DNA of 64,000 bases. Source: an uncultured Psychroserpens sp. GTDB taxonomy: Bacteria > Bacteroidota > Bacteroidia > Flavobacteriales > Flavobacteriaceae. Shown here piece by piece: positions 1 through 64,000 of this stretch; positions within the stretch are counted from its first letter, which is position 1, and each line of letters starts with the position of its first letter. The stretch spans positions 1,364,001 to 1,428,000 of the forward strand of contig NZ_CANLNS010000001.1 of NCBI RefSeq assembly GCF_947492715.1, read 5' to 3'. A program made the translations under genes and the position numbers. The notes beneath the pieces were generated by a model. The model searched no databases. It saw only the letters and a program-made list of their open reading frames with translations, and was not told the DNA's origin.

Positions 1-221
1 CAGGTTTTAAATTTTTCAGGAATGCTATCGTTATGCGGAAATCGCCATTGGCCATCTTTAGCAATTTGAGCACCCAAAAGCTCATTATTTTTACTTGTAA
101 TTACAGTCGCTGTAGGATCTATAAATAAGTCACTAGGTAAACAAAAAGCATAAATAATAAGGCCTATCGCTAATACGACAAATCTCTTTTTACGCTTTTT
201 TATGTAGTTTACTAGTTTCAT
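1..221 (-). CDS. pbpC: Penicillin-binding protein 1C, N-terminal fragment (cut by window edge)
   Basis: The first 73 residues of a protein that continues past the left edge. It starts with ATG at 221, directly abutting the stop of the upstream gene. Residues 1-13 are basic, about 14-29 form one membrane anchor, and residues 48-62 contain LLGAQIAKDGQWRFP, which is characteristic of the start of the periplasmic part of PBP1C. PBP1C is a bifunctional glycosyltransferase/transpeptidase-like protein acting on peptidoglycan at the inner membrane. Its position downstream of an alpha-2-macroglobulin gene on the same strand matches the well-known pbpC/A2M linkage. Catalytic domains lie outside the window, so their integrity cannot be judged. 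Confidence 0.85.
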   Translation of the reverse strand, partial: MKLVNYIKKRKKRFVVLAIGLIIYAFCLPSDLFIDPTATVITSKNNELLGAQIAKDGQWRFPHNDSIPEKFKT

Positions 222-530
222 TTATTTTACAAATTCATAATCACGTTCTACTTTACAAATTCTCACTCTATACCAACGGTACCAGTCTTGACGCCCTTTT
301 TGTTGTGCCACTAAATGATCAGTTTGCTGTTTCCAGTTTTTAATAGCCTCAAGACTTTCCCAATAACTAACAGTAATTCCTATGGTGTCTCTGGCACTTT
401 CAATACCTATAAAACCCTCTTGTTGTTTCGCTAGAGCTTCCATTTGGTTAGCCATTTCTTCATAACCATCTGTAGTATCAGATTGTGTTGAGGTGAAAAT
501 TACTGCGTAATATGGTTTGTTATTTTGCAT
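222..530 (-). CDS. Antibiotic biosynthesis monooxygenase (ABM) domain protein
   Basis: A 102-residue soluble protein with the ABM/dimeric alpha-beta barrel pattern: YYAVIFTS near the start, a central GFIGIESARD segment, then ITVSYWESLEAIKNWKQQTDH and a tyrosine/tryptophan-rich end (WYRWYRVRI). Such proteins are often heme-degrading or quinone-oxidising monooxygenases, but many have no known substrate. The reading frame extends upstream to a TTG at 557. The ATG at 530 is preferred because it leaves only an 11-bp overlap with the upstream lipoprotein gene and places the ABM fold at the N-terminus. The stop abuts the pbpC start, so the genes are very likely co-transcribed. Its role beside pbpC and A2M is unknown. 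Confidence 0.8.
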   Translation of the reverse strand: MQNNKPYYAVIFTSTQSDTTDGYEEMANQMEALAKQQEGFIGIESARDTIGITVSYWESLEAIKNWKQQTDHLVAQQKGRQDWYRWYRVRICKVERDYEFVK

Positions 531-768
531 GGTACTTACCAGTTTTATTGTTATCAATCTTTTTTATAATCAATACTTGGCTGTTATCAAACCGTTGTAT
601 CGAGGATACTTTAATAGCCACAGGAATTTGGTTTCTAAAAATGGTGTCGTTTTCAATTTTGAAACTATCAATTTCCTGATGTTCATATAACGATTTAGTT
701 TTTGAATCATCGATGCCACAAGCATAGCATAGCGGTAACATCAGTAAAAATATACTATACTTTTTCAT
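520..768 (-). CDS. Small putative lipoprotein
   Basis: An 82-residue protein starting MKKYSIFLLMLPLCYACG, a short lipoprotein signal with lipobox LCYAC and predicted lipidated Cys17. The remaining 65 residues are hydrophilic and show no family I recognise. It lies 5 bp after the alpha-2-macroglobulin gene and overlaps the next gene by 11 bp, so it belongs to the A2M/pbpC transcript. It may be a lineage-specific envelope accessory protein. Function unknown. Confidence 0.65.
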   Translation of the reverse strand: MKKYSIFLLMLPLCYACGIDDSKTKSLYEHQEIDSFKIENDTIFRNQIPVAIKVSSIQRFDNSQVLIIKKIDNNKTGKYHAK

Positions 769-773
769 CTGTT

Positions 774-3700
774 CTATTTTTTAACTTCAATCCAACGTCC
801 TTTATTTCTCACAAAGAAATCATTATCATACATAGCCTCCACTTGCGTACCTGGTAAATAGTAGGTGCCTAGGTAAGCTGCATTGAGCATTACGGTAAAC
901 ACTCTAGTGCCGCGCTTTCCTTTTCGAGGTAAGTCGAAATAAAAATTCACACGATCATCTCTAATATCTGTATATCTGGCATTACTTGTTGTTGTATCAC
1001 CATAATCTGTAAAACGTGTATTTACAATCTCCCATCCCGAAGGGAAAATCTGAGTAAGTGCCACATCTCGTAGCGACTCATTTTTTAGGTTACTCACACT
1101 AATTCTTGCCACAATATCTTGCCCTTGCTGCAATTCGGATACGTTAAGACGATTTCCTTTTAAATCTTGGTAGATAACAGAAACACTTAAACCACGTTGC
1201 TCTGCCAATTCTTGTCCTAAAGGAAGTTTTCCTGAATTTAAAACACGTACATAAACCAAGTTGCTAATAGCATTCTTTAAAGTTAATGTGTTAGAACCGT
1301 CTTTAACGGCAAGTTTGCGCTGCGCAATAGTGCTTTTGGTGTCTATTGTTTCTGTCTTTCCATTAAAGGTATAACTGAAATTCATATGCTTTCCACCATT
1401 GGCTTCTACCATTTTTGCCATAGCTAATAAACTGTAAGCTGTTGTTTGTGTACTCATCCATTGCGTACTTGATAAATCTTTAGCGATGTATTCTGCAATT
1501 TCTCGAGCTTTAGGGTTTTTAGTAATAATCATGGTTTCTAAAGCCATAGCTCTATTTCGATCTACTGAACCATAAGTATAATAATTATATTTAGGCGGTT
1601 TGAAATCGATGTTAGCTGTTTTCGATAGTTGTTCGCTTGCTTCCTTTTGACCAGCTAGAGCATACGCTGCTGCTAATCGCCATTTGGCCTCGTTTGAAAT
1701 TTCGGTGAATTCTCGTAATCTATTCATAGAGGCAAGGTCTGGGCTTCCAGCTAAGGCCAAAGTGTATAATCGGTAGGCCTGAGCCAAATCCGAATTATAA
1801 CGTCTATAGCTTGGTCTCCAGTCTCTAGCGGCTTCTTTTTGGTAACGTAACCAGTTGCTTTTAAAGGTTAGAGGTAATACAAAGCCTTTCTTTTCGGCTT
1901 CAATCATAAAATGTCCGGCGTAACTTGTTCCCCAGTCGTTGGCCGTATTTTCACCAATCCAATAACTCATGCCTCCATTGGGTCTTTGGAAATTCCCTAA
2001 ACGTTTTATGCCATTTTCTATATTTGATTGAATTTGCTGGCGCTTTTCGTATTTAAGATCGAAAATATCACTTAAGTATAACTGCGGAAACACACTCGAC
2101 GTCGTTTGCTCAACACATCCATGTGGATATTGAATGAGATATTCCAATCGTTTTGAGAAATCCATTGGAGGTAATGTTGAAAACTCAACAGTTGCCGAAT
2201 TTGTTCCAGGAACTCCAAAGGTTGAAAAATCTAGACTTTGCGATGCATTTGCTTCTAATTGCGCATTTTCAAATTTTGAAGTTATCGGATTTGGATTCAC
2301 AACATCTAGTTCTACTTTATATGTTGACTTCTCACCATTTCCTGTTGCAATCACTTCAACAGTATTGATACCTTTTGCCTTGCTAACGTCTAATTGGAAA
2401 TAAGCCATTTGCTCATCTGGTTTTGCAAAAGACAATTTTTGAGAATTATTACCTACCACAGAAATACCATCACTTAATTTTAAACTTAAATTGACATTTT
2501 TTACTTTAGGTTCCATCGCAAACACGGTCACAGGAAGGGTTACTTTTTCTCCCGGACTTAATTTTCTTGGTAAGGTTGCCAACACCATTAATGGTTTTTT
2601 TACTTCAACAGATTTGTCTGTGCTTCCATAGGCTTCTGTTTGATTATTTCCTGCTACAACCATAGTTCGAACGGCTCCAACATAATTTGGCATTTTAATT
2701 TTGTGAGATTGTCTTCCACCAGCTTCTAGCTTAAAAGGTCCTAAATAGGTAACAACAGGTTTAAAGCGATTGGCTTTTTTATTTTTACCCTTAGCTGCAC
2801 TTCCGTCACCACCAATTGCAAATACCTGATCGATACTGCCAGAATATGCACCAATAACATCATCAAAAATATCCCATGTTTTTACACCCAGTGCTTCGCG
2901 AGAATAGAAAGTGTTCCACGCATTAGGCGTTTTAAATCGGGTTAAATCGAGCAGTCCTTCTTCAACCATTGCAATAGTATAGGTCATGGCCTTTTTATTC
3001 TTTTCAGAAACATAGACCTCAAATTCTTGCTCTGGTCTTAAAACACTTGCCATGCGTAATTCTGGTTCTAGAATGGTTTTTGGATCTTCAACTAAGATTG
3101 GAATAACACCATATAACCTAATAGGTAAGTCATTACTTGTAATAGCATGCGGTTGCAATAAAGAGATATTAACAAACACGTTTGGCGCCATTTCCGAAGT
3201 AATAGGTATATTAACCGTTGTTTCTCCTTTTTTAGTTTTTACCCATTTGTGTTCAATCACGTCAGAACCATTTTCTATACTAATCAAGGCACGACCTTCG
3301 TTCCCAGATGGGAATTTTATTTTTGCCGTTTCACCAACGATATATTTATTTTTATCAGAGGCAAACACTAACATTTTAGCTGCTTCTTTATTGTTTCCTG
3401 TAGACATTCCAGACCAATTTCTATAGAAATATGCCGTACGTCCAGTAGCATGACCACTTACAGGATCATATACTCTAATAAGGTAACGACCTCTATCGTT
3501 TTCAGGAATTTTAATAGTAAATGATGTTTTACCATTGGCTCCCGTTGAAGCCTTTTTTGTTAATATAGGTCTATGGTAACTACTCGATACATAATTAGAT
3601 AGGTTATCATATGATGAGTTCCACCACCAACGCCATTCAATTTTATAAACTTTAATTTCGAGGTTTTCGCGTTTTACAGGTTTTCCGTCTTTATCAACAA

Positions 3701-6356
3701 CGGCTAAATCGAAAGTTTGATTAGTATCTGTAAAATAAGAACCATAATAATTTCCTTTTGGAGATTTTAAACCAACGTAGGATTCGTATGGAGAATACGT
3801 TTTTGTAAAGGCGTCTAGAGAAAAGTCCCCACCATTCTCAAATGCTCTTACCAAAAATTGTGCATTAAGCATACCTGGCGCATTTTTTCCAATATCAAGG
3901 TTAGTGTCGATCGTTGCTTTTCCTTCTTCGCTTAAATTTCCTTCAAAAACATTTAATTCTTCAGTACTAAACTGGCGTGTAGGATCGCTAAACACATAAC
4001 CTTTAAAATTTTTAAAACTAGTATAAGAGCTGCTAAACTTAGCTTTTATTTCGGCCTTTATATGTTTTGCAGGAGCACCATGTAGCCATTTTACATCTAA
4101 TGTTCCGTCTAGAGGTACTTCACTAGATAGTATATCTTGTTTGAAATCGACTTTAATTTTGAGTCGGTTGGGCTTTACTGTTTCTACCTTTAATGCTTTA
4201 TAAAATTGTGCGCCTCCCACAGACACTTTAGCATTGTAGTTTCCTGTTTTTCCTTCTGAAACTGTAGGAACAATAAACTTATAGAAATTATTGACATTAT
4301 CGGATGTCACATGTTTGTAGATGAGTTTTCCATTGGGATCGGTAACCTCCATTTTTACAGGGTGGCCTTTAGGCAATTCGTTGGCTTTGTCATTTAACAT
4401 AAATGTTAAGAATAACGAATCTCCAGGGCGCCATACACCACGCTCACCGTAGATATAACCTTTGAGCCCACGTTGTAATCTATTTCCCGAAACATCAAAT
4501 TTGCTTAATGATAAAGAGTTACCATCTGTAAGTCTTAAATAGCTTGTGTTATTTCCCTTAGAAACAATAGCAAATGATGCAAACTTATTGGCATCATATG
4601 ATGCTAATCCTTCACTATTTGTTGAAACTGTGCCTATTTCTTGTTGCTGAAAATTGTACAATTTTATGGTTGCATTTGCCTCCGGATTAGTATTTAAAAT
4701 ATTAGTTACAGCAAAGTAATAGTTGTTGCCAGCACCTTGCTTTACAATAACACCAAGATTAGAAGCCAATAGGTTTTGTGCGATAATTTTACCGTCACCA
4801 TAATAGGCGTCATGACAAGGATTATTGCGTTGTCTCCAATTATAGGTGTGATTTCTGTATCTATACGTTCGGTTATCCCAATATTCTTGCTCTCTTAATT
4901 CGTCGTCTTCGGTATTAGAATCGGCATACTCATCATAATAGTAGTCTTCTTCGTAATAATAATCGTCATATTCGTCATTTTCATTGAGCGCACTATCAGG
5001 ATTAGCTTCACAATCATAGAGTGAGTATTTCCTAGAATAGCTAAGTTCAACTCTATAGATAGCACCAGGGTCTGCTTTAAAATATTTAGAAAGATCAATG
5101 CTATAGGCTTTCCATTTTCCAGAGTTTTCGGCAGCAGATTGTAGTTGAATTGTTTGCTTAGCAATACGACGACCAACACGTTTTATTTCATTGTCGTTGT
5201 TGCTACTCATAACATTATCTTGAAGAAATTGTAATACATTATCCTCGAATATTTTGATGATTCTAATATCAACAGCACTTAAGTTTACGGCTTCGAAATT
5301 GAACTTTAACTCCTTAGAGTTTGGTAAAATGGTTCCGTTACTTACTAAACGAACTTGGGGTTTTATTTCTTCGAATGAGATGGCTTCTGAAAACGGACTT
5401 TTAAGTTTGTAACCATCTGTATTCTTTATGCCTTGGAATACATCAACTTGAATGTTTCCAATGAGTTTCGTGTCTGGATAGACTTTTAAGACATTCCCAA
5501 CGACAACAAACTTTGGATCTTTAACATTCTGAATTGTTACCAAACCGTCAAAATTTTGTTGGGTTTTTATCGGGTCTGAAAAATTAATATATAAGAATTG
5601 TTCTGGAGATTTGTAGGCTTCAACATTTACTATTTTGAAATTGTTAATACCAGGAATTTGAATCGTATTCTCACCTTCATTTTCTGCGTTTATGACCTTT
5701 CCATTCCATTGTATTAGAATTTCAGAATCATCAACAAAACGGTTTATACTATCTATTCTAAAATCAAAATATTTAGCATCCTTTTCGAGTTCGTTAAAAT
5801 GTAGCTTAAGTTGCTTTCCGTTTTGAGTGGCTTTCACCAATTTTTTTGCATCCTCTAGCGAAATTATATCTGCCGATTTAATAGATGCTTCTAGATATTG
5901 CCATTTTTTACTATACGACTGTAGTGCATTCGTAGCTATATTGAAATTTGGTGTTATGGTTTTAAACTGAAAAGTATAGTCCTTATAATTTTTAGGCATG
6001 TCTTTATAAATCTTATCTAACTTAACAACCACAGTATATTCTGTTGCGGGTTCTAAATGCTCATCTGGCGTAAAAACCATTGTGTGTTTGTTTACAGCTT
6101 TTAAAGTACCTTCAACATGAGGAGATATTCCAATAAGATCATCTGTAATTTCTTTGTTGATGTCCCAATCAGCAACATCATTAGATAGATTGATGGTTAT
6201 AGGATTAACTACAGATTGCAAACCAGAAGATGTATAACTTATATAATCTCTAAATTTAAAGAGGTTATCAGTTTCTTGAGTAGAAGGCTCTTTTTTCTTA
6301 CATGAAAAAACGATGGCGAGACATAAAATTAAGGCGAACAGATGTTTTGGTTTCAT
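774..6356 (-). CDS. Alpha-2-macroglobulin family lipoprotein with thioester
   Basis: A giant lipoprotein of 1860 residues, a usual size for bacterial A2M. MKPKHLFALILCLAIVFSCK is a lipoprotein signal (lipobox VFSC); an ATG four codons upstream at 6368 is possible but less likely. Macroglobulin-like beta domains fill the N-terminal part, and the segment GERGVWRPGDSLFL is typical of the A2M_N (MG2-like) region. The thioester site is intact: HGCVEQT, with Cys near residue 1414 and Gln near 1417, followed by an alpha-helical domain with GGMSYW. By analogy with E. coli YfhM it should trap proteases that breach the outer membrane, with PBP1C repairing the wall. An insertion near residues 456-496 is very rich in Asp, Glu and Tyr, which is unusual. 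Confidence 0.93.
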   Translation of the reverse strand: MKPKHLFALILCLAIVFSCKKKEPSTQETDNLFKFRDYISYTSSGLQSVVNPITINLSNDVADWDINKEITDDLIGISPHVEGTLKAVNKHTMVFTPDEHLEPATEYTVVVKLDKIYKDMPKNYKDYTFQFKTITPNFNIATNALQSYSKKWQYLEASIKSADIISLEDAKKLVKATQNGKQLKLHFNELEKDAKYFDFRIDSINRFVDDSEILIQWNGKVINAENEGENTIQIPGINNFKIVNVEAYKSPEQFLYINFSDPIKTQQNFDGLVTIQNVKDPKFVVVGNVLKVYPDTKLIGNIQVDVFQGIKNTDGYKLKSPFSEAISFEEIKPQVRLVSNGTILPNSKELKFNFEAVNLSAVDIRIIKIFEDNVLQFLQDNVMSSNNDNEIKRVGRRIAKQTIQLQSAAENSGKWKAYSIDLSKYFKADPGAIYRVELSYSRKYSLYDCEANPDSALNENDEYDDYYYEEDYYYDEYADSNTEDDELREQEYWDNRTYRYRNHTYNWRQRNNPCHDAYYGDGKIIAQNLLASNLGVIVKQGAGNNYYFAVTNILNTNPEANATIKLYNFQQQEIGTVSTNSEGLASYDANKFASFAIVSKGNNTSYLRLTDGNSLSLSKFDVSGNRLQRGLKGYIYGERGVWRPGDSLFLTFMLNDKANELPKGHPVKMEVTDPNGKLIYKHVTSDNVNNFYKFIVPTVSEGKTGNYNAKVSVGGAQFYKALKVETVKPNRLKIKVDFKQDILSSEVPLDGTLDVKWLHGAPAKHIKAEIKAKFSSSYTSFKNFKGYVFSDPTRQFSTEELNVFEGNLSEEGKATIDTNLDIGKNAPGMLNAQFLVRAFENGGDFSLDAFTKTYSPYESYVGLKSPKGNYYGSYFTDTNQTFDLAVVDKDGKPVKRENLEIKVYKIEWRWWWNSSYDNLSNYVSSSYHRPILTKKASTGANGKTSFTIKIPENDRGRYLIRVYDPVSGHATGRTAYFYRNWSGMSTGNNKEAAKMLVFASDKNKYIVGETAKIKFPSGNEGRALISIENGSDVIEHKWVKTKKGETTVNIPITSEMAPNVFVNISLLQPHAITSNDLPIRLYGVIPILVEDPKTILEPELRMASVLRPEQEFEVYVSEKNKKAMTYTIAMVEEGLLDLTRFKTPNAWNTFYSREALGVKTWDIFDDVIGAYSGSIDQVFAIGGDGSAAKGKNKKANRFKPVVTYLGPFKLEAGGRQSHKIKMPNYVGAVRTMVVAGNNQTEAYGSTDKSVEVKKPLMVLATLPRKLSPGEKVTLPVTVFAMEPKVKNVNLSLKLSDGISVVGNNSQKLSFAKPDEQMAYFQLDVSKAKGINTVEVIATGNGEKSTYKVELDVVNPNPITSKFENAQLEANASQSLDFSTFGVPGTNSATVEFSTLPPMDFSKRLEYLIQYPHGCVEQTTSSVFPQLYLSDIFDLKYEKRQQIQSNIENGIKRLGNFQRPNGGMSYWIGENTANDWGTSYAGHFMIEAEKKGFVLPLTFKSNWLRYQKEAARDWRPSYRRYNSDLAQAYRLYTLALAGSPDLASMNRLREFTEISNEAKWRLAAAYALAGQKEASEQLSKTANIDFKPPKYNYYTYGSVDRNRAMALETMIITKNPKAREIAEYIAKDLSSTQWMSTQTTAYSLLAMAKMVEANGGKHMNFSYTFNGKTETIDTKSTIAQRKLAVKDGSNTLTLKNAISNLVYVRVLNSGKLPLGQELAEQRGLSVSVIYQDLKGNRLNVSELQQGQDIVARISVSNLKNESLRDVALTQIFPSGWEIVNTRFTDYGDTTTSNARYTDIRDDRVNFYFDLPRKGKRGTRVFTVMLNAAYLGTYYLPGTQVEAMYDNDFFVRNKGRWIEVKK

Positions 6357-6548
6357 GGCGATGGACATGTTATTATTGGTTTAGACTATAATTTTCAACT
6401 ACCGGTTTGACAGTTGAATACTATAAAATTACATGATTAAGAGGGCTTAATGATGTGGTTTTAGTTATTTGTTACAGACAAAGTAGTATTCGTTACGAAT
6501 TGAATAGAATTCGTTTCTATAAAGAAATAGCACCAAATATGCGTATGT

Positions 6549-7631
6549 CTATTCTTTGTAAATTCCAACAGTTAATTCTCCTTTGTCATTCATTGACGCT
6601 CTGTACATACCTGCTGTATTAAATTCGGCAACCATGTTGCCCTCTTTATCAACCGCAACAATTCCACCATCACCTCCAAGTTGAGGTACTTTGTTTTGAA
6701 TAACTTCTTGAGCCGCCTCTTTTAAGGACAACCCTTTGTATTGCATTAATGCAGAAATATCATGAGCAACCATAGCACGAATAAAATATTCGCCCCAACC
6801 TGTGCTAGACACGGCGCACGAGTTATTGTTTGCATAGGTTCCTGCTCCAATAATTGGTGCATCTCCAACGCGTCCATAACGTTTGTTGGTCATACCACCT
6901 GTAGACGTTCCAGCAGCTAAGTTTCCATCTTTGTCTAAAGCCGCACAGCCAACAGTTCCGAATTTATAATTTTGAATTTCGGCATCGTAGAAAGCGGTTT
7001 TATCATTATGATCTAACTCAATGTTTTCCTTTTCCTTTGCCCGTTTAACCCCGTTTAGTCGTCTTTCTGTATAAAAATAACTAGGCTCTACTATGGTTAG
7101 ACCTTGCTCTTTAGCATAAGTTTCGGCACCCTGTCCAGCCATCATTACATGTGGAGATTTGTCCATAATAATTCGTGCTAAATCAATCGGATTTCTAACC
7201 GTTGTTGTTCCTGCAGATGCTCCGGCATTTAATGTCTTTCCATCCATGATGGATGCATCCAACTCATTAGTTTCAGCGTTTGTATATACGGCACCTTTTC
7301 CTGCATTGAATAACGGAGAATCTTCCATGACATTAATAGTCTTTTGAACTGCGTCAAGGCTCGTTCCTCCATTTTTTAATATGTCGTATCCTACCTTAAT
7401 TGCCTCTTCTAATTTTGCTTTATAAGCAGCTTCACGCTCAGGAGTCATGTTTTTTTTCAAGATGGTTCCTGCACCTCCATGTATAATAATGGCAAATTCT
7501 GGTTTCTCGTTTTTAGCATCATAGGAAGAATCTGTTGGTGCAGTTTCAGGTTCTGAGGCCACTTTTTGGGTTTTTTCACCGCAGCCAAAAAAAATGAAGA
7601 GTGCTAAAAATAATACAATAGAATGTTTCAT
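6549..7631 (-). CDS. Isoaspartyl peptidase / type 2 L-asparaginase (Ntn hydrolase), lipoprotein
   Basis: A 360-residue precursor with a lipoprotein signal, MKHSIVLFLALFIFFGCGEK. The body contains IIHGGAGTI, the N-terminal motif of the family, and GTVGCAALDKDGNLAAGTST, in which Thr226 is the predicted autocleavage site and catalytic nucleophile. It is followed by GGMTNKRYGRVGDAP and GAGTYANN, which shape the active site. The enzyme removes N-terminal isoaspartyl residues and hydrolyses asparagine. The lipid anchor places it in the periplasm or on the outer membrane, unlike the cytoplasmic E. coli IaaA. A good promoter lies just upstream at 7657-7687. It is probably monocistronic and diverges from the aldehyde dehydrogenase gene. 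Confidence 0.93.
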   Translation of the reverse strand: MKHSIVLFLALFIFFGCGEKTQKVASEPETAPTDSSYDAKNEKPEFAIIIHGGAGTILKKNMTPEREAAYKAKLEEAIKVGYDILKNGGTSLDAVQKTINVMEDSPLFNAGKGAVYTNAETNELDASIMDGKTLNAGASAGTTTVRNPIDLARIIMDKSPHVMMAGQGAETYAKEQGLTIVEPSYFYTERRLNGVKRAKEKENIELDHNDKTAFYDAEIQNYKFGTVGCAALDKDGNLAAGTSTGGMTNKRYGRVGDAPIIGAGTYANNNSCAVSSTGWGEYFIRAMVAHDISALMQYKGLSLKEAAQEVIQNKVPQLGGDGGIVAVDKEGNMVAEFNTAGMYRASMNDKGELTVGIYKE

Positions 7632-7656
7632 GGTTATGTGTTATATATAAGAGCAT

Positions 7657-7687
7657 TAAAGTTACATCATTCACCAAATTACATCAA
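7657..7687 (-). promoter_or_regulatory. Bacteroidota-type promoter for the asparaginase gene
   Basis: Read on the minus strand, TTG (7685-7687), a 20-nt spacer and TAACTTTA (7657-7664) match the Bacteroidota pattern TTG-N19-21-TAnnTTTG except for the last base. It ends 25 bp upstream of the ATG at 7631. Confidence 0.5.
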
Positions 7688-7752
7688 GTAAAAATGACTT
7701 TTTATTAGTAACTTCGCGTCAAAATTTAATAATTCTTAAAATATAAACATAT

Positions 7753-9306
7753 ATGGAAGCTACTGCTACCGATTTTGGTATAAAAGAGGCCTTAGAACAA
7801 TTAGGTGTTCATGACGTTAATGAAGGAACATCTACAGGCTCTAATAATTTTTCTAATGGAGAAATTATTGAATCGTACTCACCTGTTGACGGACAGTTAA
7901 TTGCTAAAGTGAAATCATCTACGAAAGACGATTATGAAAAAGCAATGACTGCTGCTACTACAGCTTTTAAAACTTGGAGAACAATGCCTGCTCCACAACG
8001 TGGTGAAATTGTACGTCAGTTTGGTGAGAAATTAAGAGAGAAGAAAGAAGCGCTTGGTAAATTAGTGTCTTACGAAATGGGTAAATCATATCAGGAAGGT
8101 CTTGGAGAAGTTCAAGAAATGATTGATATCTGCGATTTTGCCGTGGGATTATCACGTCAACTTCATGGTTTAACAATGCACTCTGAACGTCCAGGACATA
8201 GAATGTATGAACAATATCATCCTTTAGGTGTTGTTGGAATTATTTCAGCTTTTAATTTTCCTGTGGCTGTGTGGTCTTGGAATACTGCTTTAGCATGGAT
8301 TTGCGGTGATGTATGTATATGGAAGCCTTCTGAAAAAGCACCTGTTTGCGGTGTGGCTTGTCAAAACATTGCAGCTGAAGTTTTTGCAGAAAATAATTTG
8401 CCTGAAGGGATTTCTTGCCTGATTAATGGTGATTATCGCGTTGGAGAAATGATGACTAAAGACAAACGAGTTCCATTGGTTTCTGCAACTGGATCAACAA
8501 GAATGGGTAAAATTGTAGCTCAAGAAGTTGCTTCACGATTAGGAAAGTCTTTACTAGAATTAGGTGGAAATAATGCAATTATCGTAACACCAGACGCTGA
8601 TGTTAAAATGACTGTTATTGGAGCCGTATTTGGTGCTGTTGGAACTTGTGGTCAACGTTGTACATCAACACGTCGTTTAATTATTCATGAGAGTATTTAT
8701 GATAAGGTTAAAGATGCCGTTGTAGACGCTTACAAACAATTACGAATTGGTAACCCTTTAGATGAAAATAATCACGTTGGGCCATTAATAGACAAGGATG
8801 CAGTAAAAATGTACCAGCATGCTTTAGAAAAGGTTGTTGAAGAAGGTGGAAACGTTGTTGTTGAAGGCGGTGTTTTAGAAGGAGAAGGTTATGAAAGTGG
8901 CTGCTATGTGAAACCTGCAATCGCTGAAGCACAACCTCACTATGAGATTGTTCAACATGAAACATTTGCACCTGTATTATATTTATTAAAATACTCTGGT
9001 GATGTAGAAAATGCAATCGATATTCAAAATGAAGTTGCTCAAGGATTATCATCTGCAATAATGACTAATAATTTACGCGAAGCAGAACGTTTCTTATCTG
9101 TTCAAGGTTCTGATTGCGGTATTGCAAATGTAAATATTGGTACTTCTGGAGCTGAAATTGGCGGTGCTTTTGGTGGTGAGAAAGAAACTGGAGGAGGACG
9201 AGAATCTGGTTCTGATGCTTGGAAAATTTACATGAGACGTCAAACAAATACGATTAACTATACGACCGAGTTACCTTTAGCTCAAGGGATCAAGTTTGAT
9301 TTATAA
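7753..9306 (+). CDS. amaB: Aldehyde dehydrogenase, ALDH7/antiquitin type (alpha-aminoadipic semialdehyde dehydrogenase)
   Basis: A 517-residue soluble enzyme. Key residues are in place: Glu269 in LLELGGNNA as general base and Cys303 in GTCGQRCTSTRRL as nucleophile. The GQRCT(S/T)TRR form is typical of ALDH7 (antiquitin), which oxidises alpha-aminoadipate semialdehyde to alpha-aminoadipate in lysine catabolism. The NAD-binding segment SATGSTRMG and the conserved FNFPVAVWSWN are present. No other lysine-degradation gene is nearby and an intrinsic terminator follows, so it is probably transcribed alone. The subfamily call is by motif resemblance; other aldehydes are possible. Confidence 0.88.
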   Translation: MEATATDFGIKEALEQLGVHDVNEGTSTGSNNFSNGEIIESYSPVDGQLIAKVKSSTKDDYEKAMTAATTAFKTWRTMPAPQRGEIVRQFGEKLREKKEALGKLVSYEMGKSYQEGLGEVQEMIDICDFAVGLSRQLHGLTMHSERPGHRMYEQYHPLGVVGIISAFNFPVAVWSWNTALAWICGDVCIWKPSEKAPVCGVACQNIAAEVFAENNLPEGISCLINGDYRVGEMMTKDKRVPLVSATGSTRMGKIVAQEVASRLGKSLLELGGNNAIIVTPDADVKMTVIGAVFGAVGTCGQRCTSTRRLIIHESIYDKVKDAVVDAYKQLRIGNPLDENNHVGPLIDKDAVKMYQHALEKVVEEGGNVVVEGGVLEGEGYESGCYVKPAIAEAQPHYEIVQHETFAPVLYLLKYSGDVENAIDIQNEVAQGLSSAIMTNNLREAERFLSVQGSDCGIANVNIGTSGAEIGGAFGGEKETGGGRESGSDAWKIYMRRQTNTINYTTELPLAQGIKFDL

Positions 9307-9330
9307 ATAAAATTTTTAATACTAAAAAGG

Positions 9331-9357
9331 CCGCATCATTCGATGCGGTTTTTTTTT
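9331..9357 (+). terminator. Intrinsic terminator after the aldehyde dehydrogenase gene
   Basis: A perfect 7-bp stem, CCGCATC (9331-9337) and GATGCGG (9342-9348), with loop ATTC, followed by nine T residues. Confidence 0.92.
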
Positions 9358-9478
9358 GCTTAAAACACAAGGTAATGGCTTGATAATGTGACTTTTTTAA
9401 GATTTGTGTTTCATATATAGGATAAAAGATGTTAATTTTTTTTACATCTCAATAATTCTTAACTAAAACACTAACCAC

Positions 9479-10414
9479 ATGAGTAAAAAGACTACTTATC
9501 TTCTTGGTATTTTATTTACGATTATCATTGGTACATTATTGTATTGTTATTTATGTAACGATTGTCACTGTTCCTTGGGAGGAGAAACGACAGAAACAAC
9601 TACTGATGAAACTATCGAAATAGAACAGCAAAAAGTAATGCCTACTACTAAAAATGCATTTACAATTTATGATGCTGATGGCGATTTCAATATTGAAATG
9701 AATGATAATTTCAACTTTAAAACATCGAGCTTCTCAATTTTGGATCCAATTGCACCAAATGTTGCAGGTGGTGTTCTAAAACTTAAGGACTATCTTATAA
9801 CTAATCCATTAAAAACTGTTAATATCGTTGGATATTATAGAAGTGATGAAACTAATAATTCGGCTTTTCCTAATTTAGGTTTAGCGCGTGCAAATGCTGT
9901 TAAGAATTATTTGGTGACTCAAGGTGTTTTGTCTAAACAAATAAATACTCAAGGAATACTTAATGATGGTATTAACCCAGATCATTCAAATACGCTATTT
10001 GGACCATTAAAGTTTGGCATGGTTACGTTGGAAGAAGGCATAATTGATGAAGCTTTAGAAGCTGCATGTGAAGCCATAAGAAAAAGCCCATTAGTACTTT
10101 ATTTTGAAACAGGACAGGCCCAAATTAGTCTTAGCGCTGAGCAACGTCAAAAATTTGCAGATATTTCTAGATGTGTTGACAAGCTTGGTGTTAAAGTACA
10201 AGTTGTTGGACATACGGATAATACGGGAGACGCGGGCACTAATGTCATTTTGGGGCAACAGCGTGCCGATTTTGCCAAAAGCTATCTCATTAGAAATGGT
10301 ATTCTAGGCAGCCATATCGATGCTACATCTAAAGGGCAAACGGAGCCTATAGCAGATAATAACACTGATGAAGGACGTACTAAAAATAGACGTACAGTAA
10401 TTACCATAAACTAA
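9479..10414 (+). CDS. OmpA family protein
   Basis: A 311-residue protein. Residues 7-24 form one N-terminal hydrophobic anchor. The C-terminal 110 residues are a complete OmpA-like peptidoglycan-binding domain: LYFETGQAQIS, then VQVVGHTDNTGD, LGQQRADFAKSYL and NRRTVITI. The middle part (about 90-150), with VNIVGYYRSDET and LGLARANAVKNYL, looks like a second, degenerate OmpA fold. It should tether the envelope to peptidoglycan. The following gene starts 28 bp downstream and also has a single N-terminal membrane segment, so the two likely form an operon ended by the terminator at 10971. Confidence 0.85.
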   Translation: MSKKTTYLLGILFTIIIGTLLYCYLCNDCHCSLGGETTETTTDETIEIEQQKVMPTTKNAFTIYDADGDFNIEMNDNFNFKTSSFSILDPIAPNVAGGVLKLKDYLITNPLKTVNIVGYYRSDETNNSAFPNLGLARANAVKNYLVTQGVLSKQINTQGILNDGINPDHSNTLFGPLKFGMVTLEEGIIDEALEAACEAIRKSPLVLYFETGQAQISLSAEQRQKFADISRCVDKLGVKVQVVGHTDNTGDAGTNVILGQQRADFAKSYLIRNGILGSHIDATSKGQTEPIADNNTDEGRTKNRRTVITIN

Positions 10415-10442
10415 ATTAACAAACTTAAAAACATATAAAATT

Positions 10443-10940
10443 ATGAACTGGTGTATATTAATTCCATTACTTGTAGGTGCTATTTGCGCACTGTTAGGCT
10501 ACTTACTAGGGAGACTTCTTGGAGGTACTAATAATCATGATAATTGCAATGACAGAATTGCAAAACTTGAAGCAGATTTAGAGGCTTGCGAAGCAAGCAA
10601 GTCAAATATTGTATCTTCATTCACAGCAGGAGCTACTGCTATTGCATTTGACGCAGGAGCGGCTAAAGCTGTCTTTGGGAAAACAGTTAAAGAAAATGAT
10701 TTAACGATTGTTGAAGGAATAGGCCCTAAAATTCAGGAATTATTTCATAACCATGATGTTAAAACTTGGAAGAGCTTATCAGAGTGTAGCGTTGATAAAT
10801 GTCAACGTGTCTTAGATAGTGGCGGGGAACGTTTTGCTATTCATAAGCCTGGAACTTGGCCAGAACAAGCAAGAATGGCTTATGAAGGTCTATGGAGCGA
10901 GCTTTTAAAATGGCAAGATGAATTAGATGGAGGCAAGTAA
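10443..10940 (+). CDS. Membrane-anchored helix-hairpin-helix protein
   Basis: A 165-residue protein. Residues 1-25 form a glycine-rich membrane segment (LIPLLVGAICALLGYLLGRL), then comes a short charged coil with two Cys. Residues about 75-160 carry LTIVEGIGPKIQELFHNHDV, a helix-hairpin-helix with the GIGPK turn, followed by TWKSLSE and QARMAYEGLWSELLKWQDEL. This C-terminal arrangement resembles the predicted flap-endonuclease/helix-hairpin-helix domain commonly found beside OmpA proteins in Bacteroidota. No catalytic nuclease residues are evident. Role unknown; DNA or envelope-protein contact is possible. Confidence 0.72.
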   Translation: MNWCILIPLLVGAICALLGYLLGRLLGGTNNHDNCNDRIAKLEADLEACEASKSNIVSSFTAGATAIAFDAGAAKAVFGKTVKENDLTIVEGIGPKIQELFHNHDVKTWKSLSECSVDKCQRVLDSGGERFAIHKPGTWPEQARMAYEGLWSELLKWQDELDGGK

Positions 10941-10970
10941 ATATAGCAACCTAAAATAAAGATTATTTAA

Positions 10971-11000
10971 AAACCGTTTTACTTATGAAACGGTTTTTTT
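10971..11000 (+). terminator. Intrinsic terminator after the OmpA/HhH pair
   Basis: A 9-bp stem, AAACCGTTT (10971-10979) and AAACGGTTT (10988-10996), with an 8-nt loop running into a T tract to 11000. Confidence 0.88.
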
Positions 11001-11057
11001 GTGTCATTTTTTTACACTTCTATTAAACCGAACATTAGTTTTTTAGTCTTATTGCAT

Positions 11058-12431
11058 ATGACACAGCAGGATATTCAACATTTATATTGGAGAGCTGGTT
11101 TTGGATTAACTCCAAAACAGTACGCTTTAAAGACTCAAGATAATCGGGACACCATTATTGACGGGCTTTTCAAGGCATCGGAGATTACGACGATGTTGGA
11201 TATTGATACCTCAGATTTTGAGGAGCTTTTAACTCCGGCGCTAGCTAAAGATGCTGCTAAACGAAAATTAATAAGACAGATAAGTACTAAAAAACTCAAA
11301 ACTTATAATAGGCTTTGGCTAAATCGTCTCGAGACTTCAAATCAAATCTTAAGGGAAAAAATGACGTTGTTTTGGGCTAATCATTTTGTGTGCCGCGACA
11401 ATAACATCCTATTTGTAAAGACCTTTAACAATACACTTAGAGCCCATGCTTTAGGTAATTTCGGAGACTTTGTAAAAGCCATTTCAAAGGAAGCTGCCAT
11501 GCTTAAGTATTTGAATAATAAACAAAATAGAAAGTTAAAACCAAATGAAAATTTTGCAAGAGAATTGATGGAATTATTTATGCTTGGAGAAGGGCATTAC
11601 ACCGAAAGAGATATTAAAGAAAGCGCTCGTGCATTTACAGGTTATAATCATACAGTTAAGGGACAATTTGTACTTAGAAAGCGTCAGCATGATTATGGTA
11701 TTAAGACTTTTTTTCGGAATACTGGACGATTTAGTGGTGACGACATTATAGATATTATTTTACAACAAAAACAGTGTGCTCGTTTTATCTGTCAAAGTAT
11801 CTATAAGTATTTTGTAAATGAAACCATAAATACTGAAAGGCTAGAAGAATTAGCAACGGTTTTTTTTAAAGATTATAATATTGAAAACCTCATGCGACAT
11901 CTCTTTATGTCTGATTGGTTTTATTCTGAAGAAAATATTGGTGTAAAAATAAAATCTCCGATTGAACTTTTAATAGGAATAGGCAAAACAGTGCCAATTA
12001 AGTTTAATGACGAAAAAGATCAGTTAAAAATTCAAAAGCTTTTAGGACAAATACTTTTAAACCCTCCAAATGTTGCTGGCTGGAAAGGTGGTAAAAACTG
12101 GATTGATAGTAATACCTTGATGTTGCGTTTAAAACTACCATCAATCTTACTGGCAAACGCGCATATATCTATTAAAGAAAAAGGTGAGTTTGAAGATTCA
12201 TTTGACATCTATAATTATAGAAAAAGACCAAGTAGATTTGCTAATGTTAGCGTTGATTGGAACAATTTCGAGGAACAATTTTCGGGATATTCATCGCAGG
12301 AATTAAAGACATTTTTAATGGCTTCTAAACTGAATAAAGGCACAGAAAATTATTTAGAGACCTTAAATAAATCCTCGCATATGGAATTGTGCGTCCAATT
12401 AATGTCATTACCCGAATATCAAATGTGTTAG
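11058..12431 (+). CDS. DUF1800 family protein
   Basis: A 457-residue protein starting MTQQDIQHLYWRAGFGLTP, the usual start of DUF1800 proteins. An upstream in-frame start at 11001 would fall within the terminator T-tract and is rejected. Family landmarks are present: LREKMTLFWANHFVC, NFARELMELFMLGEGHYTE with DIKESARAFTGY, and near the end NPPNVAGWKGGKNWI. The biochemical role of DUF1800 is not established, but it is nearly always paired with a DUF1501 gene, as here with a 2-bp gap. The pair is thought to act on or near the cell surface. No clear signal peptide is visible in this partner. Confidence 0.9.
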   Translation: MTQQDIQHLYWRAGFGLTPKQYALKTQDNRDTIIDGLFKASEITTMLDIDTSDFEELLTPALAKDAAKRKLIRQISTKKLKTYNRLWLNRLETSNQILREKMTLFWANHFVCRDNNILFVKTFNNTLRAHALGNFGDFVKAISKEAAMLKYLNNKQNRKLKPNENFARELMELFMLGEGHYTERDIKESARAFTGYNHTVKGQFVLRKRQHDYGIKTFFRNTGRFSGDDIIDIILQQKQCARFICQSIYKYFVNETINTERLEELATVFFKDYNIENLMRHLFMSDWFYSEENIGVKIKSPIELLIGIGKTVPIKFNDEKDQLKIQKLLGQILLNPPNVAGWKGGKNWIDSNTLMLRLKLPSILLANAHISIKEKGEFEDSFDIYNYRKRPSRFANVSVDWNNFEEQFSGYSSQELKTFLMASKLNKGTENYLETLNKSSHMELCVQLMSLPEYQMC

Positions 12432-12433
12432 TT

Positions 12434-13624
12434 ATGGATAGAAGACATTTTTTAAAACAGTCAACCTTAGCGAGTAGCTTATTTTTCGTGCCCAATTTTG
12501 TAAAAGCATTTGAGAATATTGCGCCTAGTAGTTTAGGATATAAACGTTTAGTAATGATTCAGCTGTCGGGAGGTAATGATGGTTTAAACACAATCATTCC
12601 GTTTAATAATGATATCTACTATCGAAATAGGCCTAGTATTTCAATTTCAAAAAATGATGTTTTGAAAGCCAGTGACGAGTTGGGGTTTCATAAAAGTCTA
12701 CTTCCTCTAAAAAAATTATTTGATGATGGTCATTTAACCATTATTAATAATGTAGGCTATCCCAACCCAAACCGCTCCCATTTTAGAGCAACAGATATTT
12801 GGCAAACAGCGAGTGATTCAAATCAATATTTACAAACGGGTTGGATTGGTCGTTATTTAGATCATTTCGGAACTAAACCTTATAACGCTATTGAAATAGA
12901 TGATAGTCTGTCGCTTGCTTTAAAGGGGCAACAAATTAATGGCATTGCGGCTAAAAACCCTCAGATTTTATATAGAACCTCTCAAGATCCTTATTTTAAA
13001 AACGTACTTAAATACTATGAAGATGAGCATTTAAGCGAACATAATTTAGGCTATCTATATAAAACTATGATTGCCGCAGAGTCTTCAGCCAAATATATTT
13101 TTGAAAAGCATAAGGGCTCCGAAACTAGTCAAGATTACCCTAATAATGAATTTGCCAAGCAATTACGAACGACATCGAGGTTAATAAAATCGGGCATCGA
13201 AACAAAAGTGTTCTATGCATCTCTTGGTGGGTTTGATACACACGCAGGACAGCTTAATAGTCAGTCGAGATTATTAAAAGTATATGCTGAAGGAATCGAA
13301 GCATTTATTAAAGATTTAAAGCAACAAGGGACATTTAAGGATACACTTATAGTTACTTTTTCAGAATTTGGAAGGCGTGTTAAACAGAATGCAGCCAATG
13401 GAACAGACCATGGAGCGGCGAGTAATGTTTTTGTTATAGGAGATCAATTAAAAACTGCCGGATTCTATAATGACTTAGCAAGTTTAAGAGATTTGGATAG
13501 TAATGGCGATTTGAAATATACAATAGACTTTAGATCAATTTATGCCACTATTTTGAATACATGGTTAGCGGCCGAAGATCATACCATTTTAAATAAGACC
13601 TTCCCAAAATTAAACTTCATTTAG
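12434..13624 (+). CDS. DUF1501 family protein with Tat signal
   Basis: A 396-residue protein starting MDRRHFLKQSTLASSLFFVP, a twin-arginine signal (RRxFLK), so it is predicted to be exported folded. The body shows sulfatase-like landmarks of DUF1501: MIQLSGGNDGLNTIIP near the start, RSHFRATDIWQ, GGFDTHAGQ and VTFSEFGRRVKQNAANGTDH. It likely adopts an alkaline-phosphatase-like fold, but no substrate is known. The ATG at 12434 is chosen over 12389 because the latter sits inside the DUF1800 gene and would bury the Tat motif. It forms a two-gene operon with DUF1800. Confidence 0.91.
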   Translation: MDRRHFLKQSTLASSLFFVPNFVKAFENIAPSSLGYKRLVMIQLSGGNDGLNTIIPFNNDIYYRNRPSISISKNDVLKASDELGFHKSLLPLKKLFDDGHLTIINNVGYPNPNRSHFRATDIWQTASDSNQYLQTGWIGRYLDHFGTKPYNAIEIDDSLSLALKGQQINGIAAKNPQILYRTSQDPYFKNVLKYYEDEHLSEHNLGYLYKTMIAAESSAKYIFEKHKGSETSQDYPNNEFAKQLRTTSRLIKSGIETKVFYASLGGFDTHAGQLNSQSRLLKVYAEGIEAFIKDLKQQGTFKDTLIVTFSEFGRRVKQNAANGTDHGAASNVFVIGDQLKTAGFYNDLASLRDLDSNGDLKYTIDFRSIYATILNTWLAAEDHTILNKTFPKLNFI

Positions 13625-13629
13625 TCTTA

Positions 13630-13776
13630 AAAAAACAAAAACCCTGTTTCACATTCGACACGTCGACATTGAAACAAGGTTATATGTAATTGATTAATAG
13701 CAAGGCAAAAATCGTAAAAATTAAAGTTGATTTCTAAAAAAAACTATAAGTGGTCAAAAAAACTGTATGAATGGTA
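13630..13776 (-). repeat. 147-bp repeat, copy 1, with hairpin and T-tract on the minus strand
   Basis: Ungapped counterpart of 13842-13988 at an offset of 212 bp. Its hairpin is at 13640-13681: an outer stem, a 3x3 internal loop and an inner stem TCGAC/GTCGA. Read on the minus strand the hairpin is followed by TTTTTGTTTTTT, like an intrinsic terminator. The minus-strand reading upstream of the hairpin resembles the peptide end in copy 2 (TIHTVFLTT and ALLLINYI) but has an in-frame TAG between, so it would be a broken or shorter peptide. Confidence 0.85.
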
Positions 13777-13841
13777 AATATGAGATTTTAAAAAAAGGAA
13801 TTTGACTTTTTTAAGAAGAAAATGAGCCATTATATTCTATG

Positions 13842-13988
13842 AAAAAACAAAAACCTTATTTCGTTATTGACATGTCAACATTGAAATAAGGTTATATGTA
13901 ATTGATTAATAGCAAGGCTAAAATCGTAAAAATCAATGCTGGTTTTGAAAAAAAACTATGAGTGGTTAAAAAAACTGTATGAATGGTA
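13842..13988 (-). repeat. 147-bp repeat, copy 2, with hairpin and T-tract on the minus strand
   Basis: Second copy of the repeat. The hairpin at 13852-13893 lies on the same symmetry axis as in copy 1. Two base pairs differ between copies in a fully compensated way: 13646:13675 G:C becomes 13858:13887 A:T, and 13656:13665 C:G becomes 13868:13877 T:A. This supports selection for an RNA or DNA hairpin. The hairpin begins at the stop codon of a small minus-strand ORF. Confidence 0.85.
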
Positions 13989-14074
13989 TTTTTTTGATAA
14001 TTTCTTAGATTAACGACGTTTCTAAATTTATAATAGAACAGTTCAATAGTATGTAAACAAGTAAGGGTTTTCAT
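13892..14074 (-). CDS. Possible small protein with hydrophobic C-terminus, ended by the repeat hairpin
   Basis: A minus-strand frame of 60 codons from ATG at 14074. The last 17 residues, KPALIFTILALLLINYI, form a membrane-helix-like stretch, and the stop codon is immediately followed by the copy-2 hairpin and T-tract. The C-terminal 31 codons are shared with repeat copy 1, where one stop codon interrupts them. A short hydrophobic peptide gene with an intrinsic terminator, duplicated in tandem, recalls type I toxin peptides. No promoter or antisense RNA could be recognised, and the coding reading may be chance. Confidence 0.25.
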   Translation of the reverse strand: MKTLTCLHTIELFYYKFRNVVNLRNYQKNTIHTVFLTTHSFFSKPALIFTILALLLINYI

Positions 14075-14194
14075 ATAAATTGTAAGAAAACAGCTTAAAA
14101 ATATGTATAAACATAAGATTTTCAGTGTATTAAATACAGATATGTTAAAATATTGATTAACTTATGGGTGCTATTAATCAATACCAATTCAATT

Positions 14195-14761
14195 ATGAAA
14201 ACAGTTTTTAAGTTAATTATTTTGACCTTATTTGTTTCACTTTATTCTTGTGAAACGGAAGATGTAACAATCGAAAATGACCTTAATCGGGAACCTGTAA
14301 AAGGTTGCGAAACCGCCTTTGCGTATGGGAAAGATGACGAAGCTATTTGCTTTATAGATGATGATGAGCTTGACTCTAATCGTTGGGGCTGGTCTATTGG
14401 CCCTATATATGCAGATCACTACGAATCGTATCTCATCTATCAAGGAGCTGGTGGCTGTAATTTAAATAACGGAGAAGTTATCGGGACCTTAAATGTTGTT
14501 TATGAAAGCGATTATGTTTTAGTCGACTTTGTAGCTAATGAAGGCTACGGTTTTTATGAAACTCATCTGTATATAGGAGATGAAAAATATCCAAGAAAGC
14601 GAAATGGCCAGTACACCGTTGCTCCTGGACAATACCCTTATAGCAATGACATTCCCGGTGGAGCATCGGATGATAGTTATAAAATTGATGACGTAGAAGG
14701 CGGAATCTATATTATAGCTCATGCTGTTGTTTGTCCTTATAAAAAAGATAAGCCGAATTAA
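14195..14761 (+). CDS. Putative secreted lipoprotein
   Basis: A 188-residue protein starting MKTVFKLIILTLFVSLYSCE, a lipoprotein signal with lipobox LYSC. The ATG at 14195 is chosen over 14153 because it places the signal at the N-terminus. The mature part has many acidic residues and three Cys (KGCETAF, AICFID, GGCNLNN) plus a fourth near the end (VVCPYKK), possibly two disulfides. The pattern ETHLYIGDEKYP followed by YTVAPGQYPY recurs in secreted surface proteins of several phyla, but its function is not known to me. It stands alone between the repeat region and a convergent operon. Confidence 0.75.
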   Translation: MKTVFKLIILTLFVSLYSCETEDVTIENDLNREPVKGCETAFAYGKDDEAICFIDDDELDSNRWGWSIGPIYADHYESYLIYQGAGGCNLNNGEVIGTLNVVYESDYVLVDFVANEGYGFYETHLYIGDEKYPRKRNGQYTVAPGQYPYSNDIPGGASDDSYKIDDVEGGIYIIAHAVVCPYKKDKPN

Positions 14762-14805
14762 TATTTAGAGTATAGTTAGCAGTAGTTTAATACCCTAAAT
14801 TAGTG

Positions 14806-15939
14806 CTAACTATATTTAACCTTTCTTAAAATCCTAATGGCTTCTTGATAAGCGTTATATGCGTATTTACTATGTTTTTTTAAATATGGTTTTGCTTCAT
14901 TGAGCTTGTTTATGGCATCTGGAAAATCATTTAAATAACAAATAAGATATGTGGCAGGAAGGTTTTTTAGGTCTAACTCTTCATTTTTATTTAAAGCTAA
15001 TCCTTTCTTCAATTTTTCTAAAACGGCGTTGTTAGAATTATTGATATGATGGAGTTGTTTTTTTTCAAACTGCGGAGGTTTAAATAATAACGTAGTTTCA
15101 ATGGTATAATTTGCGTTGTCTTCAAAATGAATAATGGTTTCTTCTAATTGATAATATTTATTTTGATTGTGAAGACCTAAACTCACATACTCTATAATTT
15201 TGAATGTATTGTTATCATATGAAATAGATACTTCGTCTAATGTGGAAAAAAACAGTCTAACCTGCTCATTAATTAATTCTATATCTACACGTGAATAAAA
15301 CTCTTCATCTTTGACAATTTTTTTTTGTCCAGACCAACATAAAACAAAGTACTCTTTAAAGACTTTGTATTGCGGATTGTAATCTTTGCGCTTATTCATA
15401 AAATCAAAAACACCATCTAAGGTGTATTCAATATTATTTTGTGCATGGGATTCTATGGCCTCAACAATTTTAGAATTAACATCTTTAATTTCGATGTCGA
15501 AAACCTTGGGCATACTCATGCTCCCATCTCTAAAAAATACGGTGCCTCCATAGTATTTCCAGATGTTTTTACGTAGAGATGTGAGGTCATCAATTGGCCT
15601 AATAGTGACTAAACCAACCACTTTATCATCAGGAAGGTGTGGAAAAGGAATATTTTCATATTGTACAATAGGCGGATTTGAAAGGTAGGCATTAATCAGG
15701 TTTTGAATTTTACTATCATCAAAAAAATTAACACCAATAATATTGTTATCCTCGTCTTCAACACCAATAACAATGTAGGAGTTGTTTTTGGGATTACTGT
15801 TTGATAGCGCGCAAATGTGTTTTAAAAACTTAGCTTTCCCTTCTTTATGCGTAATATCGACTTTACGTTTTTTATCATAAAAACTGTTCTCATCATTATG
15901 AGCCAACAGGTTTTTAATAAGCAGTCGTTTATTAATCAT
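14806..15939 (-). CDS. AlbA_2 (Schlafen-like) DNA-binding domain protein
   Basis: A 377-residue soluble protein. Residues about 30-150 fit the AlbA_2 domain: GKAKFLKHICALSNS, then YIVIGVEDEDNNIIGV, DKVVGLVTI and a closing GGTVFFRDGSMS. These domains bind nucleic acid and are often found in regulators or RNA-processing proteins. The C-terminal 220 residues are lysine-rich with no recognisable domain and no helicase or ATPase motif. Its ATG overlaps the stop of the glycosidase gene by four bases (ATGA), so it is translated as the last gene of a five-gene unit starting at 18924. Its relation to those enzymes is unknown. Confidence 0.78.
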   Translation of the reverse strand: MINKRLLIKNLLAHNDENSFYDKKRKVDITHKEGKAKFLKHICALSNSNPKNNSYIVIGVEDEDNNIIGVNFFDDSKIQNLINAYLSNPPIVQYENIPFPHLPDDKVVGLVTIRPIDDLTSLRKNIWKYYGGTVFFRDGSMSMPKVFDIEIKDVNSKIVEAIESHAQNNIEYTLDGVFDFMNKRKDYNPQYKVFKEYFVLCWSGQKKIVKDEEFYSRVDIELINEQVRLFFSTLDEVSISYDNNTFKIIEYVSLGLHNQNKYYQLEETIIHFEDNANYTIETTLLFKPPQFEKKQLHHINNSNNAVLEKLKKGLALNKNEELDLKNLPATYLICYLNDFPDAINKLNEAKPYLKKHSKYAYNAYQEAIRILRKVKYS

Positions 15940-16715
15940 TCTTTAATCTCAGCAATTATAACTCCAAAATTACCATCTAATTGTTCCCAGTTTTTTTCTG
16001 GAAGATATGTTCTAGACACAAAACCATCAAGGTATAAGGCATTTTTACATCCTACACTTTTAAAAAAATCAGCAAAGTCATAGAGGTTGATAAGATCTTT
16101 AGACATAGCAAACAGTAAGTTTCCGTTAGGCAAAATACCAACACCGTTTCTAATATGTAAATTATTCGAACCTTTAACAAATTTTGAATGCAATGCTCCA
16201 TTTATAACTAACATTGGTCCTGACTGGGTTGCATATCTTATATTAGAAGTAGATTTGAAAGCTGAGGTTTCAACAACGACGCCTTTATTGTCCTTTGTAA
16301 TGCAAAAGATACCGTTGGGTTGTAAATAAAAATTGCCATAGGTCTCTTTTGTAGTATCGATTGCTGTTTTAACTATTCCTTTTTCAATATACAAACCTTG
16401 AGGAGAACTATCTTTAAGGTACATGCCTCCATTCATAGCAAAACGCAGTGTTTTACTATTGGTTTTTAGGTGTTTTTTTAACTTTTCAATGCTGCCATAA
16501 TTGGTATTGGTAGAATCTTTCCAATACAATTTTAAAGTTTGGGTTTTTAAATCAACGACATGGCTTATAAATCTAGGGTCATCTATAGTTTGAGCGCCAG
16601 ATGTACATGAGACACATAAAGCTAAAACCATAAGAATCAAAAAGAAATTATGATATAGTTTACGATTGCAATAATCTAATTTCTTTTTCAATATTTTGTC
16701 GTGCTTGTTCTTCAA
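15936..16715 (-). CDS. Phosphodiester glycosidase (NAGPA-like) lipoprotein
   Basis: About 250 residues of a NAGPA-type exopolysaccharide/phosphodiester glycosidase. Visible landmarks are LRFAMNGGMY near residue 90, PQGLYIEKG, ATQSGPMLVING, RNGVGILPNG and KNALYLDGFVSRTYLP. The N-terminus carries a lipoprotein signal ending ALCVSC, so it is predicted to be envelope-anchored. The start is unclear: no ATG precedes the signal, and the frame offers TTG at 16715 or TTG at 16691 (MKKKLDYCNRK, the better signal n-region). Either overlaps the upstream HD-type gene by 32-56 bp. It would cleave sugar phosphodiesters, but the true substrate is unknown. Confidence 0.82.
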   Translation of the reverse strand: MKNKHDKILKKKLDYCNRKLYHNFFLILMVLALCVSCTSGAQTIDDPRFISHVVDLKTQTLKLYWKDSTNTNYGSIEKLKKHLKTNSKTLRFAMNGGMYLKDSSPQGLYIEKGIVKTAIDTTKETYGNFYLQPNGIFCITKDNKGVVVETSAFKSTSNIRYATQSGPMLVINGALHSKFVKGSNNLHIRNGVGILPNGNLLFAMSKDLINLYDFADFFKSVGCKNALYLDGFVSRTYLPEKNWEQLDGNFGVIIAEIKE

Positions 16716-17295
16716 ATTTGTTTTGATATAATGTGGTAAAATAAATCGATTTACGATTTAGGAATTGAGTCATTGCTTTCTTTCGACCCTTATTATATAG
16801 AAAATCAGGATAAACAGCGTATTCCATTCTTATGTATTTAGTATATAATTGATACTGTTCCCAAGATGTTCCTAAGATAGATAAATCAATATCTAAAAGA
16901 TACGCATTGTCACTATTTTCTTGCAATACAATATCGTGATTTTGTGTTGATTTTATTAAAAAATATACATTTTTGATGTCTTTTTCTTCGATTTTGAACA
17001 ATTTTAGGCGCTTTTCAGCGAATTTTGCGCTTTTTATTTCATTGTTCTTTTTTGTGGCGTTATAAATAATATCATGATACCAAATGGCAAATAGGAACGC
17101 GTCATAATCTACAATATCATGTTTAAGATGTTCTGCCTGCTTGAGCATGTGGTAGATGTGATCTAAATTGTGATAGTGTCTTTTTGTTGAAGTGTACTGC
17201 TTTTCAATGTCCATCCAACACTTAGAAATTAGCAATTGATCCTCGGTATGTATTGAAGCTAATTGAAACCAAGCATCTTTTAACCAGAGTATCAT
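16660..17295 (-). CDS. Predicted HD-superfamily metal-dependent hydrolase
   Basis: A 211-residue cytoplasmic all-helical protein. HYHNLDHIYHML (residues about 40-51) and FAIWYHDIIYN (about 68-78) give the His...His-Asp metal ligands of HD-domain phosphohydrolases, and LLDIDLSILG supplies a later Asp. This matches the COG4339 type of predicted metal-dependent HD hydrolases, whose substrate is not known. Its ATG overlaps the SDR stop by four bases, so translation is coupled. It is part of the minus-strand unit from 18924 to 14806. Confidence 0.83.
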   Translation of the reverse strand: MILWLKDAWFQLASIHTEDQLLISKCWMDIEKQYTSTKRHYHNLDHIYHMLKQAEHLKHDIVDYDAFLFAIWYHDIIYNATKKNNEIKSAKFAEKRLKLFKIEEKDIKNVYFLIKSTQNHDIVLQENSDNAYLLDIDLSILGTSWEQYQLYTKYIRMEYAVYPDFLYNKGRKKAMTQFLNRKSIYFTTLYQNKFEEQARQNIEKEIRLLQS

Positions 17296-18044
17296 AGTTG
17301 CTTTTTTACAATAGTATTATTGGCTTGTGCTGTACAAAACATGAGCACGTCTGCGATGTTAACATGTGCAGGCCTCGATACCGCAAATTGAATGACTTCT
17401 GCTATATCTTCAGCCTGAAGTGCTTTATAGCCTTTATACGCTTGATCTGCAATGGGATCGCCTTTGAAACGAACTTTTGAAAATTCGGTTTCTACGAGTC
17501 CAGGGTTAATAGCCGTTACTTTTATTCCGAAGGGATTTAAATCAATTCGCATCCCTTCAGTAATCGCCAAAACGGCATGTTTACTTGCGCAATAAACATT
17601 ACCCTTAGGATAAACTTCTTTCCCAGCCGAAGATCCAATATTAATGATGTGTCCGTTTTGTCGTTCTGTCATTTGAGGAATAATGGCTTTACTTACATAG
17701 AGCAACCCTTTTACGTTAATATCCATCATGGCGTCCCAATCTTCAAGATTCCCAGTTTGAATAGGGTCTAGGCCATGAGCATTTCCAGCATTATTTATTA
17801 AAATATCTATCGTTTTGAAGTTTTCGGGAAGAGAGTCAATAGCTTTAAACGTGGCATTTTTATCCCTTACATCAAAATTGAGTGTATGAACTTTGGTTTG
17901 TTTGCTTAGGGCTTTTTCAATAGTATCGAGACGTTCTTGTCTTCTTCCGCATAAAATTAAATGAATACCGTTTTTTGCGAATTCATGTGCCGTAGCTCTT
18001 CCAATTCCACTGGTCGCTCCAGTGATTAATGCTATTTTATTCAT
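17292..18044 (-). CDS. SDR family NAD(P)-dependent oxidoreductase (YdfG-like)
   Basis: A 250-residue classical short-chain dehydrogenase. GATSGIGRA (residues 8-16) binds the cofactor and CGRRQERL suggests NADP preference. NNAGNA (about 85-90), a Ser in INIGSSAG and YCASK supply the Asn-Ser-Tyr-Lys catalytic set. VTAINPGLVETEFSKVRFKGD closely resembles the YdfG/3-hydroxy-acid dehydrogenase group. These enzymes oxidise small 3-hydroxy acids such as serine, but the physiological substrate here is uncertain. The gene lies 16 bp after the aldo/keto reductase and is coupled to the next gene by an ATGA overlap. Confidence 0.9.
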   Translation of the reverse strand: MNKIALITGATSGIGRATAHEFAKNGIHLILCGRRQERLDTIEKALSKQTKVHTLNFDVRDKNATFKAIDSLPENFKTIDILINNAGNAHGLDPIQTGNLEDWDAMMDINVKGLLYVSKAIIPQMTERQNGHIINIGSSAGKEVYPKGNVYCASKHAVLAITEGMRIDLNPFGIKVTAINPGLVETEFSKVRFKGDPIADQAYKGYKALQAEDIAEVIQFAVSRPAHVNIADVLMFCTAQANNTIVKKQL

Positions 18045-18060
18045 TACTGTTTTTAATTAT

Positions 18061-18924
18061 TTATGGGACTTTATGACCTTGACAAGCTACTAATATTTTA
18101 AACCAATCTTCGAGTTCGAGTTCAATAGCTGCGGCTTTGGCTGCGTCTGAAATTCGTTTTGTATTTGTTGTGCCAATTACGGGATGAATTTGAGAGGGAT
18201 GTTTTAAAATCCAAGCTAAGAGCAACTGATCTTCGGTAGCTTTGTATTTATCTAATAAATCACCCAGTTGTCTATGAATGCGTCTTGTTTGTTCGTTGTC
18301 TTCTCTAAAAACACTGCCTAAAGGCGACCAAGCCATTGGTGTTATTTCATTGGTCATCATGTAGTCCAATAATCCATTATGCATGGCGTTATGATGTGTT
18401 AGTGAAAACTCAATTTGATTTACCGAAACGTCAACAGATTTTGACAAAAGTTCCATTTGAGAAGACGTAAAGTTTGAGAGCCCAAATGTTTTTATCAAAC
18501 CTCTTTGTTTTAGTTCTAACACGGCTTCAGCTATATCATCTGGATGCATTAACGGACTTGGTCTATGTAATAATAATACATCTAGATAGTCTGTTTTTAA
18601 ATGTTTTAAAGACGTTTCAACAGACCAGATAATATAGGATTTACTATAGTCATAATGCTTCACAGTATTCGATCTATTGTCGCTTAAGTATTGAATACCA
18701 CACTTACTAATTAATTGAATAGTATCTCGTGAAATGCCACTTTCAGAAAATGCATTACCAAAATCAGATTCCGTAGTATAGCCACCATAAATGTCTGCAT
18801 GATCAAACGTTGTAATATCTTCTTCTATGCACTGATGCATAAGTTTAATCATATCCTTTTTGAGAAGCTGTTTTCCCCAAACTCCCCAGGTCATACAACC
18901 TGCTATTAATCGAGAATATTTCAC
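18061..18924 (-). CDS. Aldo/keto reductase
   Basis: A 287-residue TIM-barrel oxidoreductase resembling E. coli YdhF. The tetrad is visible: Asp and Tyr in FDHADIYGGY, Lys in LISKCGIQ and His in VLLLHRPSP. NQIEFSLTH and VIGTTNTKRI mark the barrel end and NADPH site. The start is GTG (MKYSRLIAGCMTWG), with no ATG in a suitable place. It is the first gene of the five-gene minus-strand unit, and a TAGATTTG -7 box sits upstream at 18975-18982. It reduces aldehydes or ketones with NADPH; the substrate is unknown. Confidence 0.9.
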   Translation of the reverse strand: MKYSRLIAGCMTWGVWGKQLLKKDMIKLMHQCIEEDITTFDHADIYGGYTTESDFGNAFSESGISRDTIQLISKCGIQYLSDNRSNTVKHYDYSKSYIIWSVETSLKHLKTDYLDVLLLHRPSPLMHPDDIAEAVLELKQRGLIKTFGLSNFTSSQMELLSKSVDVSVNQIEFSLTHHNAMHNGLLDYMMTNEITPMAWSPLGSVFREDNEQTRRIHRQLGDLLDKYKATEDQLLLAWILKHPSQIHPVIGTTNTKRISDAAKAAAIELELEDWFKILVACQGHKVP

Positions 18925-18974
18925 TTTTTTTTCTGTTTATATGGATTTTTTTGCAATTCACGTATAAAAATAGT

Positions 18975-18982
18975 CAAATCTA
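18975..18982 (-). promoter_or_regulatory. -7 box of the aldo/keto reductase operon
   Basis: On the minus strand TAGATTTG matches TAnnTTTG exactly and lies about 50 bp before the GTG start. No TTG is seen at the expected -33 distance. Confidence 0.35.
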
Positions 18983-19028
18983 GATGAAGAAAGTATACTT
19001 GCTAAGTATTAATTAACCTACCTAAGTC

Positions 19029-19601
19029 ATGAAATTTTTAAGTCGTTCCAAAACAATAATCTACAGTGTGTTTTTTCTATTCATAGTGAGTAGCTGTTCT
19101 AAAGAAATAGAAACAGAAACCTTTGATAACAGCAGCTTAATTAGTGTAAAACTTCAGGGTACTCAGAGTCTATTGAATAGCGCGAATATTGAAATACTTG
19201 ACGTTCAAATTAAGGTTTTGGAAGAGGATTCGAACCCAAATGCATGGGTGAGTCTAAATACGATTAATACAGGAATTCATGATTTGGCAAATATAACAGA
19301 CGATGAAGTAGTCACTTTAGTTGATTTTGAAGAAGTACCTGCTGGGTTTGTTTACAATATCAAATTGGTTTTAGGAGATAGAAATGCTGTTGTTAAGAAT
19401 GGTGTCGAGTATGTACTTGAAATTGCTCCTGAACACGAAAATGCTTCAACAAATATTGTTGGAAAACATTTGAAAACTAATGTGTTATATGATTTTTTAA
19501 TTGAGTTTGATATCGATCGTTCTGTCGAATTTTCTTCGGAAGGCACTGTCAATCTTAACCCTAGAATGAGTACGCTTTTAAGACGTTTCGAGTTGTTTTA
19601 A
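19029..19601 (+). CDS. DUF4382 lipoprotein (short paralogue)
   Basis: A 190-residue lipoprotein with a signal ending IVSSC. The mature part follows the DUF4382 plan: ANIEILDVQIKV, WVSLNTINTGIHDL, then VPAGFVYNIKLVLGDRNAVV and a final LIEFDIDRSVEF. The next gene is a longer paralogue with the same order of motifs (IDVRVKI, INTGVYDLLDL, IRLVLGEDNSVV). DUF4382 proteins are secreted and of unknown function, possibly carbohydrate- or surface-related. The pair is separated by 70 bp and probably arose by duplication. Confidence 0.82.
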   Translation: MKFLSRSKTIIYSVFFLFIVSSCSKEIETETFDNSSLISVKLQGTQSLLNSANIEILDVQIKVLEEDSNPNAWVSLNTINTGIHDLANITDDEVVTLVDFEEVPAGFVYNIKLVLGDRNAVVKNGVEYVLEIAPEHENASTNIVGKHLKTNVLYDFLIEFDIDRSVEFSSEGTVNLNPRMSTLLRRFELF

Positions 19602-19671
19602 TTAATTAGACAAGACATCTTAAAGTGAAATTTGAACGTATATAGTTTATACGAACTCAAAAAATACTGTT

Positions 19672-20478
19672 ATGAATTCCCTAAAATTGAAATCTTTTTT
19701 TTTACTCATTATTTGTTCATTTAGTTTATATAATTGTAATGATGACGATGCATCTTCAAATAGTCAAGGAACATCAAAATTAACGGTTAAACTTGTTGAT
19801 GAACCAGGCGATTATGAACATGTTTATGTTGAAATTATAGACGTGCGAGTAAAGATTAACAATGATTCAGAAGATGATAACTGGCAAAGTCTTGAAGCTA
19901 TTAATACAGGAGTTTATGATTTATTAGATTTAACAGGAGGTGTTAATGTCCTTCTGGCTGACGATTATGAAATTCCCTCTGGAACATTAAACCAGATTAG
20001 ATTAGTGTTAGGGGAAGATAATTCTGTTGTTATTGATGGAGAATCATTCCTGCTATCAACACCAAGTGCTCAACAATCAGGACTAAAAATTCGAGTTAAT
20101 GAAGAGTTAGCTCCAAATTTTGAATATACTTTTTGGCTAGACTTTGATGTAGATGAATCTATCGTTATGTCTGGTAATTCTGGGAACATAATTTTGAAAC
20201 CTGTACTAAGGGCGTCGGCTGAAATTTCTACTGGGACAATTAGTGGTAGTATTTCTCCAATTGATGTCCAAACTGAAATTAGTGTGACAGTTGGAGATGA
20301 TATTGTTTCTACTTATGCAGATGAGAATGGTGCCTTCTTATTAGTAGGGTTGCCTGGAGGTGTATATGACATTACGATAACACCTGATCCAGAATCGGAG
20401 TTTTCAGAGGAAATAATTGAAAATATAGAAGTTGTGGTTGGAGAAAATACTGTTGTTGAGACAATCTACTTAGAATGA
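19672..20478 (+). CDS. DUF4382 protein with C-terminal carboxypeptidase-like regulatory domain
   Basis: A 268-residue lipoprotein with a signal ending LYNC. Residues about 35-185 form a DUF4382 domain: KLTVKLVDEPGDYEHVYVEI, INTGVYDLLDL, LNQIRLVLGEDNSVV and FWLDFDVDESIV. Residues about 190-268 (ISGSISP, DENGAFLLVGLPGGVYDITI) form a beta-sandwich of the carboxypeptidase regulatory type. The domain pair is common in secreted Bacteroidota proteins of unknown role. A strong hairpin follows at 20490, so transcription of the paralogue pair probably ends there. Confidence 0.84.
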   Translation: MNSLKLKSFFLLIICSFSLYNCNDDDASSNSQGTSKLTVKLVDEPGDYEHVYVEIIDVRVKINNDSEDDNWQSLEAINTGVYDLLDLTGGVNVLLADDYEIPSGTLNQIRLVLGEDNSVVIDGESFLLSTPSAQQSGLKIRVNEELAPNFEYTFWLDFDVDESIVMSGNSGNIILKPVLRASAEISTGTISGSISPIDVQTEISVTVGDDIVSTYADENGAFLLVGLPGGVYDITITPDPESEFSEEIIENIEVVVGENTVVETIYLE

Positions 20479-20489
20479 CCAATAGACGA

Positions 20490-20540
20490 TACAAAAGAAC
20501 AAAGGGCAATACAATCTGTATTGCCCTTTGTTCTTTTGTA
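20490..20540. terminator. Long perfect hairpin, probable bidirectional terminator
   Basis: A 23-bp perfect inverted repeat (20490-20512 with 20518-20540) and a 5-nt loop. The core GGGCAATAC/GTATTGCCC is followed by a T-rich arm (TTTGTTCTTTTGT), and the complementary arm is A-rich, so it could terminate in both directions. It lies between the DUF4382 pair and the Bat operon. Confidence 0.75.
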
Positions 20541-20661
20541 CGACACAATCTTAATAGGGTTTAACTTTTAACCAATTATTAACAGCAACACAGGAAAAAT
20601 TTTAACAATTTGCAGAACTAAATTAAATAGACATATTCACAGCGTTTAAAACATATAAATA

Positions 20662-21663
20662 ATGGAAGAAACAGGAACAATTGACATTAAGAGCATTAAT
20701 GAAAAAATAGAAAAAGAAAGTGCTTTTGTTGATTTGTTAATGATGGAAATGAACAAAGTCATCGTTGGACAAAAACACATGGTAGAACGTTTACTCATTG
20801 GACTTTTGGGGCAAGGACACATTTTACTAGAAGGTGTCCCAGGACTTGCAAAAACACTTGCAATTAATACGTTGTCTCAGGCTGTAGATGGTAGTTTCAG
20901 TCGAATCCAATTCACACCAGATTTATTACCAGCCGATGTTGTGGGAACACTTATCTATAATATGAAGGTTAATGACTTTTCAATTAAAAAAGGTCCGATA
21001 TTTGCAAATTTTGTTTTAGCAGATGAGATTAACAGAGCGCCAGCTAAAGTGCAATCGGCTTTACTGGAAGCTATGCAAGAAAAGCAAGTAACCATTGGTG
21101 ATGAGACGTTTATTTTAGATAAACCATTTTTAGTAATGGCAACACAAAATCCAGTTGAACAAGAAGGAACTTACCCTTTGCCAGAAGCACAAGTTGACCG
21201 TTTTATGTTGAAAACTGTTATAGATTACCCTAAACAAGCAGAAGAGCAACTTATCATGAGAGCCAACTTGAAAGGTGCTTGGGATAAAGTAAATCCAGTG
21301 GTTTCAGTTGCACAAATTTTAAAAGCGCAAGAGGCTGTAAGAGATGTTTATATGGACGAAAAAATTGAGAAGTATATTCTTGATATCATTTTTGCAACAC
21401 GCTATCCAGAACAATATAAATTAGCAGATTTAAAACCACTTATTTCATTTGGAGCTTCTCCTCGTGGAAGTATTAATTTGGCAACAGCTGCGAAATGCTT
21501 TGCCTTTATAAAACGTAGAGGATATGTGATTCCTGAAGACGTTAGAGCTGTTGTTCATGATGTCCTTCGTCATAGAATTGGTATCACTTATGAAGCCGAA
21601 GCAGAGAATGTAACTTCTGAAGATATCATTAATAAAATTGTAAACGAAATAGAAGTGCCTTAG
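20662..21663 (+). CDS. MoxR family AAA+ ATPase
   Basis: A 333-residue AAA+ protein. Walker A is GVPGLAKT (about 58-65), Walker B is FVLADEINRAP, and sensor 1 with the pore region is MATQNPVEQEGTYPLPEAQV. A C-terminal lid contains FGASPRGSINL. MoxR ATPases act as chaperones for vWA-domain partners, and here it opens a Bat operon with DUF58, two vWA proteins, a TPR protein, BatD copies and BatE. These together act in envelope integrity and stress tolerance. It is cytoplasmic, near the membrane partners. Confidence 0.95.
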   Translation: MEETGTIDIKSINEKIEKESAFVDLLMMEMNKVIVGQKHMVERLLIGLLGQGHILLEGVPGLAKTLAINTLSQAVDGSFSRIQFTPDLLPADVVGTLIYNMKVNDFSIKKGPIFANFVLADEINRAPAKVQSALLEAMQEKQVTIGDETFILDKPFLVMATQNPVEQEGTYPLPEAQVDRFMLKTVIDYPKQAEEQLIMRANLKGAWDKVNPVVSVAQILKAQEAVRDVYMDEKIEKYILDIIFATRYPEQYKLADLKPLISFGASPRGSINLATAAKCFAFIKRRGYVIPEDVRAVVHDVLRHRIGITYEAEAENVTSEDIINKIVNEIEVP

Positions 21664-21762
21664 TAGATGTGATACATCATAAAACACACAACTCTAGCAT
21701 CAATAATTATGTGTTAATCGTGTGTAAACTAAGTTATACTAAAAGGGAGGAAGCAATTATAA

Positions 21763-22629
21763 ATGGATACTAAGGAATTACTAAAAAAAGTACGAAAAAT
21801 TGAGATTAAGACACGTCGCTTGTCTGATCACATATTTGGGGGTGAATATCATTCGACATTCAAAGGTCGAGGTATGACTTTTTCTGAAGTTCGTCAGTAT
21901 CAATTTGGTGATGATGTTCGTAACATTGATTGGAATGTTACAGCACGATATAATGAGCCTTTTGTAAAAGTTTTTGAGGAAGAACGTGAATTAACCATGA
22001 TGCTAATGGTTGATATTTCAGGATCTGAATTATTTGGTACAGACGTTCAGTTTAAAAATGAAATCGTAACCGAAATAGCGGCGACCTTAGCCTTTTCTGC
22101 AACTCAAAACAACGACAAGATAGGATTGATTTTGTTTTCTGATAATATTGAACTTTATATTCCTCCTAAAAAAGGACGTTCCCATGTCTTGAGAATTATA
22201 CGAGAACTCATTGAATTTAAGCCAAAAAGTAAATTAACTAACGTTGGTGAAGCATTTAAGTTTTTGTCTAATGTGATGAAAAAGAAAGCTATTGTATTTG
22301 TGCTTAGTGATTTTATAGCTGATGATTACAAACAAAACTTGAAAATTGCCGCAGGAAGACATGACATTACCGGAATACGTGTATATGATAAAGGAGAAGA
22401 GGCTATTCCTAATCTTGGAATGGTACAAATGGAAGATGAGGAAACAGGTGAACTTATATTAGTAAATACGGCATCAAAATCTGTAAGACAGAATTATAGT
22501 AATTATTATAATGATAAAGTGAATTATTATAAAGACACGTTTACAAAATCGGGTTCTGGAACAATTAACTGTCGGGTTGATGAAAGCTATGTAAAAAAAC
22601 TACTAGGATATTTTAAAAGAAGAGGATAA
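21763..22629 (+). CDS. DUF58 domain protein
   Basis: A 288-residue soluble protein with the DUF58 signature VRNIDWNVTARYNEPFVKVF near residues 50-70, followed by a vWA-like fold in which VDISGSE replaces a full metal-site motif, and VFVLSDF later. DUF58 proteins accompany MoxR and are thought to be its direct partners. It follows MoxR by 99 bp on the same strand and precedes the BatD-like gene by 4 bp. Confidence 0.93.
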   Translation: MDTKELLKKVRKIEIKTRRLSDHIFGGEYHSTFKGRGMTFSEVRQYQFGDDVRNIDWNVTARYNEPFVKVFEEERELTMMLMVDISGSELFGTDVQFKNEIVTEIAATLAFSATQNNDKIGLILFSDNIELYIPPKKGRSHVLRIIRELIEFKPKSKLTNVGEAFKFLSNVMKKKAIVFVLSDFIADDYKQNLKIAAGRHDITGIRVYDKGEEAIPNLGMVQMEDEETGELILVNTASKSVRQNYSNYYNDKVNYYKDTFTKSGSGTINCRVDESYVKKLLGYFKRRG

Positions 22630-22633
22630 TTAA

Positions 22634-24289
22634 GTGAAACATCTAAATTTCATACATGTAATTAATAGTTATGGCAAGCGCGTAATCTTGTTCTTAGCTT
22701 GCTGTCTCTTTTTTGTTTTGACATCAAATGCTCAAGTGACATCTTCAATTGATACAACGAAAATCAAAATAGGAGAGCAAATTACTTTTAAAGTTGAAGT
22801 TGACGCAGATACTACAGATTTAGTTGTTTTTCCAGAAGGTCAAACGTTTGGGCCTCTTGAAATGATAGAGTCTTACAAAATAGATACAACCAAAAATGAG
22901 GCAAAGTTTAAACTCATAAAGACGTACGGTTTAACGCAATTTGATTCGGGTTCATATAAAATTCCGAAGCAGAAAATAATTGTTGGTACTAAAACATATT
23001 TTACAGATTCTTTGCATGTTGAAGTTTACACTGTTGCTGTAGATACAACCAAACAAAATCTCTATGGTATCAAACCAATGATTGAAGTAGAAAAGGCCTC
23101 AAGCGATTGGTGGATATACCTTCTTATAACCTTAGTTGCGCTAGGTTTTATCGCTTTCTTATTGTATTGGTTTATATGGCGAAAAAAACCATTAACAGAA
23201 GAGGAGGAAATTGCCATGTTGCCGCCATATGATAGAGCGAAACTGGCACTTAAGAAATTAGATGAGAGCAATTACCTTCAGCGTTCAGAGCTAAAAGATT
23301 ATTATTCAGAACTCACCTTTATTATTAGGAAGTATCTAGATGAAAAAGTGTATGATCGAGCGCTTGAAAGTACGACAGACGAACTGGTAGGTCGACTTAA
23401 CTTACTTCGTGATGCCAATCAGATCGAACTGAGTACGTCAGACATCAATAATATTGAAACCATATTGAAACGTGCCGATTTGGTGAAATTCGCAAAGTCT
23501 GCCCCAGATATCGAGCTTGCAAAAATTGATAGAAATACCATAGATGTCGAAATTGACCAAGTTAAAGAAGCGTTACCTGAACCTACAGAAGAAGAAAAGC
23601 TCCTAGATAAACAGTATAAAGAAGAGCAAGAACTTAAGAAAAAACGAAGAAAAATTATCTTGACGGTTGGCGCAAGTATCTTGATTTTAATAGCAACTTA
23701 TGTTGGTTTCGGACTCAAATACGGATTCAAATATGTTACTGATACCATTATTGGAAATGAAGCCAAAGAGCTTCTAGAAGGGGATTGGGTTCAAAGTGAT
23801 TATGGTGTGCCACCAATTATGATATCAACACCTGTTGTTTTAGAACGTATAGAGTTACAAGCTATAGACTCCACACAACAACTAAAAAGAACAGCATTTG
23901 CCTATGGAGATGTCAATAGTAGCTTTAATATAGGAGTTGGAACAACTAAATATAACCTTCAGGAAGGAGAAGAAATTGATATTAATGGTGCAGTAGAAGA
24001 AACAATTAAATCGTTTGAAAACAATGGCGCAAGAAATATTGTTGTGAAACGCGAGCAATTTATTACACCAAATGCTGCAGAAGGCTTAAAAGTTTTTGGA
24101 ACAGGAGAGTTTCCAACCGATGTAGAAGGGCAATATAGGTCTGGTGAGTATGTTATCTTAATTTTTGTGTCAGATGATAAATCGGTCATGCAAAAAATAG
24201 CACTTGTTTGGAATAATAAAGACGAGTATACCAACGATATTATGGATCGTGTCTTAAATTCAGTAGAACTTAAAAAAGTAGAAGAGTAA
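22634..24289 (+). CDS. Membrane protein of the Bat operon (BatD-like N-terminal region)
   Basis: A 551-residue protein starting with GTG. Residues about 15-34 form a signal peptide ending TSNAQ. A secreted beta domain follows (IDTTKIKIGEQITFKVEV and FDSGSYKIPK), then a membrane helix (about 155-178), a cytoplasmic helical part similar to the BatD tail (RAKLALKKLDESNYLQ, ELTFIIRKYLDE) and a second helix near 340-360. The last 170 residues form an unrecognised extracytoplasmic domain. The stop overlaps the next start by one base. It probably links the periplasm to MoxR/DUF58. Confidence 0.75.
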   Translation: MKHLNFIHVINSYGKRVILFLACCLFFVLTSNAQVTSSIDTTKIKIGEQITFKVEVDADTTDLVVFPEGQTFGPLEMIESYKIDTTKNEAKFKLIKTYGLTQFDSGSYKIPKQKIIVGTKTYFTDSLHVEVYTVAVDTTKQNLYGIKPMIEVEKASSDWWIYLLITLVALGFIAFLLYWFIWRKKPLTEEEEIAMLPPYDRAKLALKKLDESNYLQRSELKDYYSELTFIIRKYLDEKVYDRALESTTDELVGRLNLLRDANQIELSTSDINNIETILKRADLVKFAKSAPDIELAKIDRNTIDVEIDQVKEALPEPTEEEKLLDKQYKEEQELKKKRRKIILTVGASILILIATYVGFGLKYGFKYVTDTIIGNEAKELLEGDWVQSDYGVPPIMISTPVVLERIELQAIDSTQQLKRTAFAYGDVNSSFNIGVGTTKYNLQEGEEIDINGAVEETIKSFENNGARNIVVKREQFITPNAAEGLKVFGTGEFPTDVEGQYRSGEYVILIFVSDDKSVMQKIALVWNNKDEYTNDIMDRVLNSVELKKVEE

Positions 24290-25293
24290 TGTTTGAAGGA
24301 ATAGAGTTCTTAAATAAAGAGTTTTTCTGGTTGTTTTTACTACTACCATTTGCTATCCTTTGGTATGTTTTAAAAAGAAAACGCCAAACGGCAGAGTTTA
24401 AGATATCAAGTATAAAAGGATTTAAGGTTGGTAATGCTATACTACCTAAGTTACGCCCATTATTATTTGCGTTTCGTTTGTTGGCCTTGGCATTTTTAAT
24501 TACGGCTTTAGCTCGACCAAGAACGTCTGATGAAACCACCAAGACAAAAACAACGAAAGGTATTGATATTGTCATGGCTATAGATGTTTCGGCTAGTATG
24601 CTTGCCAAAGATTTGTTGCCAAATCGGCTTGAAGCTCTGAAAAAAGTAGCATCAGAGTTTATTCAAGGTCGACCTAACGATCGAATAGGTTTAGTAGAAT
24701 ACGCAGGAGAAAGCTATACTAAAACTCCAATAACTAGCGATAAAGCCATTGTATTACGCTCACTTCGAGATGTGAAGTACAATGAAATTATTGAAACAGG
24801 AACAGCTATTGGTATGGGATTAGCAACAGCCGTAAATAGGTTAAAAGATAGCAAAGCCAAAAGCAAAATCATCATTTTATTAACTGATGGTGTCAATAAT
24901 TCTGGTTTTATAGATCCGAAAATCGCTAGCGAATTAGCTGTAGAATATGGTATTAAAGTTTATACAATTGGATTAGGAACCAATGGTATGGCCTTATCGC
25001 CTTATTCTATTAATAGAAATGGGACATTTCAATACAGACGAGTGCAGGTAGAAATCGATGAGGATTTGCTTAATGAAATTGCAGATGTTACTGGAGGAAA
25101 ATATTTTAGAGCTACTAATAACAAGAAATTAAAAGAGGTTTACAACGAAATTAATAAACTAGAAAAAACAGAAATCGAAGAAATCAAATACACCACGTAC
25201 GATGAAAAATATCGACCACTAATTTTGATTGCATTAGGTCTTATCCTTTTGGAAGCACTTCTTCGATTAACCGTTTTTAGAAGTTTTGTATAG
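24289..25293 (+). CDS. batA: vWA domain membrane protein BatA
   Basis: A 334-residue inner-membrane protein: helices near residues 8-25 and 55-75, a vWA domain (about 88-285) with an intact MIDAS motif DVSAS in DIVMAIDVSASM, later TP and LLTDGVNNSG, and a C-terminal helix (LILIALGLILLEALLRL). In Bat operons BatA and BatB are paired vWA proteins that work with MoxR. Its start overlaps the previous stop (TAATG), indicating coupled translation. Confidence 0.93.
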   Translation: MFEGIEFLNKEFFWLFLLLPFAILWYVLKRKRQTAEFKISSIKGFKVGNAILPKLRPLLFAFRLLALAFLITALARPRTSDETTKTKTTKGIDIVMAIDVSASMLAKDLLPNRLEALKKVASEFIQGRPNDRIGLVEYAGESYTKTPITSDKAIVLRSLRDVKYNEIIETGTAIGMGLATAVNRLKDSKAKSKIIILLTDGVNNSGFIDPKIASELAVEYGIKVYTIGLGTNGMALSPYSINRNGTFQYRRVQVEIDEDLLNEIADVTGGKYFRATNNKKLKEVYNEINKLEKTEIEEIKYTTYDEKYRPLILIALGLILLEALLRLTVFRSFV

Positions 25294-25297
25294 TATT

Positions 25298-26341
25298 ATG
25301 TTTGATTTTCAATTAGAAGAAAAAATTTGGTTTTGGGTATTACTGATTATTCCAGTAATTATCTTCTTATTTGCTATACTTCAGTTTTGGAAATATAGAA
25401 CACAAAAACGATTTGCTAATAGCAAGTTGCTAAAGCGATTGAGTCCAAACCAATCCTTGTTTAAGTCCATTTTAAAAATAGTCGTACTCAGTTTAGCATT
25501 TGCTTGTCTTGCTATTGCCTTGGTTAATCCTAAAATTGGAACCAAATTAGAGACTGTAAAACGTCAAGGCGTCGATATTGTCTTTGCAGTTGATGTTTCA
25601 AAAAGTATGTTGGCCGAGGATATAGCGCCAAACCGATTAGAAAAATCGAAGCAATTGGTGACGCAAATTATTAATAACTTGGCTAGCGATCGTGTTGGTA
25701 TTATTGCCTATGCAGGGAAAGCATTTCCGCAGTTACCTATAACTACAGATTATGGTTCGGCAAAAATGTTTCTTCAAAACTTAAATACAGATATGTTGTC
25801 CTCTCAAGGAACCGCAATCAACGAAGCTATTGAGTTGGCCAAAACCTATTTCGATGAAGAAGAAGACACCAACCGTGTGTTAATTATCATTTCAGATGGT
25901 GAAGATCACAGTGATGTTGCAAGTAATGTAGCTGAAGAAGCCGGAGATGAAGGTATTCGCATCTTTACAATTGGAGTTGGCGATGAAAAAGGAGGCCCAA
26001 TACCTATCAAACGAAATGGAGTACTTTTAAATTATAAAAAAGATAGCAAAGGCGAAACTGTAGTCACCAAGCTTAATGAAGAAACACTAAAAGAAATTGC
26101 AGACGAAGCCAATGGCGCATATATAAAGGGTAATAATACAGACGAGGTGATTGATGAAATAAAAGACATTTTAAATCGAATGGATAAAACAGAATTTGAA
26201 TCCAAAGAGTTTGCCGATTTTAAGGATCAATTTCAATGGTTTTTAGGCTTTGGAATTTTCTTTTTATTCATAGATATTTTTCTACTCGAGCGAAAAACAG
26301 GATGGCTAAAACGTCTTAACCTGTTTAATGAGAATATATAA
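25298..26341 (+). CDS. batB: vWA domain membrane protein BatB
   Basis: A 347-residue paralogue of BatA with the same layout: helices near 8-25 and 55-75, a vWA domain with MIDAS DVSKS in DIVFAVDVSKSM, IISDGEDHSD and FTIGVGDEKGGPIPIK, and a C-terminal helix (FLGFGIFFLFIDIFLLE). The ATG at 25298, 4 bp after the batA stop, is preferred to the upstream in-frame codon at 25286, which lies inside batA. In most Bat operons a TPR gene (BatC) follows; here another gene intervenes. Confidence 0.93.
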   Translation: MFDFQLEEKIWFWVLLIIPVIIFLFAILQFWKYRTQKRFANSKLLKRLSPNQSLFKSILKIVVLSLAFACLAIALVNPKIGTKLETVKRQGVDIVFAVDVSKSMLAEDIAPNRLEKSKQLVTQIINNLASDRVGIIAYAGKAFPQLPITTDYGSAKMFLQNLNTDMLSSQGTAINEAIELAKTYFDEEEDTNRVLIIISDGEDHSDVASNVAEEAGDEGIRIFTIGVGDEKGGPIPIKRNGVLLNYKKDSKGETVVTKLNEETLKEIADEANGAYIKGNNTDEVIDEIKDILNRMDKTEFESKEFADFKDQFQWFLGFGIFFLFIDIFLLERKTGWLKRLNLFNENI

Positions 26342-26419
26342 TCGTTTGTCTGTTAGATATTTTATAAATTCTTTAACTATATCAAGTCTTACAGTTTTTT
26401 ATCTTGCTATTTACAAAAC

Positions 26420-26926
26420 ATGAGAATGAAGTTAATAAAGATTATCGTCCTATCGTTATTGTTTCCAATGTTAAATTTTGGTCAAAACCAAGATTTAGCT
26501 CTATTCGATAATCTTATTGATAAAACATGGAGTGCTGAAGGACGATGGGAAAATAATGGTCCAAAATTTAAACAAGAAATTAAATTTAGTTATGATTTGG
26601 AAGGTTCTATTATTCTTGTAGACTCAAAAGGATATATAAATAAAGAACAAACTAAATTTGGCAACAGAAACCATGGCATAAGACAATACGACCAAACATC
26701 TAAGACAATTAAGTTTTGGGAATTTGATGTCTTCGGAAATGTAACTAAAGGTAAGGTGTATGCCGAAGGTAAAAATATCATTTACCAATATCAATATGGC
26801 GATAGCGTTATTACTGATATGTGGGAATATGTTGATGATTCAACTTATAATTTTAAAGTAGGTAGTTATCATAATGGCACTTGGAAACAAGTGTATCTTA
26901 ATACCGTTTTTAAAGAACAGAAATAA
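26420..26926 (+). CDS. Secreted protein of unknown function inserted in the Bat operon
   Basis: A 168-residue protein with a signal peptide (MKLIKIIVLSLLFPMLNFGQ) and a mature part of beta-strand-rich repeats with many aromatic residues: TWSAEGRWENNGPKF, HGIRQYDQTSKTIKFWEFD, VTKGKVYAEGKNIIYQY and SYHNGTWKQVY. The pattern suggests a small barrel like DUF1579/lipocalin-type proteins, which is inference. It lies 78 bp after batB and ends 1 bp before the batC start, so it is transcribed with the Bat genes. It is not a standard member of that operon. Confidence 0.72.
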   Translation: MRMKLIKIIVLSLLFPMLNFGQNQDLALFDNLIDKTWSAEGRWENNGPKFKQEIKFSYDLEGSIILVDSKGYINKEQTKFGNRNHGIRQYDQTSKTIKFWEFDVFGNVTKGKVYAEGKNIIYQYQYGDSVITDMWEYVDDSTYNFKVGSYHNGTWKQVYLNTVFKEQK

Positions 26927-26927
26927 A

Positions 26928-27764
26928 ATGAAGAAACTCAGTATCATCTGTGCAGTCTTAATGACAACATTGGCTTTTGCTCAAGACAAGGATAAAGAAC
27001 GTCAAAAGAAATTGACGCTTGAAACAGCTACAGATTATGTATATGAAGGCAATGAGTTGGTAGATGCCGATAATTATATTTCGGCCGAAATGGAATACAG
27101 AAAAGCTATTTCAAAGGCACCATCTGTTGTGGCAGGCTCGTATAATTTAGGAAATAGTTATTACGAAAAGGAAAACTATGAAGAAGCTCTATATCGCTTA
27201 AAATTAGCTGCCGATAACTCAAATTCAAAATCAGAAAAGCACAAGATATTTCATAATATTGGAAATATCTTAATGAAAAAAGAACTGTGTGAAATGGCTG
27301 TTGAATCTTTTAAAAACGCCTTAAGAAACGACCCAACTGACGATGAGACACGTTACAATTTAGCCATAGCTAAAGAGTGTGCTGAGCAACAAAAGAAAGA
27401 GGAAGAAAAAGACGAGGAGAAAAAGGACGAAGAAGAAAAAGAAGAGGAAAAGAAAGACGAAGAAAAGAAGGAAGACGAAGAAAAAAAGGACGACCCTAAA
27501 GATGAAGGTGATCAAGAGAAAAAGGAGGGTGACGACCAAAAAGATGATGAAGGGAAGCCTAAAGATGATAAAGATCAAGGCAAAGATGAAAAGAAAGAAG
27601 ATAAAAAGGAGCAAGGAAAGCCCAAACCGCAACCTGGACAATTGTCTCCTCAACAAATTAAAAACTTGCTAGAAGCAATGAACAATCAAGAACAAAAAGT
27701 TCAAGAAAAAATAAATGCAGAAAAGCAAAAAGGAGTGAAAGTCAAACCCGAAAAAGACTGGTAA
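26928..27764 (+). CDS. batC: TPR protein BatC
   Basis: A 278-residue secreted or anchored protein starting MKKLSIICAVLMTTLAFAQD. Residues about 30-145 contain TPR repeats (YEGNELVDADNYISAEMEYRK, SYNLGNSYYEKENYEEALYR, HNIGNILMKKELCEMAVESF). Residues about 150-235 are almost entirely Lys, Glu and Asp, and the tail (PQPGQLSPQQIKNLLEAMNN) is conserved in flavobacterial BatC. The ATG at 26928 is chosen over 26874, which lies inside the previous gene. TPRs probably scaffold the vWA proteins. The charged tract creates long spurious frames on both strands. Confidence 0.88.
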   Translation: MKKLSIICAVLMTTLAFAQDKDKERQKKLTLETATDYVYEGNELVDADNYISAEMEYRKAISKAPSVVAGSYNLGNSYYEKENYEEALYRLKLAADNSNSKSEKHKIFHNIGNILMKKELCEMAVESFKNALRNDPTDDETRYNLAIAKECAEQQKKEEEKDEEKKDEEEKEEEKKDEEKKEDEEKKDDPKDEGDQEKKEGDDQKDDEGKPKDDKDQGKDEKKEDKKEQGKPKPQPGQLSPQQIKNLLEAMNNQEQKVQEKINAEKQKGVKVKPEKDW

Positions 27765-27793
27765 CTTAAAAGTACAACCAAAATCCTAACGAT

Positions 27794-28603
27794 ATGAAGT
27801 CCATTAAACTTACACTGTTTCTATTGAACATTTTTTCAATAAGTGTCGTATTTGCACAAGTGAATTTCGAAGTTAAAATAAGCAAGGATAAAGTAGCGCC
27901 TAATGAATCTATTCGTGTTGATTTTGAAATGGATACCGAAGAAGAAGAGTTTACACCACCTAGTTTTGATGATTTTGAAGTTGTAAGTGGGCCTCAGAAA
28001 AATATAAGTAGAACTTGGATTAATGGGGAACAGAGTTATAAGAAAACAATTACCTACTATGTGGTTCCTCAAAAACAAGGAGACTTAACAATTGATGAAG
28101 CTAGTTTGAGTGTAGATAATGAGACATACGTCACAAAATCATTAGCTGTAAAGGTTGATCATATGTATCAAAGCAAAGAAGAGACCGCACAGTTTTTAAA
28201 ATTCAGTGAAAATGTTCATTTAATTGCTGAAGTTTCAAATAATACACTGTCAGTAGGGAAATCTATTGAAGTTACCTATAAATTGTATGTATCTCAAAAT
28301 GTAGGGATTTCAAATTGGAAAACGTTAGAAATGCCAGAATATAAAGGATTTGAATCTGAAACAATTGATGTTAAACCAATGAAAGTTCAATCAGGAACGT
28401 ATAAAGGAGAGGATCATCGCTTTGTATTGTTGAGTAAAACAAAACTAACTTCAAAAGAAAAAGGAGAATTTCAATTACAACCACTACAACTTAATGTTAC
28501 TGTGGAGATGCCAACTGATAAGAAAGATATTTTTGGAGGTCCAGTAATGCAAATAGTAAACAAAACCTTAACTACAGATACGATTATCGTAACTGTTAAT
28601 TAA
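27794..28603 (+). CDS. Truncated BatD paralogue (secreted, no membrane anchor)
   Basis: A 269-residue protein with a signal peptide ending VVFAQ. It aligns along its full length with the first 275 residues of the next gene: WINGEQSYKKTITYYVVPQK against WLNGQHSYTKTYSYFLAPTK, and KDIFGG against RDIFGG. It stops where BatD continues into its second beta domain, so it lacks the membrane helix and cytoplasmic tail. The frame is intact and sequence divergence is substantial, pointing to an old partial duplication kept by selection rather than a recent fragment. Confidence 0.85.
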   Translation: MKSIKLTLFLLNIFSISVVFAQVNFEVKISKDKVAPNESIRVDFEMDTEEEEFTPPSFDDFEVVSGPQKNISRTWINGEQSYKKTITYYVVPQKQGDLTIDEASLSVDNETYVTKSLAVKVDHMYQSKEETAQFLKFSENVHLIAEVSNNTLSVGKSIEVTYKLYVSQNVGISNWKTLEMPEYKGFESETIDVKPMKVQSGTYKGEDHRFVLLSKTKLTSKEKGEFQLQPLQLNVTVEMPTDKKDIFGGPVMQIVNKTLTTDTIIVTVN

Positions 28604-28625
28604 TAAACCTAAGGTATTTTTCAAA

Positions 28626-30401
28626 ATGAAAACCGTTAAACATACCATTCTTTTGTGTGCAATACTTTTTTCAAGTGTGACTTTTGCACAAGTCAAATTT
28701 GAAGCTAAAGTAAGTAAGCAGAAGCTCGGCGTAAATGAGCGTTTACGAGTGGATTTTGTTATGAATAAAGATGGGGATAATTTTAATCCCCCAGATTTTG
28801 CTGGTTTCAATGTTGTGGGAGGTCCAAATACTTCAGTGAGTAATTCTTGGCTTAATGGACAGCATTCTTACACTAAAACGTATAGTTATTTCTTGGCACC
28901 AACTAAAAAAGGAAAAATTAAAATTAAAGAAGCTAGTATTGAAATAGAAGGTGTTATTTATCAAACCAAAGCAGTGGCTGTTAATATAACTAATGCAGTA
29001 AAGCGTCCAAATGACCCTTATAATGTTGAGGGAGTCGCTGAAGAAAACATTCACTTAGTTGCTGAGGTATCTAAGTCAGATCCTTATCTTAACGAAGCCA
29101 TTACTGTGGTGTATAAATTATATGTATCTGCAAATACAGGTGTTAGTAATTGGAGGGAAGTTGATAACCCGAGATATAATGACTTTTGGAGTCAAAAAAT
29201 TGATACTAGAGGTTATCGTATACAAAATGGTAAATATAAAGGGGAAGATTATAGATATGTTGTACTTCGCAAAACGATATTATATCCTCAAAAAACGGGT
29301 AAGCTTGAAATTGAACCATTAACACTTGATATTACGGTTGAAGTACCAACAAATAGACGTGATATTTTTGGAGGAAGACGTATGGCGCAAACCAATAGAA
29401 CGGTATCTGCAGGTAGCCGAACAATTAATGTAAAAGCATTACCAGAGGAAGGGAAACCCGAAAATTTTACCGGAGCTGTTGGCGATTTTGAATTTAACGT
29501 TATTACTTCAAAATCTGAGTTAAATGCTTCTGAGTCTTTAGAAGCTAGAGTTGAAGTTACTGGACAAGGTAATTTAAACTTGTTTCAATTGCCAAAGCTA
29601 ACAGTACCAAGCTCTCTGGAGGTTTATGAACCAGAACATAATGAAAATATAAGAACACGTACTGATGGCATGCAGGGTTCTATTTCAGATAATTATACTA
29701 TTGTTCCGCAATATAAAGGGAAGTACCCTATTCCGAGCATGTCGTTCTCATACTTTGATTTAAAAACAGAAACATATAAAACAGTAACATCTGGAGAAAT
29801 TATTATTGATGTTATCGAAGGACCAGTTAATAACACATCTGGCGACAATAACATTACCGATATTAATGCCAATAAAAAGGATGTAACTGCCAATAGCGCT
29901 CAATTTGCGTTTGTAAAAACAAATGCGAATCTCAGGCCTATTTCAAATGAAAATTTCTTTAAATCTAAGGGGTTTTGGAGTTCTTTATTATTGCCTTTAT
30001 TGGCTATTCCATTAGCTATGGTGTATCGTAAGAAAAAAGAAGAACGGCATGCTGATGTCTTTGGAAATAGAATTAGAAAAGCAGACCGATTGGCAAGGCG
30101 ATATCTTAGTGAAGCGAAAAAATCATTAGGTCAAAAAGAAGCGTTTTATATCGCATTAGAAAAAGCACTGCATAATTATTTAAAAGCCAAAATTCATATT
30201 GAAACGAGTGATTTTAGCAAAGAAAAAATAGAACATATATTGATTGAACGAGAAGTAAATGAAGTTACTGTTAAGGAGTTTATTAGCATTTTAGAACACT
30301 GTGAATTGGCAAGATATACGCCAATCACAAATGTAGAAATGCAACAGGATTATGAAAATGCAGCTTCGACCATTTCTATAATAGACAAAGATATAAGATA
30401 G
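28626..30401 (+). CDS. batD: BatD family protein
   Basis: A 591-residue protein: signal peptide ending VTFAQ, two to three extracytoplasmic beta domains (residues about 20-430, with SYTKTYSYFLAPTKKG and DNYTIVPQYKGKYPIPSMSF), one membrane helix (about 445-462, SSLLLPLLAIPLAMVY) and a cytoplasmic helical tail (RKADRLARRYLSEAKKSL and ALHNYLKAKIHIETSDFS). This is the standard BatD (oxygen-tolerance) layout. It sits 22 bp after the truncated paralogue and 2 bp before batE. Confidence 0.93.
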   Translation: MKTVKHTILLCAILFSSVTFAQVKFEAKVSKQKLGVNERLRVDFVMNKDGDNFNPPDFAGFNVVGGPNTSVSNSWLNGQHSYTKTYSYFLAPTKKGKIKIKEASIEIEGVIYQTKAVAVNITNAVKRPNDPYNVEGVAEENIHLVAEVSKSDPYLNEAITVVYKLYVSANTGVSNWREVDNPRYNDFWSQKIDTRGYRIQNGKYKGEDYRYVVLRKTILYPQKTGKLEIEPLTLDITVEVPTNRRDIFGGRRMAQTNRTVSAGSRTINVKALPEEGKPENFTGAVGDFEFNVITSKSELNASESLEARVEVTGQGNLNLFQLPKLTVPSSLEVYEPEHNENIRTRTDGMQGSISDNYTIVPQYKGKYPIPSMSFSYFDLKTETYKTVTSGEIIIDVIEGPVNNTSGDNNITDINANKKDVTANSAQFAFVKTNANLRPISNENFFKSKGFWSSLLLPLLAIPLAMVYRKKKEERHADVFGNRIRKADRLARRYLSEAKKSLGQKEAFYIALEKALHNYLKAKIHIETSDFSKEKIEHILIEREVNEVTVKEFISILEHCELARYTPITNVEMQQDYENAASTISIIDKDIR

Positions 30402-30403
30402 TT

Positions 30404-31162
30404 ATGAAACAACTGTTTTACATATTTTTTGTGCTGGTAAGCACGACGATATTTGCTCAAAATGAAACACTTTTTGATCAAGCAAATACATTTTATAATG
30501 AAGGGAATTATACCGAAGCTCTAGATAAATATGAAGCGGTTTTAGATTCTGGAGAACATTCGGCAGAATTATATTTTAATATTGCTAATGCCCATTATAA
30601 ACTAAACCATATTGCGCCAAGTATCTACTATTACGAAAAAGCATTATTGTTAAAACCTAATGATAAGGACATACAAAACAATATTGCTTATGCTAGAAAT
30701 ATGACCATTGATGCCATTGAAGTTGTGCCTGAAGTTGGGTTTTCAAAACTCATCAAAAATGCAACTAATACGCTTAGCTTTGATCATTGGGCAATGCTAT
30801 CTGTAAGTATGGTTATGCTTTTCGTGATTTTATTTTTAATGTATTATTTTTCTTTAAGCACAGGAAAAAAGCGATTTGCATTTGTAACAAGTATTTCTTG
30901 CTTACTCCTAGCCTTTGTGACTGTTGCTTTTGCTTTTCATAAATTTGATTTGGATGAAAAAAACCAACCAGCTATTGTTTTTGCACAGGAAGCTCAAGTT
31001 AAGAGTGAACCCAATTTGAGAAGCGTAGAATCATTTAAACTTCATGAAGGGACTAAGGTCCAAGTGTTAGACACTGTATCGAAATGGAAGCAAATTAGAA
31101 TAGCCGATGGTCAAACAGGATGGGTTTTAAATGATGACATTAAAATGTTGAAGAATTTTTAA
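30404..31162 (+). CDS. batE: BatE: TPR and SH3 domain membrane protein
   Basis: A 252-residue protein: signal peptide ending TIFAQ, two TPR units (ANTFYNEGNYTEALDKYEAV and NIANAHYKLNHIAPSIYYYE), two membrane helices (about 127-147 and 160-180), and an SH3-type domain at the end (QEAQVKSEPNLRSVESFKLH, EGTKVQVLDTVSKWKQIRI). This is the usual last gene of the Bat operon. It probably binds cell-wall or protein partners from the periplasmic side. Confidence 0.92.
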   Translation: MKQLFYIFFVLVSTTIFAQNETLFDQANTFYNEGNYTEALDKYEAVLDSGEHSAELYFNIANAHYKLNHIAPSIYYYEKALLLKPNDKDIQNNIAYARNMTIDAIEVVPEVGFSKLIKNATNTLSFDHWAMLSVSMVMLFVILFLMYYFSLSTGKKRFAFVTSISCLLLAFVTVAFAFHKFDLDEKNQPAIVFAQEAQVKSEPNLRSVESFKLHEGTKVQVLDTVSKWKQIRIADGQTGWVLNDDIKMLKNF

Positions 31163-31196
31163 AGATTCTTTAACAAAAAAATCAAAAATCTAGACT

Positions 31197-31204
31197 TATA
31201 TTTG
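31197..31204 (+). promoter_or_regulatory. -7 box upstream of the small membrane protein / SulP genes
   Basis: TATATTTG fits TAnnTTTG and lies 18 bp before the ATG at 31222. No TTG at the expected -33 distance. Confidence 0.35.
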
Positions 31205-31221
31205 TTCCTTCATTTGAAATT

Positions 31222-31521
31222 ATGAACAGAAACCTACTAGCCATATTTTTTTCATTGTTTTTTTTAACGCTTGTTACAGCGCCTACAATTCTCGTATTTG
31301 TTGAGGATTCTGTTGACATAGCATTTTTCTATGATATTTCAGAAGAAGAGGAAGAAAAAAGTAATAAAAAGAATAAAGAGTTTGAAAAATTTGTTGTCGA
31401 TTTAGACACCGAATCGGATAACTTACTTACTTCAAAAGCTAGTATAGATTTGGAATATTCGTATAAAACTTATCCGAAACCGCACCTTAATTTAATTTCT
31501 CCACCCCCCGAATTCATTTAA
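31222..31521 (+). CDS. Small membrane or secreted protein upstream of the SulP transporter
   Basis: A 99-residue protein: residues 4-25 are hydrophobic (LLAIFFSLFFLTLVTAPTIL), followed by a Glu/Lys-rich part (EEEEEKSNKKNKEFEKF) and a hydrophilic C-terminus ending in a proline run (SPPPEFI). No known domain. It may be a single-pass membrane protein or a precursor cleaved after TVTAPT. Its position directly before a SulP gene suggests an accessory role, but this is only contextual. Confidence 0.6.
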   Translation: MNRNLLAIFFSLFFLTLVTAPTILVFVEDSVDIAFFYDISEEEEEKSNKKNKEFEKFVVDLDTESDNLLTSKASIDLEYSYKTYPKPHLNLISPPPEFI

Positions 31522-31609
31522 TAATTTTAAGAATAACTGGATATACCATATCCAAAAAAATTATTAAAAATAGCTATTGAGTTTCTCTTTAGCCTAAATG
31601 AATTTATAT

Positions 31610-33181
31610 ATGTTTAAAACTATTAAGACTGACTTGCCAGCGAGTATAGTCGTATTTTTTGTTGCACTACCTTTATGTTTAGGTATTGCATTAGCCAGTG
31701 GAGCGCCTCTTTTTTCAGGACTTATAGCTGGTATTATTGGGGGAATTGTTGTAGGAAGTTTAAGTGGGTCTAAAATTGGAGTTAGTGGTCCAGCTGCAGG
31801 TTTAGCGGCAATTGTTTTAACCGCAATTGCAACGCTAGGAAGTTATGAAAATTTCTTAGTTGCAGTAGTTCTAGGAGGTATTATTCAATTAATTTTTGGT
31901 CTTCTTAAGGCCGGAATTATTGGTTATTATTTTCCATCTTCAGTTATTAAAGGAATGCTTACAGGAATTGGGATTATCATTATCTTAAAGCAAATTCCTC
32001 ACTTTTTTGGTTATGACAAAGCCTTTACACTTTTCAAAGGAAGTGGAGAAGGCGCAGTTAGCCAAATCCTAAGCATTTTTGATCATATCCAAATTGGATC
32101 TACCGTTGTTGGAATAATAGGACTATTAATTTTAATACTTTGGGATAAAGTTTTATCTAAAAAAGGAAAGATATTTAGTATAATTCAAGGGCCCTTAGTA
32201 GCCGTTGTATTTGGAATTGTCTTTTTTTTACTAACGAAATCTAATGAAAGTTTAGCCATTGCCGAAGCACATTTAGTTAGTGTGCCAGTTCCTGATGGAT
32301 TTGATTCTTTTATAGGTCAGTTTAGCTTTCCAAATTTTTCTGCAATTACAAATCCAGATATATGGATTGTAGCTTTTACAATTGCATTAGTTGCAAGTTT
32401 AGAAACCTTATTATGTGTTGAAGCTACAGATAAATTAGATCCACACAAAAATGTAACACCAACAAATCGAGAATTATTAGCTCAAGGAACAGGAAATATA
32501 TTATCTGGATTAATAGGTGGATTACCAATTACCCAAGTAATTGTAAGAAGTTCGGCTAATATTCAATCTGGCGGTCGTAGTAAAATGTCTGCCGTTATTC
32601 ATGGTTTTTTATTGTTGATTTCAGTAATCTTAATACCAAAATTGTTGAATATGATTCCTCTATCAGTACTAGCTGCAGTGTTATTAATAGTTGGTTTCAA
32701 GTTAGCAAAGCCTTCATTGTTTAAAAAGATGTACAATTTAGGGTGGAAACAGTTTGTTCCATTTATGGCAACAGTTTTACCAATGGTGATTACTGGAGAT
32801 TTATTAATAGGAATTGGTATGGGATTAGCAATTGGAATCATTGTGATTTTAATAAAAAGCTACCAAAACTCGCACTTTTTACACATTGAAGATAAGAGTA
32901 ATGGCAAGCATAAAATTAAAATGACACTTGCCGAAGAAGTTACATTTTTCAATAAAGGAGCAATCTTAAAAGAGCTTGATAGCTTACCTAGAGACACGTA
33001 TCTAGAATTAGATGTAAGGAAAACAAGATACTTAGATAATGATATTATTGAGATTCTTGACGACTTCGCTTTTAAGGCAAAAGAGAGAAATATTGACATT
33101 CAACTTATTTCAGAACGTGGTGTTGTTGAAAACCCAGATAGCTTTATAGAATTTTTTAAACTAAGACCAAAAACCGCCTAA
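31610..33181 (+). CDS. SulP family inorganic anion transporter
   Basis: A 523-residue polytopic protein with 10-12 membrane helices and SulP landmarks: LPLCLGIALASGAPLFSGLIAG, VSGPAAGLAAIV, and the later TNRELLAQGTGNILSGLIGG with VRSSANIQSGGRSKMS. The C-terminal 100 residues (EDKSNGKHKIKMTLAEEV onward) form a degenerate STAS domain. The ATG at 31610 is preferred over 31598. SulP proteins move sulfate, bicarbonate or other anions. Linkage to a second SulP and a beta-carbonic anhydrase makes bicarbonate the leading guess. Confidence 0.92.
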   Translation: MFKTIKTDLPASIVVFFVALPLCLGIALASGAPLFSGLIAGIIGGIVVGSLSGSKIGVSGPAAGLAAIVLTAIATLGSYENFLVAVVLGGIIQLIFGLLKAGIIGYYFPSSVIKGMLTGIGIIIILKQIPHFFGYDKAFTLFKGSGEGAVSQILSIFDHIQIGSTVVGIIGLLILILWDKVLSKKGKIFSIIQGPLVAVVFGIVFFLLTKSNESLAIAEAHLVSVPVPDGFDSFIGQFSFPNFSAITNPDIWIVAFTIALVASLETLLCVEATDKLDPHKNVTPTNRELLAQGTGNILSGLIGGLPITQVIVRSSANIQSGGRSKMSAVIHGFLLLISVILIPKLLNMIPLSVLAAVLLIVGFKLAKPSLFKKMYNLGWKQFVPFMATVLPMVITGDLLIGIGMGLAIGIIVILIKSYQNSHFLHIEDKSNGKHKIKMTLAEEVTFFNKGAILKELDSLPRDTYLELDVRKTRYLDNDIIEILDDFAFKAKERNIDIQLISERGVVENPDSFIEFFKLRPKTA

Positions 33182-33192
33182 AATTATATAAT

Positions 33193-33998
33193 ATGAAGAC
33201 AAATAAATATAAAATACTTGTGCTTTCTGATATGAAAAGCACAGCGACAAGAACTATAAAAAGTAGTATTAGCCTTTCTAAGATGATTGATGGGGATATC
33301 CATTTTTTTCATGTGAAGAAACCAACAGAAGTTGTAGAAAAAGAGAGTCAATTGTCTGCTATGAGAACAATTAATAAGGCCCATGTGTCTATTTCAAGTG
33401 ATATTCAAAATTTGATAGAACCTATAGCTAAAGATTATAATACTCGATCTCCTATAGTCATACGTTTGGTAACGTAAAAAATGAAATTTTAGATTGCATT
33501 AAAAAACAAAAACCAGATATTATAGTCTTAGGAAGACGTAAATCAAAGCCAATTAATTTATTAGGAGATAAGCTTACAGATTTTGTAATTAAAAATTACA
33601 ATGGAGCTATAATGATTGCGTCAGATGGTGGGGTGTTAGAACCAGAAAAAGAACTATCTTTAGGGTTATTTAATGATGCTAATACAACGTTTAACTTAGA
33701 ATTCGTTGATGCCTTATTTAATCATACACAAAAGCCATTAAAGTCCTTTAGAACAGATCAGGAATTGGTTGAGACCAATGGAAAAAATAACATTGCAAAA
33801 GAAGATACAGTGGAGTTGGTTTTTGATTATGGAGATAATTCTATTAAGAGCTTATCTAACTATTTAGCAAAAAGTGATGTTAATTTATTGTGCTTAAATA
33901 GAGACAGCAGTAAAACCGCAAATAATAAACCTAGAATTAAAGATGTAATAAACAATGTGAATGTGTCGTTGCTCATTTCCGAAGAGCAAAAACAATAG
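33193..33998 (+). pseudogene. Universal stress protein gene with one frameshift
   Basis: Two frames make one UspA-like protein. The first (33193-33477) begins MKTNKYKILVLSDMKSTATR and ends at TAA 33475-33477. The second, in frame +2, resumes with YSHTFGNVKNEILDCI and runs through KQKPDIIVLGRRKSK to 33998. The switch lies near 33447: restoring one A after the CGA codon would read NTRISYSHTFGNVKNE, so a one-base loss in an AA pair is the simplest explanation. The restored protein would be about 268 residues, a tandem or extended USP. It lies between two SulP genes. A sequencing error cannot be excluded. Confidence 0.8.
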
Positions 33999-34092
33999 TG
34001 ATAAATTCGTGTTAATTGGAGAAGCTAAGGCCTAATATATTTTTTTTTAATTTAAAAAATTATATTTTTAAGGATAAACCAACACTTAAATT

Positions 34093-35961
34093 ATGAAAAA
34101 CTTATTTTCAAATATCAAAGGCGATGCTTTTGGAGGTATTACAGCCGGAATTGTAGCTTTACCCTTAGCCTTAGCTTTTGGAGTGTCATCTGGTCTTGGA
34201 CCTAGTGCAGGATTATACGGAGCCATTTTTATTAGTTTCTTTGCAGCATTTTTTGGCGGAACCAGTACACAGATTTCTGGTCCTACAGCGCCAATGACTG
34301 CAGTAAGCATGGTAATTATAGCAGGAATTATTGCTACTAATGATGGAAGTGTAGAAAAAGCACTGCCGGCAATTCTAACTGTGTTTTTATTGGCTGGTTT
34401 GATGCAAATTGGATTAGGTGCCATAGGACTTGGTAAATACATTCGGTATATCCCTTATCCTGTTGTTTCTGGATTTATGACTGCCATTGGTGTCATTATT
34501 TTAATTACACAAATTTTGCCTTCGCTTGGATACTATCCTAAAGAAGACATGGATTATGTCAACCAGTTTAAACCGCAGGCCGAAGAAGTTATTTTAGAAA
34601 ATATTTTAAAAGATGAAGCCGGAGAAGGTATTCTAGTTTTAGAAAATTTTAAGGTAACTATAGATAGAGCAAATAAAATCACTCAGGACGATATTTTAAA
34701 AGAGTCTCAGACGCTTGCGGCGAAAAATGCTTCAGGTGTTTTAGGAGCGCTTAAAGTGTTGCCTAGAGCACTTAAAAATATTAGCTGGCTCGAAGTGATA
34801 CTGGCCTTGGGTACTATATTCATAATTTATGGGTTTAAACGGATAACCACCAAGATTCCAAGCACGCTTGTTGCTCTGGTTGTGATGTCGGCCATAGCAA
34901 TCTTTGGGAATTTAGATTATAAACCTATTCCTGAAATTCCAGAAGGTTTACCAGTGCCAAACTTAGAAATTATCACAAGTTTTAATTTAAGCTCTATAAC
35001 GCCTTATATTTTTACAGCTTTAGCCTTGGCATTATTAGGAGCTATAGATTCACTATTAACAAGTATAGTGGCAGACAATATGACCAAAACCAAGCATAAA
35101 CCTAATAAAGAACTGGTAGGGCAAGGTATTGGTAATAGTATTGCCGCTTTATTTGGAGGTATTCCTGGAGCAGGTGCCACTATTCGTACGGTAGTAAATA
35201 TTAACTCGGGTGGAAAGACTAAACTATCAGGTATGATTGCTGGGGTATTACTATTTAGTATTTTAATGATTCCTGGATTACCAAATTTGGCGTCTCAAAT
35301 ACCTGCAGCTGTTTTAGCAGGAATATTAATTACAGTAGGTATTGGAGTGATGGATTATAAAGGTTTGAGGGCCATTCCTGCCCTACCAAAAGACATCAAA
35401 ATTGGACCTTTAAAATTGAGTTCAGAGGTGGTAATAATGCTAGTTGTATTAATACTGTCTTCTTTTTGGGATTTGGTATATGCCGTAGGTATTGGCCTTG
35501 TCATTGCCTCATTAATGTTCATGAAAAAAATTGGAGACCTTACAGCAGAGCGATCCGATGTGAAATCTTTAAAAGAAGAAGCTTGGGCAGATGAAGGCAA
35601 TTTTCCTGTCAATTTACAAGAAGAAGTTTTTGTAAAGCACATTAAAGGACCTCTGTTTTTTGGTTCAACTAGCGACTTCCAAGCTCTTGCTCAGCAAATT
35701 CCAGATACAGCCGTTACCGTAATTATGCGATTAGACCGTATGCAGTACATGGATCAGTCTGGATTATATGCTATGGAAGATATGTTACAAGACTTAAAAC
35801 AAAAGGACGTTACAGCATTATTTGTTGGCTTACTCAAGCAACCACGATATATGATGGAGCGTATTGATATCATTCCAGATTTTATTTCCGAAGACCATAT
35901 TTTTAATTCGTTTGATGAGTGTATCGAATGGATTAAAACCAACGTAAAAGATCAACATTAA
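34093..35961 (+). CDS. SulP family transporter with STAS domain (putative bicarbonate transporter)
   Basis: A 622-residue polytopic protein: GGITAGIVALPLALAFGVSS and ISGPTAPMTAVSMVI at the start, then about 70 residues of soluble insert (about 150-235), further helices with ALLGAIDSLLTSIVADNMT and PGAGATIRTVVNINSGGKT, and a C-terminal STAS domain (about 515-615) with IMRLDRMQYMDQSGLYAMED. The full layout resembles bicarbonate-type SulP (BicA group) proteins. A beta-carbonic anhydrase gene starts 19 bp downstream, which supports bicarbonate as the substrate. Confidence 0.92.
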   Translation: MKNLFSNIKGDAFGGITAGIVALPLALAFGVSSGLGPSAGLYGAIFISFFAAFFGGTSTQISGPTAPMTAVSMVIIAGIIATNDGSVEKALPAILTVFLLAGLMQIGLGAIGLGKYIRYIPYPVVSGFMTAIGVIILITQILPSLGYYPKEDMDYVNQFKPQAEEVILENILKDEAGEGILVLENFKVTIDRANKITQDDILKESQTLAAKNASGVLGALKVLPRALKNISWLEVILALGTIFIIYGFKRITTKIPSTLVALVVMSAIAIFGNLDYKPIPEIPEGLPVPNLEIITSFNLSSITPYIFTALALALLGAIDSLLTSIVADNMTKTKHKPNKELVGQGIGNSIAALFGGIPGAGATIRTVVNINSGGKTKLSGMIAGVLLFSILMIPGLPNLASQIPAAVLAGILITVGIGVMDYKGLRAIPALPKDIKIGPLKLSSEVVIMLVVLILSSFWDLVYAVGIGLVIASLMFMKKIGDLTAERSDVKSLKEEAWADEGNFPVNLQEEVFVKHIKGPLFFGSTSDFQALAQQIPDTAVTVIMRLDRMQYMDQSGLYAMEDMLQDLKQKDVTALFVGLLKQPRYMMERIDIIPDFISEDHIFNSFDECIEWIKTNVKDQH

Positions 35962-35979
35962 CAATAAAAATTATAACAA

Positions 35980-36609
35980 ATGAAAAATATAGCAATAACA
36001 AAAGATGTTCAAACCGCATTAACACCAAATGGTGTATTAGAAGATTTATTACAAGGTAATAATCGTTTTACTAATGGAAATTCTCAAGCTACAGATAATT
36101 CGGCTTTAGTAAATCAAACTACAGGCGGACAGTTTCCTAAAGCGGTAGTGCTATCGTGTATAGATTCTCGTGTACCTGTTGAAACGGTATTGGACCAAGC
36201 CATTGGTGATATATTTGTGGCGCGTGTTGCAGGGAATTTCGAAAATGTAGACATCCTTGGAAGTTTAGAGTATTCTTGTAAAGTGGCAGGGAGCAAATTA
36301 ATTCTTGTACTAGGACATGAAAGTTGCGGAGCTGTTAAAGCAGCTTGTGATGGTGTAGAGTTAGGAAATATTACAGCCATGCTAGATAATATCTTACCAG
36401 CCGTTAGAAAATCTGCCGAAGAGGTTGAAGGTGAGGCTAATTCATCTAATGGCGCCTTTGTCGCTAAAACAGTAGAAAATAATGTTAGATTAACTATTGA
36501 TCGTATTCGTGCGAAAAGCCCGATTTTAAAAGAAATGGAGGATAATGGAGAGATTAAAATCGTTGGTGGTGTGTATAACTTACACACAGGAAAAGTAGAA
36601 ATGCTTTAA
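35980..36609 (+). CDS. can: Beta-carbonic anhydrase
   Basis: A 209-residue soluble enzyme. Zinc ligands and catalytic pair are intact: Cys60, Asp62 and Arg64 in SCIDSR, and His113 and Cys116 in LGHESCGAV. VAGNFEN and DILGSLEYS are typical of the family. It interconverts CO2 and bicarbonate. Placed 19 bp after a SulP transporter, it probably keeps imported bicarbonate in balance with CO2 for anaplerotic carboxylation or pH control. A bidirectional terminator follows. Confidence 0.95.
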   Translation: MKNIAITKDVQTALTPNGVLEDLLQGNNRFTNGNSQATDNSALVNQTTGGQFPKAVVLSCIDSRVPVETVLDQAIGDIFVARVAGNFENVDILGSLEYSCKVAGSKLILVLGHESCGAVKAACDGVELGNITAMLDNILPAVRKSAEEVEGEANSSNGAFVAKTVENNVRLTIDRIRAKSPILKEMEDNGEIKIVGGVYNLHTGKVEML

Positions 36610-36632
36610 GACAATTAGTTTCAAACCATACA

Positions 36633-36665
36633 AAAACTGTCTATATTTCAATAGGCAGTTTTTTT
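36633..36665. terminator. Bidirectional terminator between carbonic anhydrase and cvpA
   Basis: Stem AAAACTGTCTAT (36633-36644) with ATAGGCAGTTTT (36651-36662), one T:G pair, 6-nt loop, T tract to 36665. It lies between convergent genes. Confidence 0.85.
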
Positions 36666-37191
36666 ATGCCTCATCATTAGTATCATCGTTATCATCAAGG
36701 TCTTCTTTGCCTTTGTTTAAGATGCTAGGAAAAATCATAGGAGCTAAAGATCTTACAGGCTTATAAAGCACAGAGTCTTCAAGGTCTTCTTTATCTGCAA
36801 ATGGAATCGAATTATTCATAGTATCAAAGACAATAAGTAACACGCTAAGAATTAAGCCAATTTTTAAAGCGCCAAATACGCCTCCAAGCAGTTTGTTTAA
36901 TACGCCAAGTGCTGCAAAATCTGCTAATTTCGTCAAGGCTTTTCCAGCAAGGGCAATAGCCAAAACAATAATGACAAACGTAATAGCAAAGGCCACTATA
37001 TTAATGTACTTTTCATCCCAGTCAAGTCGGCTATCTAAAAACCCAGCGGCAAAATTACTAAAGTGAATGGCACCATAAACACCAGCAATAAGTGCTACTA
37101 AAGAAGCTACTTCTACAAAAAGCCCTTTCATAAAACCCCTAACGAGTCCAAATAACAAAAGCGCGCCTAATATGATATCAATTACAGCCAT
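36664..37191 (-). CDS. cvpA: CvpA family membrane protein
   Basis: A 175-residue inner-membrane protein with four helices. DIILGALLLFGLVRGFMKGL at the start is the CvpA hallmark, followed by VASLVALIAGVYGA and a GVLNKLLGGVFGALKIGLIL segment. The C-terminus is acidic (EDLDDNDDTNDEA). CvpA proteins are linked to envelope homeostasis. A TAGGTTTG -7 box lies at 37209-37216 just upstream. It is convergent with the carbonic anhydrase gene. Confidence 0.88.
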   Translation of the reverse strand: MAVIDIILGALLLFGLVRGFMKGLFVEVASLVALIAGVYGAIHFSNFAAGFLDSRLDWDEKYINIVAFAITFVIIVLAIALAGKALTKLADFAALGVLNKLLGGVFGALKIGLILSVLLIVFDTMNNSIPFADKEDLEDSVLYKPVRSLAPMIFPSILNKGKEDLDDNDDTNDEA

Positions 37192-37208
37192 AGTCTAGTT
37201 AATTTTAA

Positions 37209-37216
37209 CAAACCTA
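37209..37216 (-). promoter_or_regulatory. -7 box of cvpA
   Basis: TAGGTTTG on the minus strand fits TAnnTTTG exactly, 17 bp before the ATG. The -33 element is unclear. Confidence 0.35.
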
Positions 37217-37269
37217 CATAAATTTTCCCATTTTAAATTAATAACGCTAAAGTTGATGTTATAGTTTAC

Positions 37270-37294
37270 TAACTTTGCAAACTAACTATCTTTG
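37270..37294 (+). promoter_or_regulatory. Two -7 boxes upstream of the 118-aa protein gene
   Basis: TAACTTTG (37270-37277) and TATCTTTG (37287-37294) both fit TAnnTTTG. The second is only 10 bp before the ATG at 37305, which would give a very short leader. Confidence 0.4.
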
Positions 37295-37304
37295 ATTAGA
37301 ATAT

Positions 37305-37661
37305 ATGGCTAGAGATGAGCAATTAAAACAGCGTTGGGAAGAAGTGGTAGAGAAATTATCTGCGCGATTTTCAGATGGTGATCCTTTAGATTTAGATGCC
37401 ATTATTTATCTAATAGGTGTCCAAGAACTAGGGCAATTAGACCGTCGATTTAAAAAAGACCACAAGTTAGATCTTATGCATATTGCCATTTGTAAATTGC
37501 TTACACCTTACGGATTTTATGAATTCGATTTTGTAGATGACGATGGTTGGCCGCATTACAAGGTAAAAGAGCAACTACCACCATTAAAAGCAGGAGAACA
37601 AAGTATTTTAATGAAAGACGCTATTGTCAATTACTTTATAGAAACAAATTTTATAGATTAA
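37305..37661 (+). CDS. Conserved hypothetical protein upstream of pheS
   Basis: A 118-residue soluble protein. It starts MARDEQLKQRWEEVVEKLSA, contains IIYLIGVQELGQ and DHKLDLMHIAICKLLTPYGF, then FVDDDGWPHYKVKEQLPP. It looks like a compact helical protein, and I recognise it as a type widespread in Bacteroidota without known function. No signal peptide or membrane segment. It is divergent from cvpA and followed by a repeat element before pheS. Confidence 0.78.
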   Translation: MARDEQLKQRWEEVVEKLSARFSDGDPLDLDAIIYLIGVQELGQLDRRFKKDHKLDLMHIAICKLLTPYGFYEFDFVDDDGWPHYKVKEQLPPLKAGEQSILMKDAIVNYFIETNFID

Positions 37662-37665
37662 ATCT

Positions 37666-37769
37666 GGGCGTTCCACGCTTCCGCCAAGCGCTACAGCGTG
37701 TCAGGCTCTCGGCAGTCGCTTCCCGATAGCCATCGGGAGAGCTTCAACAAATGCCTCCATCCTTAACGC
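37666..37769 (+). repeat. Interspersed repeat element bounded by GGGCGTT and AACGC, copy 1
   Basis: A 104-bp element, clearly richer in G and C than its surroundings. It starts GGGCGTTCC, contains GGCTCTCGGCAGTCGCT and an internal hairpin CCCGATAGCCATCGGG, and ends CTTCAACAAATGCCTCCATC followed by CTTAACGC. The same order of blocks appears in reverse at 63925-64000. The 5' end begins 5 bp after the stop of the preceding gene. Confidence 0.8.
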
Positions 37770-37787
37770 AAATCTCGATAAATTGAT

Positions 37788-37795
37788 TAAATTTG
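37788..37795 (+). promoter_or_regulatory. -7 box of pheS
   Basis: TAAATTTG fits TAnnTTTG, 40 bp before the pheS ATG. Its -33 region would fall on the end of the repeat element. Confidence 0.35.
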
Positions 37796-37834
37796 CGTTT
37801 CATTTTATGTTAGCAAACCAAACGCAGCACAGGC

Positions 37835-38854
37835 ATGATAGATAAGATAAAAGAACTCATAGCAGAAGCCGAAGCTTTTACAACCCAATCTAAAGAAGAG
37901 GTTGAAAATTTCCGTATAAAATATTTAGGGTCTAAAGGGCTCTTAAAGCAATATTTTGCAGAATTTAAAAATGTGGCAAATGAGCAAAAAAAGGAGTTTG
38001 GTCAAACCATTAATCAACTCAAAAAAACCGCCGAAGAGAAAGTTAATGCTTTAAAGGAAGAGTTAGAGAATAAGGAAGAATCGGCAGGAATTTATGGCGA
38101 TTTATCACGTCCTGGTGAACCTATCGAAATTGGTGCACGCCATCCCATTTCCATAGTTAAAAACCAGATTATCGATATTTTTTCACGCATTGGTTTTAAC
38201 GTCAGTGAGGGTCCAGAAATTGAAGACGATTGGCATAATTTTACTGCATTAAACTTACCAGAATATCATCCTGCTCGTGATATGCAGGATACATTTTTTA
38301 TTCAAACCAATCCAGATGTGTTACTACGTACGCATACCAGTTCGGTGCAGGTACGATATATGGAAAATAACAAGCCACCTATTCGTACCATTTCTCCTGG
38401 CCGTGTGTTTCGTAATGAAGCTATTTCGGCACGTTCACATTGCTTTTTTCATCAGGTGGAAGGTTTATATATTGATAAGGATGTAAGTTTTGCCGATTTA
38501 AAGCAAACCCTTCAATATTTTACTACCGAAATGTTCGGGAAGTCTAAAATTCGTTTACGACCGTCATATTTCCCGTTTACTGAGCCAAGTGCTGAGGTAG
38601 ATGTGTATTGGGGTTTAGAAACTGAAACCGATTATAAGATGACCAAGGGAACAGGTTGGTTGGAAATTATGGGCTGTGGTATGGTAGATCCTAATGTACT
38701 AGAAAACTGCGGTATAGACTCTAAAGAATACTCTGGTTTTGCATTCGGTATGGGCATCGATCGTATTGCCTTATTACTTCACCAAACTAGTGACATCAGA
38801 TTACTTAGCGAAAATGATGTACGTTTCTTAGAACAGTTTAAGAGCGCGCTTTAA
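37835..38854 (+). CDS. pheS: Phenylalanine--tRNA ligase alpha subunit
   Basis: A 339-residue class II synthetase subunit of normal length. A coiled N-terminal arm (residues 1-90) binds tRNA. DLSRPGEPIEIGARHPIS, the motif-2 region HTSSVQVRYME with ISPGRVFRNEAISARSH, and the motif-3 region SGFAFGMGIDRIALLLHQT are intact. It works as a heterotetramer with PheT, whose gene is not in the window, so the two subunits are not adjacent here. The stop overlaps the convergent kelch gene by four bases. Confidence 0.96.
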   Translation: MIDKIKELIAEAEAFTTQSKEEVENFRIKYLGSKGLLKQYFAEFKNVANEQKKEFGQTINQLKKTAEEKVNALKEELENKEESAGIYGDLSRPGEPIEIGARHPISIVKNQIIDIFSRIGFNVSEGPEIEDDWHNFTALNLPEYHPARDMQDTFFIQTNPDVLLRTHTSSVQVRYMENNKPPIRTISPGRVFRNEAISARSHCFFHQVEGLYIDKDVSFADLKQTLQYFTTEMFGKSKIRLRPSYFPFTEPSAEVDVYWGLETETDYKMTKGTGWLEIMGCGMVDPNVLENCGIDSKEYSGFAFGMGIDRIALLLHQTSDIRLLSENDVRFLEQFKSAL

Positions 38855-40203
38855 TTAACGTCTTTGGAATTAAAAAGCTTTGTTTTGTCAAATTCGACTA
38901 GGTCTATAACATATAAACTTGATGATGCCTTTTTAGAATACTCGTTTAACAAATATCCACCAATGATATAAAGTTTATTTTGGTGATAATGCATTTTAGG
39001 CCGGTTGAGATCTAAATCAATTTTATAAGATTCTAAGACTTTGGTTTTTGTATTATAGTTAAGAAGTCGCCTATTATTAAATATGTAAATCATATGCTTA
39101 TGAACAGCTAAAGCAGGATATTCCATGGCGTTGAATAGGGAGCCTTCTGTATTCCATACTCCAGTTTTTATAGCAAAAGATTCAATAGTATTCAACTTTT
39201 TCCCATTACTACCACCAATTAGATATATAACATCATCAATGATGACACCCTGGGTTTCTTTTTTAATTGTCATTTTGGGAAGTTCATACCAATGCCCAGA
39301 GCTTATATTGTAAATGTGAGACGCATCGGTAAACATTTTTTTTCCTTTTTTATTTTTCGAAAAAGAACCGCCCATAACAATAATGTTATCGTTGTATGTA
39401 AATGATGCAAAGTTTATGGCTTGATGCGGATTGGTATGATCAATTGTAATTTGTCTGGAACCCATATCAAAGACTTCAATCTTATCATCCAAATATTCCT
39501 TTTTTCTATTTATAGATAATCGTTTCCCTCCCAAACTATAAAGTTCATTTCCGTAGCAATTGAGATTATGGTATGCTCGATTTCTAAATTTGGTTTCAGA
39601 AACAGACCAACTATTATCTTCGATATTATAGATTTGAAGCTTGTCTGTATAGTTTTCAAAAGAAAAATTTTGGTTCATCTCCTTTATAAGATCAGCAAAA
39701 CTACCTCTAGGTAAATTACTCACTGCTAATAGCGCTCTTTTTCCAGAATCTTCAATTTGCGATGAGTTTCCACTAATCACATATATGTTATTCCCTACAA
39801 CCTGAGAGTCAAATGCAAATACGCCTGTCTTTAGAGGTTTCAGCCTTTTAAAGTGTATTCTAGATTTTAATTTTTTAGATGAATTAATGACAACTTCATT
39901 AAGATTTTCTAGCTTTTTAGACAGATAAATCTTGTTATTTGTAGGTAACAACATTGTTAGTGCTATAGCCTTACTATGATAACCCATTAACGAGAATTCT
40001 AAGTAATCATTTTCGGTTGGGCGAGAATTTACTTTAATATTGAAAACTCCATTAGCATCCGAAACAGAACCAGTATTATATTTTTCGAAATAAACAGTTA
40101 CATTTTCAATAGGTTCATTAGTTTCAGAATCTAAAATTAGTCCACTGATATTTTGCGCAATAATCAACTGTGAAAAAATGAAGAATATCAATGTTAATCT
40201 CAT
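38851..40203 (-). CDS. Secreted protein with carboxypeptidase-like regulatory domain and kelch repeats
   Basis: A 450-residue exported protein starting MRLTLIFFIFSQLIIAQNIS; other possible starts at 40215 and 40224 only lengthen the n-region. Residues about 20-100 form a CarboxypepD_reg-like domain (GLILDSETNEPIENVTVYFE, VSDANGVFNIKV). Residues about 125-430 hold kelch blades with NNIYVISG, NELYSLGG, NIIVMGGSF, DVIYLIGGSNG and NKLYIIGGYLL, forming a beta-propeller. The function is unknown, perhaps binding or surface display. It is convergent with pheS. Confidence 0.85.
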   Translation of the reverse strand: MRLTLIFFIFSQLIIAQNISGLILDSETNEPIENVTVYFEKYNTGSVSDANGVFNIKVNSRPTENDYLEFSLMGYHSKAIALTMLLPTNNKIYLSKKLENLNEVVINSSKKLKSRIHFKRLKPLKTGVFAFDSQVVGNNIYVISGNSSQIEDSGKRALLAVSNLPRGSFADLIKEMNQNFSFENYTDKLQIYNIEDNSWSVSETKFRNRAYHNLNCYGNELYSLGGKRLSINRKKEYLDDKIEVFDMGSRQITIDHTNPHQAINFASFTYNDNIIVMGGSFSKNKKGKKMFTDASHIYNISSGHWYELPKMTIKKETQGVIIDDVIYLIGGSNGKKLNTIESFAIKTGVWNTEGSLFNAMEYPALAVHKHMIYIFNNRRLLNYNTKTKVLESYKIDLDLNRPKMHYHQNKLYIIGGYLLNEYSKKASSSLYVIDLVEFDKTKLFNSKDVN

Positions 40204-40277
40204 AAGGTTTATCATTTGTAACAATAATCTAAGTTCGATTATTTTTATGAGAGTATCAAAATCTTAACTTTATGTTT

Positions 40278-40285
40278 TAGTTTTG
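40278..40285 (+). promoter_or_regulatory. -7 box immediately before a start codon
   Basis: TAGTTTTG fits TAnnTTTG and ends only 4 bp before ATG 40290, so the transcript could begin at or near the start codon (leaderless). No clear -33 TTG. Confidence 0.35.
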
Positions 40286-40289
40286 CACC

Positions 40290-40685
40290 ATGAAAAAGGA
40301 CATTCATATCCCAAAAGTAGAAGATGTATTTGTTGCTGTAGTGCAAGAGCAACACCCAGAGTATAAAACCGATGATTGGAATGCTTATATCATCAATAAT
40401 AAAGACGTTGATCTTGATACGGTTTTAATTGTGTCTAAAGGCTACTCAGAAGACAAGGTTACTCCTGTGATGCGTCATACGATAAAACTCCTCCCAGCCA
40501 GAAGTTATGCTAAAATAGAGTTCATGCAAAACGATGTCTTGCAATTAAACAACGAGTTTAAAGTCACCTTCTTTGAAGGCAATGCGATGTTAGATAAAAC
40601 CTATTTGTTTAGAAAAAACACCATTAATACAAAGGCATTGCAAAGCATTCCGCTCATGCAATTAAAAGGTGTTTTGGTAAAGTGA
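40290..40685 (+). CDS. Conserved hypothetical protein
   Basis: A 131-residue soluble protein: MKKDIHIPKVEDVFVAVVQE, then WNAYIINNKDVDLDTVLIVS, MRHTIKLLPARSYAKIEF and LDKTYLFRKNTIN. It is probably a small beta-sandwich, and I know of close relatives in flavobacteria without assigned function; some are labelled as pheS-associated only by position. No signal peptide or membrane segment. It may be expressed from a leaderless message. Confidence 0.72.
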   Translation: MKKDIHIPKVEDVFVAVVQEQHPEYKTDDWNAYIINNKDVDLDTVLIVSKGYSEDKVTPVMRHTIKLLPARSYAKIEFMQNDVLQLNNEFKVTFFEGNAMLDKTYLFRKNTINTKALQSIPLMQLKGVLVK

Positions 40686-40691
40686 TGGTTT

Positions 40692-40709
40692 GTCATTGCG
40701 ACAGAATCT
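40692..40709 (+). repeat. Fragment of the palindromic repeat family
   Basis: GTCATTGCGACAGAATCT matches the right half (GTCATTCCGAC...GGAATCT) of the elements at 40763, 41174 and 41585 with part of the centre missing. Confidence 0.45.
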
Positions 40710-40762
40710 GAGCTGTTTTTAACGTAGTTACTGTTATAAAAACGTTGATTTTAAATTAACAA

Positions 40763-40844
40763 AGATTTCTCGACAAGCTCGAAATGACAATTGATTGTTA
40801 TTCACATGTGATGTATTGTCATTCCGACCAAAGTGGAGGAATCT
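40763..40844. repeat. Palindromic element, copy 1
   Basis: An 82-bp imperfect palindrome. Its ends are AGATTTCTCGAC and GGAGGAATCT; the inner arms are CGAAATGACAAT and ATTGTCATTCCG. It lies 5 bp from the stop of the first GIY-YIG gene. Copies 2 and 3 follow at exact 411-bp spacing. Confidence 0.9.
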
Positions 40845-40849
40845 ATCAT

Positions 40850-41158
40850 TTAGACAGTATCATTTAGAAATAACCATTCTGGATTATTCGAATTTATTAG
40901 AGTTTCTTTTTTGTTCCTATTCCACTTTTTTAATTGTTTCTCTCTTTTTATAGCATCTTCAACCTCAAAAAAATGCTCGAAGTAAATAAGATATTTGCAT
41001 TTGTATCTATGTGTAAATGATTTAGAATTCGAGGAAGGAGTATTATGATAATAAAGTCGATCACGAAGATTATTGGTCATTCCAATATATAATACAGTTC
41101 GATGCTTATTCGTTAAAATGTAGATGTAATAATTATGATTACCGATTAATTTCGCCAT
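40850..41158 (-). CDS. GIY-YIG endonuclease, tandem copy 1
   Basis: A 102-residue stand-alone GIY-YIG domain starting MAKLIGNHNYYIYILTNKHRT; a TTG at 41173 only adds five residues. YIYIL and LYIGMTNNLRDRL give the GIY-YIG pair with its Arg, and YLIYFEHFFEVEDAIKREKQ contains the conserved Glu. KWNRNKKETLI follows. It belongs to the short UPF0213-like group that is frequent in Bacteroidota. Both sides are bounded by palindromic elements, and copy 2 differs by one residue (His against Arg in TNKHRT). Role is unknown; the catalytic residues look intact. Confidence 0.88.
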   Translation of the reverse strand: MAKLIGNHNYYIYILTNKHRTVLYIGMTNNLRDRLYYHNTPSSNSKSFTHRYKCKYLIYFEHFFEVEDAIKREKQLKKWNRNKKETLINSNNPEWLFLNDTV

Positions 41159-41173
41159 GAAATAAATTAACAA

Positions 41174-41255
41174 AGGTTTCTCGACAAGCTCGAAATGACA
41201 ATTGATTGTTATTCACATGTGGTGTATTGTCATTCCGACCAAAGTGGAGGAATCT
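41174..41255. repeat. Palindromic element, copy 2
   Basis: Second copy, differing from copy 1 by two substitutions seen by eye (AGG for AGA near the left end and GGTGT for GATGT in the centre). It separates the two nuclease genes. Confidence 0.9.
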
Positions 41256-41260
41256 ATCAT

Positions 41261-41569
41261 TTAGACAGTATCATTTAGAAATAACCATTCTGGATTATTC
41301 GAATTTATTAGAGTTTCTTTTTTGTTCCTATTCCACTTTTTTAATTGTTTCTCTCTTTTTATAGCATCTTCAACCTCAAAAAAATGCTCGAAGTAAATAA
41401 GATATTTGCATTTGTATCTATGTGTAAATGATTTAGAATTCGAGGAAGGAGTATTATGATAATAAAGTCGATCACGAAGATTATTGGTCATTCCAATATA
41501 TAATACAGTTCGACGCTTATTCGTTAAAATGTAGATGTAATAATTATGATTACCGATTAATTTCGCCAT
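41261..41569 (-). CDS. GIY-YIG endonuclease, tandem copy 2
   Basis: A 102-residue near-identical copy of the gene at 40850, with TNKRRT in place of TNKHRT. It has the same start logic (ATG at 41569), the same catalytic set (YIYIL, LYIGMTNNLRDRL, Glu in FFEVEDAIKRE) and the same direct flanking by palindromic elements. The near-identity at exactly 411 bp spacing shows a recent tandem duplication of element plus gene. Confidence 0.88.
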   Translation of the reverse strand: MAKLIGNHNYYIYILTNKRRTVLYIGMTNNLRDRLYYHNTPSSNSKSFTHRYKCKYLIYFEHFFEVEDAIKREKQLKKWNRNKKETLINSNNPEWLFLNDTV

Positions 41570-41584
41570 GAAATAAATTAACAA

Positions 41585-41666
41585 AGATTTCTCGACAAGC
41601 TCGAAATGACAATTGATTGTTATTCACATGTGATGTATTGTCATTCCGACCAAAGTGGAGGAATCT
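41585..41666. repeat. Palindromic element, copy 3, overlapping the gpsA stop
   Basis: Third copy at +411 bp. Its terminal AATCT ends at 41666, inside the gpsA stop codon (41665-41667), so the last bases of gpsA are shared with the element. Confidence 0.88.
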
Positions 41667-42666
41667 AATCCAATTTTTCAGTCAGTTTCTTAAACACCTT
41701 TTTTGGGTTCTTATTCTCATACAAAATACTGTAAACGGCATTAATAATAGGTAAGCGCGTTTTCTTAACATTTTTGAGATTAAGCTCATGTGCACTCTTG
41801 GTGGCGTAATAGCCTTCGGCCACCATATTCATTTCCATTTGTGCAGACTTTACAGTATAACCTTTACCAATCATATTCCCAAACATACGATTACGAGAAA
41901 ATGTAGAATAGCCCGTTACTAACAAGTCACCTAGATAGGCCGAATTATTAATGTTACGCTTCATCTTATGCATCTTTTTAATAAAACGTTTCATCTCTCT
42001 AATAGCATTACTCATCAATACACTTTGGAAGTTATCACCATAACCTAAGCCATGTGCAATACCAGCAGCAATGGCATAAATATTTTTTAGCATGACTGCA
42101 TATTCGGTACCAATAATATCATCACTAATTTTTGTTCTAATATAGTTGCTAGATAAGGCATCGGCAATGGCCTGAGCTTTATCTGGATCTGCACAAGAAA
42201 TAGTTAAATAAGACAGACGCTCTAATGCGACTTCTTCGGCATGACAAGGTCCAGCAATTACTGCAATATTTTGGAATGGAATATTATAAATATCATGAAA
42301 ATGCTCGCCTACTAATAATCCAGATTCGGGCATTATTCCTTTTACTGCAGATACCACAGTTTTTTGTGAGATGTCTACCGTTAATTTTTGGAGTTCACCA
42401 TGAATAAAAGCAGACGGAATTACAAATATGAGCACATCTGCCCATGCAGCAATTTCATTAATATCATTACTAATTTTAAGCTGCTCGGTCTTAAACTCTA
42501 CAGAACTAAGGTAACTAGGGTTGTGCTGTTCTTTGAGTAAATGTTCTTTAGTATACACACTACGCATATACCAACCAATTTCATCTAGGTTTTCAGAAAG
42601 CATTTTTACAATGGCAGTGGCCCAACTTCCTGCACCAAAAACAGCATATTTTAATGGTTGACTCAT
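41665..42666 (-). CDS. gpsA: Glycerol-3-phosphate dehydrogenase [NAD(P)+]
   Basis: A 333-residue cytoplasmic enzyme starting MSQPLKYAVFGAGSWATAIV; the longer frame from 42732 adds 22 unlikely residues. The Rossmann motif is FGAGSWATA, followed by VIPSAFI, VSAVKGIMPESG and IAGPCHAEEVA. The catalytic Lys lies in AVMLKNIYAIAAGIAHGLGYGDN and the C-terminal motif is MVAEGYYATKSAHEL. It makes sn-glycerol-3-phosphate for phospholipid synthesis. Its stop codon overlaps a palindromic repeat. Confidence 0.95.
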   Translation of the reverse strand: MSQPLKYAVFGAGSWATAIVKMLSENLDEIGWYMRSVYTKEHLLKEQHNPSYLSSVEFKTEQLKISNDINEIAAWADVLIFVIPSAFIHGELQKLTVDISQKTVVSAVKGIMPESGLLVGEHFHDIYNIPFQNIAVIAGPCHAEEVALERLSYLTISCADPDKAQAIADALSSNYIRTKISDDIIGTEYAVMLKNIYAIAAGIAHGLGYGDNFQSVLMSNAIREMKRFIKKMHKMKRNINNSAYLGDLLVTGYSTFSRNRMFGNMIGKGYTVKSAQMEMNMVAEGYYATKSAHELNLKNVKKTRLPIINAVYSILYENKNPKKVFKKLTEKLD

Positions 42667-42795
42667 AAATGGATTATAATTAGTGTCATTCAAAAATACA
42701 TAATTTATACGCTTTTCCGAAGGGAAAACCATAGACTTTAAATTTTTGGCACGTGTTTTGAAAGTTAAGAAAGTGTAACCCTAAAACGAACGATT

Positions 42796-43740
42796 ATGAA
42801 AACGATAAAAATACTCTTAGGCTTTGCTTTAACAGCAACATTATTAACGTCTTGTTATACAGACGAGGTGATTATCACAGATAACAATCCTGGTATTTCA
42901 TTAAACCAGTTGTTAAACTCATATGAGTTATGGTATGTTGATATCAATCAAACCTTAGGAAATGGAGAAACACCGTTTTTACAAATTGCGTTTACGGTAT
43001 CATTTAGAAATGGCGTTTTATATGCGAATAACAATTTGGTAGGTTTTGGAAGCCAAGGCAATGGTTATGGTATTGATGTTGGAACCTATGATGCTTATAA
43101 TATGATTTTAGATATCAATCACGACATTGATGGGTTTGAAACTTTTGATGTTTATCAAATTGATAATAATACAATCGAGTTGTATAATCCGTTTAATGAC
43201 ACATCATATTTCTTAAATGGATACCAGAGAAACAGCTTTGATTATGACTTTGTATTCTATGATAATATTCACTATTTCTTACAGGAGTATGAGGCTTGGG
43301 AAAAGACATATACAAGTGAAATGGGTGTGTTAAATGAATTTGATAATGAAAATTACCTTCAGTTTTTAGCTGGTGGAAATGACTCAGAGTTTAGAAGTTC
43401 TCAAGATGTAAATATCTCAAACCCAGATAATATCTATTGGGATTACACAGGTGTTTATGGTGTTGGAGACATTAGTAATAATATGTACTTAAAAACATTA
43501 ACACTAGATTATGATTTCTTTGACAATGAATACTTCGAATTGAGCGTTATTAATGATCAAAGGATAGAATTATTTCATCCATCGTCTGAAACGGTATATG
43601 AATTTACAGGACGCGGATACATTCAATTCTTAAGAGAAGCAGATGCTTCAGGAAAGCGTATTGACGGTACGAAAAAATTAAAAAAACGTAAGCAGAAAAC
43701 TGCTAAAAAAGATAACCCTCGGGTAAGTACAAGGAGCTAG
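42796..43740 (+). CDS. Putative lipoprotein, flavobacterial conserved
   Basis: A 314-residue lipoprotein with a signal ending LLTSC. The mature protein has two similar halves, each with an ELWYVD/EAWEKTY opening and a late block (IDNNTIELYNPFNDTSYFLN against NDQRIELFHPSSETVYEFTG), suggesting an internal duplication. The last 30 residues are strongly basic (GTKKLKKRKQKTAKKDNP). No catalytic motif seen. Function unknown. An intrinsic terminator follows at 43771. Confidence 0.78.
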   Translation: MKTIKILLGFALTATLLTSCYTDEVIITDNNPGISLNQLLNSYELWYVDINQTLGNGETPFLQIAFTVSFRNGVLYANNNLVGFGSQGNGYGIDVGTYDAYNMILDINHDIDGFETFDVYQIDNNTIELYNPFNDTSYFLNGYQRNSFDYDFVFYDNIHYFLQEYEAWEKTYTSEMGVLNEFDNENYLQFLAGGNDSEFRSSQDVNISNPDNIYWDYTGVYGVGDISNNMYLKTLTLDYDFFDNEYFELSVINDQRIELFHPSSETVYEFTGRGYIQFLREADASGKRIDGTKKLKKRKQKTAKKDNPRVSTRS

Positions 43741-43770
43741 ATTTTGGTTGGTTATTTAGACTCCATAAGG

Positions 43771-43804
43771 CGCCCATCTCATGCATTTGAGATGGGCGTT
43801 TCTT
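43771..43804 (+). terminator. Intrinsic terminator
   Basis: Perfect 11-bp stem CGCCCATCTCA (43771-43781) and TGAGATGGGCG (43788-43798), 6-nt loop, then a T-rich tail. Confidence 0.88.
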
Positions 43805-43936
43805 CGTTTAATAGGCATTAAGTGACTTATAATGAGATCTTGTGTCTTAGTTATGGAGTTGGTTGTATAATTGGAATTGCTAAGAAATTTCACCAACTTT
43901 ACAAGTACTACATTATTAACATTAAAACAATTAACT

Positions 43937-44443
43937 ATGGGACTATTTTCATTTATTAAAAACGCGGGCGCAAAGGTCTTCGGAATAGGAAAAACAACAG
44001 AAGAGGAAGCAGCAGAAGCAAGAGCAAAAGCAAGGAGAGAAGCGGATGCAGCAGAGCTAAAATTGGAGGAAGCAGCAGCACGTAATTTAGAAGAAACAAT
44101 TAACGATTTACAATTACGAGTAGACAATCTATATGTAGTTGTTGATGATGAAATGGCTAGAGTTTCTGGTATGGCTTATGATCAAGCAACTAAAGAGAAA
44201 GTAGTGCTTGTTATAGGTAATACTGCAGGAATTTCTACAGTTGATGATCAAATGACAGTAGAGCATGTAGAGCCAGAAGCACAATTTCATACTGTAGCTA
44301 GTGGTGATACTTTAGGAAAAATTGCAAAGCACTATTATGGTAATGCGATGAAATATCCTGAAATATTTGAAGCTAACAAACCAATGCTAACAGATCCTGA
44401 TAAAATTTATCCAGGACAAGTATTACGTATACCACATTTAGAC
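43937..44443 (+). CDS. kbp: BON-LysM protein, Kbp (YgaU)-like
   Basis: A 168-residue protein starting MGLFSFIKNAGAKVFGIGK, which matches the opening of E. coli Kbp. The start at 43871 is a TTG and is rejected. An Ala/Glu-rich helix (residues 20-50) is followed by a BON-like domain (about 52-105: LQLRVDNLYVVVDDEMARVS and VVLVIGNTAGISTVDDQM) and a LysM domain (about 115-167: FHTVASGDTLGKIAKHYYGN, FEANKPMLTDPDKIYPGQVL). Kbp binds K+ in the cytoplasm of E. coli; a similar ion-sensing role here is inference. It lacks a signal peptide. A terminator follows. Confidence 0.85.
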
Positions 44444-44462
44444 TAAGGTTTAGATGGATGAT

Positions 44463-44495
44463 AAAAAAAGCGCAACCAACGGTTGCGCTTTTTTT
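44463..44495. terminator. Bidirectional terminator after the Kbp-like gene
   Basis: Stem GCGCAACC (44470-44477) and GGTTGCGC (44481-44488), loop AAC, flanked by A7 and T7 runs. It is shared with the convergent lipoprotein gene. Confidence 0.93.
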
Positions 44496-44567
44496 ATGAT
44501 TGGTGATGTATTGATCTCATTGTTATTCTCTTTATTGCAAATACTCAAGTGCTTTTGAAAACCCAAC

Positions 44568-45254
44568 TTAAAAATCACCAGGCTTAATCTGGTGAATTTC
44601 ATACCATTTATTGGCTCTCTTTTCATAAATAATTATGTATGGATAAATTCCGTTTGGCTTAACAAACCCATACAATAATGCGTATTTTTTATTTATGGTA
44701 TACATTGGTTTCGACATATACCACGCCCTTTTTGTTTCTGAATTTGGCGGATGTATCGTTTTAAATTTTTTGTAAACAATAGAATCCCATTGTCCATTAG
44801 ACAATTGTTTTTCATAATTTGCATACTCTGCATCAGCGTACACTTTATGAACTATAGAGTATAATTTAATATTAATCCAAGGTTTATTTAATTCACTTTT
44901 ATAAATGCTATCACCTTTTACAATATCTACGAAAATCATTTTACCATTTACGATCTTAGATATACTCTTTGGCATTTTAAGAAACGAATCTTGCTTTAAC
45001 TCTAAATATTCTTTGCATTTATTGAGTATAAAACTATTAGTATTACTTAAACCAAATACTAGGGAGTCGTTTTTGGGATTATTAGCTTTTTGACTAGCAA
45101 TCTGCTCTGACACATATAAGCTCAAAAGCTTATAATCATCATTATCTGGTTGTGATTCTTTTGGAGCGCAGTTTAGCATTAATGCTAAAACTAATGCGAT
45201 TTTTAATTTATTCACACTTTGTGCCTTTAGCTTGTTCTGTTCCATTTTGTTCAT
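44568..45254 (-). CDS. Putative lipoprotein of unknown function
   Basis: A 228-residue protein starting MNKMEQNKLKAQSVNKLKIA with a hydrophobic stretch and a lipobox-like MLNC at about residue 29. The n-region is longer than usual, so the start may be the internal ATG at 45245. The mature part is hydrophilic, with YMSKPMYTINKKYALLYGFV and IIIYEKRANKWYEIHQIKPG near the end. No domain recognised. It lies 9 bp after a smaller lipoprotein gene and is probably co-transcribed with it. Confidence 0.65.
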   Translation of the reverse strand: MNKMEQNKLKAQSVNKLKIALVLALMLNCAPKESQPDNDDYKLLSLYVSEQIASQKANNPKNDSLVFGLSNTNSFILNKCKEYLELKQDSFLKMPKSISKIVNGKMIFVDIVKGDSIYKSELNKPWINIKLYSIVHKVYADAEYANYEKQLSNGQWDSIVYKKFKTIHPPNSETKRAWYMSKPMYTINKKYALLYGFVKPNGIYPYIIIYEKRANKWYEIHQIKPGDF

Positions 45255-45263
45255 TTACTGCTA

Positions 45264-45470
45264 TTATTGAATAGGCTGGGTTGCTTTTATTGTAGCAACA
45301 AAATCACGCACATGTTTATAATCTGAGAGTTTTCCTTTTCTGAATACATCATTATTAACGCCTTTTTCTTGAAGATTAGTAGTATCGTTGCTAACATCTT
45401 CCTTTTGACAAGAAAAGGTAATGACAAGAAGCCCTAAACATAGAAACACACATTTACGTAGGTATTTCAT
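45264..45470 (-). CDS. Small putative lipoprotein
   Basis: A 68-residue protein starting MKYLRKCVFLCLGLLVITFS followed by Cys: a lipoprotein signal with lipobox ITFSC. The mature 48 residues (QKEDVSNDTT to KATQPIQ) are hydrophilic. It could be a complete small lipoprotein or the N-terminal remnant of a larger one. No recognised homology. It likely shares a transcript with the gene at 44568. Confidence 0.55.
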   Translation of the reverse strand: MKYLRKCVFLCLGLLVITFSCQKEDVSNDTTNLQEKGVNNDVFRKGKLSDYKHVRDFVATIKATQPIQ

Positions 45471-45617
45471 AAGGTATAAATAGTTTTAAATGACGCCTGT
45501 TGTTTACAGCACGATGAAACTATTAATTAATATAGGAACTCAAATATAGAGAAAATTTTCTAAAACATAATGGTTTTAATAAACATTATGACATAACAAC
45601 CTTTGTATTTGTTTTAA

Positions 45618-46967
45618 TTATTTCAAAATTGCTTCTAAAGCCTCAACATCATAAGGCTTAGCAATAATGGTTTTGTTTTTATCTAATAGGAAAAAGGAAG
45701 GGGTAGAACTTACGCCATATTGGTTTACAACGGCATTATTCCATTTGCTTAAGTCTGTTGGATCGCCACCTGCTCGTGCTGCACCCAATCCTAAAACATG
45801 AATAAAGTCTGGGTAGTCTGCAATGACTTTTTGCCAATTTGTAGGATCGTCATCTTCCATTCCAAAGGCAATCACTTTAACATCGTTTGAGCTTGTCATG
45901 AGCGCCTTTAATTTTGGAAGCTCGTCTAAGCAATGTCCGCAAGTACTGCTCCAAAATACCAGTAGGTATTTGCTCGACAAATCTAGGTCGTGCAATGTTG
46001 TACTTACGGTGTTTCCGTCTTTAGTAATGGCCAAATCAAAATTGGCAGCTGTATTACCAATTGTATTGTTTTTATAAACAATAAGCTGCTCTGTGAGGGC
46101 ATCGTAGTTTACTTTTTTAGACAGTTCTAATAAATGATTATCGGCAACGTAATTAGCCAACTCTGGGTTGTCTGTCTCCTTAAAACGTCTCCAAATCATT
46201 TCAAATAAAATGGTTTTAATTTCAATATTACCATCGCCAATAGTGCTCATTAAGTGATCCACATCTTTTTTATAGGTGTCATTATTTGTGTTGACCGTCA
46301 TTCCGAAGATAAAGGCTAACACACGATCTATCAAAAAATCAGAACTTTGTAATACAGGACTTCCAAAGTCAACATGATCTAAATAGGTGCGTTTTAAATT
46401 TTTGGAATAGGTAGATAGGTCTTCAAACTGTTGAGGAATATATGGTGTATTCGCTTTTATAAATTGTGATGCTAAGGTGCCTTTAGAAGAATCTTCGTAG
46501 GCCTTTTGAGTGTCACTCATTGTTTTTATAATATCTAGATAGGCTTTTTTATCGGTGCTTTCTTGCGTGTAAAAATTACTTAGAGTTCTATTTACCAGAT
46601 CCATACTTTTCATATAGCTAGCCCATAGTTTATTTTCATTACTATCGGTAAATTCTAACCCTTTATCAAGGTCGAATGTGAATTTAACCGATTCTTTTCC
46701 GTCGTAAATAAAATCAAAGTTGTTCTCTTCTGGAGGTAAGGCATAAACAATTTTATAGATGCCAAGTGTTGCGTTTTCATTTAATGTAATACTAAAACTA
46801 CCATCATCGGCAAGTTGCGCTCTGTCTATATAATCTGAGCCTGTAGGTGTAGCGCGATATAGAAAAGCATATGTAAATTGCTCTGCTGGCGTAAACACGC
46901 CGCTAATACTATTTTGAGCGCAAAGGATTGTAGGAATTAGAGTAAGAAGAAGTAAAAGTCGTTTCAT
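45618..46967 (-). CDS. TlpA-like thioredoxin-fold protein with N-terminal DUF4369-like domain
   Basis: A 449-residue secreted protein: signal peptide ending ILCAQ, a DUF4369-like beta domain (about 20-110, GSDYIDRAQLADDGSFSI), a helical middle and a C-terminal thioredoxin domain (about 305-449) with the redox motif CGHC (Cys343, Cys346) in LLVFWSSTCGHCLDELPKL and the cis-Pro in VSSTPSFFLLD. It probably reduces or isomerises periplasmic disulfides, like TlpA/ResA. Its partners are not evident nearby. Confidence 0.88.
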   Translation of the reverse strand: MKRLLLLLTLIPTILCAQNSISGVFTPAEQFTYAFLYRATPTGSDYIDRAQLADDGSFSITLNENATLGIYKIVYALPPEENNFDFIYDGKESVKFTFDLDKGLEFTDSNENKLWASYMKSMDLVNRTLSNFYTQESTDKKAYLDIIKTMSDTQKAYEDSSKGTLASQFIKANTPYIPQQFEDLSTYSKNLKRTYLDHVDFGSPVLQSSDFLIDRVLAFIFGMTVNTNNDTYKKDVDHLMSTIGDGNIEIKTILFEMIWRRFKETDNPELANYVADNHLLELSKKVNYDALTEQLIVYKNNTIGNTAANFDLAITKDGNTVSTTLHDLDLSSKYLLVFWSSTCGHCLDELPKLKALMTSSNDVKVIAFGMEDDDPTNWQKVIADYPDFIHVLGLGAARAGGDPTDLSKWNNAVVNQYGVSSTPSFFLLDKNKTIIAKPYDVEALEAILK

Positions 46968-47020
46968 TGGTATTTAATTTATTTTAAACACGTTATCAGT
47001 TTCAAATATCAAGCCAAATA

Positions 47021-47887
47021 TCAGGATTTTTTTCTTTTTGATCGCATACTTTCAATAAGCACTGTAGAAATAATAAGTGCGCCGCCTAAATAAGTGTTCC
47101 AAGATGGGATTTCATTTAGGAAGAAAAAGGCAATAATAATCCCAAATACAGGTTGTGTGCTGGCAATAATACTTGCGGTACTTACCTTAAAATATTTTAG
47201 GCTATTGATAAACATGGTATGGCCAATGGCAGTGGTGAGCAGCGCTAATAAAATGACATATGGAAATTGCGTTTCTATAGCTGAGGTTCCTAGTGTAAAT
47301 AGAAAGGGTACCAACACAGCAGATAAAATCAAAACCTGATAAAACATGAGCATCGTACCATTGTATTTGGGCGTATGTTGTTTTAGCATGAGTGTTCTAA
47401 TAGCAAAGCAAATGGCCGAAAGTATCCCAAACAATACACCTTTGAGTTGGGCGCTTTCCAGATCAAATTCTGGAGCGAGAAAATAGATGCCAACAAGAAC
47501 CAAACCACCAAGAATAATATGGATTGGATCAAATTTTACTTTTGAAAATAGCGGTTCTAAAACAGCTGTGATCACAGGAAATGTAAATAGGGACAACATA
47601 CCAATAGCCACATTAGATAATTTAAGCGCGTAAAAATAAGTGATCCAATGAGCGCCTAAGAGTAAAGCCGAAATGATAAAAGTGATACGATCCTGACGCG
47701 TATGAACCTTGAGGCTAATCTTTTTGTACTTACAAAATATAAAGAGTAGACCAGCCGCTAAAGCAGAACGCCACCATATGATCACAGGGATAGGCATTTC
47801 TATAAATTTACCTAAAGCGCCAGATGTACTTATAAAAACAGTAGCAGCTGTAAGCCAAAGCACATGTTTAAAATGCGAGTCTTTCAT
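47021..47887 (-). CDS. EamA/DMT family transporter
   Basis: A 288-residue protein with ten predicted helices and two EamA repeats. SGALGKFIEMPIPVIIWWRS opens the first, ALLLGAHWITYFYALKLSN and GMLSLFTFPVITAVLEPL follow, and the second closes with STASIIASTQPVFGIIIAFF and LGGALIISTVL. These are drug/metabolite exporters; the substrate is not predictable. Its ATG overlaps the mfd stop by four bases, so it is translated with mfd. Confidence 0.9.
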   Translation of the reverse strand: MKDSHFKHVLWLTAATVFISTSGALGKFIEMPIPVIIWWRSALAAGLLFIFCKYKKISLKVHTRQDRITFIISALLLGAHWITYFYALKLSNVAIGMLSLFTFPVITAVLEPLFSKVKFDPIHIILGGLVLVGIYFLAPEFDLESAQLKGVLFGILSAICFAIRTLMLKQHTPKYNGTMLMFYQVLILSAVLVPFLFTLGTSAIETQFPYVILLALLTTAIGHTMFINSLKYFKVSTASIIASTQPVFGIIIAFFFLNEIPSWNTYLGGALIISTVLIESMRSKRKKS

Positions 47888-50800
47888 ATCTCCTGAAGCC
47901 TAATTAAGGCTTGTTTAACCGATTTTATATGTTCAAAGGTAAGCAACAAACGCAGGCCATTTCTGGTTTGTTTTTCTTTCATCTTACAATCTTTTGGTCT
48001 GCTTTGAATGTATTTAAGCACTTTGGTAAAGTTGTCACTTTGATAGAACGGACTTTGTTGATCGTTGATAAAATACCCAACGAAACGCCCTTGTTTCATG
48101 ATGATTTTTTCAAGTCCGATTTTGGTTGCAATCCACTTCACACGAACACTATTTAATAAATCACTAACCTGAATTGGCAGCTCTCCAAAACGGTCAATAA
48201 TTTCGGTTTCGAAGGTTTGTAATTCAGCTTCAGTTTTGAGTGTGTTGAGTTTCGTATACAGATTTAGGCGTTCTGTAATACTATTTACATAATCGTCTGG
48301 GAAGAGTAATTCAAAATCAGAATCTATGGTAATATCCTTTACATAATCTTTTGGCTTACCATCATCTTGATATAAGTCTTTAAACTCCTTTTCTTTAAGC
48401 TCTTCAATGGCTTCATTTAAGATTTTTTGATAGGTGTCAAATCCAATATCGTTAATAAAACCACTTTGCTCACCACCTAATAAATCGCCAGCACCACGAA
48501 TTTCTAAATCCTTCATAGCAATATTGAAACCGCTACCCAACTCTGTAAATTGCTCTAGTGCAGTGATACGTTTTCTGGCATCTGTTGTCATTGCAGAGTA
48601 TTCTGGTGTAATAAAATAACAGAAGGCTTTCTTATTACTTCGACCTACACGACCACGCATTTGATGTAAGTCACTAAGTCCGAAATTATTGGCGTTATTA
48701 ATAAAAATGGTATTTGCATTGGGCACGTCTAGACCACTTTCAACAATGGTTGTACTCACTAAAACATCAAACTCACCATTCATAAAGGCTAACATGAGCT
48801 GCTCTAGTTTTTTTCCTTCCATTTGACCATGACCAATACCAATTTTAGCATCAGGAACAAGGCGTTGTATCATACCAGCAACCTCTTTTATATTTTCTAT
48901 GCGATTATGGATAAAAAATATTTGACCACCACGTTGAATTTCATAAGTCACGGCATCTCTAATGGTTTCCTCATTAAATCGTATCACATGACTTTCAATA
49001 GGATAACGGTTTGGTGGTGGTGTTGTGATGACTGATAAATCGCGTGCAGCCATTAAACTAAACTGCAAAGTTCTTGGAATAGGTGTTGCTGTAAGCGTTA
49101 ATACATCTACATTATCTTTAAGCGTTTTAAGCTTTTCTTTTACGGCAACCCCAAACTTTTGTTCCTCATCAACAATAAGTAGCCCTAAATCTTTGAACTT
49201 TACATTTTTATTCACCAATTGGTGTGTACCAATAATGATATCAACATGTCCTTTTTCTAGTTTTTCAAGGGTAATGCGTTTTTCTTTTGCTGTTCTAAAG
49301 CGATTGAGATAATCTACAGTAACCGGAAAATCCTTAAGACGATCTGTGAATGTCTTATTGTGTTGATAAGCTAAAATAGTTGTGGGCACTAAAACAGCAA
49401 CTTGCTTTCCATTATCAACAGCTTTAAAGGCAGCTCGAATAGCCACTTCGGTTTTACCAAAACCCACATCACCACAAACAAGACGATCCATAGGACGTTC
49501 ACTTTCCATATCGGCTTTGATATCTGCTGTAGAAGTGATTTGGTCTGGAGTGTCTTCATATATAAACGATGCCTCTAACTCATGTTGAAGGTAACTGTCT
49601 GGTCTATATTGGTATCCCTTTTCTAGTTTACGTTTTGCATACACCTTAATGAGGTTAAACGCAATTTCTTTAACGCGAGACTTGGTTTTTTGCTTGAGTG
49701 TTTTCCAGGCCTTACTTCCTAGTTTATACACTTTTGGAGGTTTTCCGTCCTTACCATTAAACTTAGTGATTTTATGTAAGGAGTGGATACTCAAATAGAG
49801 CACATCACGTTCGCCATAAACCAATTTAATCGCTTCTTGTTTTTTTCCTTCGACATCAATTTTTTGGAGTCCACCAAATTTTCCGATCCCATGATCAATA
49901 TGTGTCACGTAATCACCAACATCAAGATTGGTGAGTTCTTTAAGTGTAATGGCTTGTTTTTTTGCGTAGCCATTTTTAAGATGAAACTTATGATAACGTT
50001 CAAAAATTTGATGATCTGTATAACAGGTGATTTTCTGGTCGTGATCTATAAAACCTTGGTATAAGGATAGTACGATGGTTTTATAATGAACATCCTGTTC
50101 AACATCTTCAAAAATATCATGAAAACGTTTGGCTTGTTGTTCGCTTGCGCAAGCAATATAGTTGGTATAACCTTTATTGTGATTTATGTTTAAGTCGTCA
50201 ATTAATAGATTAAACTGTTTATTGAAAGACGGTTGCGGTGTTGTATTAAATACAATGTGTTCTTCTGAAAATAGGCGAGACGTTCCAAATTCGATTAAGC
50301 TAAAATCTAGTAATTGGCGTTTTAGTAAATCTGAATTACAAAAGAGTTCTTCAGGTTCAGAATGTTTTAATTCTGAAGATAGCGTTTTAAATGTTTCCTC
50401 GGCCTTTCCGAAGAAATCATCAATACGCGAAAAAAGTAGATCGGCATTTTTAGCAAAAACCACTGTTTTTTGTGCAATATATTTTAGAAAACTCTGTCTA
50501 CTTTCCTCTAAAAATTTATTGGCAACATTTGGAATAATTCCAATCTTTTTAATTTGCTCTGTAGAGAGTTGCGTTTCTACATCAAAGGTTCTAATGCTAT
50601 CAACTTCGTCTCCAAAAAATTCAATACGGTAAGGTTCGTCGTGCGAAAAAGAAAAGACATCAACAATACCTCCACGTACCGAAAACTCACCAGGTTCGGT
50701 CACAAAATCAACACGCTTAAACTGATATTCAAATAAGACTTCGTTAACAAAATCGATTGATAACTCATCATTAACCGCAATTTTCAATGTGTTTTTTTCT

Positions 50801-51213
50801 AGTTCACGACGCGTTACAACTTTTTCGAAAAGTGCATCAGGATAAGTGACAATGATGGCTGGTTTTTTTCGAGAGTTGATACGATTTAATACTTCGGCTC
50901 TTAGTAGAACGTTGGCATTATCGGTTTCTTCAATTTGATATGGTCGTCGGTAACTTCCTGGATAAAAGAGAACGTCTTTATCATTAAGTAAGACTTCGAG
51001 GTCGTTGAGATAAAAAGCGGCTTCCTCTTTATCATTAAATATTAATAAAAAAGGACGTTCAACTGTTTTAAAAATTTCACTAATTACGAGTGATAATGAT
51101 GACCCAACAAGGCCTTTTAAATGAAGTTTACTTTGAGTTTGAGCAATAGTAATTTGCAGATTTTGCATTTGCAAAGCCTGTACATACGTTTGCGAGAGAA
51201 TGGATTTACTCAA
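47884..51213 (-). CDS. mfd: Transcription-repair coupling factor Mfd
   Basis: A 1109-residue ATP-dependent DNA translocase, close to the usual 1100-1160. An UvrB-like N-terminal part (YPDALFEKVVTRRELEKNTL, GEFSVRGGIVDVFSF) is followed by a CarD/RID domain (DYVTHIDHGIGKFGGLQKI, about 450) and the translocase (Walker A GDVGFGKTEVAIRAAF near 600, DEEQ box in LLIVDEEQKFGV, TATPIPRTLQ, VSTTIVESGLDVPNANT, QMRGRVGRS). A C-terminal TRCF domain completes it. It removes stalled RNA polymerase and recruits UvrA. A -7 box lies at 51230. Confidence 0.97.
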   Translation of the reverse strand: MSKSILSQTYVQALQMQNLQITIAQTQSKLHLKGLVGSSLSLVISEIFKTVERPFLLIFNDKEEAAFYLNDLEVLLNDKDVLFYPGSYRRPYQIEETDNANVLLRAEVLNRINSRKKPAIIVTYPDALFEKVVTRRELEKNTLKIAVNDELSIDFVNEVLFEYQFKRVDFVTEPGEFSVRGGIVDVFSFSHDEPYRIEFFGDEVDSIRTFDVETQLSTEQIKKIGIIPNVANKFLEESRQSFLKYIAQKTVVFAKNADLLFSRIDDFFGKAEETFKTLSSELKHSEPEELFCNSDLLKRQLLDFSLIEFGTSRLFSEEHIVFNTTPQPSFNKQFNLLIDDLNINHNKGYTNYIACASEQQAKRFHDIFEDVEQDVHYKTIVLSLYQGFIDHDQKITCYTDHQIFERYHKFHLKNGYAKKQAITLKELTNLDVGDYVTHIDHGIGKFGGLQKIDVEGKKQEAIKLVYGERDVLYLSIHSLHKITKFNGKDGKPPKVYKLGSKAWKTLKQKTKSRVKEIAFNLIKVYAKRKLEKGYQYRPDSYLQHELEASFIYEDTPDQITSTADIKADMESERPMDRLVCGDVGFGKTEVAIRAAFKAVDNGKQVAVLVPTTILAYQHNKTFTDRLKDFPVTVDYLNRFRTAKEKRITLEKLEKGHVDIIIGTHQLVNKNVKFKDLGLLIVDEEQKFGVAVKEKLKTLKDNVDVLTLTATPIPRTLQFSLMAARDLSVITTPPPNRYPIESHVIRFNEETIRDAVTYEIQRGGQIFFIHNRIENIKEVAGMIQRLVPDAKIGIGHGQMEGKKLEQLMLAFMNGEFDVLVSTTIVESGLDVPNANTIFINNANNFGLSDLHQMRGRVGRSNKKAFCYFITPEYSAMTTDARKRITALEQFTELGSGFNIAMKDLEIRGAGDLLGGEQSGFINDIGFDTYQKILNEAIEELKEKEFKDLYQDDGKPKDYVKDITIDSDFELLFPDDYVNSITERLNLYTKLNTLKTEAELQTFETEIIDRFGELPIQVSDLLNSVRVKWIATKIGLEKIIMKQGRFVGYFINDQQSPFYQSDNFTKVLKYIQSRPKDCKMKEKQTRNGLRLLLTFEHIKSVKQALIRLQEI

Positions 51214-51229
51214 GGCATTTTATTTTGTG

Positions 51230-51237
51230 CAAATATA
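51230..51237 (-). promoter_or_regulatory. -7 box of mfd
   Basis: TATATTTG on the minus strand fits TAnnTTTG, 16 bp before the ATG at 51213. No TTG at the expected -33 distance. Confidence 0.35.
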
Positions 51238-51258
51238 AATTTTTTGTCTTATTTCTTA

Positions 51259-51289
51259 TTGTTAAAATGTATTAATAAAACTATCTTTG
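51259..51289 (+). promoter_or_regulatory. Bacteroidota-type promoter of the TerB-like gene
   Basis: TTG (51259-51261), a 20-nt spacer and TATCTTTG (51282-51289), an exact match to the TTG-N19-21-TAnnTTTG pattern, 22 bp before the ATG. Confidence 0.62.
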
Positions 51290-51311
51290 TGGCACTAAAA
51301 CAATAATATAT

Positions 51312-51743
51312 ATGTCATTTTCAGATTTATTTGATAGCGGATTTAAGAAACGTAACGAAGACCACTTTGCAGCCATTGTTAGAGTTGCTATGGATGATGG
51401 GATTATTTCAGAAGAAGAACAAGCGTTTTTAGATCGTTTGGCTAGAAAATTAGATGTTACCGAAACAGAATACAAGCAAATACTTAAAGATTATAAGTCG
51501 CACCCAATTAATCCTCCAACATCGTATGATAGACGTTTGGAGCGTTTGTATGATTTAGCACGAATGGTGTATGTTGATCATATTAAGGGAGATCATGAAG
51601 AAATCGTATTACGTAAAATTGCGATTGGCTTAGGATTTTCTACAGAAAACGTAAAGTACGTTGTAGATAAAGCCTTAACATTAGTAAGTAATGGTGTGGA
51701 TTTAGATACGTTTACAGAAGAAATAAAAACAATGAACAGATAG
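51312..51743 (+). CDS. TerB family protein
   Basis: A 143-residue all-helical cytoplasmic protein. NEDHFAAIVRVAMDDGIISE and AFLDRLARKLDVTETEYKQI form the TerB/DjlA-N-like helix pairs with conserved acidic residues that may bind a metal. RLYDLARMVYVDHIKGDHEE and RKIAIGLGFSTENVKYVV form the second half. TerB is named for tellurite resistance, but stand-alone copies are common and their role is not known. No other ter gene is present. A bidirectional terminator follows. Confidence 0.82.
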   Translation: MSFSDLFDSGFKKRNEDHFAAIVRVAMDDGIISEEEQAFLDRLARKLDVTETEYKQILKDYKSHPINPPTSYDRRLERLYDLARMVYVDHIKGDHEEIVLRKIAIGLGFSTENVKYVVDKALTLVSNGVDLDTFTEEIKTMNR

Positions 51744-51763
51744 AAATATCTGTTATACGTCAT

Positions 51764-51793
51764 AAAAAAAGCCACTATCTAGTGGCTTTTTTT
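51764..51793. terminator. Bidirectional terminator between terB-like and fbp
   Basis: Stem GCCACT (51771-51776) and AGTGGC (51781-51786), loop ATCT, flanked by A7 and T7 runs between convergent genes. Confidence 0.92.
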
Positions 51794-51801
51794 ATGTTTA
51801 A

Positions 51802-52806
51802 TTATGCATTACGCATAAACTCTTCAGCTTTTTCAACCATGTTTTTGCTTCCGCAGATAAAAGGCACACGTTGATGTAATTCTGTAGGTTCTATATCCAT
51901 AATTCTATTAAAGCCGTCACTAGCCTTACCGTTGGCTTGCTCTGCTATATAAGCCATTGGATTACATTCATATAATAAACGCAATTTCCCATTAGAATTT
52001 TTAGAGCTTTTAGGATACATATAAATACCGCCTTTAATCATGTTCCTATGAAAATCGGATACTAGAGAGCCTATATAACGGCTCGTATAAGGCCTGTCTC
52101 CTTCTTCCATTTGACAGTATTTGATATAGTTTTTTATACCCTGAGGAAAGTGAATATAATTACCTTCATTTACAGAATATATTTTACCGTTTTCAGGAAA
52201 TTTCATGTCTGGATGTGACAAATAAAAAGTTCCAATGGCTGGGTTTAGCGTAAATCCATTTACACCATCTCCAGTGGTATAAACAATCATAGTTGAGGTA
52301 CCATAAATAATATATCCAGCAGCCACTTGCTGATTTCCTTTTTGAAGAAAATCATCAATAGTTGCAGGTGTTCCTACAGGTGTTACACGTCTGTAAATAG
52401 AAAAGATGGTTCCTACTGAAACGTTCACATCAATATTAGATGAGCCATCCAAGGGATCAATTAAAACCACATACTTGTTTTGATGGTTTTCATCCTGACT
52501 ATTAATGGAAATAAAATCGTCTTCCTCTTCACTAGCAATACCACAAACAATATTACGTTTGGTCATGGTTTGGATGAACTTATTATTGGCATAAACATCT
52601 AGTTTCTGTTGGTCTTCACCTTGGATATTAGTGTCACCAGCAGCACCAATAATATCTACTAAACCAGCTTTATTAACTTCGTGATTAACTACTTTTGCGG
52701 CTAATCTTATAGAATTGATAAGACGCGATAATTCGCCAGAGGTGTATTTAAAAGAAGACTGATTTTCTATTATAAATTCACCTAGCGTTTGATTTTTTCG
52801 AGACAT
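51802..52806 (-). CDS. fbp: Class I fructose-1,6-bisphosphatase
   Basis: A 334-residue enzyme starting [19 protein letters not shown]; the frame to 52848 uses a TTG start and is rejected. Metal and substrate motifs are intact: ASEEEDD (about 90), [20 protein letters not shown] (about 120), and [20 protein letters not shown] with [15 protein letters not shown] toward the end. It dephosphorylates fructose-1,6-bisphosphate in gluconeogenesis. A good promoter sits at 52825-52854. Confidence 0.96.
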
Positions 52807-52824
52807 GTAGTGTGATTGTTTATG

Positions 52825-52854
52825 CAAATATCTCATTTTTTTAATCAACTACAA
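52825..52854 (-). promoter_or_regulatory. Promoter of fbp
   Basis: On the minus strand TTG (52852-52854), a 19-nt spacer and GATATTTG (52825-52832), one base off TAnnTTTG, ending 19 bp before the ATG at 52806. Confidence 0.5.
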
Positions 52855-52899
52855 CGATTTCGTAGTATAATTATGTGATTAAATTCTCAAGTTTTAAAC

Positions 52900-52907
52900 T
52901 ATATTTG
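52900..52907 (+). promoter_or_regulatory. -7 box of the GNAT/aspartokinase genes
   Basis: TATATTTG fits TAnnTTTG, 16 bp before ATG 52924. No clear -33 TTG. Confidence 0.38.
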
Positions 52908-52923
52908 AGGTAAAGAAAAAACC

Positions 52924-53403
52924 ATGACATTTTCCATTAGAAAAGCTACAAAAGAAGACATGCCCAGAGTGTTAGAACTCATTGTGGAGCTTGCTGTTTT
53001 TGAAAAGGAACCAGATGCTGTAAAAGTGACGGTTGCCGATTTAGAAAAAAGCGGTTTTGAAGACCCTAAACAGTTTGTGTGTTTTGTAGCCGAATACGAG
53101 GAATACATTGAAGGTATTGCCTTGGTCTATAATCGTTTTTCTACTTGGCAAGGTCAGGTGCTTCATTTGGAAGATTTAGTGGTGAGCCAAAGTAAAAGAG
53201 GAACAGGTTTAGGTACAGCCCTATTAGATGAGGTTGTAAAGTATGGATATAGTTTAGGCGTTAGACGCGTGAGCTGGGAAGTGATTGATTGGAACGAACC
53301 TGCAATTAAGTTCTATGAGAAGAAAGGAGCTCTTGTTAAGCGCGACTGGTTTGTTGTTCAGCTTAATGAAGACGGAATAAAAAATTATATAGCAAATATT
53401 TAG
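52924..53403 (+). CDS. GNAT family N-acetyltransferase (SSAT-like)
   Basis: A 159-residue enzyme. FSIRKATKEDMPRVLELIVE and LAVFEKEPDAVKVT open as in spermidine/spermine or thialysine acetyltransferases; LEDLVVSQSKRGTGLGTALL contains the acetyl-CoA loop (R/Q-x-x-G-x-G/A); VSWEVIDWNEPAIKFYEKKG closes the fold. The likely substrate is a diamine or a lysine analogue. It precedes aspartokinase by one base pair, so the two are co-transcribed, which is compatible with a link to lysine-family metabolism. Confidence 0.88.
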   Translation: MTFSIRKATKEDMPRVLELIVELAVFEKEPDAVKVTVADLEKSGFEDPKQFVCFVAEYEEYIEGIALVYNRFSTWQGQVLHLEDLVVSQSKRGTGLGTALLDEVVKYGYSLGVRRVSWEVIDWNEPAIKFYEKKGALVKRDWFVVQLNEDGIKNYIANI

Positions 53404-53404
53404 C

Positions 53405-54655
53405 ATGCAAGTATTCAAATTTGGTGGCGCTTCGGTAAAAAATGCTGAAGGTGTCAAAAATTTAGCATCAGTTTTACAACAAGTAGGTTATGATAATACA
53501 CTTGTTGTGGTTTCGGCAATGGGGAAAACAACAAATGCCCTTGAAGTTGTCATAAAAAACTATTTTGAAAATAAGGCAGCCTTACAGAGCTCTATTCACG
53601 ACGTGAAAACTTATCACAATGAGATTTTATTGGATCTTTTTGAAAATACGCAGCATCCAATTTTTAAAAAAATAGGCTCTATTTTTGAGGACTTAGATTA
53701 TTTTTTAAATCGTAATAAATCTCCAGATTATAATTTTGTTTATGATCAGGTCATTGGTTTTGGAGAACTTACATCAACAACTATTATTAGTTCATATCTC
53801 AATGAAATAGGATTAACAAATACATGGTTAGATGTGCGTGAGTGTATCAAAACAGATGATTATTATCGTAGAGCAAATGTAGATTGGGAGCAAACACAAA
53901 CTAAGATAAAAACTGAATTTGACGCGAAAGTTCTAAATATTACTCAAGGTTTTTTGGGAAGTGATGCCAATAACTTTACCACGACATTGGGACGTGAAGG
54001 GAGTGATTATACAGCAGCTATTTTTGCGTATTGTTTAAATGCCGAAAGTGTAACCATTTGGAAAGATGTACCAGGTGTTTTAAATGCCGATCCACGCTAT
54101 TTTGAAAATGCACAATTATTAAATAGTATTTCATATCGCGAAGCCATAGAGTTAGCATTTTATGGTGCATCAGTTATTCATCCTAAAACCTTGCAACCAC
54201 TACAACAAAAAGAGATTCCGCTGTTTGTAAAGTCGTTTTTAAATCCTTTAGAAGCAGGCACACGCGTTGGTAAAGGTTTTGGAATAGAACCCAATATCCC
54301 GTGTTTTATAGTTAAAAAAAATCAAGTATTGATATCATTGTCCTCACTAGACTTTAGTTACATTGTTGAAGAAAATATTAGCGAAATATTCAAACTATTA
54401 CACTTATATAAGATGAAAGTTGATGTGATTCAAAACTCGGCTATTAGTTTTTCGGTGTGTTTTGATAATAACTATAATAACCTCGATCGCTTACTTCAGC
54501 ATTTAAAAGCAAAATTTAAAGTAACATCTTACGATAATGTGAGTCTATATACTGTAAGACATTATAATGAGCAAGCTATTTCTTCTATAGAAAAAGGTAA
54601 AGAATTGCTATTAAAACAGTTAACTCAAGAAACGATTCAAATTGTAACTAAATAA
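53405..54655 (+). CDS. lysC: Aspartate kinase
   Basis: A 416-residue enzyme. KFGGASVKNAEGV at the N-terminus binds ATP (the usual KFGGTSV with Ala for Thr); VVSAMGKTTNAL, GELTSTTIIS and TTLGREGSDYTAAIFA give the catalytic core, and KDVPGVLNADPR with ASVIHPKTLQPL closes it. The region after residue 295 is an ACT-like regulatory part, shorter and less clear than in E. coli LysC. It phosphorylates aspartate for lysine, threonine and methionine synthesis. It is monofunctional. Confidence 0.94.
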   Translation: MQVFKFGGASVKNAEGVKNLASVLQQVGYDNTLVVVSAMGKTTNALEVVIKNYFENKAALQSSIHDVKTYHNEILLDLFENTQHPIFKKIGSIFEDLDYFLNRNKSPDYNFVYDQVIGFGELTSTTIISSYLNEIGLTNTWLDVRECIKTDDYYRRANVDWEQTQTKIKTEFDAKVLNITQGFLGSDANNFTTTLGREGSDYTAAIFAYCLNAESVTIWKDVPGVLNADPRYFENAQLLNSISYREAIELAFYGASVIHPKTLQPLQQKEIPLFVKSFLNPLEAGTRVGKGFGIEPNIPCFIVKKNQVLISLSSLDFSYIVEENISEIFKLLHLYKMKVDVIQNSAISFSVCFDNNYNNLDRLLQHLKAKFKVTSYDNVSLYTVRHYNEQAISSIEKGKELLLKQLTQETIQIVTK

Positions 54656-54676
54656 CAATTTAGTACTTTTACACTC

Positions 54677-56509
54677 ATGACTAAACAACAAGATACAGGA
54701 TTGGTAACCGCAAAAGAAGTGGCTAAAGCTATTAAAGCTGATAAGTATGGATTTATAGGTACATTCTTTGGATGGTTGTTGATGAAAGTATTAAAAATAT
54801 CAACGCTTAACAGAATTTATAAGCGTAACAAGCACTTGAGTGATGTTGACTTTTTAGACGGTATATTGGATGATTTTCAAATTAAGTTTGAAATTCCTGA
54901 AGAAGATTTAAAGCGATTACCTAAAGATGGCGCTTATATTACTGTATCAAATCATCCACTTGGAGGAATTGATGGTATTTTATTGCTGAAGTTAATGATA
55001 GAGCAGCGCCAAGATTTTAAAATCATAGCGAATTTCCTATTGCATCGTATAGAGCCTTTAAAGCCATATATAATGCCTGTTAACCCTTTTGAAGACCGAA
55101 AGGATGTGAAGTCTAGTATTGCAGGATTTAAGAACGCTATTTTACATTTACGAGAAGGTCATCCTTTAGGGGTGTTTCCAGCGGGTGAAGTCTCAACATA
55201 TAAAGACGGTAAATTAGTTGTTGATAAACCTTGGGAAGAAGCGGCCATGAAGCTCATAAAAAAGGCAGAAGTGCCAGTTGTTCCTATTTATTTTCATGCT
55301 AAAAACAGCAAGTTGTTTTATAAATTATCGAAGATTAGTGATACCTTTAGAACAGCAAAATTACCTTCGGAATTACTCACACAAAAAAACCGAATTATAA
55401 AGGTTAGAATAGGAAAAGCTATTTCTGTTAATGCTCAAAAAGAACACGAAACGCTTTCTGATTTTTCAGAATTTATACGTCGAAAAACGTATATGTTATC
55501 TAATGCTTTTGAGGACAAACCTAAGATTTTAGACAACTTATCAAATACACTTAAACCGCCAGCAAAGCCGCCAAAACGAATTGTAGGATCTGTAAGTACC
55601 GAAAAAATGGCAGCAGAAGTTGATGCCTTAAGGGAAGGAGATTATAGACTTTTGGTTAGTAAAAACTACGAGGTGTATTTAACAGATGCCGATCATATCC
55701 CAAACATACTTCATGAAATTGGAAGATTGCGTGAGATTACTTTTAGAGCTATTGGAGAGGGTACAAATGAAGCGATTGATTTGGATAGTTTCGATACCTA
55801 TTATCATCATATGTTTTTATGGGATACTGAAGCCAAACAATTGGCAGGCGCATATAGAATGGGCTTAGGGTCTAAAATATATGCACGCTATGGTATTGAT
55901 GGGTTTTATCTTCAAGACCTGTTTAGATTTGAACCTGAATTGTATAAAATGATGAGCGAATCCATAGAAATGGGACGCGCTTTTATTATTAAAGAATATC
56001 AGCAAAAACCAATGCCTTTATTTTTGCTTTGGAAAGGAATCGTACATACAACATTACGTTACCCAGAACACAAGTATTTAATAGGAGGTGTAAGCATTAG
56101 TAATCAGTTTTCAAATTTCTCAAAATCATTGATGATTGAGTTTATGAAATCGCATTACTATGATCCTTATGTAGCTCAATATGTGCATCCAAAAAAGGAA
56201 TTTAAAGTAAAATTAAAGGATGCTGATAAAGATTTTGTGTTTGATGCTGCCGAGGCCGATTTAAATAAGTTCGATAAAATTATTGATGAGGTTGAACCTG
56301 GAGCTTTACGCTTACCTGTATTACTCAAAAAGTACATTAAACAAAATGCAAGACTGGTAGCATTTAATGTAGATCCTTTATTTAATAATTCGGTAGATGG
56401 GTTGATGTATATTAAAATAGCCGACTTACCTGAAAGCACTGTGAAACCTGTGATGGAAGAGTTTCAAGCCGAATTAGAACGTAAATTCTCAAATAATAAT
56501 GAAGAGTAA
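54677..56509 (+). CDS. olsF: OlsF-like bifunctional acyltransferase (ornithine/amino-acid lipid synthesis)
   Basis: A 610-residue fusion. Residues about 70-270 form a PlsC-type O-acyltransferase with SNHPLGGIDG (His93, Asp99) and GVFPAGEVSTY. Residues about 330-470 form an OlsB-type GNAT N-acyltransferase (hemolysin-like: LREITFRAIGEGTNEAID, HHMFLWDTEAKQLAGAYRMG, IEMGRAFI). This order matches OlsF described from Serratia and Flavobacterium johnsoniae, where the C-terminal domain attaches a 3-hydroxy acyl chain to ornithine and the N-terminal domain adds the second chain. The amino-acid head group could be ornithine or glycine. It lies 21 bp after aspartokinase. Confidence 0.86.
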   Translation: MTKQQDTGLVTAKEVAKAIKADKYGFIGTFFGWLLMKVLKISTLNRIYKRNKHLSDVDFLDGILDDFQIKFEIPEEDLKRLPKDGAYITVSNHPLGGIDGILLLKLMIEQRQDFKIIANFLLHRIEPLKPYIMPVNPFEDRKDVKSSIAGFKNAILHLREGHPLGVFPAGEVSTYKDGKLVVDKPWEEAAMKLIKKAEVPVVPIYFHAKNSKLFYKLSKISDTFRTAKLPSELLTQKNRIIKVRIGKAISVNAQKEHETLSDFSEFIRRKTYMLSNAFEDKPKILDNLSNTLKPPAKPPKRIVGSVSTEKMAAEVDALREGDYRLLVSKNYEVYLTDADHIPNILHEIGRLREITFRAIGEGTNEAIDLDSFDTYYHHMFLWDTEAKQLAGAYRMGLGSKIYARYGIDGFYLQDLFRFEPELYKMMSESIEMGRAFIIKEYQQKPMPLFLLWKGIVHTTLRYPEHKYLIGGVSISNQFSNFSKSLMIEFMKSHYYDPYVAQYVHPKKEFKVKLKDADKDFVFDAAEADLNKFDKIIDEVEPGALRLPVLLKKYIKQNARLVAFNVDPLFNNSVDGLMYIKIADLPESTVKPVMEEFQAELERKFSNNNEE

Positions 56510-57515
56510 GACTTTAGGTTTTTTCTGTTCATTTCTATTAACGTCATTACTTTACGCCCAAACCCTTTCGGGAACCGTTATTGATTTTAAGACCAAGCAA
56601 CCGCTAATGGCTGTATCAGTCTATTTTGATAATACAACCATTGGAACAACCACTGATGATTTAGGACGATTTTCTATTGATTATTCTGACGCGATTCAGT
56701 CGCAGTTAATTGTATCATATTTAGGATATGAAACGATAATTGTATCAGACTACAGGCAAAAGACAGAGCTCTCGATTGCATTGAAAGAATCTTTAAATCA
56801 GTTAGATGAAGTTGTCGTAAATACAAATGACGGTTTAACTCGGAAACAAAAATTGAAATTATTTAGAAAGGAGTTTTTGGGCTTTTCTGAGTTTTCGAAA
56901 TCGTGTAAGATTCTTAATGAAGATGATTTAATTTTGCGGTTTAATAAAGCAGATAATGTGCTATCTGTTAGTGCCAGAAAACCTGTGTTGGTTAAAAACA
57001 AGAGTTTGCAATATGAAATTGCATATGATATTCAAGATTTTGAAATTACCTTCAGATACGTTGATGCCAAACAGGACCAGTTTGGGATTCATTCGGTATT
57101 ATATACAGGAACTTCGTTTTATAAAGATTTAAACAGCGGAAAGAAGAAGGCATTAAAGCATAGAAAGAAAGCCTATGAAGGTTCGATTCAACATTTTATG
57201 CGTTCATTATATCATATGAATCTGAAAGATGCTGGGTTCGATATTTTTCACAAAAAGTTTAAGGTTAACGAATGGGAGTTTTTCAAGGTTGAGGATATTA
57301 ATGACTCTGCCTCTAAAAAAGTAACTTTTGAAACTAAAGTAAACATTCTTTTTAAAGGCAAGGATCAATCTGTGTTAACACCCTTAGTTTCTCAATTTTA
57401 TATTGACGAATATGGCAATTATACCCCTATCCCAGGACTACTTTTTAGCGGTGTTATGGGAGACCAGCGTATTGGTGATTTGCTACCAACTAATTATGGG
57501 TTAAAACAAGATTAG
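56499..57515 (+). CDS. Secreted protein with carboxypeptidase-like regulatory domain
   Basis: A 338-residue exported protein with a signal peptide ending LLYAQ. Residues about 22-105 form a CarboxypepD_reg-like domain: GTVIDFKTKQPLMAVSVYFD, TTDDLGRFSI and YLGYETIIV. The remaining 230 residues (KLKLFRKEFLGFSEFSKSCK, GTSFYKDLNSGKKKALKHRK, GNYTPIPGLLFSGVMGDQRI) occur in a flavobacterial family of unknown function. The ATG lies 11 bp inside olsF, so translation may be coupled. It is convergent with arsC by a 4-bp overlap. Confidence 0.82.
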   Translation: MKSKTLGFFCSFLLTSLLYAQTLSGTVIDFKTKQPLMAVSVYFDNTTIGTTTDDLGRFSIDYSDAIQSQLIVSYLGYETIIVSDYRQKTELSIALKESLNQLDEVVVNTNDGLTRKQKLKLFRKEFLGFSEFSKSCKILNEDDLILRFNKADNVLSVSARKPVLVKNKSLQYEIAYDIQDFEITFRYVDAKQDQFGIHSVLYTGTSFYKDLNSGKKKALKHRKKAYEGSIQHFMRSLYHMNLKDAGFDIFHKKFKVNEWEFFKVEDINDSASKKVTFETKVNILFKGKDQSVLTPLVSQFYIDEYGNYTPIPGLLFSGVMGDQRIGDLLPTNYGLKQD

Positions 57516-57928
57516 AAGCGTTCTTTTACGAACACTTCTAAGTAAGATTTAATCTCGTTTCTTGCTTTCAAAAAAGCGGCGTGTTTTTCGGTTTCGCTCC
57601 CAGTAACTTTTGATGGATCAAAAAAATTATGATGTAACCTTTCCGCATTTTTACTCGGTATAAAAGGGCAATTTTCGTTGGCATGATCACAAACTGTAAT
57701 GATATAATCAAAATCAACATGAGCATATTCATCTACATGATTAGAAGTATGACTGGTGATATCAATGCCATCTTCTCCCATAATAGCGACGGCTCCCGGA
57801 TTTAAACCATGAGTTTCTATGCCAGCACTATAAATTGTTGCCTTTTCTTGAGTAAGTATATTGAGATATCCATGGGCCATTTGACTTCGGCATGAATTAC
57901 CGGTACAGAGAACGAGTATGTTTTTCAT
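57512..57928 (-). CDS. arsC: Arsenate reductase, low-molecular-weight phosphatase type
   Basis: A 138-residue enzyme. The P-loop is CTGNSCR (Cys8, Arg14), and Cys80 and Cys87 in VCDHANENCPFIP supply the relay thiols of thioredoxin-coupled ArsC. FFDPSKVTGSE carries the general-acid Asp. It reduces arsenate to arsenite. It is the last gene of the arsR-led unit starting at 59311, 5 bp after the ArsN-like gene. No arsenite efflux gene follows; the next gene is convergent. Confidence 0.94.
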   Translation of the reverse strand: MKNILVLCTGNSCRSQMAHGYLNILTQEKATIYSAGIETHGLNPGAVAIMGEDGIDITSHTSNHVDEYAHVDFDYIITVCDHANENCPFIPSKNAERLHHNFFDPSKVTGSETEKHAAFLKARNEIKSYLEVFVKERF

Positions 57929-57933
57929 TATGT

Positions 57934-58422
57934 TTATATTAGTTGACTTCGTCTTTCTAAAAGGACGTTATCAAACCATTTATTATTTAGTTTTCCTATT
58001 TTTTCACGGGTTCCAACAACTTGGAATCCGCAGACGTTGTGTAAATGTATACTAATTTTATTTTCTTTAAAAATGTTAGCTTGCAAGGTCCAAAAGCCGA
58101 GCGATTCACTCTCTTTTATAAGTTGCAAAAGCAGCTGCTTTCCTATGTGTTTACCTTGCATATGTGGTGCAACATAAATACTTACTTCGGCAACACCTTT
58201 ATAAACCGCTCTTTGAGACACTTTTGACAGTACGGCAAATCCAACAATATTTTGATTAAAGGTTGCAACAAGTCTTGGGTGAAGATTATGTTTTTTATGC
58301 CATTCTGACCATTTGGGTAGTTTGGTTTCAAATGTAGCGATACCAGTTTTTATACCCTCATTGTAGATGTTCAAAACGGCTTTGAAATCTTCCTTTCTAA
58401 ATGCTCTTAACTCAATAACCAT
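57934..58422 (-). CDS. arsN: ArsN-like GNAT acetyltransferase
   Basis: A 162-residue enzyme starting MVIELRAFRKEDFKAVLNIYN. IKTGIATFETKLPKWSEWHK and AEVSIYVAPHMQGKHIGKQL match the phosphinothricin/arsinothricin acetyltransferase group. The longer frame from 58461 uses TTG and overlaps the upstream gene. Position between DUF6428 and arsC agrees with ArsN1-type genes of arsenic operons, which detoxify arsinothricin by N-acetylation. Confidence 0.85.
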   Translation of the reverse strand: MVIELRAFRKEDFKAVLNIYNEGIKTGIATFETKLPKWSEWHKKHNLHPRLVATFNQNIVGFAVLSKVSQRAVYKGVAEVSIYVAPHMQGKHIGKQLLLQLIKESESLGFWTLQANIFKENKISIHLHNVCGFQVVGTREKIGKLNNKWFDNVLLERRSQLI

Positions 58423-58430
58423 AGCATTGT

Positions 58431-58931
58431 TTAGCAGCAGTTGCCATCTGGAGAACAACAAGGCTCGTCAGTTGAAGCAACTAATTCTTTAGATTGTTCT
58501 GAAATACCACATGCTTCTTTAGCTTTACAATCTGTTTTTTCAACCGATAATTTGAAAATAAGTTTTTGATTTTCGATTTGAAAATCACTAACAAACAATT
58601 GTGCTGTGTGAAATGTTGCATTACTGTATTCAAATTTAACTTCAGCGTCAACATCATATGGCTTCATTTTTCCTACTTTATTTAGAATGGCAAGCGCTTT
58701 ATATACAGACATGAATTCGGTTTTTCCAATTTCACTAGGGCTTTCCCACAGCTGGATAATTGTTTCGTTCCAGTTATCGGTTTGCGAGCCACAATCTACA
58801 GAGTTGATGGCCATATGTTTAACTTCAGTAATGTGATAATTAGCACCAACAAACGCATTTGGTAAGTATTCAAAAAGTAAAGATTTGTCTTGGTTTTGTT
58901 CTAGTATTGAAAATAATTCTTGTGTTTTCAT
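58431..58931 (-). CDS. DUF6428 family protein with Cys-rich tail
   Basis: A 166-residue cytoplasmic protein starting MKTQELFSILEQNQDKSLLF; the upstream TTG at 58997 is rejected. FEYLPNAFVGANYHITEVKH, GSQTDNWNETIIQLWESP and ALAILNKVGKMKPYD mark the family, which is regularly found in arsenic operons of Bacteroidota but has no defined function. The end contains CKAKEACG and PCCSPDGNCC, six Cys in the last 35 residues, suggesting thiol binding of arsenite or another soft metal (inference). Confidence 0.87.
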   Translation of the reverse strand: MKTQELFSILEQNQDKSLLFEYLPNAFVGANYHITEVKHMAINSVDCGSQTDNWNETIIQLWESPSEIGKTEFMSVYKALAILNKVGKMKPYDVDAEVKFEYSNATFHTAQLFVSDFQIENQKLIFKLSVEKTDCKAKEACGISEQSKELVASTDEPCCSPDGNCC

Positions 58932-58987
58932 CTGAGTTCTATTTATGTTTTTTAGTGAGGAGATATAATCTCTTTTATTATAAAGGT

Positions 58988-59311
58988 TTAGCAACAACTA
59001 GATGCTGCTTTGTTAAAAAATGAGTTTAATAGTATTTGGAATTCTTCAAAACGTTCAAGGTTGAGACAGTAGCATTTTTTCTTGCCTTCAAACCTTCCTT
59101 TTAACAGCCCAGAATCACCAATAACAGAAAGGTGCTGCGAAATCGTGGCTTGAGATAGACCAATTTCATCAACCAAATCGTTGCAAATACAGCCTTCTTG
59201 CTCGCTAATATATTTTAAAATTGCAACACGAGCAGGATGCGCAAATACTTTTGCAATATTGGCAATGTCATTAATATGGTCTGAATAAATAAAGCGTTTT
59301 GTAACTCCCAT
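58988..59311 (-). CDS. arsR: ArsR family transcriptional repressor
   Basis: A 107-residue winged-helix protein starting MGVTKRFIYSDHINDIANIA; the frame from 59320 starts with TTG. FAHPARVAILKYISEQEGCI leads into the Cys-x-Cys pair (CIC), and LSQATISQHLSVIGDSGLL is the recognition helix region. A further Cys pair ends the protein (AASSCC). Both pairs may sense As(III). It should repress its own operon through the palindrome at 59341-59370 and is released by arsenite. Confidence 0.92.
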   Translation of the reverse strand: MGVTKRFIYSDHINDIANIAKVFAHPARVAILKYISEQEGCICNDLVDEIGLSQATISQHLSVIGDSGLLKGRFEGKKKCYCLNLERFEEFQILLNSFFNKAASSCC

Positions 59312-59328
59312 AACTTTCAATTTGAGTA

Positions 59329-59358
59329 CAAAGATAGTAAATTATCGTAATATTGCAA
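59329..59358 (-). promoter_or_regulatory. Promoter of the arsR operon
   Basis: On the minus strand TTG (59356-59358), a 19-nt spacer and TATCTTTG (59329-59336), exact Bacteroidota consensus. The TTG is within the operator palindrome. Confidence 0.7.
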
Positions 59359-59370
59359 TATTACGATAAT
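59341..59370. promoter_or_regulatory. ArsR operator, perfect 30-bp palindrome
   Basis: Each half is ATTATCGTAATATTG and its exact complement follows. It is centred on the -33 TTG of the arsR promoter and covers half of the spacer, so a bound repressor would block sigma contact. Confidence 0.8.
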
Positions 59371-59381
59371 AAAAATATAAC

Positions 59382-59406
59382 AAAACCGGAATATTTGATA
59401 TTCCGG
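59382..59406 (-). terminator. Intrinsic terminator of the DUF4870-like gene
   Basis: Perfect 9-bp stem CCGGAATAT (59386-59394) and ATATTCCGG (59398-59406), loop TTG. On the minus strand it is followed by TTTTGTTATATTTTT. It separates the gene at 59415 from the arsR promoter. Confidence 0.87.
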
Positions 59407-59414
59407 CTCTTATT

Positions 59415-59927
59415 TTATAAGGATTTAAACCAATCCTGAAATTGATCACCCAACAAAAAGACGGGCTTTTTTTCTCCGCTTAGGGCACCAATTAAACTCA
59501 TAATCCACATTATTAATGGAAGTATCCAAGCTACAAAGTTGACTATAGGAATAATTGCAAGTATTAATGCCAAGAGCGCAATACCTAAAACCTGCCTGAT
59601 ATAAAATGAACCAAACTCCGTTTTATTGCCATTGTTCATAACTAATGCGATAATCCAACCTATAAGAGTTATGTGAGCAATTATTCCAACATTTTTTCCA
59701 TCACTTAGAATTTGTTCGGCATCGTTTGCAAATTCTTTTGCAGAAGCCTTAGCTTCTTTAGCAAATTCACTTGCTTTTTCTTTAGCCTCACCGGCAAATT
59801 CTTTTGCATCTTCTGCAAATTCACTTGCTTTTTCACTTACTTTATCAGCGGCTTTTTTTGCACTGTCCTTGGCGTCACCTAACATCTCGTTGAGGTCGTC
59901 ACTTAAGTTCTTATTATCGTCAGACAT
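59415..59927 (-). CDS. DUF4870-like membrane protein with LEA-like N-terminus
   Basis: A 170-residue protein. Residues about 15-75 are a charged helical region with an 11-residue LEA-like rhythm (KASEFAEDAKEFAGEAKEKA). Residues about 82-170 form three membrane helices of the DUF4870/Tic20-like type (IIAHITLIGWIIALVMNN, IRQVLGIALLALILAIIPIV, LPLIMWIMSLIGALSG). The N-terminal helix is shared with the neighbour at 59983, indicating exchange or common origin. No enzymatic motif. Possible role in desiccation or osmotic tolerance is inference from the repeats. Confidence 0.75.
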   Translation of the reverse strand: MSDDNKNLSDDLNEMLGDAKDSAKKAADKVSEKASEFAEDAKEFAGEAKEKASEFAKEAKASAKEFANDAEQILSDGKNVGIIAHITLIGWIIALVMNNGNKTEFGSFYIRQVLGIALLALILAIIPIVNFVAWILPLIMWIMSLIGALSGEKKPVFLLGDQFQDWFKSL

Positions 59928-59982
59928 AATAAATAGCGTTTATGGTTATCTTATAAAGTTAATAAAAATGTGATAGATGATG

Positions 59983-60525
59983 TTATTTTTTACCAAACAA
60001 CTTCTGAAAGAAGCCCTTAGTTTTTTCTTTTGCTTCGGTATATGTTTCCTTGGCGTCTTCGGCCAAATCTTCTAGTTTGTCTTCAGCAACATCTGCAAAT
60101 TCCCCGAGTTTTTCGCCAGCATCTTCTATAAATTCTCCAGCCTTTTCTTTTGCTTCACCAGCAAATTCTTTGGCATCCTCGGCAAGATCTTTTGCTTTTT
60201 CTTTAGCGGTATCTGCAAATGCGCCAATTTTTTCGCCAGCTGCATTCGCTAATTCAGAGGCTTTTTCTTTGGCATTATTATACATCTCCTTGCCATCTCC
60301 TTGAATAAATTCAGTGGCTTTGTCTTTGGCATTTCCTAAAACCTCTTTAGCATCTTCTGCAAGTTCTGAGGCCTTTTCTTTTGCTGTATTAAAGGCGTCT
60401 ACAGCATTATCTTTTAGCTCATTTGTTGTGTCTGAAACGTCATCTGCTGTGTCATTAACGGCATCTTCTGCAGCATCTACAGTGTTTTTTAAATCGTCTT
60501 CTAAGTTTTCGTTGTCTTCGGTCAT
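59983..60525 (-). CDS. LEA-like helical repeat protein
   Basis: A 180-residue protein made almost wholly of Ala/Lys/Glu/Asp 11-mers such as AKEKASELAED and AKEKAGEFIED, with no signal peptide and no membrane segment. It is like group 3 LEA proteins or YtxH-type helices, which are disordered in solution and fold into amphipathic helices on drying or at membranes. The C-terminal GFFQKLFGKK is amphipathic and basic. It lies 55 bp upstream of the DUF4870-like gene. Long frames on the opposite strand are shadows of this repeat. Confidence 0.75.
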   Translation of the reverse strand: MTEDNENLEDDLKNTVDAAEDAVNDTADDVSDTTNELKDNAVDAFNTAKEKASELAEDAKEVLGNAKDKATEFIQGDGKEMYNNAKEKASELANAAGEKIGAFADTAKEKAKDLAEDAKEFAGEAKEKAGEFIEDAGEKLGEFADVAEDKLEDLAEDAKETYTEAKEKTKGFFQKLFGKK

Positions 60526-60573
60526 TCTAATTGTTTATTTATGAGTAGTTTAAATATAAAATTTGTTACACGA

Positions 60574-60960
60574 CTACTTAAAAGCTTGATCAACAGGTTC
60601 CCAAAGTTCAATTTTATTACCTTCATTATCTAAAATCCAACCAAATTTTCCATAATCGTATTCTTCCATGTCGCCTACTATTGTGACACCTTCTTCCTTT
60701 AAAGTCACTAAAAGTTCCTTTAAGTTTTCAACACGATAATTAAACATGAACTCTTTTTTAGACGGTTCGAAGTATTTTGTGTCATCCTTAAATGGACTCC
60801 ATTGTGTAGAACAATCGTTACCGTTTTTATCTTTCCACCAAAAGGTACAGCCATAGTCATCGGTGTTAAACCCTAAGTGTTTTTGATACCAATCTTTTGA
60901 TGCTTGAGGGCTTTTTGATTTAAAAAACAAACCTCCTATTCCTGTTACTCTATGTTTCAT
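60574..60960 (-). CDS. VOC (glyoxalase-like) family protein
   Basis: A 128-residue protein with a VOC fold: HRVTGIGGLFFKSKSPQASK, WYQKHLGFNTDDYG, FMFNYRVENLKELLVTLKEE and WILDNEGNKIELWEP (metal-ligand Glu in the last). It could be a lyase, a glyoxalase-like enzyme or a binding protein. It abuts the DUF1801 gene with no gap, so the two are probably translated together. Confidence 0.88.
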   Translation of the reverse strand: MKHRVTGIGGLFFKSKSPQASKDWYQKHLGFNTDDYGCTFWWKDKNGNDCSTQWSPFKDDTKYFEPSKKEFMFNYRVENLKELLVTLKEEGVTIVGDMEEYDYGKFGWILDNEGNKIELWEPVDQAFK

Positions 60961-61419
60961 TTATTTTTTATGTATTGCGGTTTCGTAAATATCAATCCAT
61001 TCGTCTACAGACATCTTGCCTAAAAGTTCAACTATCAGGTCATAAGGAATATCATCAATTTTTTTAAATCGGATACAACTTTTCCCCATATCTAGTTTGT
61101 ACTTGCTATGTTTAGGGTATTCTGCAACAAACCAATCATGAAGTTCTTTTTTGGCATATAGTCCAGAATGATACAATGCAATAAAGTTCTTTTGTGATGC
61201 TAAGTTTATAAAAGGTAGGGGTGGAAAAGGTTTGCAATGGTATCCTGGTGGATATATAGATTTTGGAACATAATAGGCCAACATACCATATCCTAATCCT
61301 GCTTCTAAACCTTTTGGCATATGTTTTTTTATGAGTTGATCTAATTTTGTAATTGGTGCTTTTCTCTCTTCAGGTAATTGACTTATATAGTCTTCCGGTG
61401 ACGTTGCTTTGTATTGCAT
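60961..61419 (-). CDS. DUF1801 domain protein
   Basis: A 152-residue soluble protein. SPEDYISQLPEERKAPITKL, GLGYGMLAYYVPKS, FINLASQKNFIALYHSGLYA and KSCIRFKKIDDIPYDLIVEL match the DUF1801 (YdhG-like) family of small iron-chaperone-like fold proteins with no assigned function. It is followed at once by the VOC gene and preceded by DUF4199 with an 11-bp gap: a three-gene unit. Confidence 0.87.
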   Translation of the reverse strand: MQYKATSPEDYISQLPEERKAPITKLDQLIKKHMPKGLEAGLGYGMLAYYVPKSIYPPGYHCKPFPPLPFINLASQKNFIALYHSGLYAKKELHDWFVAEYPKHSKYKLDMGKSCIRFKKIDDIPYDLIVELLGKMSVDEWIDIYETAIHKK

Positions 61420-61430
61420 AATATTTAATT

Positions 61431-61946
61431 TTATTTACGTTGAAGGATTAATCCAGAAATTAAAGATATGATAAATCCTATAATCATAACAGTCGCAAAC
61501 ATTATAAATGCAAGAGCTGTTGAGCTTCCCATCATTGCCATTGATGTTTCCAGTTGTTCTGTTTTTTCTTTCAATACTTCCGCAGAAAGATTGGCTTCTT
61601 GGAGCTGCGCCATTGAATAGTCTTTATATTCTGCGGCAAAATTTGGATTAATTGAAGTCGTGTAAATATAATCTACTATAGCAAAACCAATAGCCGCAAA
61701 CAAGGAGATCAACAACCCAATCGCAATGGCCTTTCCTAAATTAATTTTTCCATCGTTAACATGATCTCTAAAATGTTTGATTCCGAAATAAACGAACAAT
61801 AAGGATAATACCATTGAGGCATATCCGAAAATGGCCATGGTATTAAAATCTAAATCAATTTGTTTGCCTATTAAAAATCCCGATAAGAATAGTACAGAGG
61901 CCGTAATAAAGGCATAAATTCCGTATTTAATAATTGTGTTCTTCAT
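61431..61946 (-). CDS. DUF4199 membrane protein
   Basis: A 171-residue inner-membrane protein with four helices: AFITASVLFLSGFLIGK, FGYASMVLSLLFVYFGIKHF, GKAIAIGLLISLFAAIGFAI and FIMFATVMIIGFIISLISGL. A soluble loop of about 50 residues lies between helices 3 and 4 (PNFAAEYKDYSMAQLQEANL). This matches DUF4199, common in Bacteroidota, role unknown. It is the first gene of the DUF4199-DUF1801-VOC unit. Confidence 0.85.
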   Translation of the reverse strand: MKNTIIKYGIYAFITASVLFLSGFLIGKQIDLDFNTMAIFGYASMVLSLLFVYFGIKHFRDHVNDGKINLGKAIAIGLLISLFAAIGFAIVDYIYTTSINPNFAAEYKDYSMAQLQEANLSAEVLKEKTEQLETSMAMMGSSTALAFIMFATVMIIGFIISLISGLILQRK

Positions 61947-62054
61947 AATGATGAGTTTTAAATGTTATCACATCAAAAGTAGATTTATGCTCGATTTTTT
62001 AGTTCATACTAAAGTACCAAAATGGTCATACTTTGGTTCTAATACCTTAGTATT

Positions 62055-62465
62055 TCAAATAATTTGAAGGTCTTTAGCAATTTGAAGGGCTTGAGTACGA
62101 CGCTTAGCATTTAGCTTTGATAATAAATTTGAAACGTGTGTTTTTACAGTGCTTTCAGACACAAAAAGTTTGTCTCCAATCTCTTTATTAGATAAACCTT
62201 CTGAAATTCCTATAAGAACTTCATATTCTCGATTGCTAATTTCTAAGTCTTTTATTTTTTTATGATCAATTTCTTTAGATACTAGATTGTGTTTGTGCAA
62301 ACTTTTCTTGTTTATGAAAACACCAATAGCAAAGAATACAATTGCAATAATGGCTATTATGATTTCAATTTTTAAGTTATTTGAAACCAACGCATACTTA
62401 CTAAATTGAAATAACAAGAGTAATGCTAAAATGAGCAAGCCAAAAACAAGAATGGTTTTTTTCAT
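62055..62465 (-). CDS. Membrane-anchored LuxR-type transcriptional regulator
   Basis: A 136-residue protein with two N-terminal membrane helices (FGLLILALLLLFQFSKYAL and IEIIIAIIAIVFFAIGVFI) and a C-terminal LuxR/GerE helix-turn-helix (about 72-133): ISNREYEVLIGISEGLSNKE, IGDKLFVSESTVKTHVSNLL. No receiver domain, so it is not a classical response regulator. It probably regulates from the membrane or senses it. The DUF4199 gene lies 108 bp downstream on the same strand; such a pairing is frequent in flavobacteria. Confidence 0.86.
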   Translation of the reverse strand: MKKTILVFGLLILALLLLFQFSKYALVSNNLKIEIIIAIIAIVFFAIGVFINKKSLHKHNLVSKEIDHKKIKDLEISNREYEVLIGISEGLSNKEIGDKLFVSESTVKTHVSNLLSKLNAKRRTQALQIAKDLQII

Positions 62466-62497
62466 GTCTTAAAATTATAAATTTTAAGTTCAATAGA

Positions 62498-63439
62498 TTA
62501 CTTCAATAGAAATTCTGTTTTTATTTTATCGACTATTGTTTGAGCGAGTTTCTCTTTGCTCTCAACAGTCCATCCTGCCACATGTGGCGTAAGTATCACA
62601 TTTTCTGCGGAAATGATATACTTGAATTCTTCTGGCATTTGGTTGGAAAATATATTCTCAAAAGACGACTTTTCATATTCTAACACATCAAGTCCTGCAC
62701 CTAATATTTTACCAGAATTTAAAGCGACTACTAAATCTTTGGTAACAACACTTTTTCCTCTAGCTGTATTGATTAACCAGAATGGGTTTTTAAACCTGCT
62801 AATGAATTCTGAATTAATCATATTAACCGTTAATGGTGTTTCTGGAGTATGAAGACTTAGCACATGAGATTTATCTTGAAGTTCCTCCAAAGACACTTGC
62901 CTGGCGTTCTGATCCCCAACATTGGGTTTGATATCATAACAAAGCACATCAACATCGAAACCTCGCAATTTTTTAGCAAAGGCTTTTCCCATATTACCAT
63001 AACCAATTAGCCCAACGGTTTTTCCGTCTAGTTCACTGCCGCGATTACCTTCGCGATCCCACTTGCCGTTGCTAACTTCATCGTTAGCCTTGTTTAATTT
63101 ATTTAAAAGTGCTAATAACATGGCAAGACTATGTTCTCCTACGGCGTTACGATTACCTTCAGGAGCTGATATTAATTTGATTCCTTTTTTTGCAGCATAA
63201 TTGCAATCAATATTCTCAAGTCCTGCGCCAACACGTCCAATAAATTTTAAGTTACTGGCAGCATCAAGAAATTGCTTGTCGATTTTAAACCGACTGCGAA
63301 TAACAATGCCATCGTAGACATGAATTTGATTTTCTATAGCTTCTTTTGAAGAGGTGTAGTCTTCGTTGTTGGTAAAACCTAAAGCCTTAAGTTGTGATAT
63401 AAGCAAAGGATGATTGCTGTCTAGGTGAAGTATATTCAT
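62498..63439 (-). CDS. serA: D-isomer specific 2-hydroxyacid dehydrogenase (3-phosphoglycerate dehydrogenase-like)
   Basis: A 313-residue enzyme starting MNILHLDSNHPLLISQLKAL; the frame to 63520 runs through a repeat element and is rejected. The cofactor fold shows GKTVGLIGYGNMGKAFAKKL and the catalytic residues appear in INTARGKSV (Arg), GLDVLEYE (Glu) and LTPHVAGWT (His). It lacks the ACT domain of long SerA. It probably acts on 3-phosphoglycerate for serine synthesis but other 2-hydroxyacids are possible; no serB or serC is nearby. Confidence 0.86.
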   Translation of the reverse strand: MNILHLDSNHPLLISQLKALGFTNNEDYTSSKEAIENQIHVYDGIVIRSRFKIDKQFLDAASNLKFIGRVGAGLENIDCNYAAKKGIKLISAPEGNRNAVGEHSLAMLLALLNKLNKANDEVSNGKWDREGNRGSELDGKTVGLIGYGNMGKAFAKKLRGFDVDVLCYDIKPNVGDQNARQVSLEELQDKSHVLSLHTPETPLTVNMINSEFISRFKNPFWLINTARGKSVVTKDLVVALNSGKILGAGLDVLEYEKSSFENIFSNQMPEEFKYIISAENVILTPHVAGWTVESKEKLAQTIVDKIKTEFLLK

Positions 63440-63442
63440 AGT

Positions 63443-63522
63443 GGTCATTTCGACATGAGGAACAGAGTGATGATTGATAAATCTAGTCTTGAGATGTCTC
63501 AACTTCGTTCGACATGACAATT
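63443..63522. repeat. Diverged relative of the palindromic element, between serA and cupin genes
   Basis: One half (63492-63522) reads AGATGTCTCAACTTCG and then GACATGACAATT, close to the left half of the elements at 40763-41666. The other half begins GTCATTTCGACATGAGGAAC and ends AAATCT (63443-63484). There is no nuclease gene here. It overlaps the cupin stop. Confidence 0.6.
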
Positions 63523-63886
63523 AAATTTCGGGATATTCGGTTTGTGTTTTTTCATGTTCGACCTTACCAGTATGCGCTGTATCTAACTTTTCGAATAATA
63601 ACAAATGCACTTCTTCGTCATTTTTGGTGCATGGGTTATGCTCAACGCCTTTAGGAACAACGATGAGTTCTCCTTCTTTTATGATTTCGGTTCGGTCTCT
63701 AAATTGCATATAGAGCGTGCCTTTTATAACTTGGAATAACTCGTCTTCATCATCATGACTATGCCATACAAACTCGCCTTTTATTTTAGCGAGAATGACT
63801 TGCATATTATCTACTGTGGCTATGCGATGTGGATGCCATTGTTTGGAGAACATGGCGTGTTTTTCTTTAATATTTATGGGTTTCAT
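63521..63886 (-). CDS. Cupin domain protein
   Basis: A 121-residue single cupin barrel. The metal motifs are VWHSHDDEDELFQVIKGTLY (G-x5-HxH-x3,4-E type) and GVEHNPCTKNDEEVHLLLFE. VPKGVEHNP is typical of small cupins. The substrate is not predictable; such proteins may bind small metabolites or sugars. It may be co-transcribed with serA, separated by the repeat element at 63443-63522. Confidence 0.88.
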   Translation of the reverse strand: MKPINIKEKHAMFSKQWHPHRIATVDNMQVILAKIKGEFVWHSHDDEDELFQVIKGTLYMQFRDRTEIIKEGELIVVPKGVEHNPCTKNDEEVHLLLFEKLDTAHTGKVEHEKTQTEYPEI

Positions 63887-63924
63887 ATGTAATAGATTTT
63901 TATGCTTTAAAGTTACAAAGTTTT

Positions 63925-64000
63925 GCGTTAGTGATGGAACATGTGTTGGAGCTCCTCGAAGAGAGCGACTTGTGAGAGCACGACCCGAAGGGGAACGCCC
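63925..64000 (-). repeat. Interspersed repeat element bounded by GGGCGTT and AACGC, copy 2
   Basis: A 76-bp copy in reverse orientation, complete up to the right edge. On the minus strand it reads GGGCGTTCCCC, then GTGCTCTCACAAGTCGCT, then CAACACATGTTCCATC and CTAACGC. The block order is the same as in copy 1; the two differ by about 28 bp in length, in the variable internal hairpins. Confidence 0.78.

Follow-up and report, generated by a model that had tools for sequence, protein, structure and literature searches.

Which kind of genetic element is represented by two nearly identical GIY-YIG nuclease genes alternating with repeated DNA next to gpsA, and what might such a nuclease do for the repeats? 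In the window analysed here (the whole stretch of 64,000 nt), a 94-nt repeat occurs three times, at 40752, 41163 and 41574, with spacings of 411 and 411 nt, and two ORFs matching PF01541 above the Pfam cut-off (E 7e-16 and 1e-15) lie between the copies, so that the alternation of two genes with three repeat blocks at 411 bp, noticed in a preliminary description of the sequence, was borne out. Comparison of the window with itself returned repeats of ~300 nt with 99% identity, far above chance. Both genes lie on the minus strand and start with ATG; copy A (41261..41569) encodes 102 aa and copy B (40850..41158) a product that differs from it by one amino acid. The two tandem 411-bp units (40753..41163 and 41164..41574) differ in their alignment at three positions, 40765, 40811 and 41103, and are therefore not a single stretch merely assembled twice.

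Each copy of the 94-nt repeat includes an 82-bp element that had been described as one palindrome. This block consists of two imperfect hairpins (25 and 26 nt), the GTC tags of which face each other over a 29-nt spacer, even if the whole block can alternatively be folded into a single long imperfect stem (z of −2.1 and −1.0 for two copies). The supposed palindrome is the junction of two adjoining units, and the real unit is hairpin-gene-hairpin, 382 bp in length, with the GTC tags outermost. Cassette A (41229..41610, minus strand) is bounded by a left (5′) CGTC-type REP hairpin on the minus strand (41586..41610, GTC tag at 41610) and a right (3′) REP hairpin on the plus strand (41229..41254, tag at 41229), both found by the hairpin detector. 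Cassette B (40818..41199, minus strand) has the same layout; its right hairpin (40818..40843, plus strand) was likewise detected, and its left hairpin (41175..41199, minus strand) was missed by the strict detector because one stem base is changed. The genes are separated from the hairpins by a leader of 16 nt on one side and by 6 nt after the gene, close to the 5–15 bp claimed previously.

Read along the minus strand from gpsA, the order is the stop codon, a right-type hairpin (41640..41665, plus strand), the spacer (41611..41639, repeated at 41200–41228 and 40789–40817), a left-type hairpin, the leader and nuclease A; then 6 nt, a right-type hairpin, spacer, left hairpin, leader and nuclease B; and then again 6 nt, right hairpin, spacer, a left hairpin (40764..40788, minus strand) and a remnant of the leader, which extends to 40752. 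Beyond the remnant lie a gene-free stretch, a decayed right hairpin (40691..40709, plus strand) and the end of a 131-aa gene. The last left hairpin belongs to a truncated third cassette, of which the decayed hairpin is probably the right end. The hairpin adjoining gpsA overlaps the TAG stop codon (41665–41667) by one base, as had been observed. By contrast, the elements at 40692 and 63443 are not the solitary or decayed copies for which they had been taken: the former is probably the decayed end just mentioned, and the latter is a pair of hairpins with no gene between them (63443..63518), which belongs to a different stem class, has its tags outermost and was recovered by the strict detector in its right half only (63493–63518). 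There are three head-to-head hairpin pairs within the window. A search of the source genome with an 85-nt element returned the three full copies, a 33-nt partial match (E 5e-5) and a 21-nt match at chance level (E 0.31), and the repeat is not dispersed through that genome. Rfam gave no match above its threshold at 40200–42000, and PADLOC yielded weak matches to candidate systems alone (E 0.001 and 0.007).

The 411-bp doubling is most simply accounted for by unequal recombination between the flanking direct copies, for which the nuclease is unnecessary. The entire locus could, in principle, be such an accident, an ordinary gene that lay by chance between repeats having been doubled by unequal recombination or through misassembly; the exact 411-bp period and the three differences fit recent recombination through the flanking direct copies, and Psychroserpens luteolus has one nuclease gene at this site. 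Nevertheless, we regard this as extremely unlikely, given that two non-identical units argue against plain assembly duplication, and that an accident accounts for the doubling but not for the bracketing of most related nucleases, the lineage-specific hairpins or the filled and empty sites at lpd described below. Simple tandem duplication was rejected as a full account. We favour, at a probability of roughly two in three, the reading that the locus is a tandem pair plus a truncated copy of a minimal mobile cassette, the nuclease of which would be the dedicated mobility enzyme of CGTC REPs. The cassette comprises one GIY-YIG gene of ~100 codons framed, at a distance of a few bases, by two REP hairpins in inverted orientation, the CGTC/TGTC tags of which lie at the outer ends.

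According to the available text of the defining paper (Di Nocera, De Gregorio and Rocco, 2013; PMC3733652), CGTC REPs have a CGTC or TGTC tag, stems of 8–9 bp starting with AT and tails that are mostly CCA, form head-to-head dimers, have been reported from five phyla and include the Neisseria dRS3 repeats. The same text mentions no transposase genes flanked by CGTC units, save for a few fortuitous associations, and closes with the statement that these repeats ‘apparently lack a dedicated transposase’. As far as that text goes, the window hairpins resemble CGTC REPs in the tag (TGTC in the window), the AT-starting stem of 8–9 bp, the short unpaired tail, the dimers and the occurrence in several phyla, and differ in that the present flavobacterial class often has longer loops and that no dedicated enzyme was found for the published repeats. 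Judged by the tag, the covarying AT-starting stem of 8–9 bp and the head-to-head dimers seen in the window, the hairpins are CGTC-tagged REPs. Dispersal in many copies, a further trait of this kind of repeat, was observed in G128 (48 matches) but not in the source genome.

The tag and the stem are both apparent in tests across nuclease loci. When inverted repeats were defined irrespective of any tag, GTC was the commonest trinucleotide flanking them near nuclease genes (176 of 1381 arms) and was rare far from these (41 of 3892), and GTCA beginning close into a stem was found in 390/703 cases near the genes versus 345/3455 far away. Among GTCA...TC segments collected with no stem required, variable opposite positions pair far above independence: in the 25-nt class, pair 5–23 is complementary in 38/42 (19.1 expected) and another in 37/42 (16.4 expected), and in the 24-nt class pair 9–18 in 28/32 (14.1 expected) and a further pair in 30/32 (17.0 expected), these sets comprising 42 and 32 distinct segments that are phylogenetically non-independent. 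Several stem pairs are nearly invariant and hence little informative, and the innermost pair of the 25-nt class does not pair. Interchangeable stems include ATTCC/GGAAT, ATTTC/GAAAT, ATGCT/AGCAT and ACCCT/AGGGT. The isolated hairpins of the window fold weakly (z of −0.2 and −1.8).

The nuclease retains Y24, G26, R34, E73 and N92, invariant in a 38-row alignment, which we take to be the active-site residues of the GIY-YIG nuclease, and the protein presumably cleaves DNA. With a dN/dS of 0.11–0.12 against its nearest relative (L041), the gene is, by this sequence measure, under strong purifying selection. The AlphaFold model is confident (pLDDT 92.7), and a Foldseek search with it identified UPF0213 as the closest structure (E 6e-4, the sole match below 0.001), followed by the structure-selective nuclease Slx1 (from 0.017) and UvrC (0.1). 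UPF0213 and Slx1, the latter acting with Slx4 in eukaryotes, are thus the closest solved folds, compared as structures alone and irrespective of hairpin context; the modelled fold naturally suggests a structure-selective nuclease that would work on hairpins. Such an enzyme might also serve the host, trimming REP hairpins or cruciforms as SbcCD does and being kept beside its substrate, and the affinity to UPF0213 and Slx1 as well as the purifying selection would be in keeping with this role. We nonetheless consider it very unlikely that housekeeping explains the locus, because the gene is patchily distributed, with relatives in 98 of the 199 sampled family genomes (E ≤ 1e-10) and in 13 of the 23 genus genomes (E ≤ 1e-8), counts of which the weakest matches may be of the UvrC type, as is the sole match of G204, a 598-aa UvrC-like frame. 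Several divergent copies per genome and presence or absence at orthologous sites likewise look selfish. In the named genome collection, relatives were drawn from the best 80 matches; 32 plasmid records contain distant relatives of the nuclease, and none was found in the phage records searched. At one locus of G174 (L241), three related nuclease matches, one with an internal stop, lie within ~7 kb, and two of these genes are 98% identical.

The association between gene and hairpin extends well beyond the window. In a motif-free test, based on the 223 of 229 merged hits that passed a coverage filter and were not duplicates, 217 of them with flanks of sufficient length, a repeat common to both 300-bp flanks (score ≥16) was found for 150/217 nuclease genes versus 1/498 control positions from the same loci. 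With the hairpin rule (GTC, a stem and C), applied to 216 genes after removal of L155, L166, L167 and genes with short flanks, a hairpin lies within 100 bp of 161/216 genes versus 17/501 control positions, and hairpins lie on both sides of 98/216 genes versus 0/501 controls. Either a hairpin or a shared flank repeat accompanies 187/216 genes, and neither was found at 29/216. The tags-outermost layout is seen in 57 of the 98 two-sided genes, where one quarter would be expected at random, and the remaining 41 have other layouts. Summed over both orientations, hairpin density within 50 bp of the gene is 8.2/kb upstream and 10.5/kb downstream, compared with ~0.2/kb beyond 800 bp and 1.03/kb in distant ORF-free DNA, which corresponds to an enrichment of ~8–10 fold over distant ORF-free DNA and ~35–50 fold over all distant DNA.

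Among 30 loci from records not named as Bacteroidota, 26 likewise have a hairpin within 160 bp, 17 of them on both sides; this set covers loci for 30 of the 59 listed matches, from 19 genomes named by record title, many of them metagenome bins, that were picked for a nuclease relative (and are thus not an independent draw) and not for hairpins. Some taxonomies place Ignavibacteria in Bacteroidota, and without the nine Ignavibacteria loci a hairpin accompanies 18/21. The survey shows the gene-hairpin association across many phyla. Accordingly, the element does occur with GIY-YIG genes elsewhere, and the earlier proposal that gene and element form a unit stands as regards the recurrent association (161/216 genes; 26/30 loci outside Bacteroidota) and the presence or absence at the same sites, the unit being, however, hairpin-gene-hairpin and not an 82-bp element plus gene.

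Two further observations concern individual records. In Sinorhizobium meliloti (L308), a GIY-YIG gene lies, as judged by eye, between two larger mosaic palindromic repeats that the CGTC detector missed. A Neisseria gonorrhoeae record (L310) contains an unannotated nuclease frame within a dense array of dRS3-like GTCATTCCCGC hairpins.

The CGTC REPs might alternatively be moved in trans by RAYT-like or other transposases, with the GIY-YIG gene as mere cargo. The flavobacterial hairpin pattern was found in 68 of 199 genomes and its reversed control in one; 53 of the pattern genomes have the nuclease (odds ratio 6.8) and 15 are devoid of a subfamily nuclease at E ≤ 1e-10. In these 15 hairpin-rich genomes the nuclease may have been lost, or the repeats may have been moved by something else, as the cargo explanation would have it, and there is indeed a weak correlation between the pattern and the presence of a Y1 transposase (odds ratio 2.2, p 0.015). 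However, the pattern occurs in 29/58 genomes with the nuclease only versus 5/22 with Y1 only, compared with 24/40 for both and 10/79 for neither. In addition, no CGTC hairpin was found within 100 bp of Y1 genes at 30 loci (5880 bp of flank; one lies at 121 bp), these loci representing, one per genome, 30 of the 62 genomes in which Y1 was matched, in agreement with the available text of PMC3733652. The source genome itself has no Y1_Tnp (PF01797) match at E ≤ 1e-5, and hairpin sequence follows the nuclease lineage, as detailed below. We therefore consider the cargo explanation quite improbable, and RAYT-driven spread was rejected as a full account. Hairpins serving only as terminators and integron-like arrays were also rejected by reasoning as full accounts. 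At eight loci of other GIY-YIG genes, taken from six of the 15 genomes with the flavobacterial pattern and no subfamily nuclease, there were no nearby hairpins apart from one stem of a tRNA copy.

Comparison across genomes was confined to sites whose outer flanks are unrelated, 382 of 23220 pairs being left out because theirs are related. Common flank repeats (score ≥18) were found there in 1.2% of 3006 pairs with nuclease identity below 0.4, rising to 9% of 3869 pairs at 0.50–0.55, 38% of 619 at 0.6–0.7, 69% of 284 at 0.7–0.8 and 86% of 37 above 0.8; distant-flank controls gave 0–4.5%. Within genomes, repeats are shared by 4/93 nuclease pairs below 0.6 identity and 0/6 at 0.6–0.7, and by 2/4 at 0.7–0.8 and 4/4 above 0.8. 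Mapped onto the nuclease tree, the hairpin classes (141 of the 161 genes with a hairpin belong to a class seen at least four times) require 46 changes versus 80–96 in 300 label shuffles, so that the histories of nuclease and element agree, a check that the preliminary description had proposed. Nuclease pairs from the same genome fall into the same hairpin class in 7/38 cases, which equals the random expectation. These sequence comparisons show that the repeat goes with the nuclease lineage and not with the genome, a nuclease lineage carrying its own hairpin sequence.

Comparison of orthologous sites revealed loci with and without the nuclease. Among 23 loci, the gpsA site holds two genes in the source genome (G000), one in G202 and none in the DNA available for the other 21, and in G217, the genome of which has no nuclease of this kind at E ≤ 1e-8, it holds a lone hairpin. 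At lpd, the cassette of G202 (404 bp) is bracketed by a 27-nt stretch that occurs in two copies (25/27 identical) and is non-REP DNA consisting of a terminator-like stem and a T-run; G217, identical to G202 over a 110-aa stretch of lpd, has the 27-nt stretch once and no cassette, as does G218. Gain in G202 is the likely direction, precise loss in G217 being of identical appearance. A nuclease is present at lpd in G202 and G209 only among the 23; that of G209 is 80% identical, its start lies ~10 nt farther away from the T-run and no right hairpin is evident beside it, and a single older insertion followed by several losses may therefore account for both. The lpd site is the sole clean filled/empty pair found, and at ridA no clean empty allele was seen in the 15 of 22 loci viewed, gene ends having been unlocated in 11 and gene order differing elsewhere.

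Direct repeats outside the tags (score ≥14) flank 9 of 65 cassettes, within 4 nt of the tags in five of the nine, compared with none among shuffled partners and one in same-locus inverted comparisons; some of these repeats are repeated array spacers. In G128, the repeat of one cassette has 48 matches, of which five are in its own array and the remainder are mostly short single hairpins on other contigs; a second nuclease was not located in that genome. Defined ends and presence or absence at orthologous sites were thus found, with a clean putative target duplication at lpd only, and mobility of hairpin-gene-hairpin as a unit is strongly indicated by these sequence patterns.

Freestanding GIY-YIG homing endonucleases are a known kind of enzyme, which raises the possibility that the nuclease cuts solitary REP hairpins at empty sites and that homologous recombination, with the hairpins as the shared sequence, then copies the cassette into them, with no transposition proper. 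The lone hairpin of G217 lies exactly where G202 and G000 hold cassettes, and hairpin density drops with distance from the nuclease, both consistent with homing. The lpd cassette, however, resides in the terminator-like stem and T-run between the 27-nt non-REP copies, an older REP near the site being present in both G202 and G217; these repeats of non-REP DNA speak for insertion, and a target duplication is not expected from homing, which we accordingly judge unlikely. The cassette shares with freestanding homing endonucleases the catalytic domain and a proposed selfish spread, and is distinguished from them by its hairpin ends, the repeated non-REP target DNA at one cassette and the lack of a single conserved target gene.

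Under the favoured reading, that of a mobile cassette with its own enzyme, the nuclease would recognise the hairpin in its folded state, whether in single-stranded DNA or in a cruciform, and nick close to the GTC tag. Copying or pasting into a nicked intergenic target might then follow, either of the whole cassette or of a hairpin by itself, repair of the staggered nicks leaving a target duplication, and the 411-bp tandem doubling would have arisen later through unequal recombination of the ordinary kind, involving the direct copies on either side of the gene.

The gpsA interval (40686–41667, up to the 131-aa gene) is a REP hotspot. G211 has there a different hairpin class (CATCCTGAACTCG...), as does G045, in which the tag is changed. 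A REP end overlaps the gpsA stop codon in the source genome, G202 and G217.

The closest architectural parallel is provided by REPtrons, in which a RAYT is associated with GTAG REPs and which, as described in the available text of PMC3733652, share with the cassette a single small nuclease gene set between tagged REP hairpins, repeats that are specific to lineages and solitary copies in genomes. The enzymes are unrelated (HUH/Y1 versus GIY-YIG) and the tags differ (GTAG versus CGTC, TGTC in the window); hence the cassette is not a REPtron, although its architecture is REPtron-like. By analogy, the nuclease would most likely play for CGTC REPs the part that the unrelated RAYTs play for GTAG REPs. 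A nuclease found recurrently between repeats whose mover was reported missing is therefore a strong candidate for the spreader of such repeats. The term ‘giy’ is absent from the available text of PMC3733652, a term search in the accessible text of a 2025 REP survey (PMC12306157) found no mention of GIY-YIG, and a GIY-YIG gene and a RAYT gene are named separately in the gene table of PMC9465073, as far as the available part goes. Full-text searches, covering few subscription journals and no bioRxiv preprints, returned no title or abstract opening that links GIY-YIG with CGTC REPs.

We further consider it slightly more likely than not that, throughout the bacteria, the dedicated enzymes hitherto missing for the CGTC REP superfamily are standalone GIY-YIG nucleases. 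Together they would form a class of hairpin-ended transposable elements of ~0.4 kb, with a single nuclease of ~100 residues that belongs to none of the usual transposase classes (DDE, HUH, serine and tyrosine). This broader reading would encompass Bacteroidota, Planctomycetota, Ignavibacteria, Elusimicrobia, Leptospiraceae, Pseudomonadota (including the Neisseria dRS3 type) and candidate phyla such as Peregrinibacteria and Kazan. If true, it would help to explain how families of intergenic repeats spread from phylum to phylum, and one more enzyme family would join those known to build mobile elements. Given a nuclease partner that recurs and matches the repeats by lineage, a single small protein and a short oligonucleotide suffice to test what moves CGTC REPs.

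A separate arrangement was noted among other GIY-YIG genes, which in L263 (G073), L252 (G012) and L249 (G135) occur as tandem copies adjoining tRNA genes and look like a second type of nuclease cassette, one using tRNA ends. In L263 and L252 the nuclease genes are interspersed with copies of the 3′ portion of the tRNA (three of 31–32 nt and one of 57 nt, respectively), whereas the repeated sequence in L249 comes from the tRNA 5′ end, as two pieces of 22 nt.
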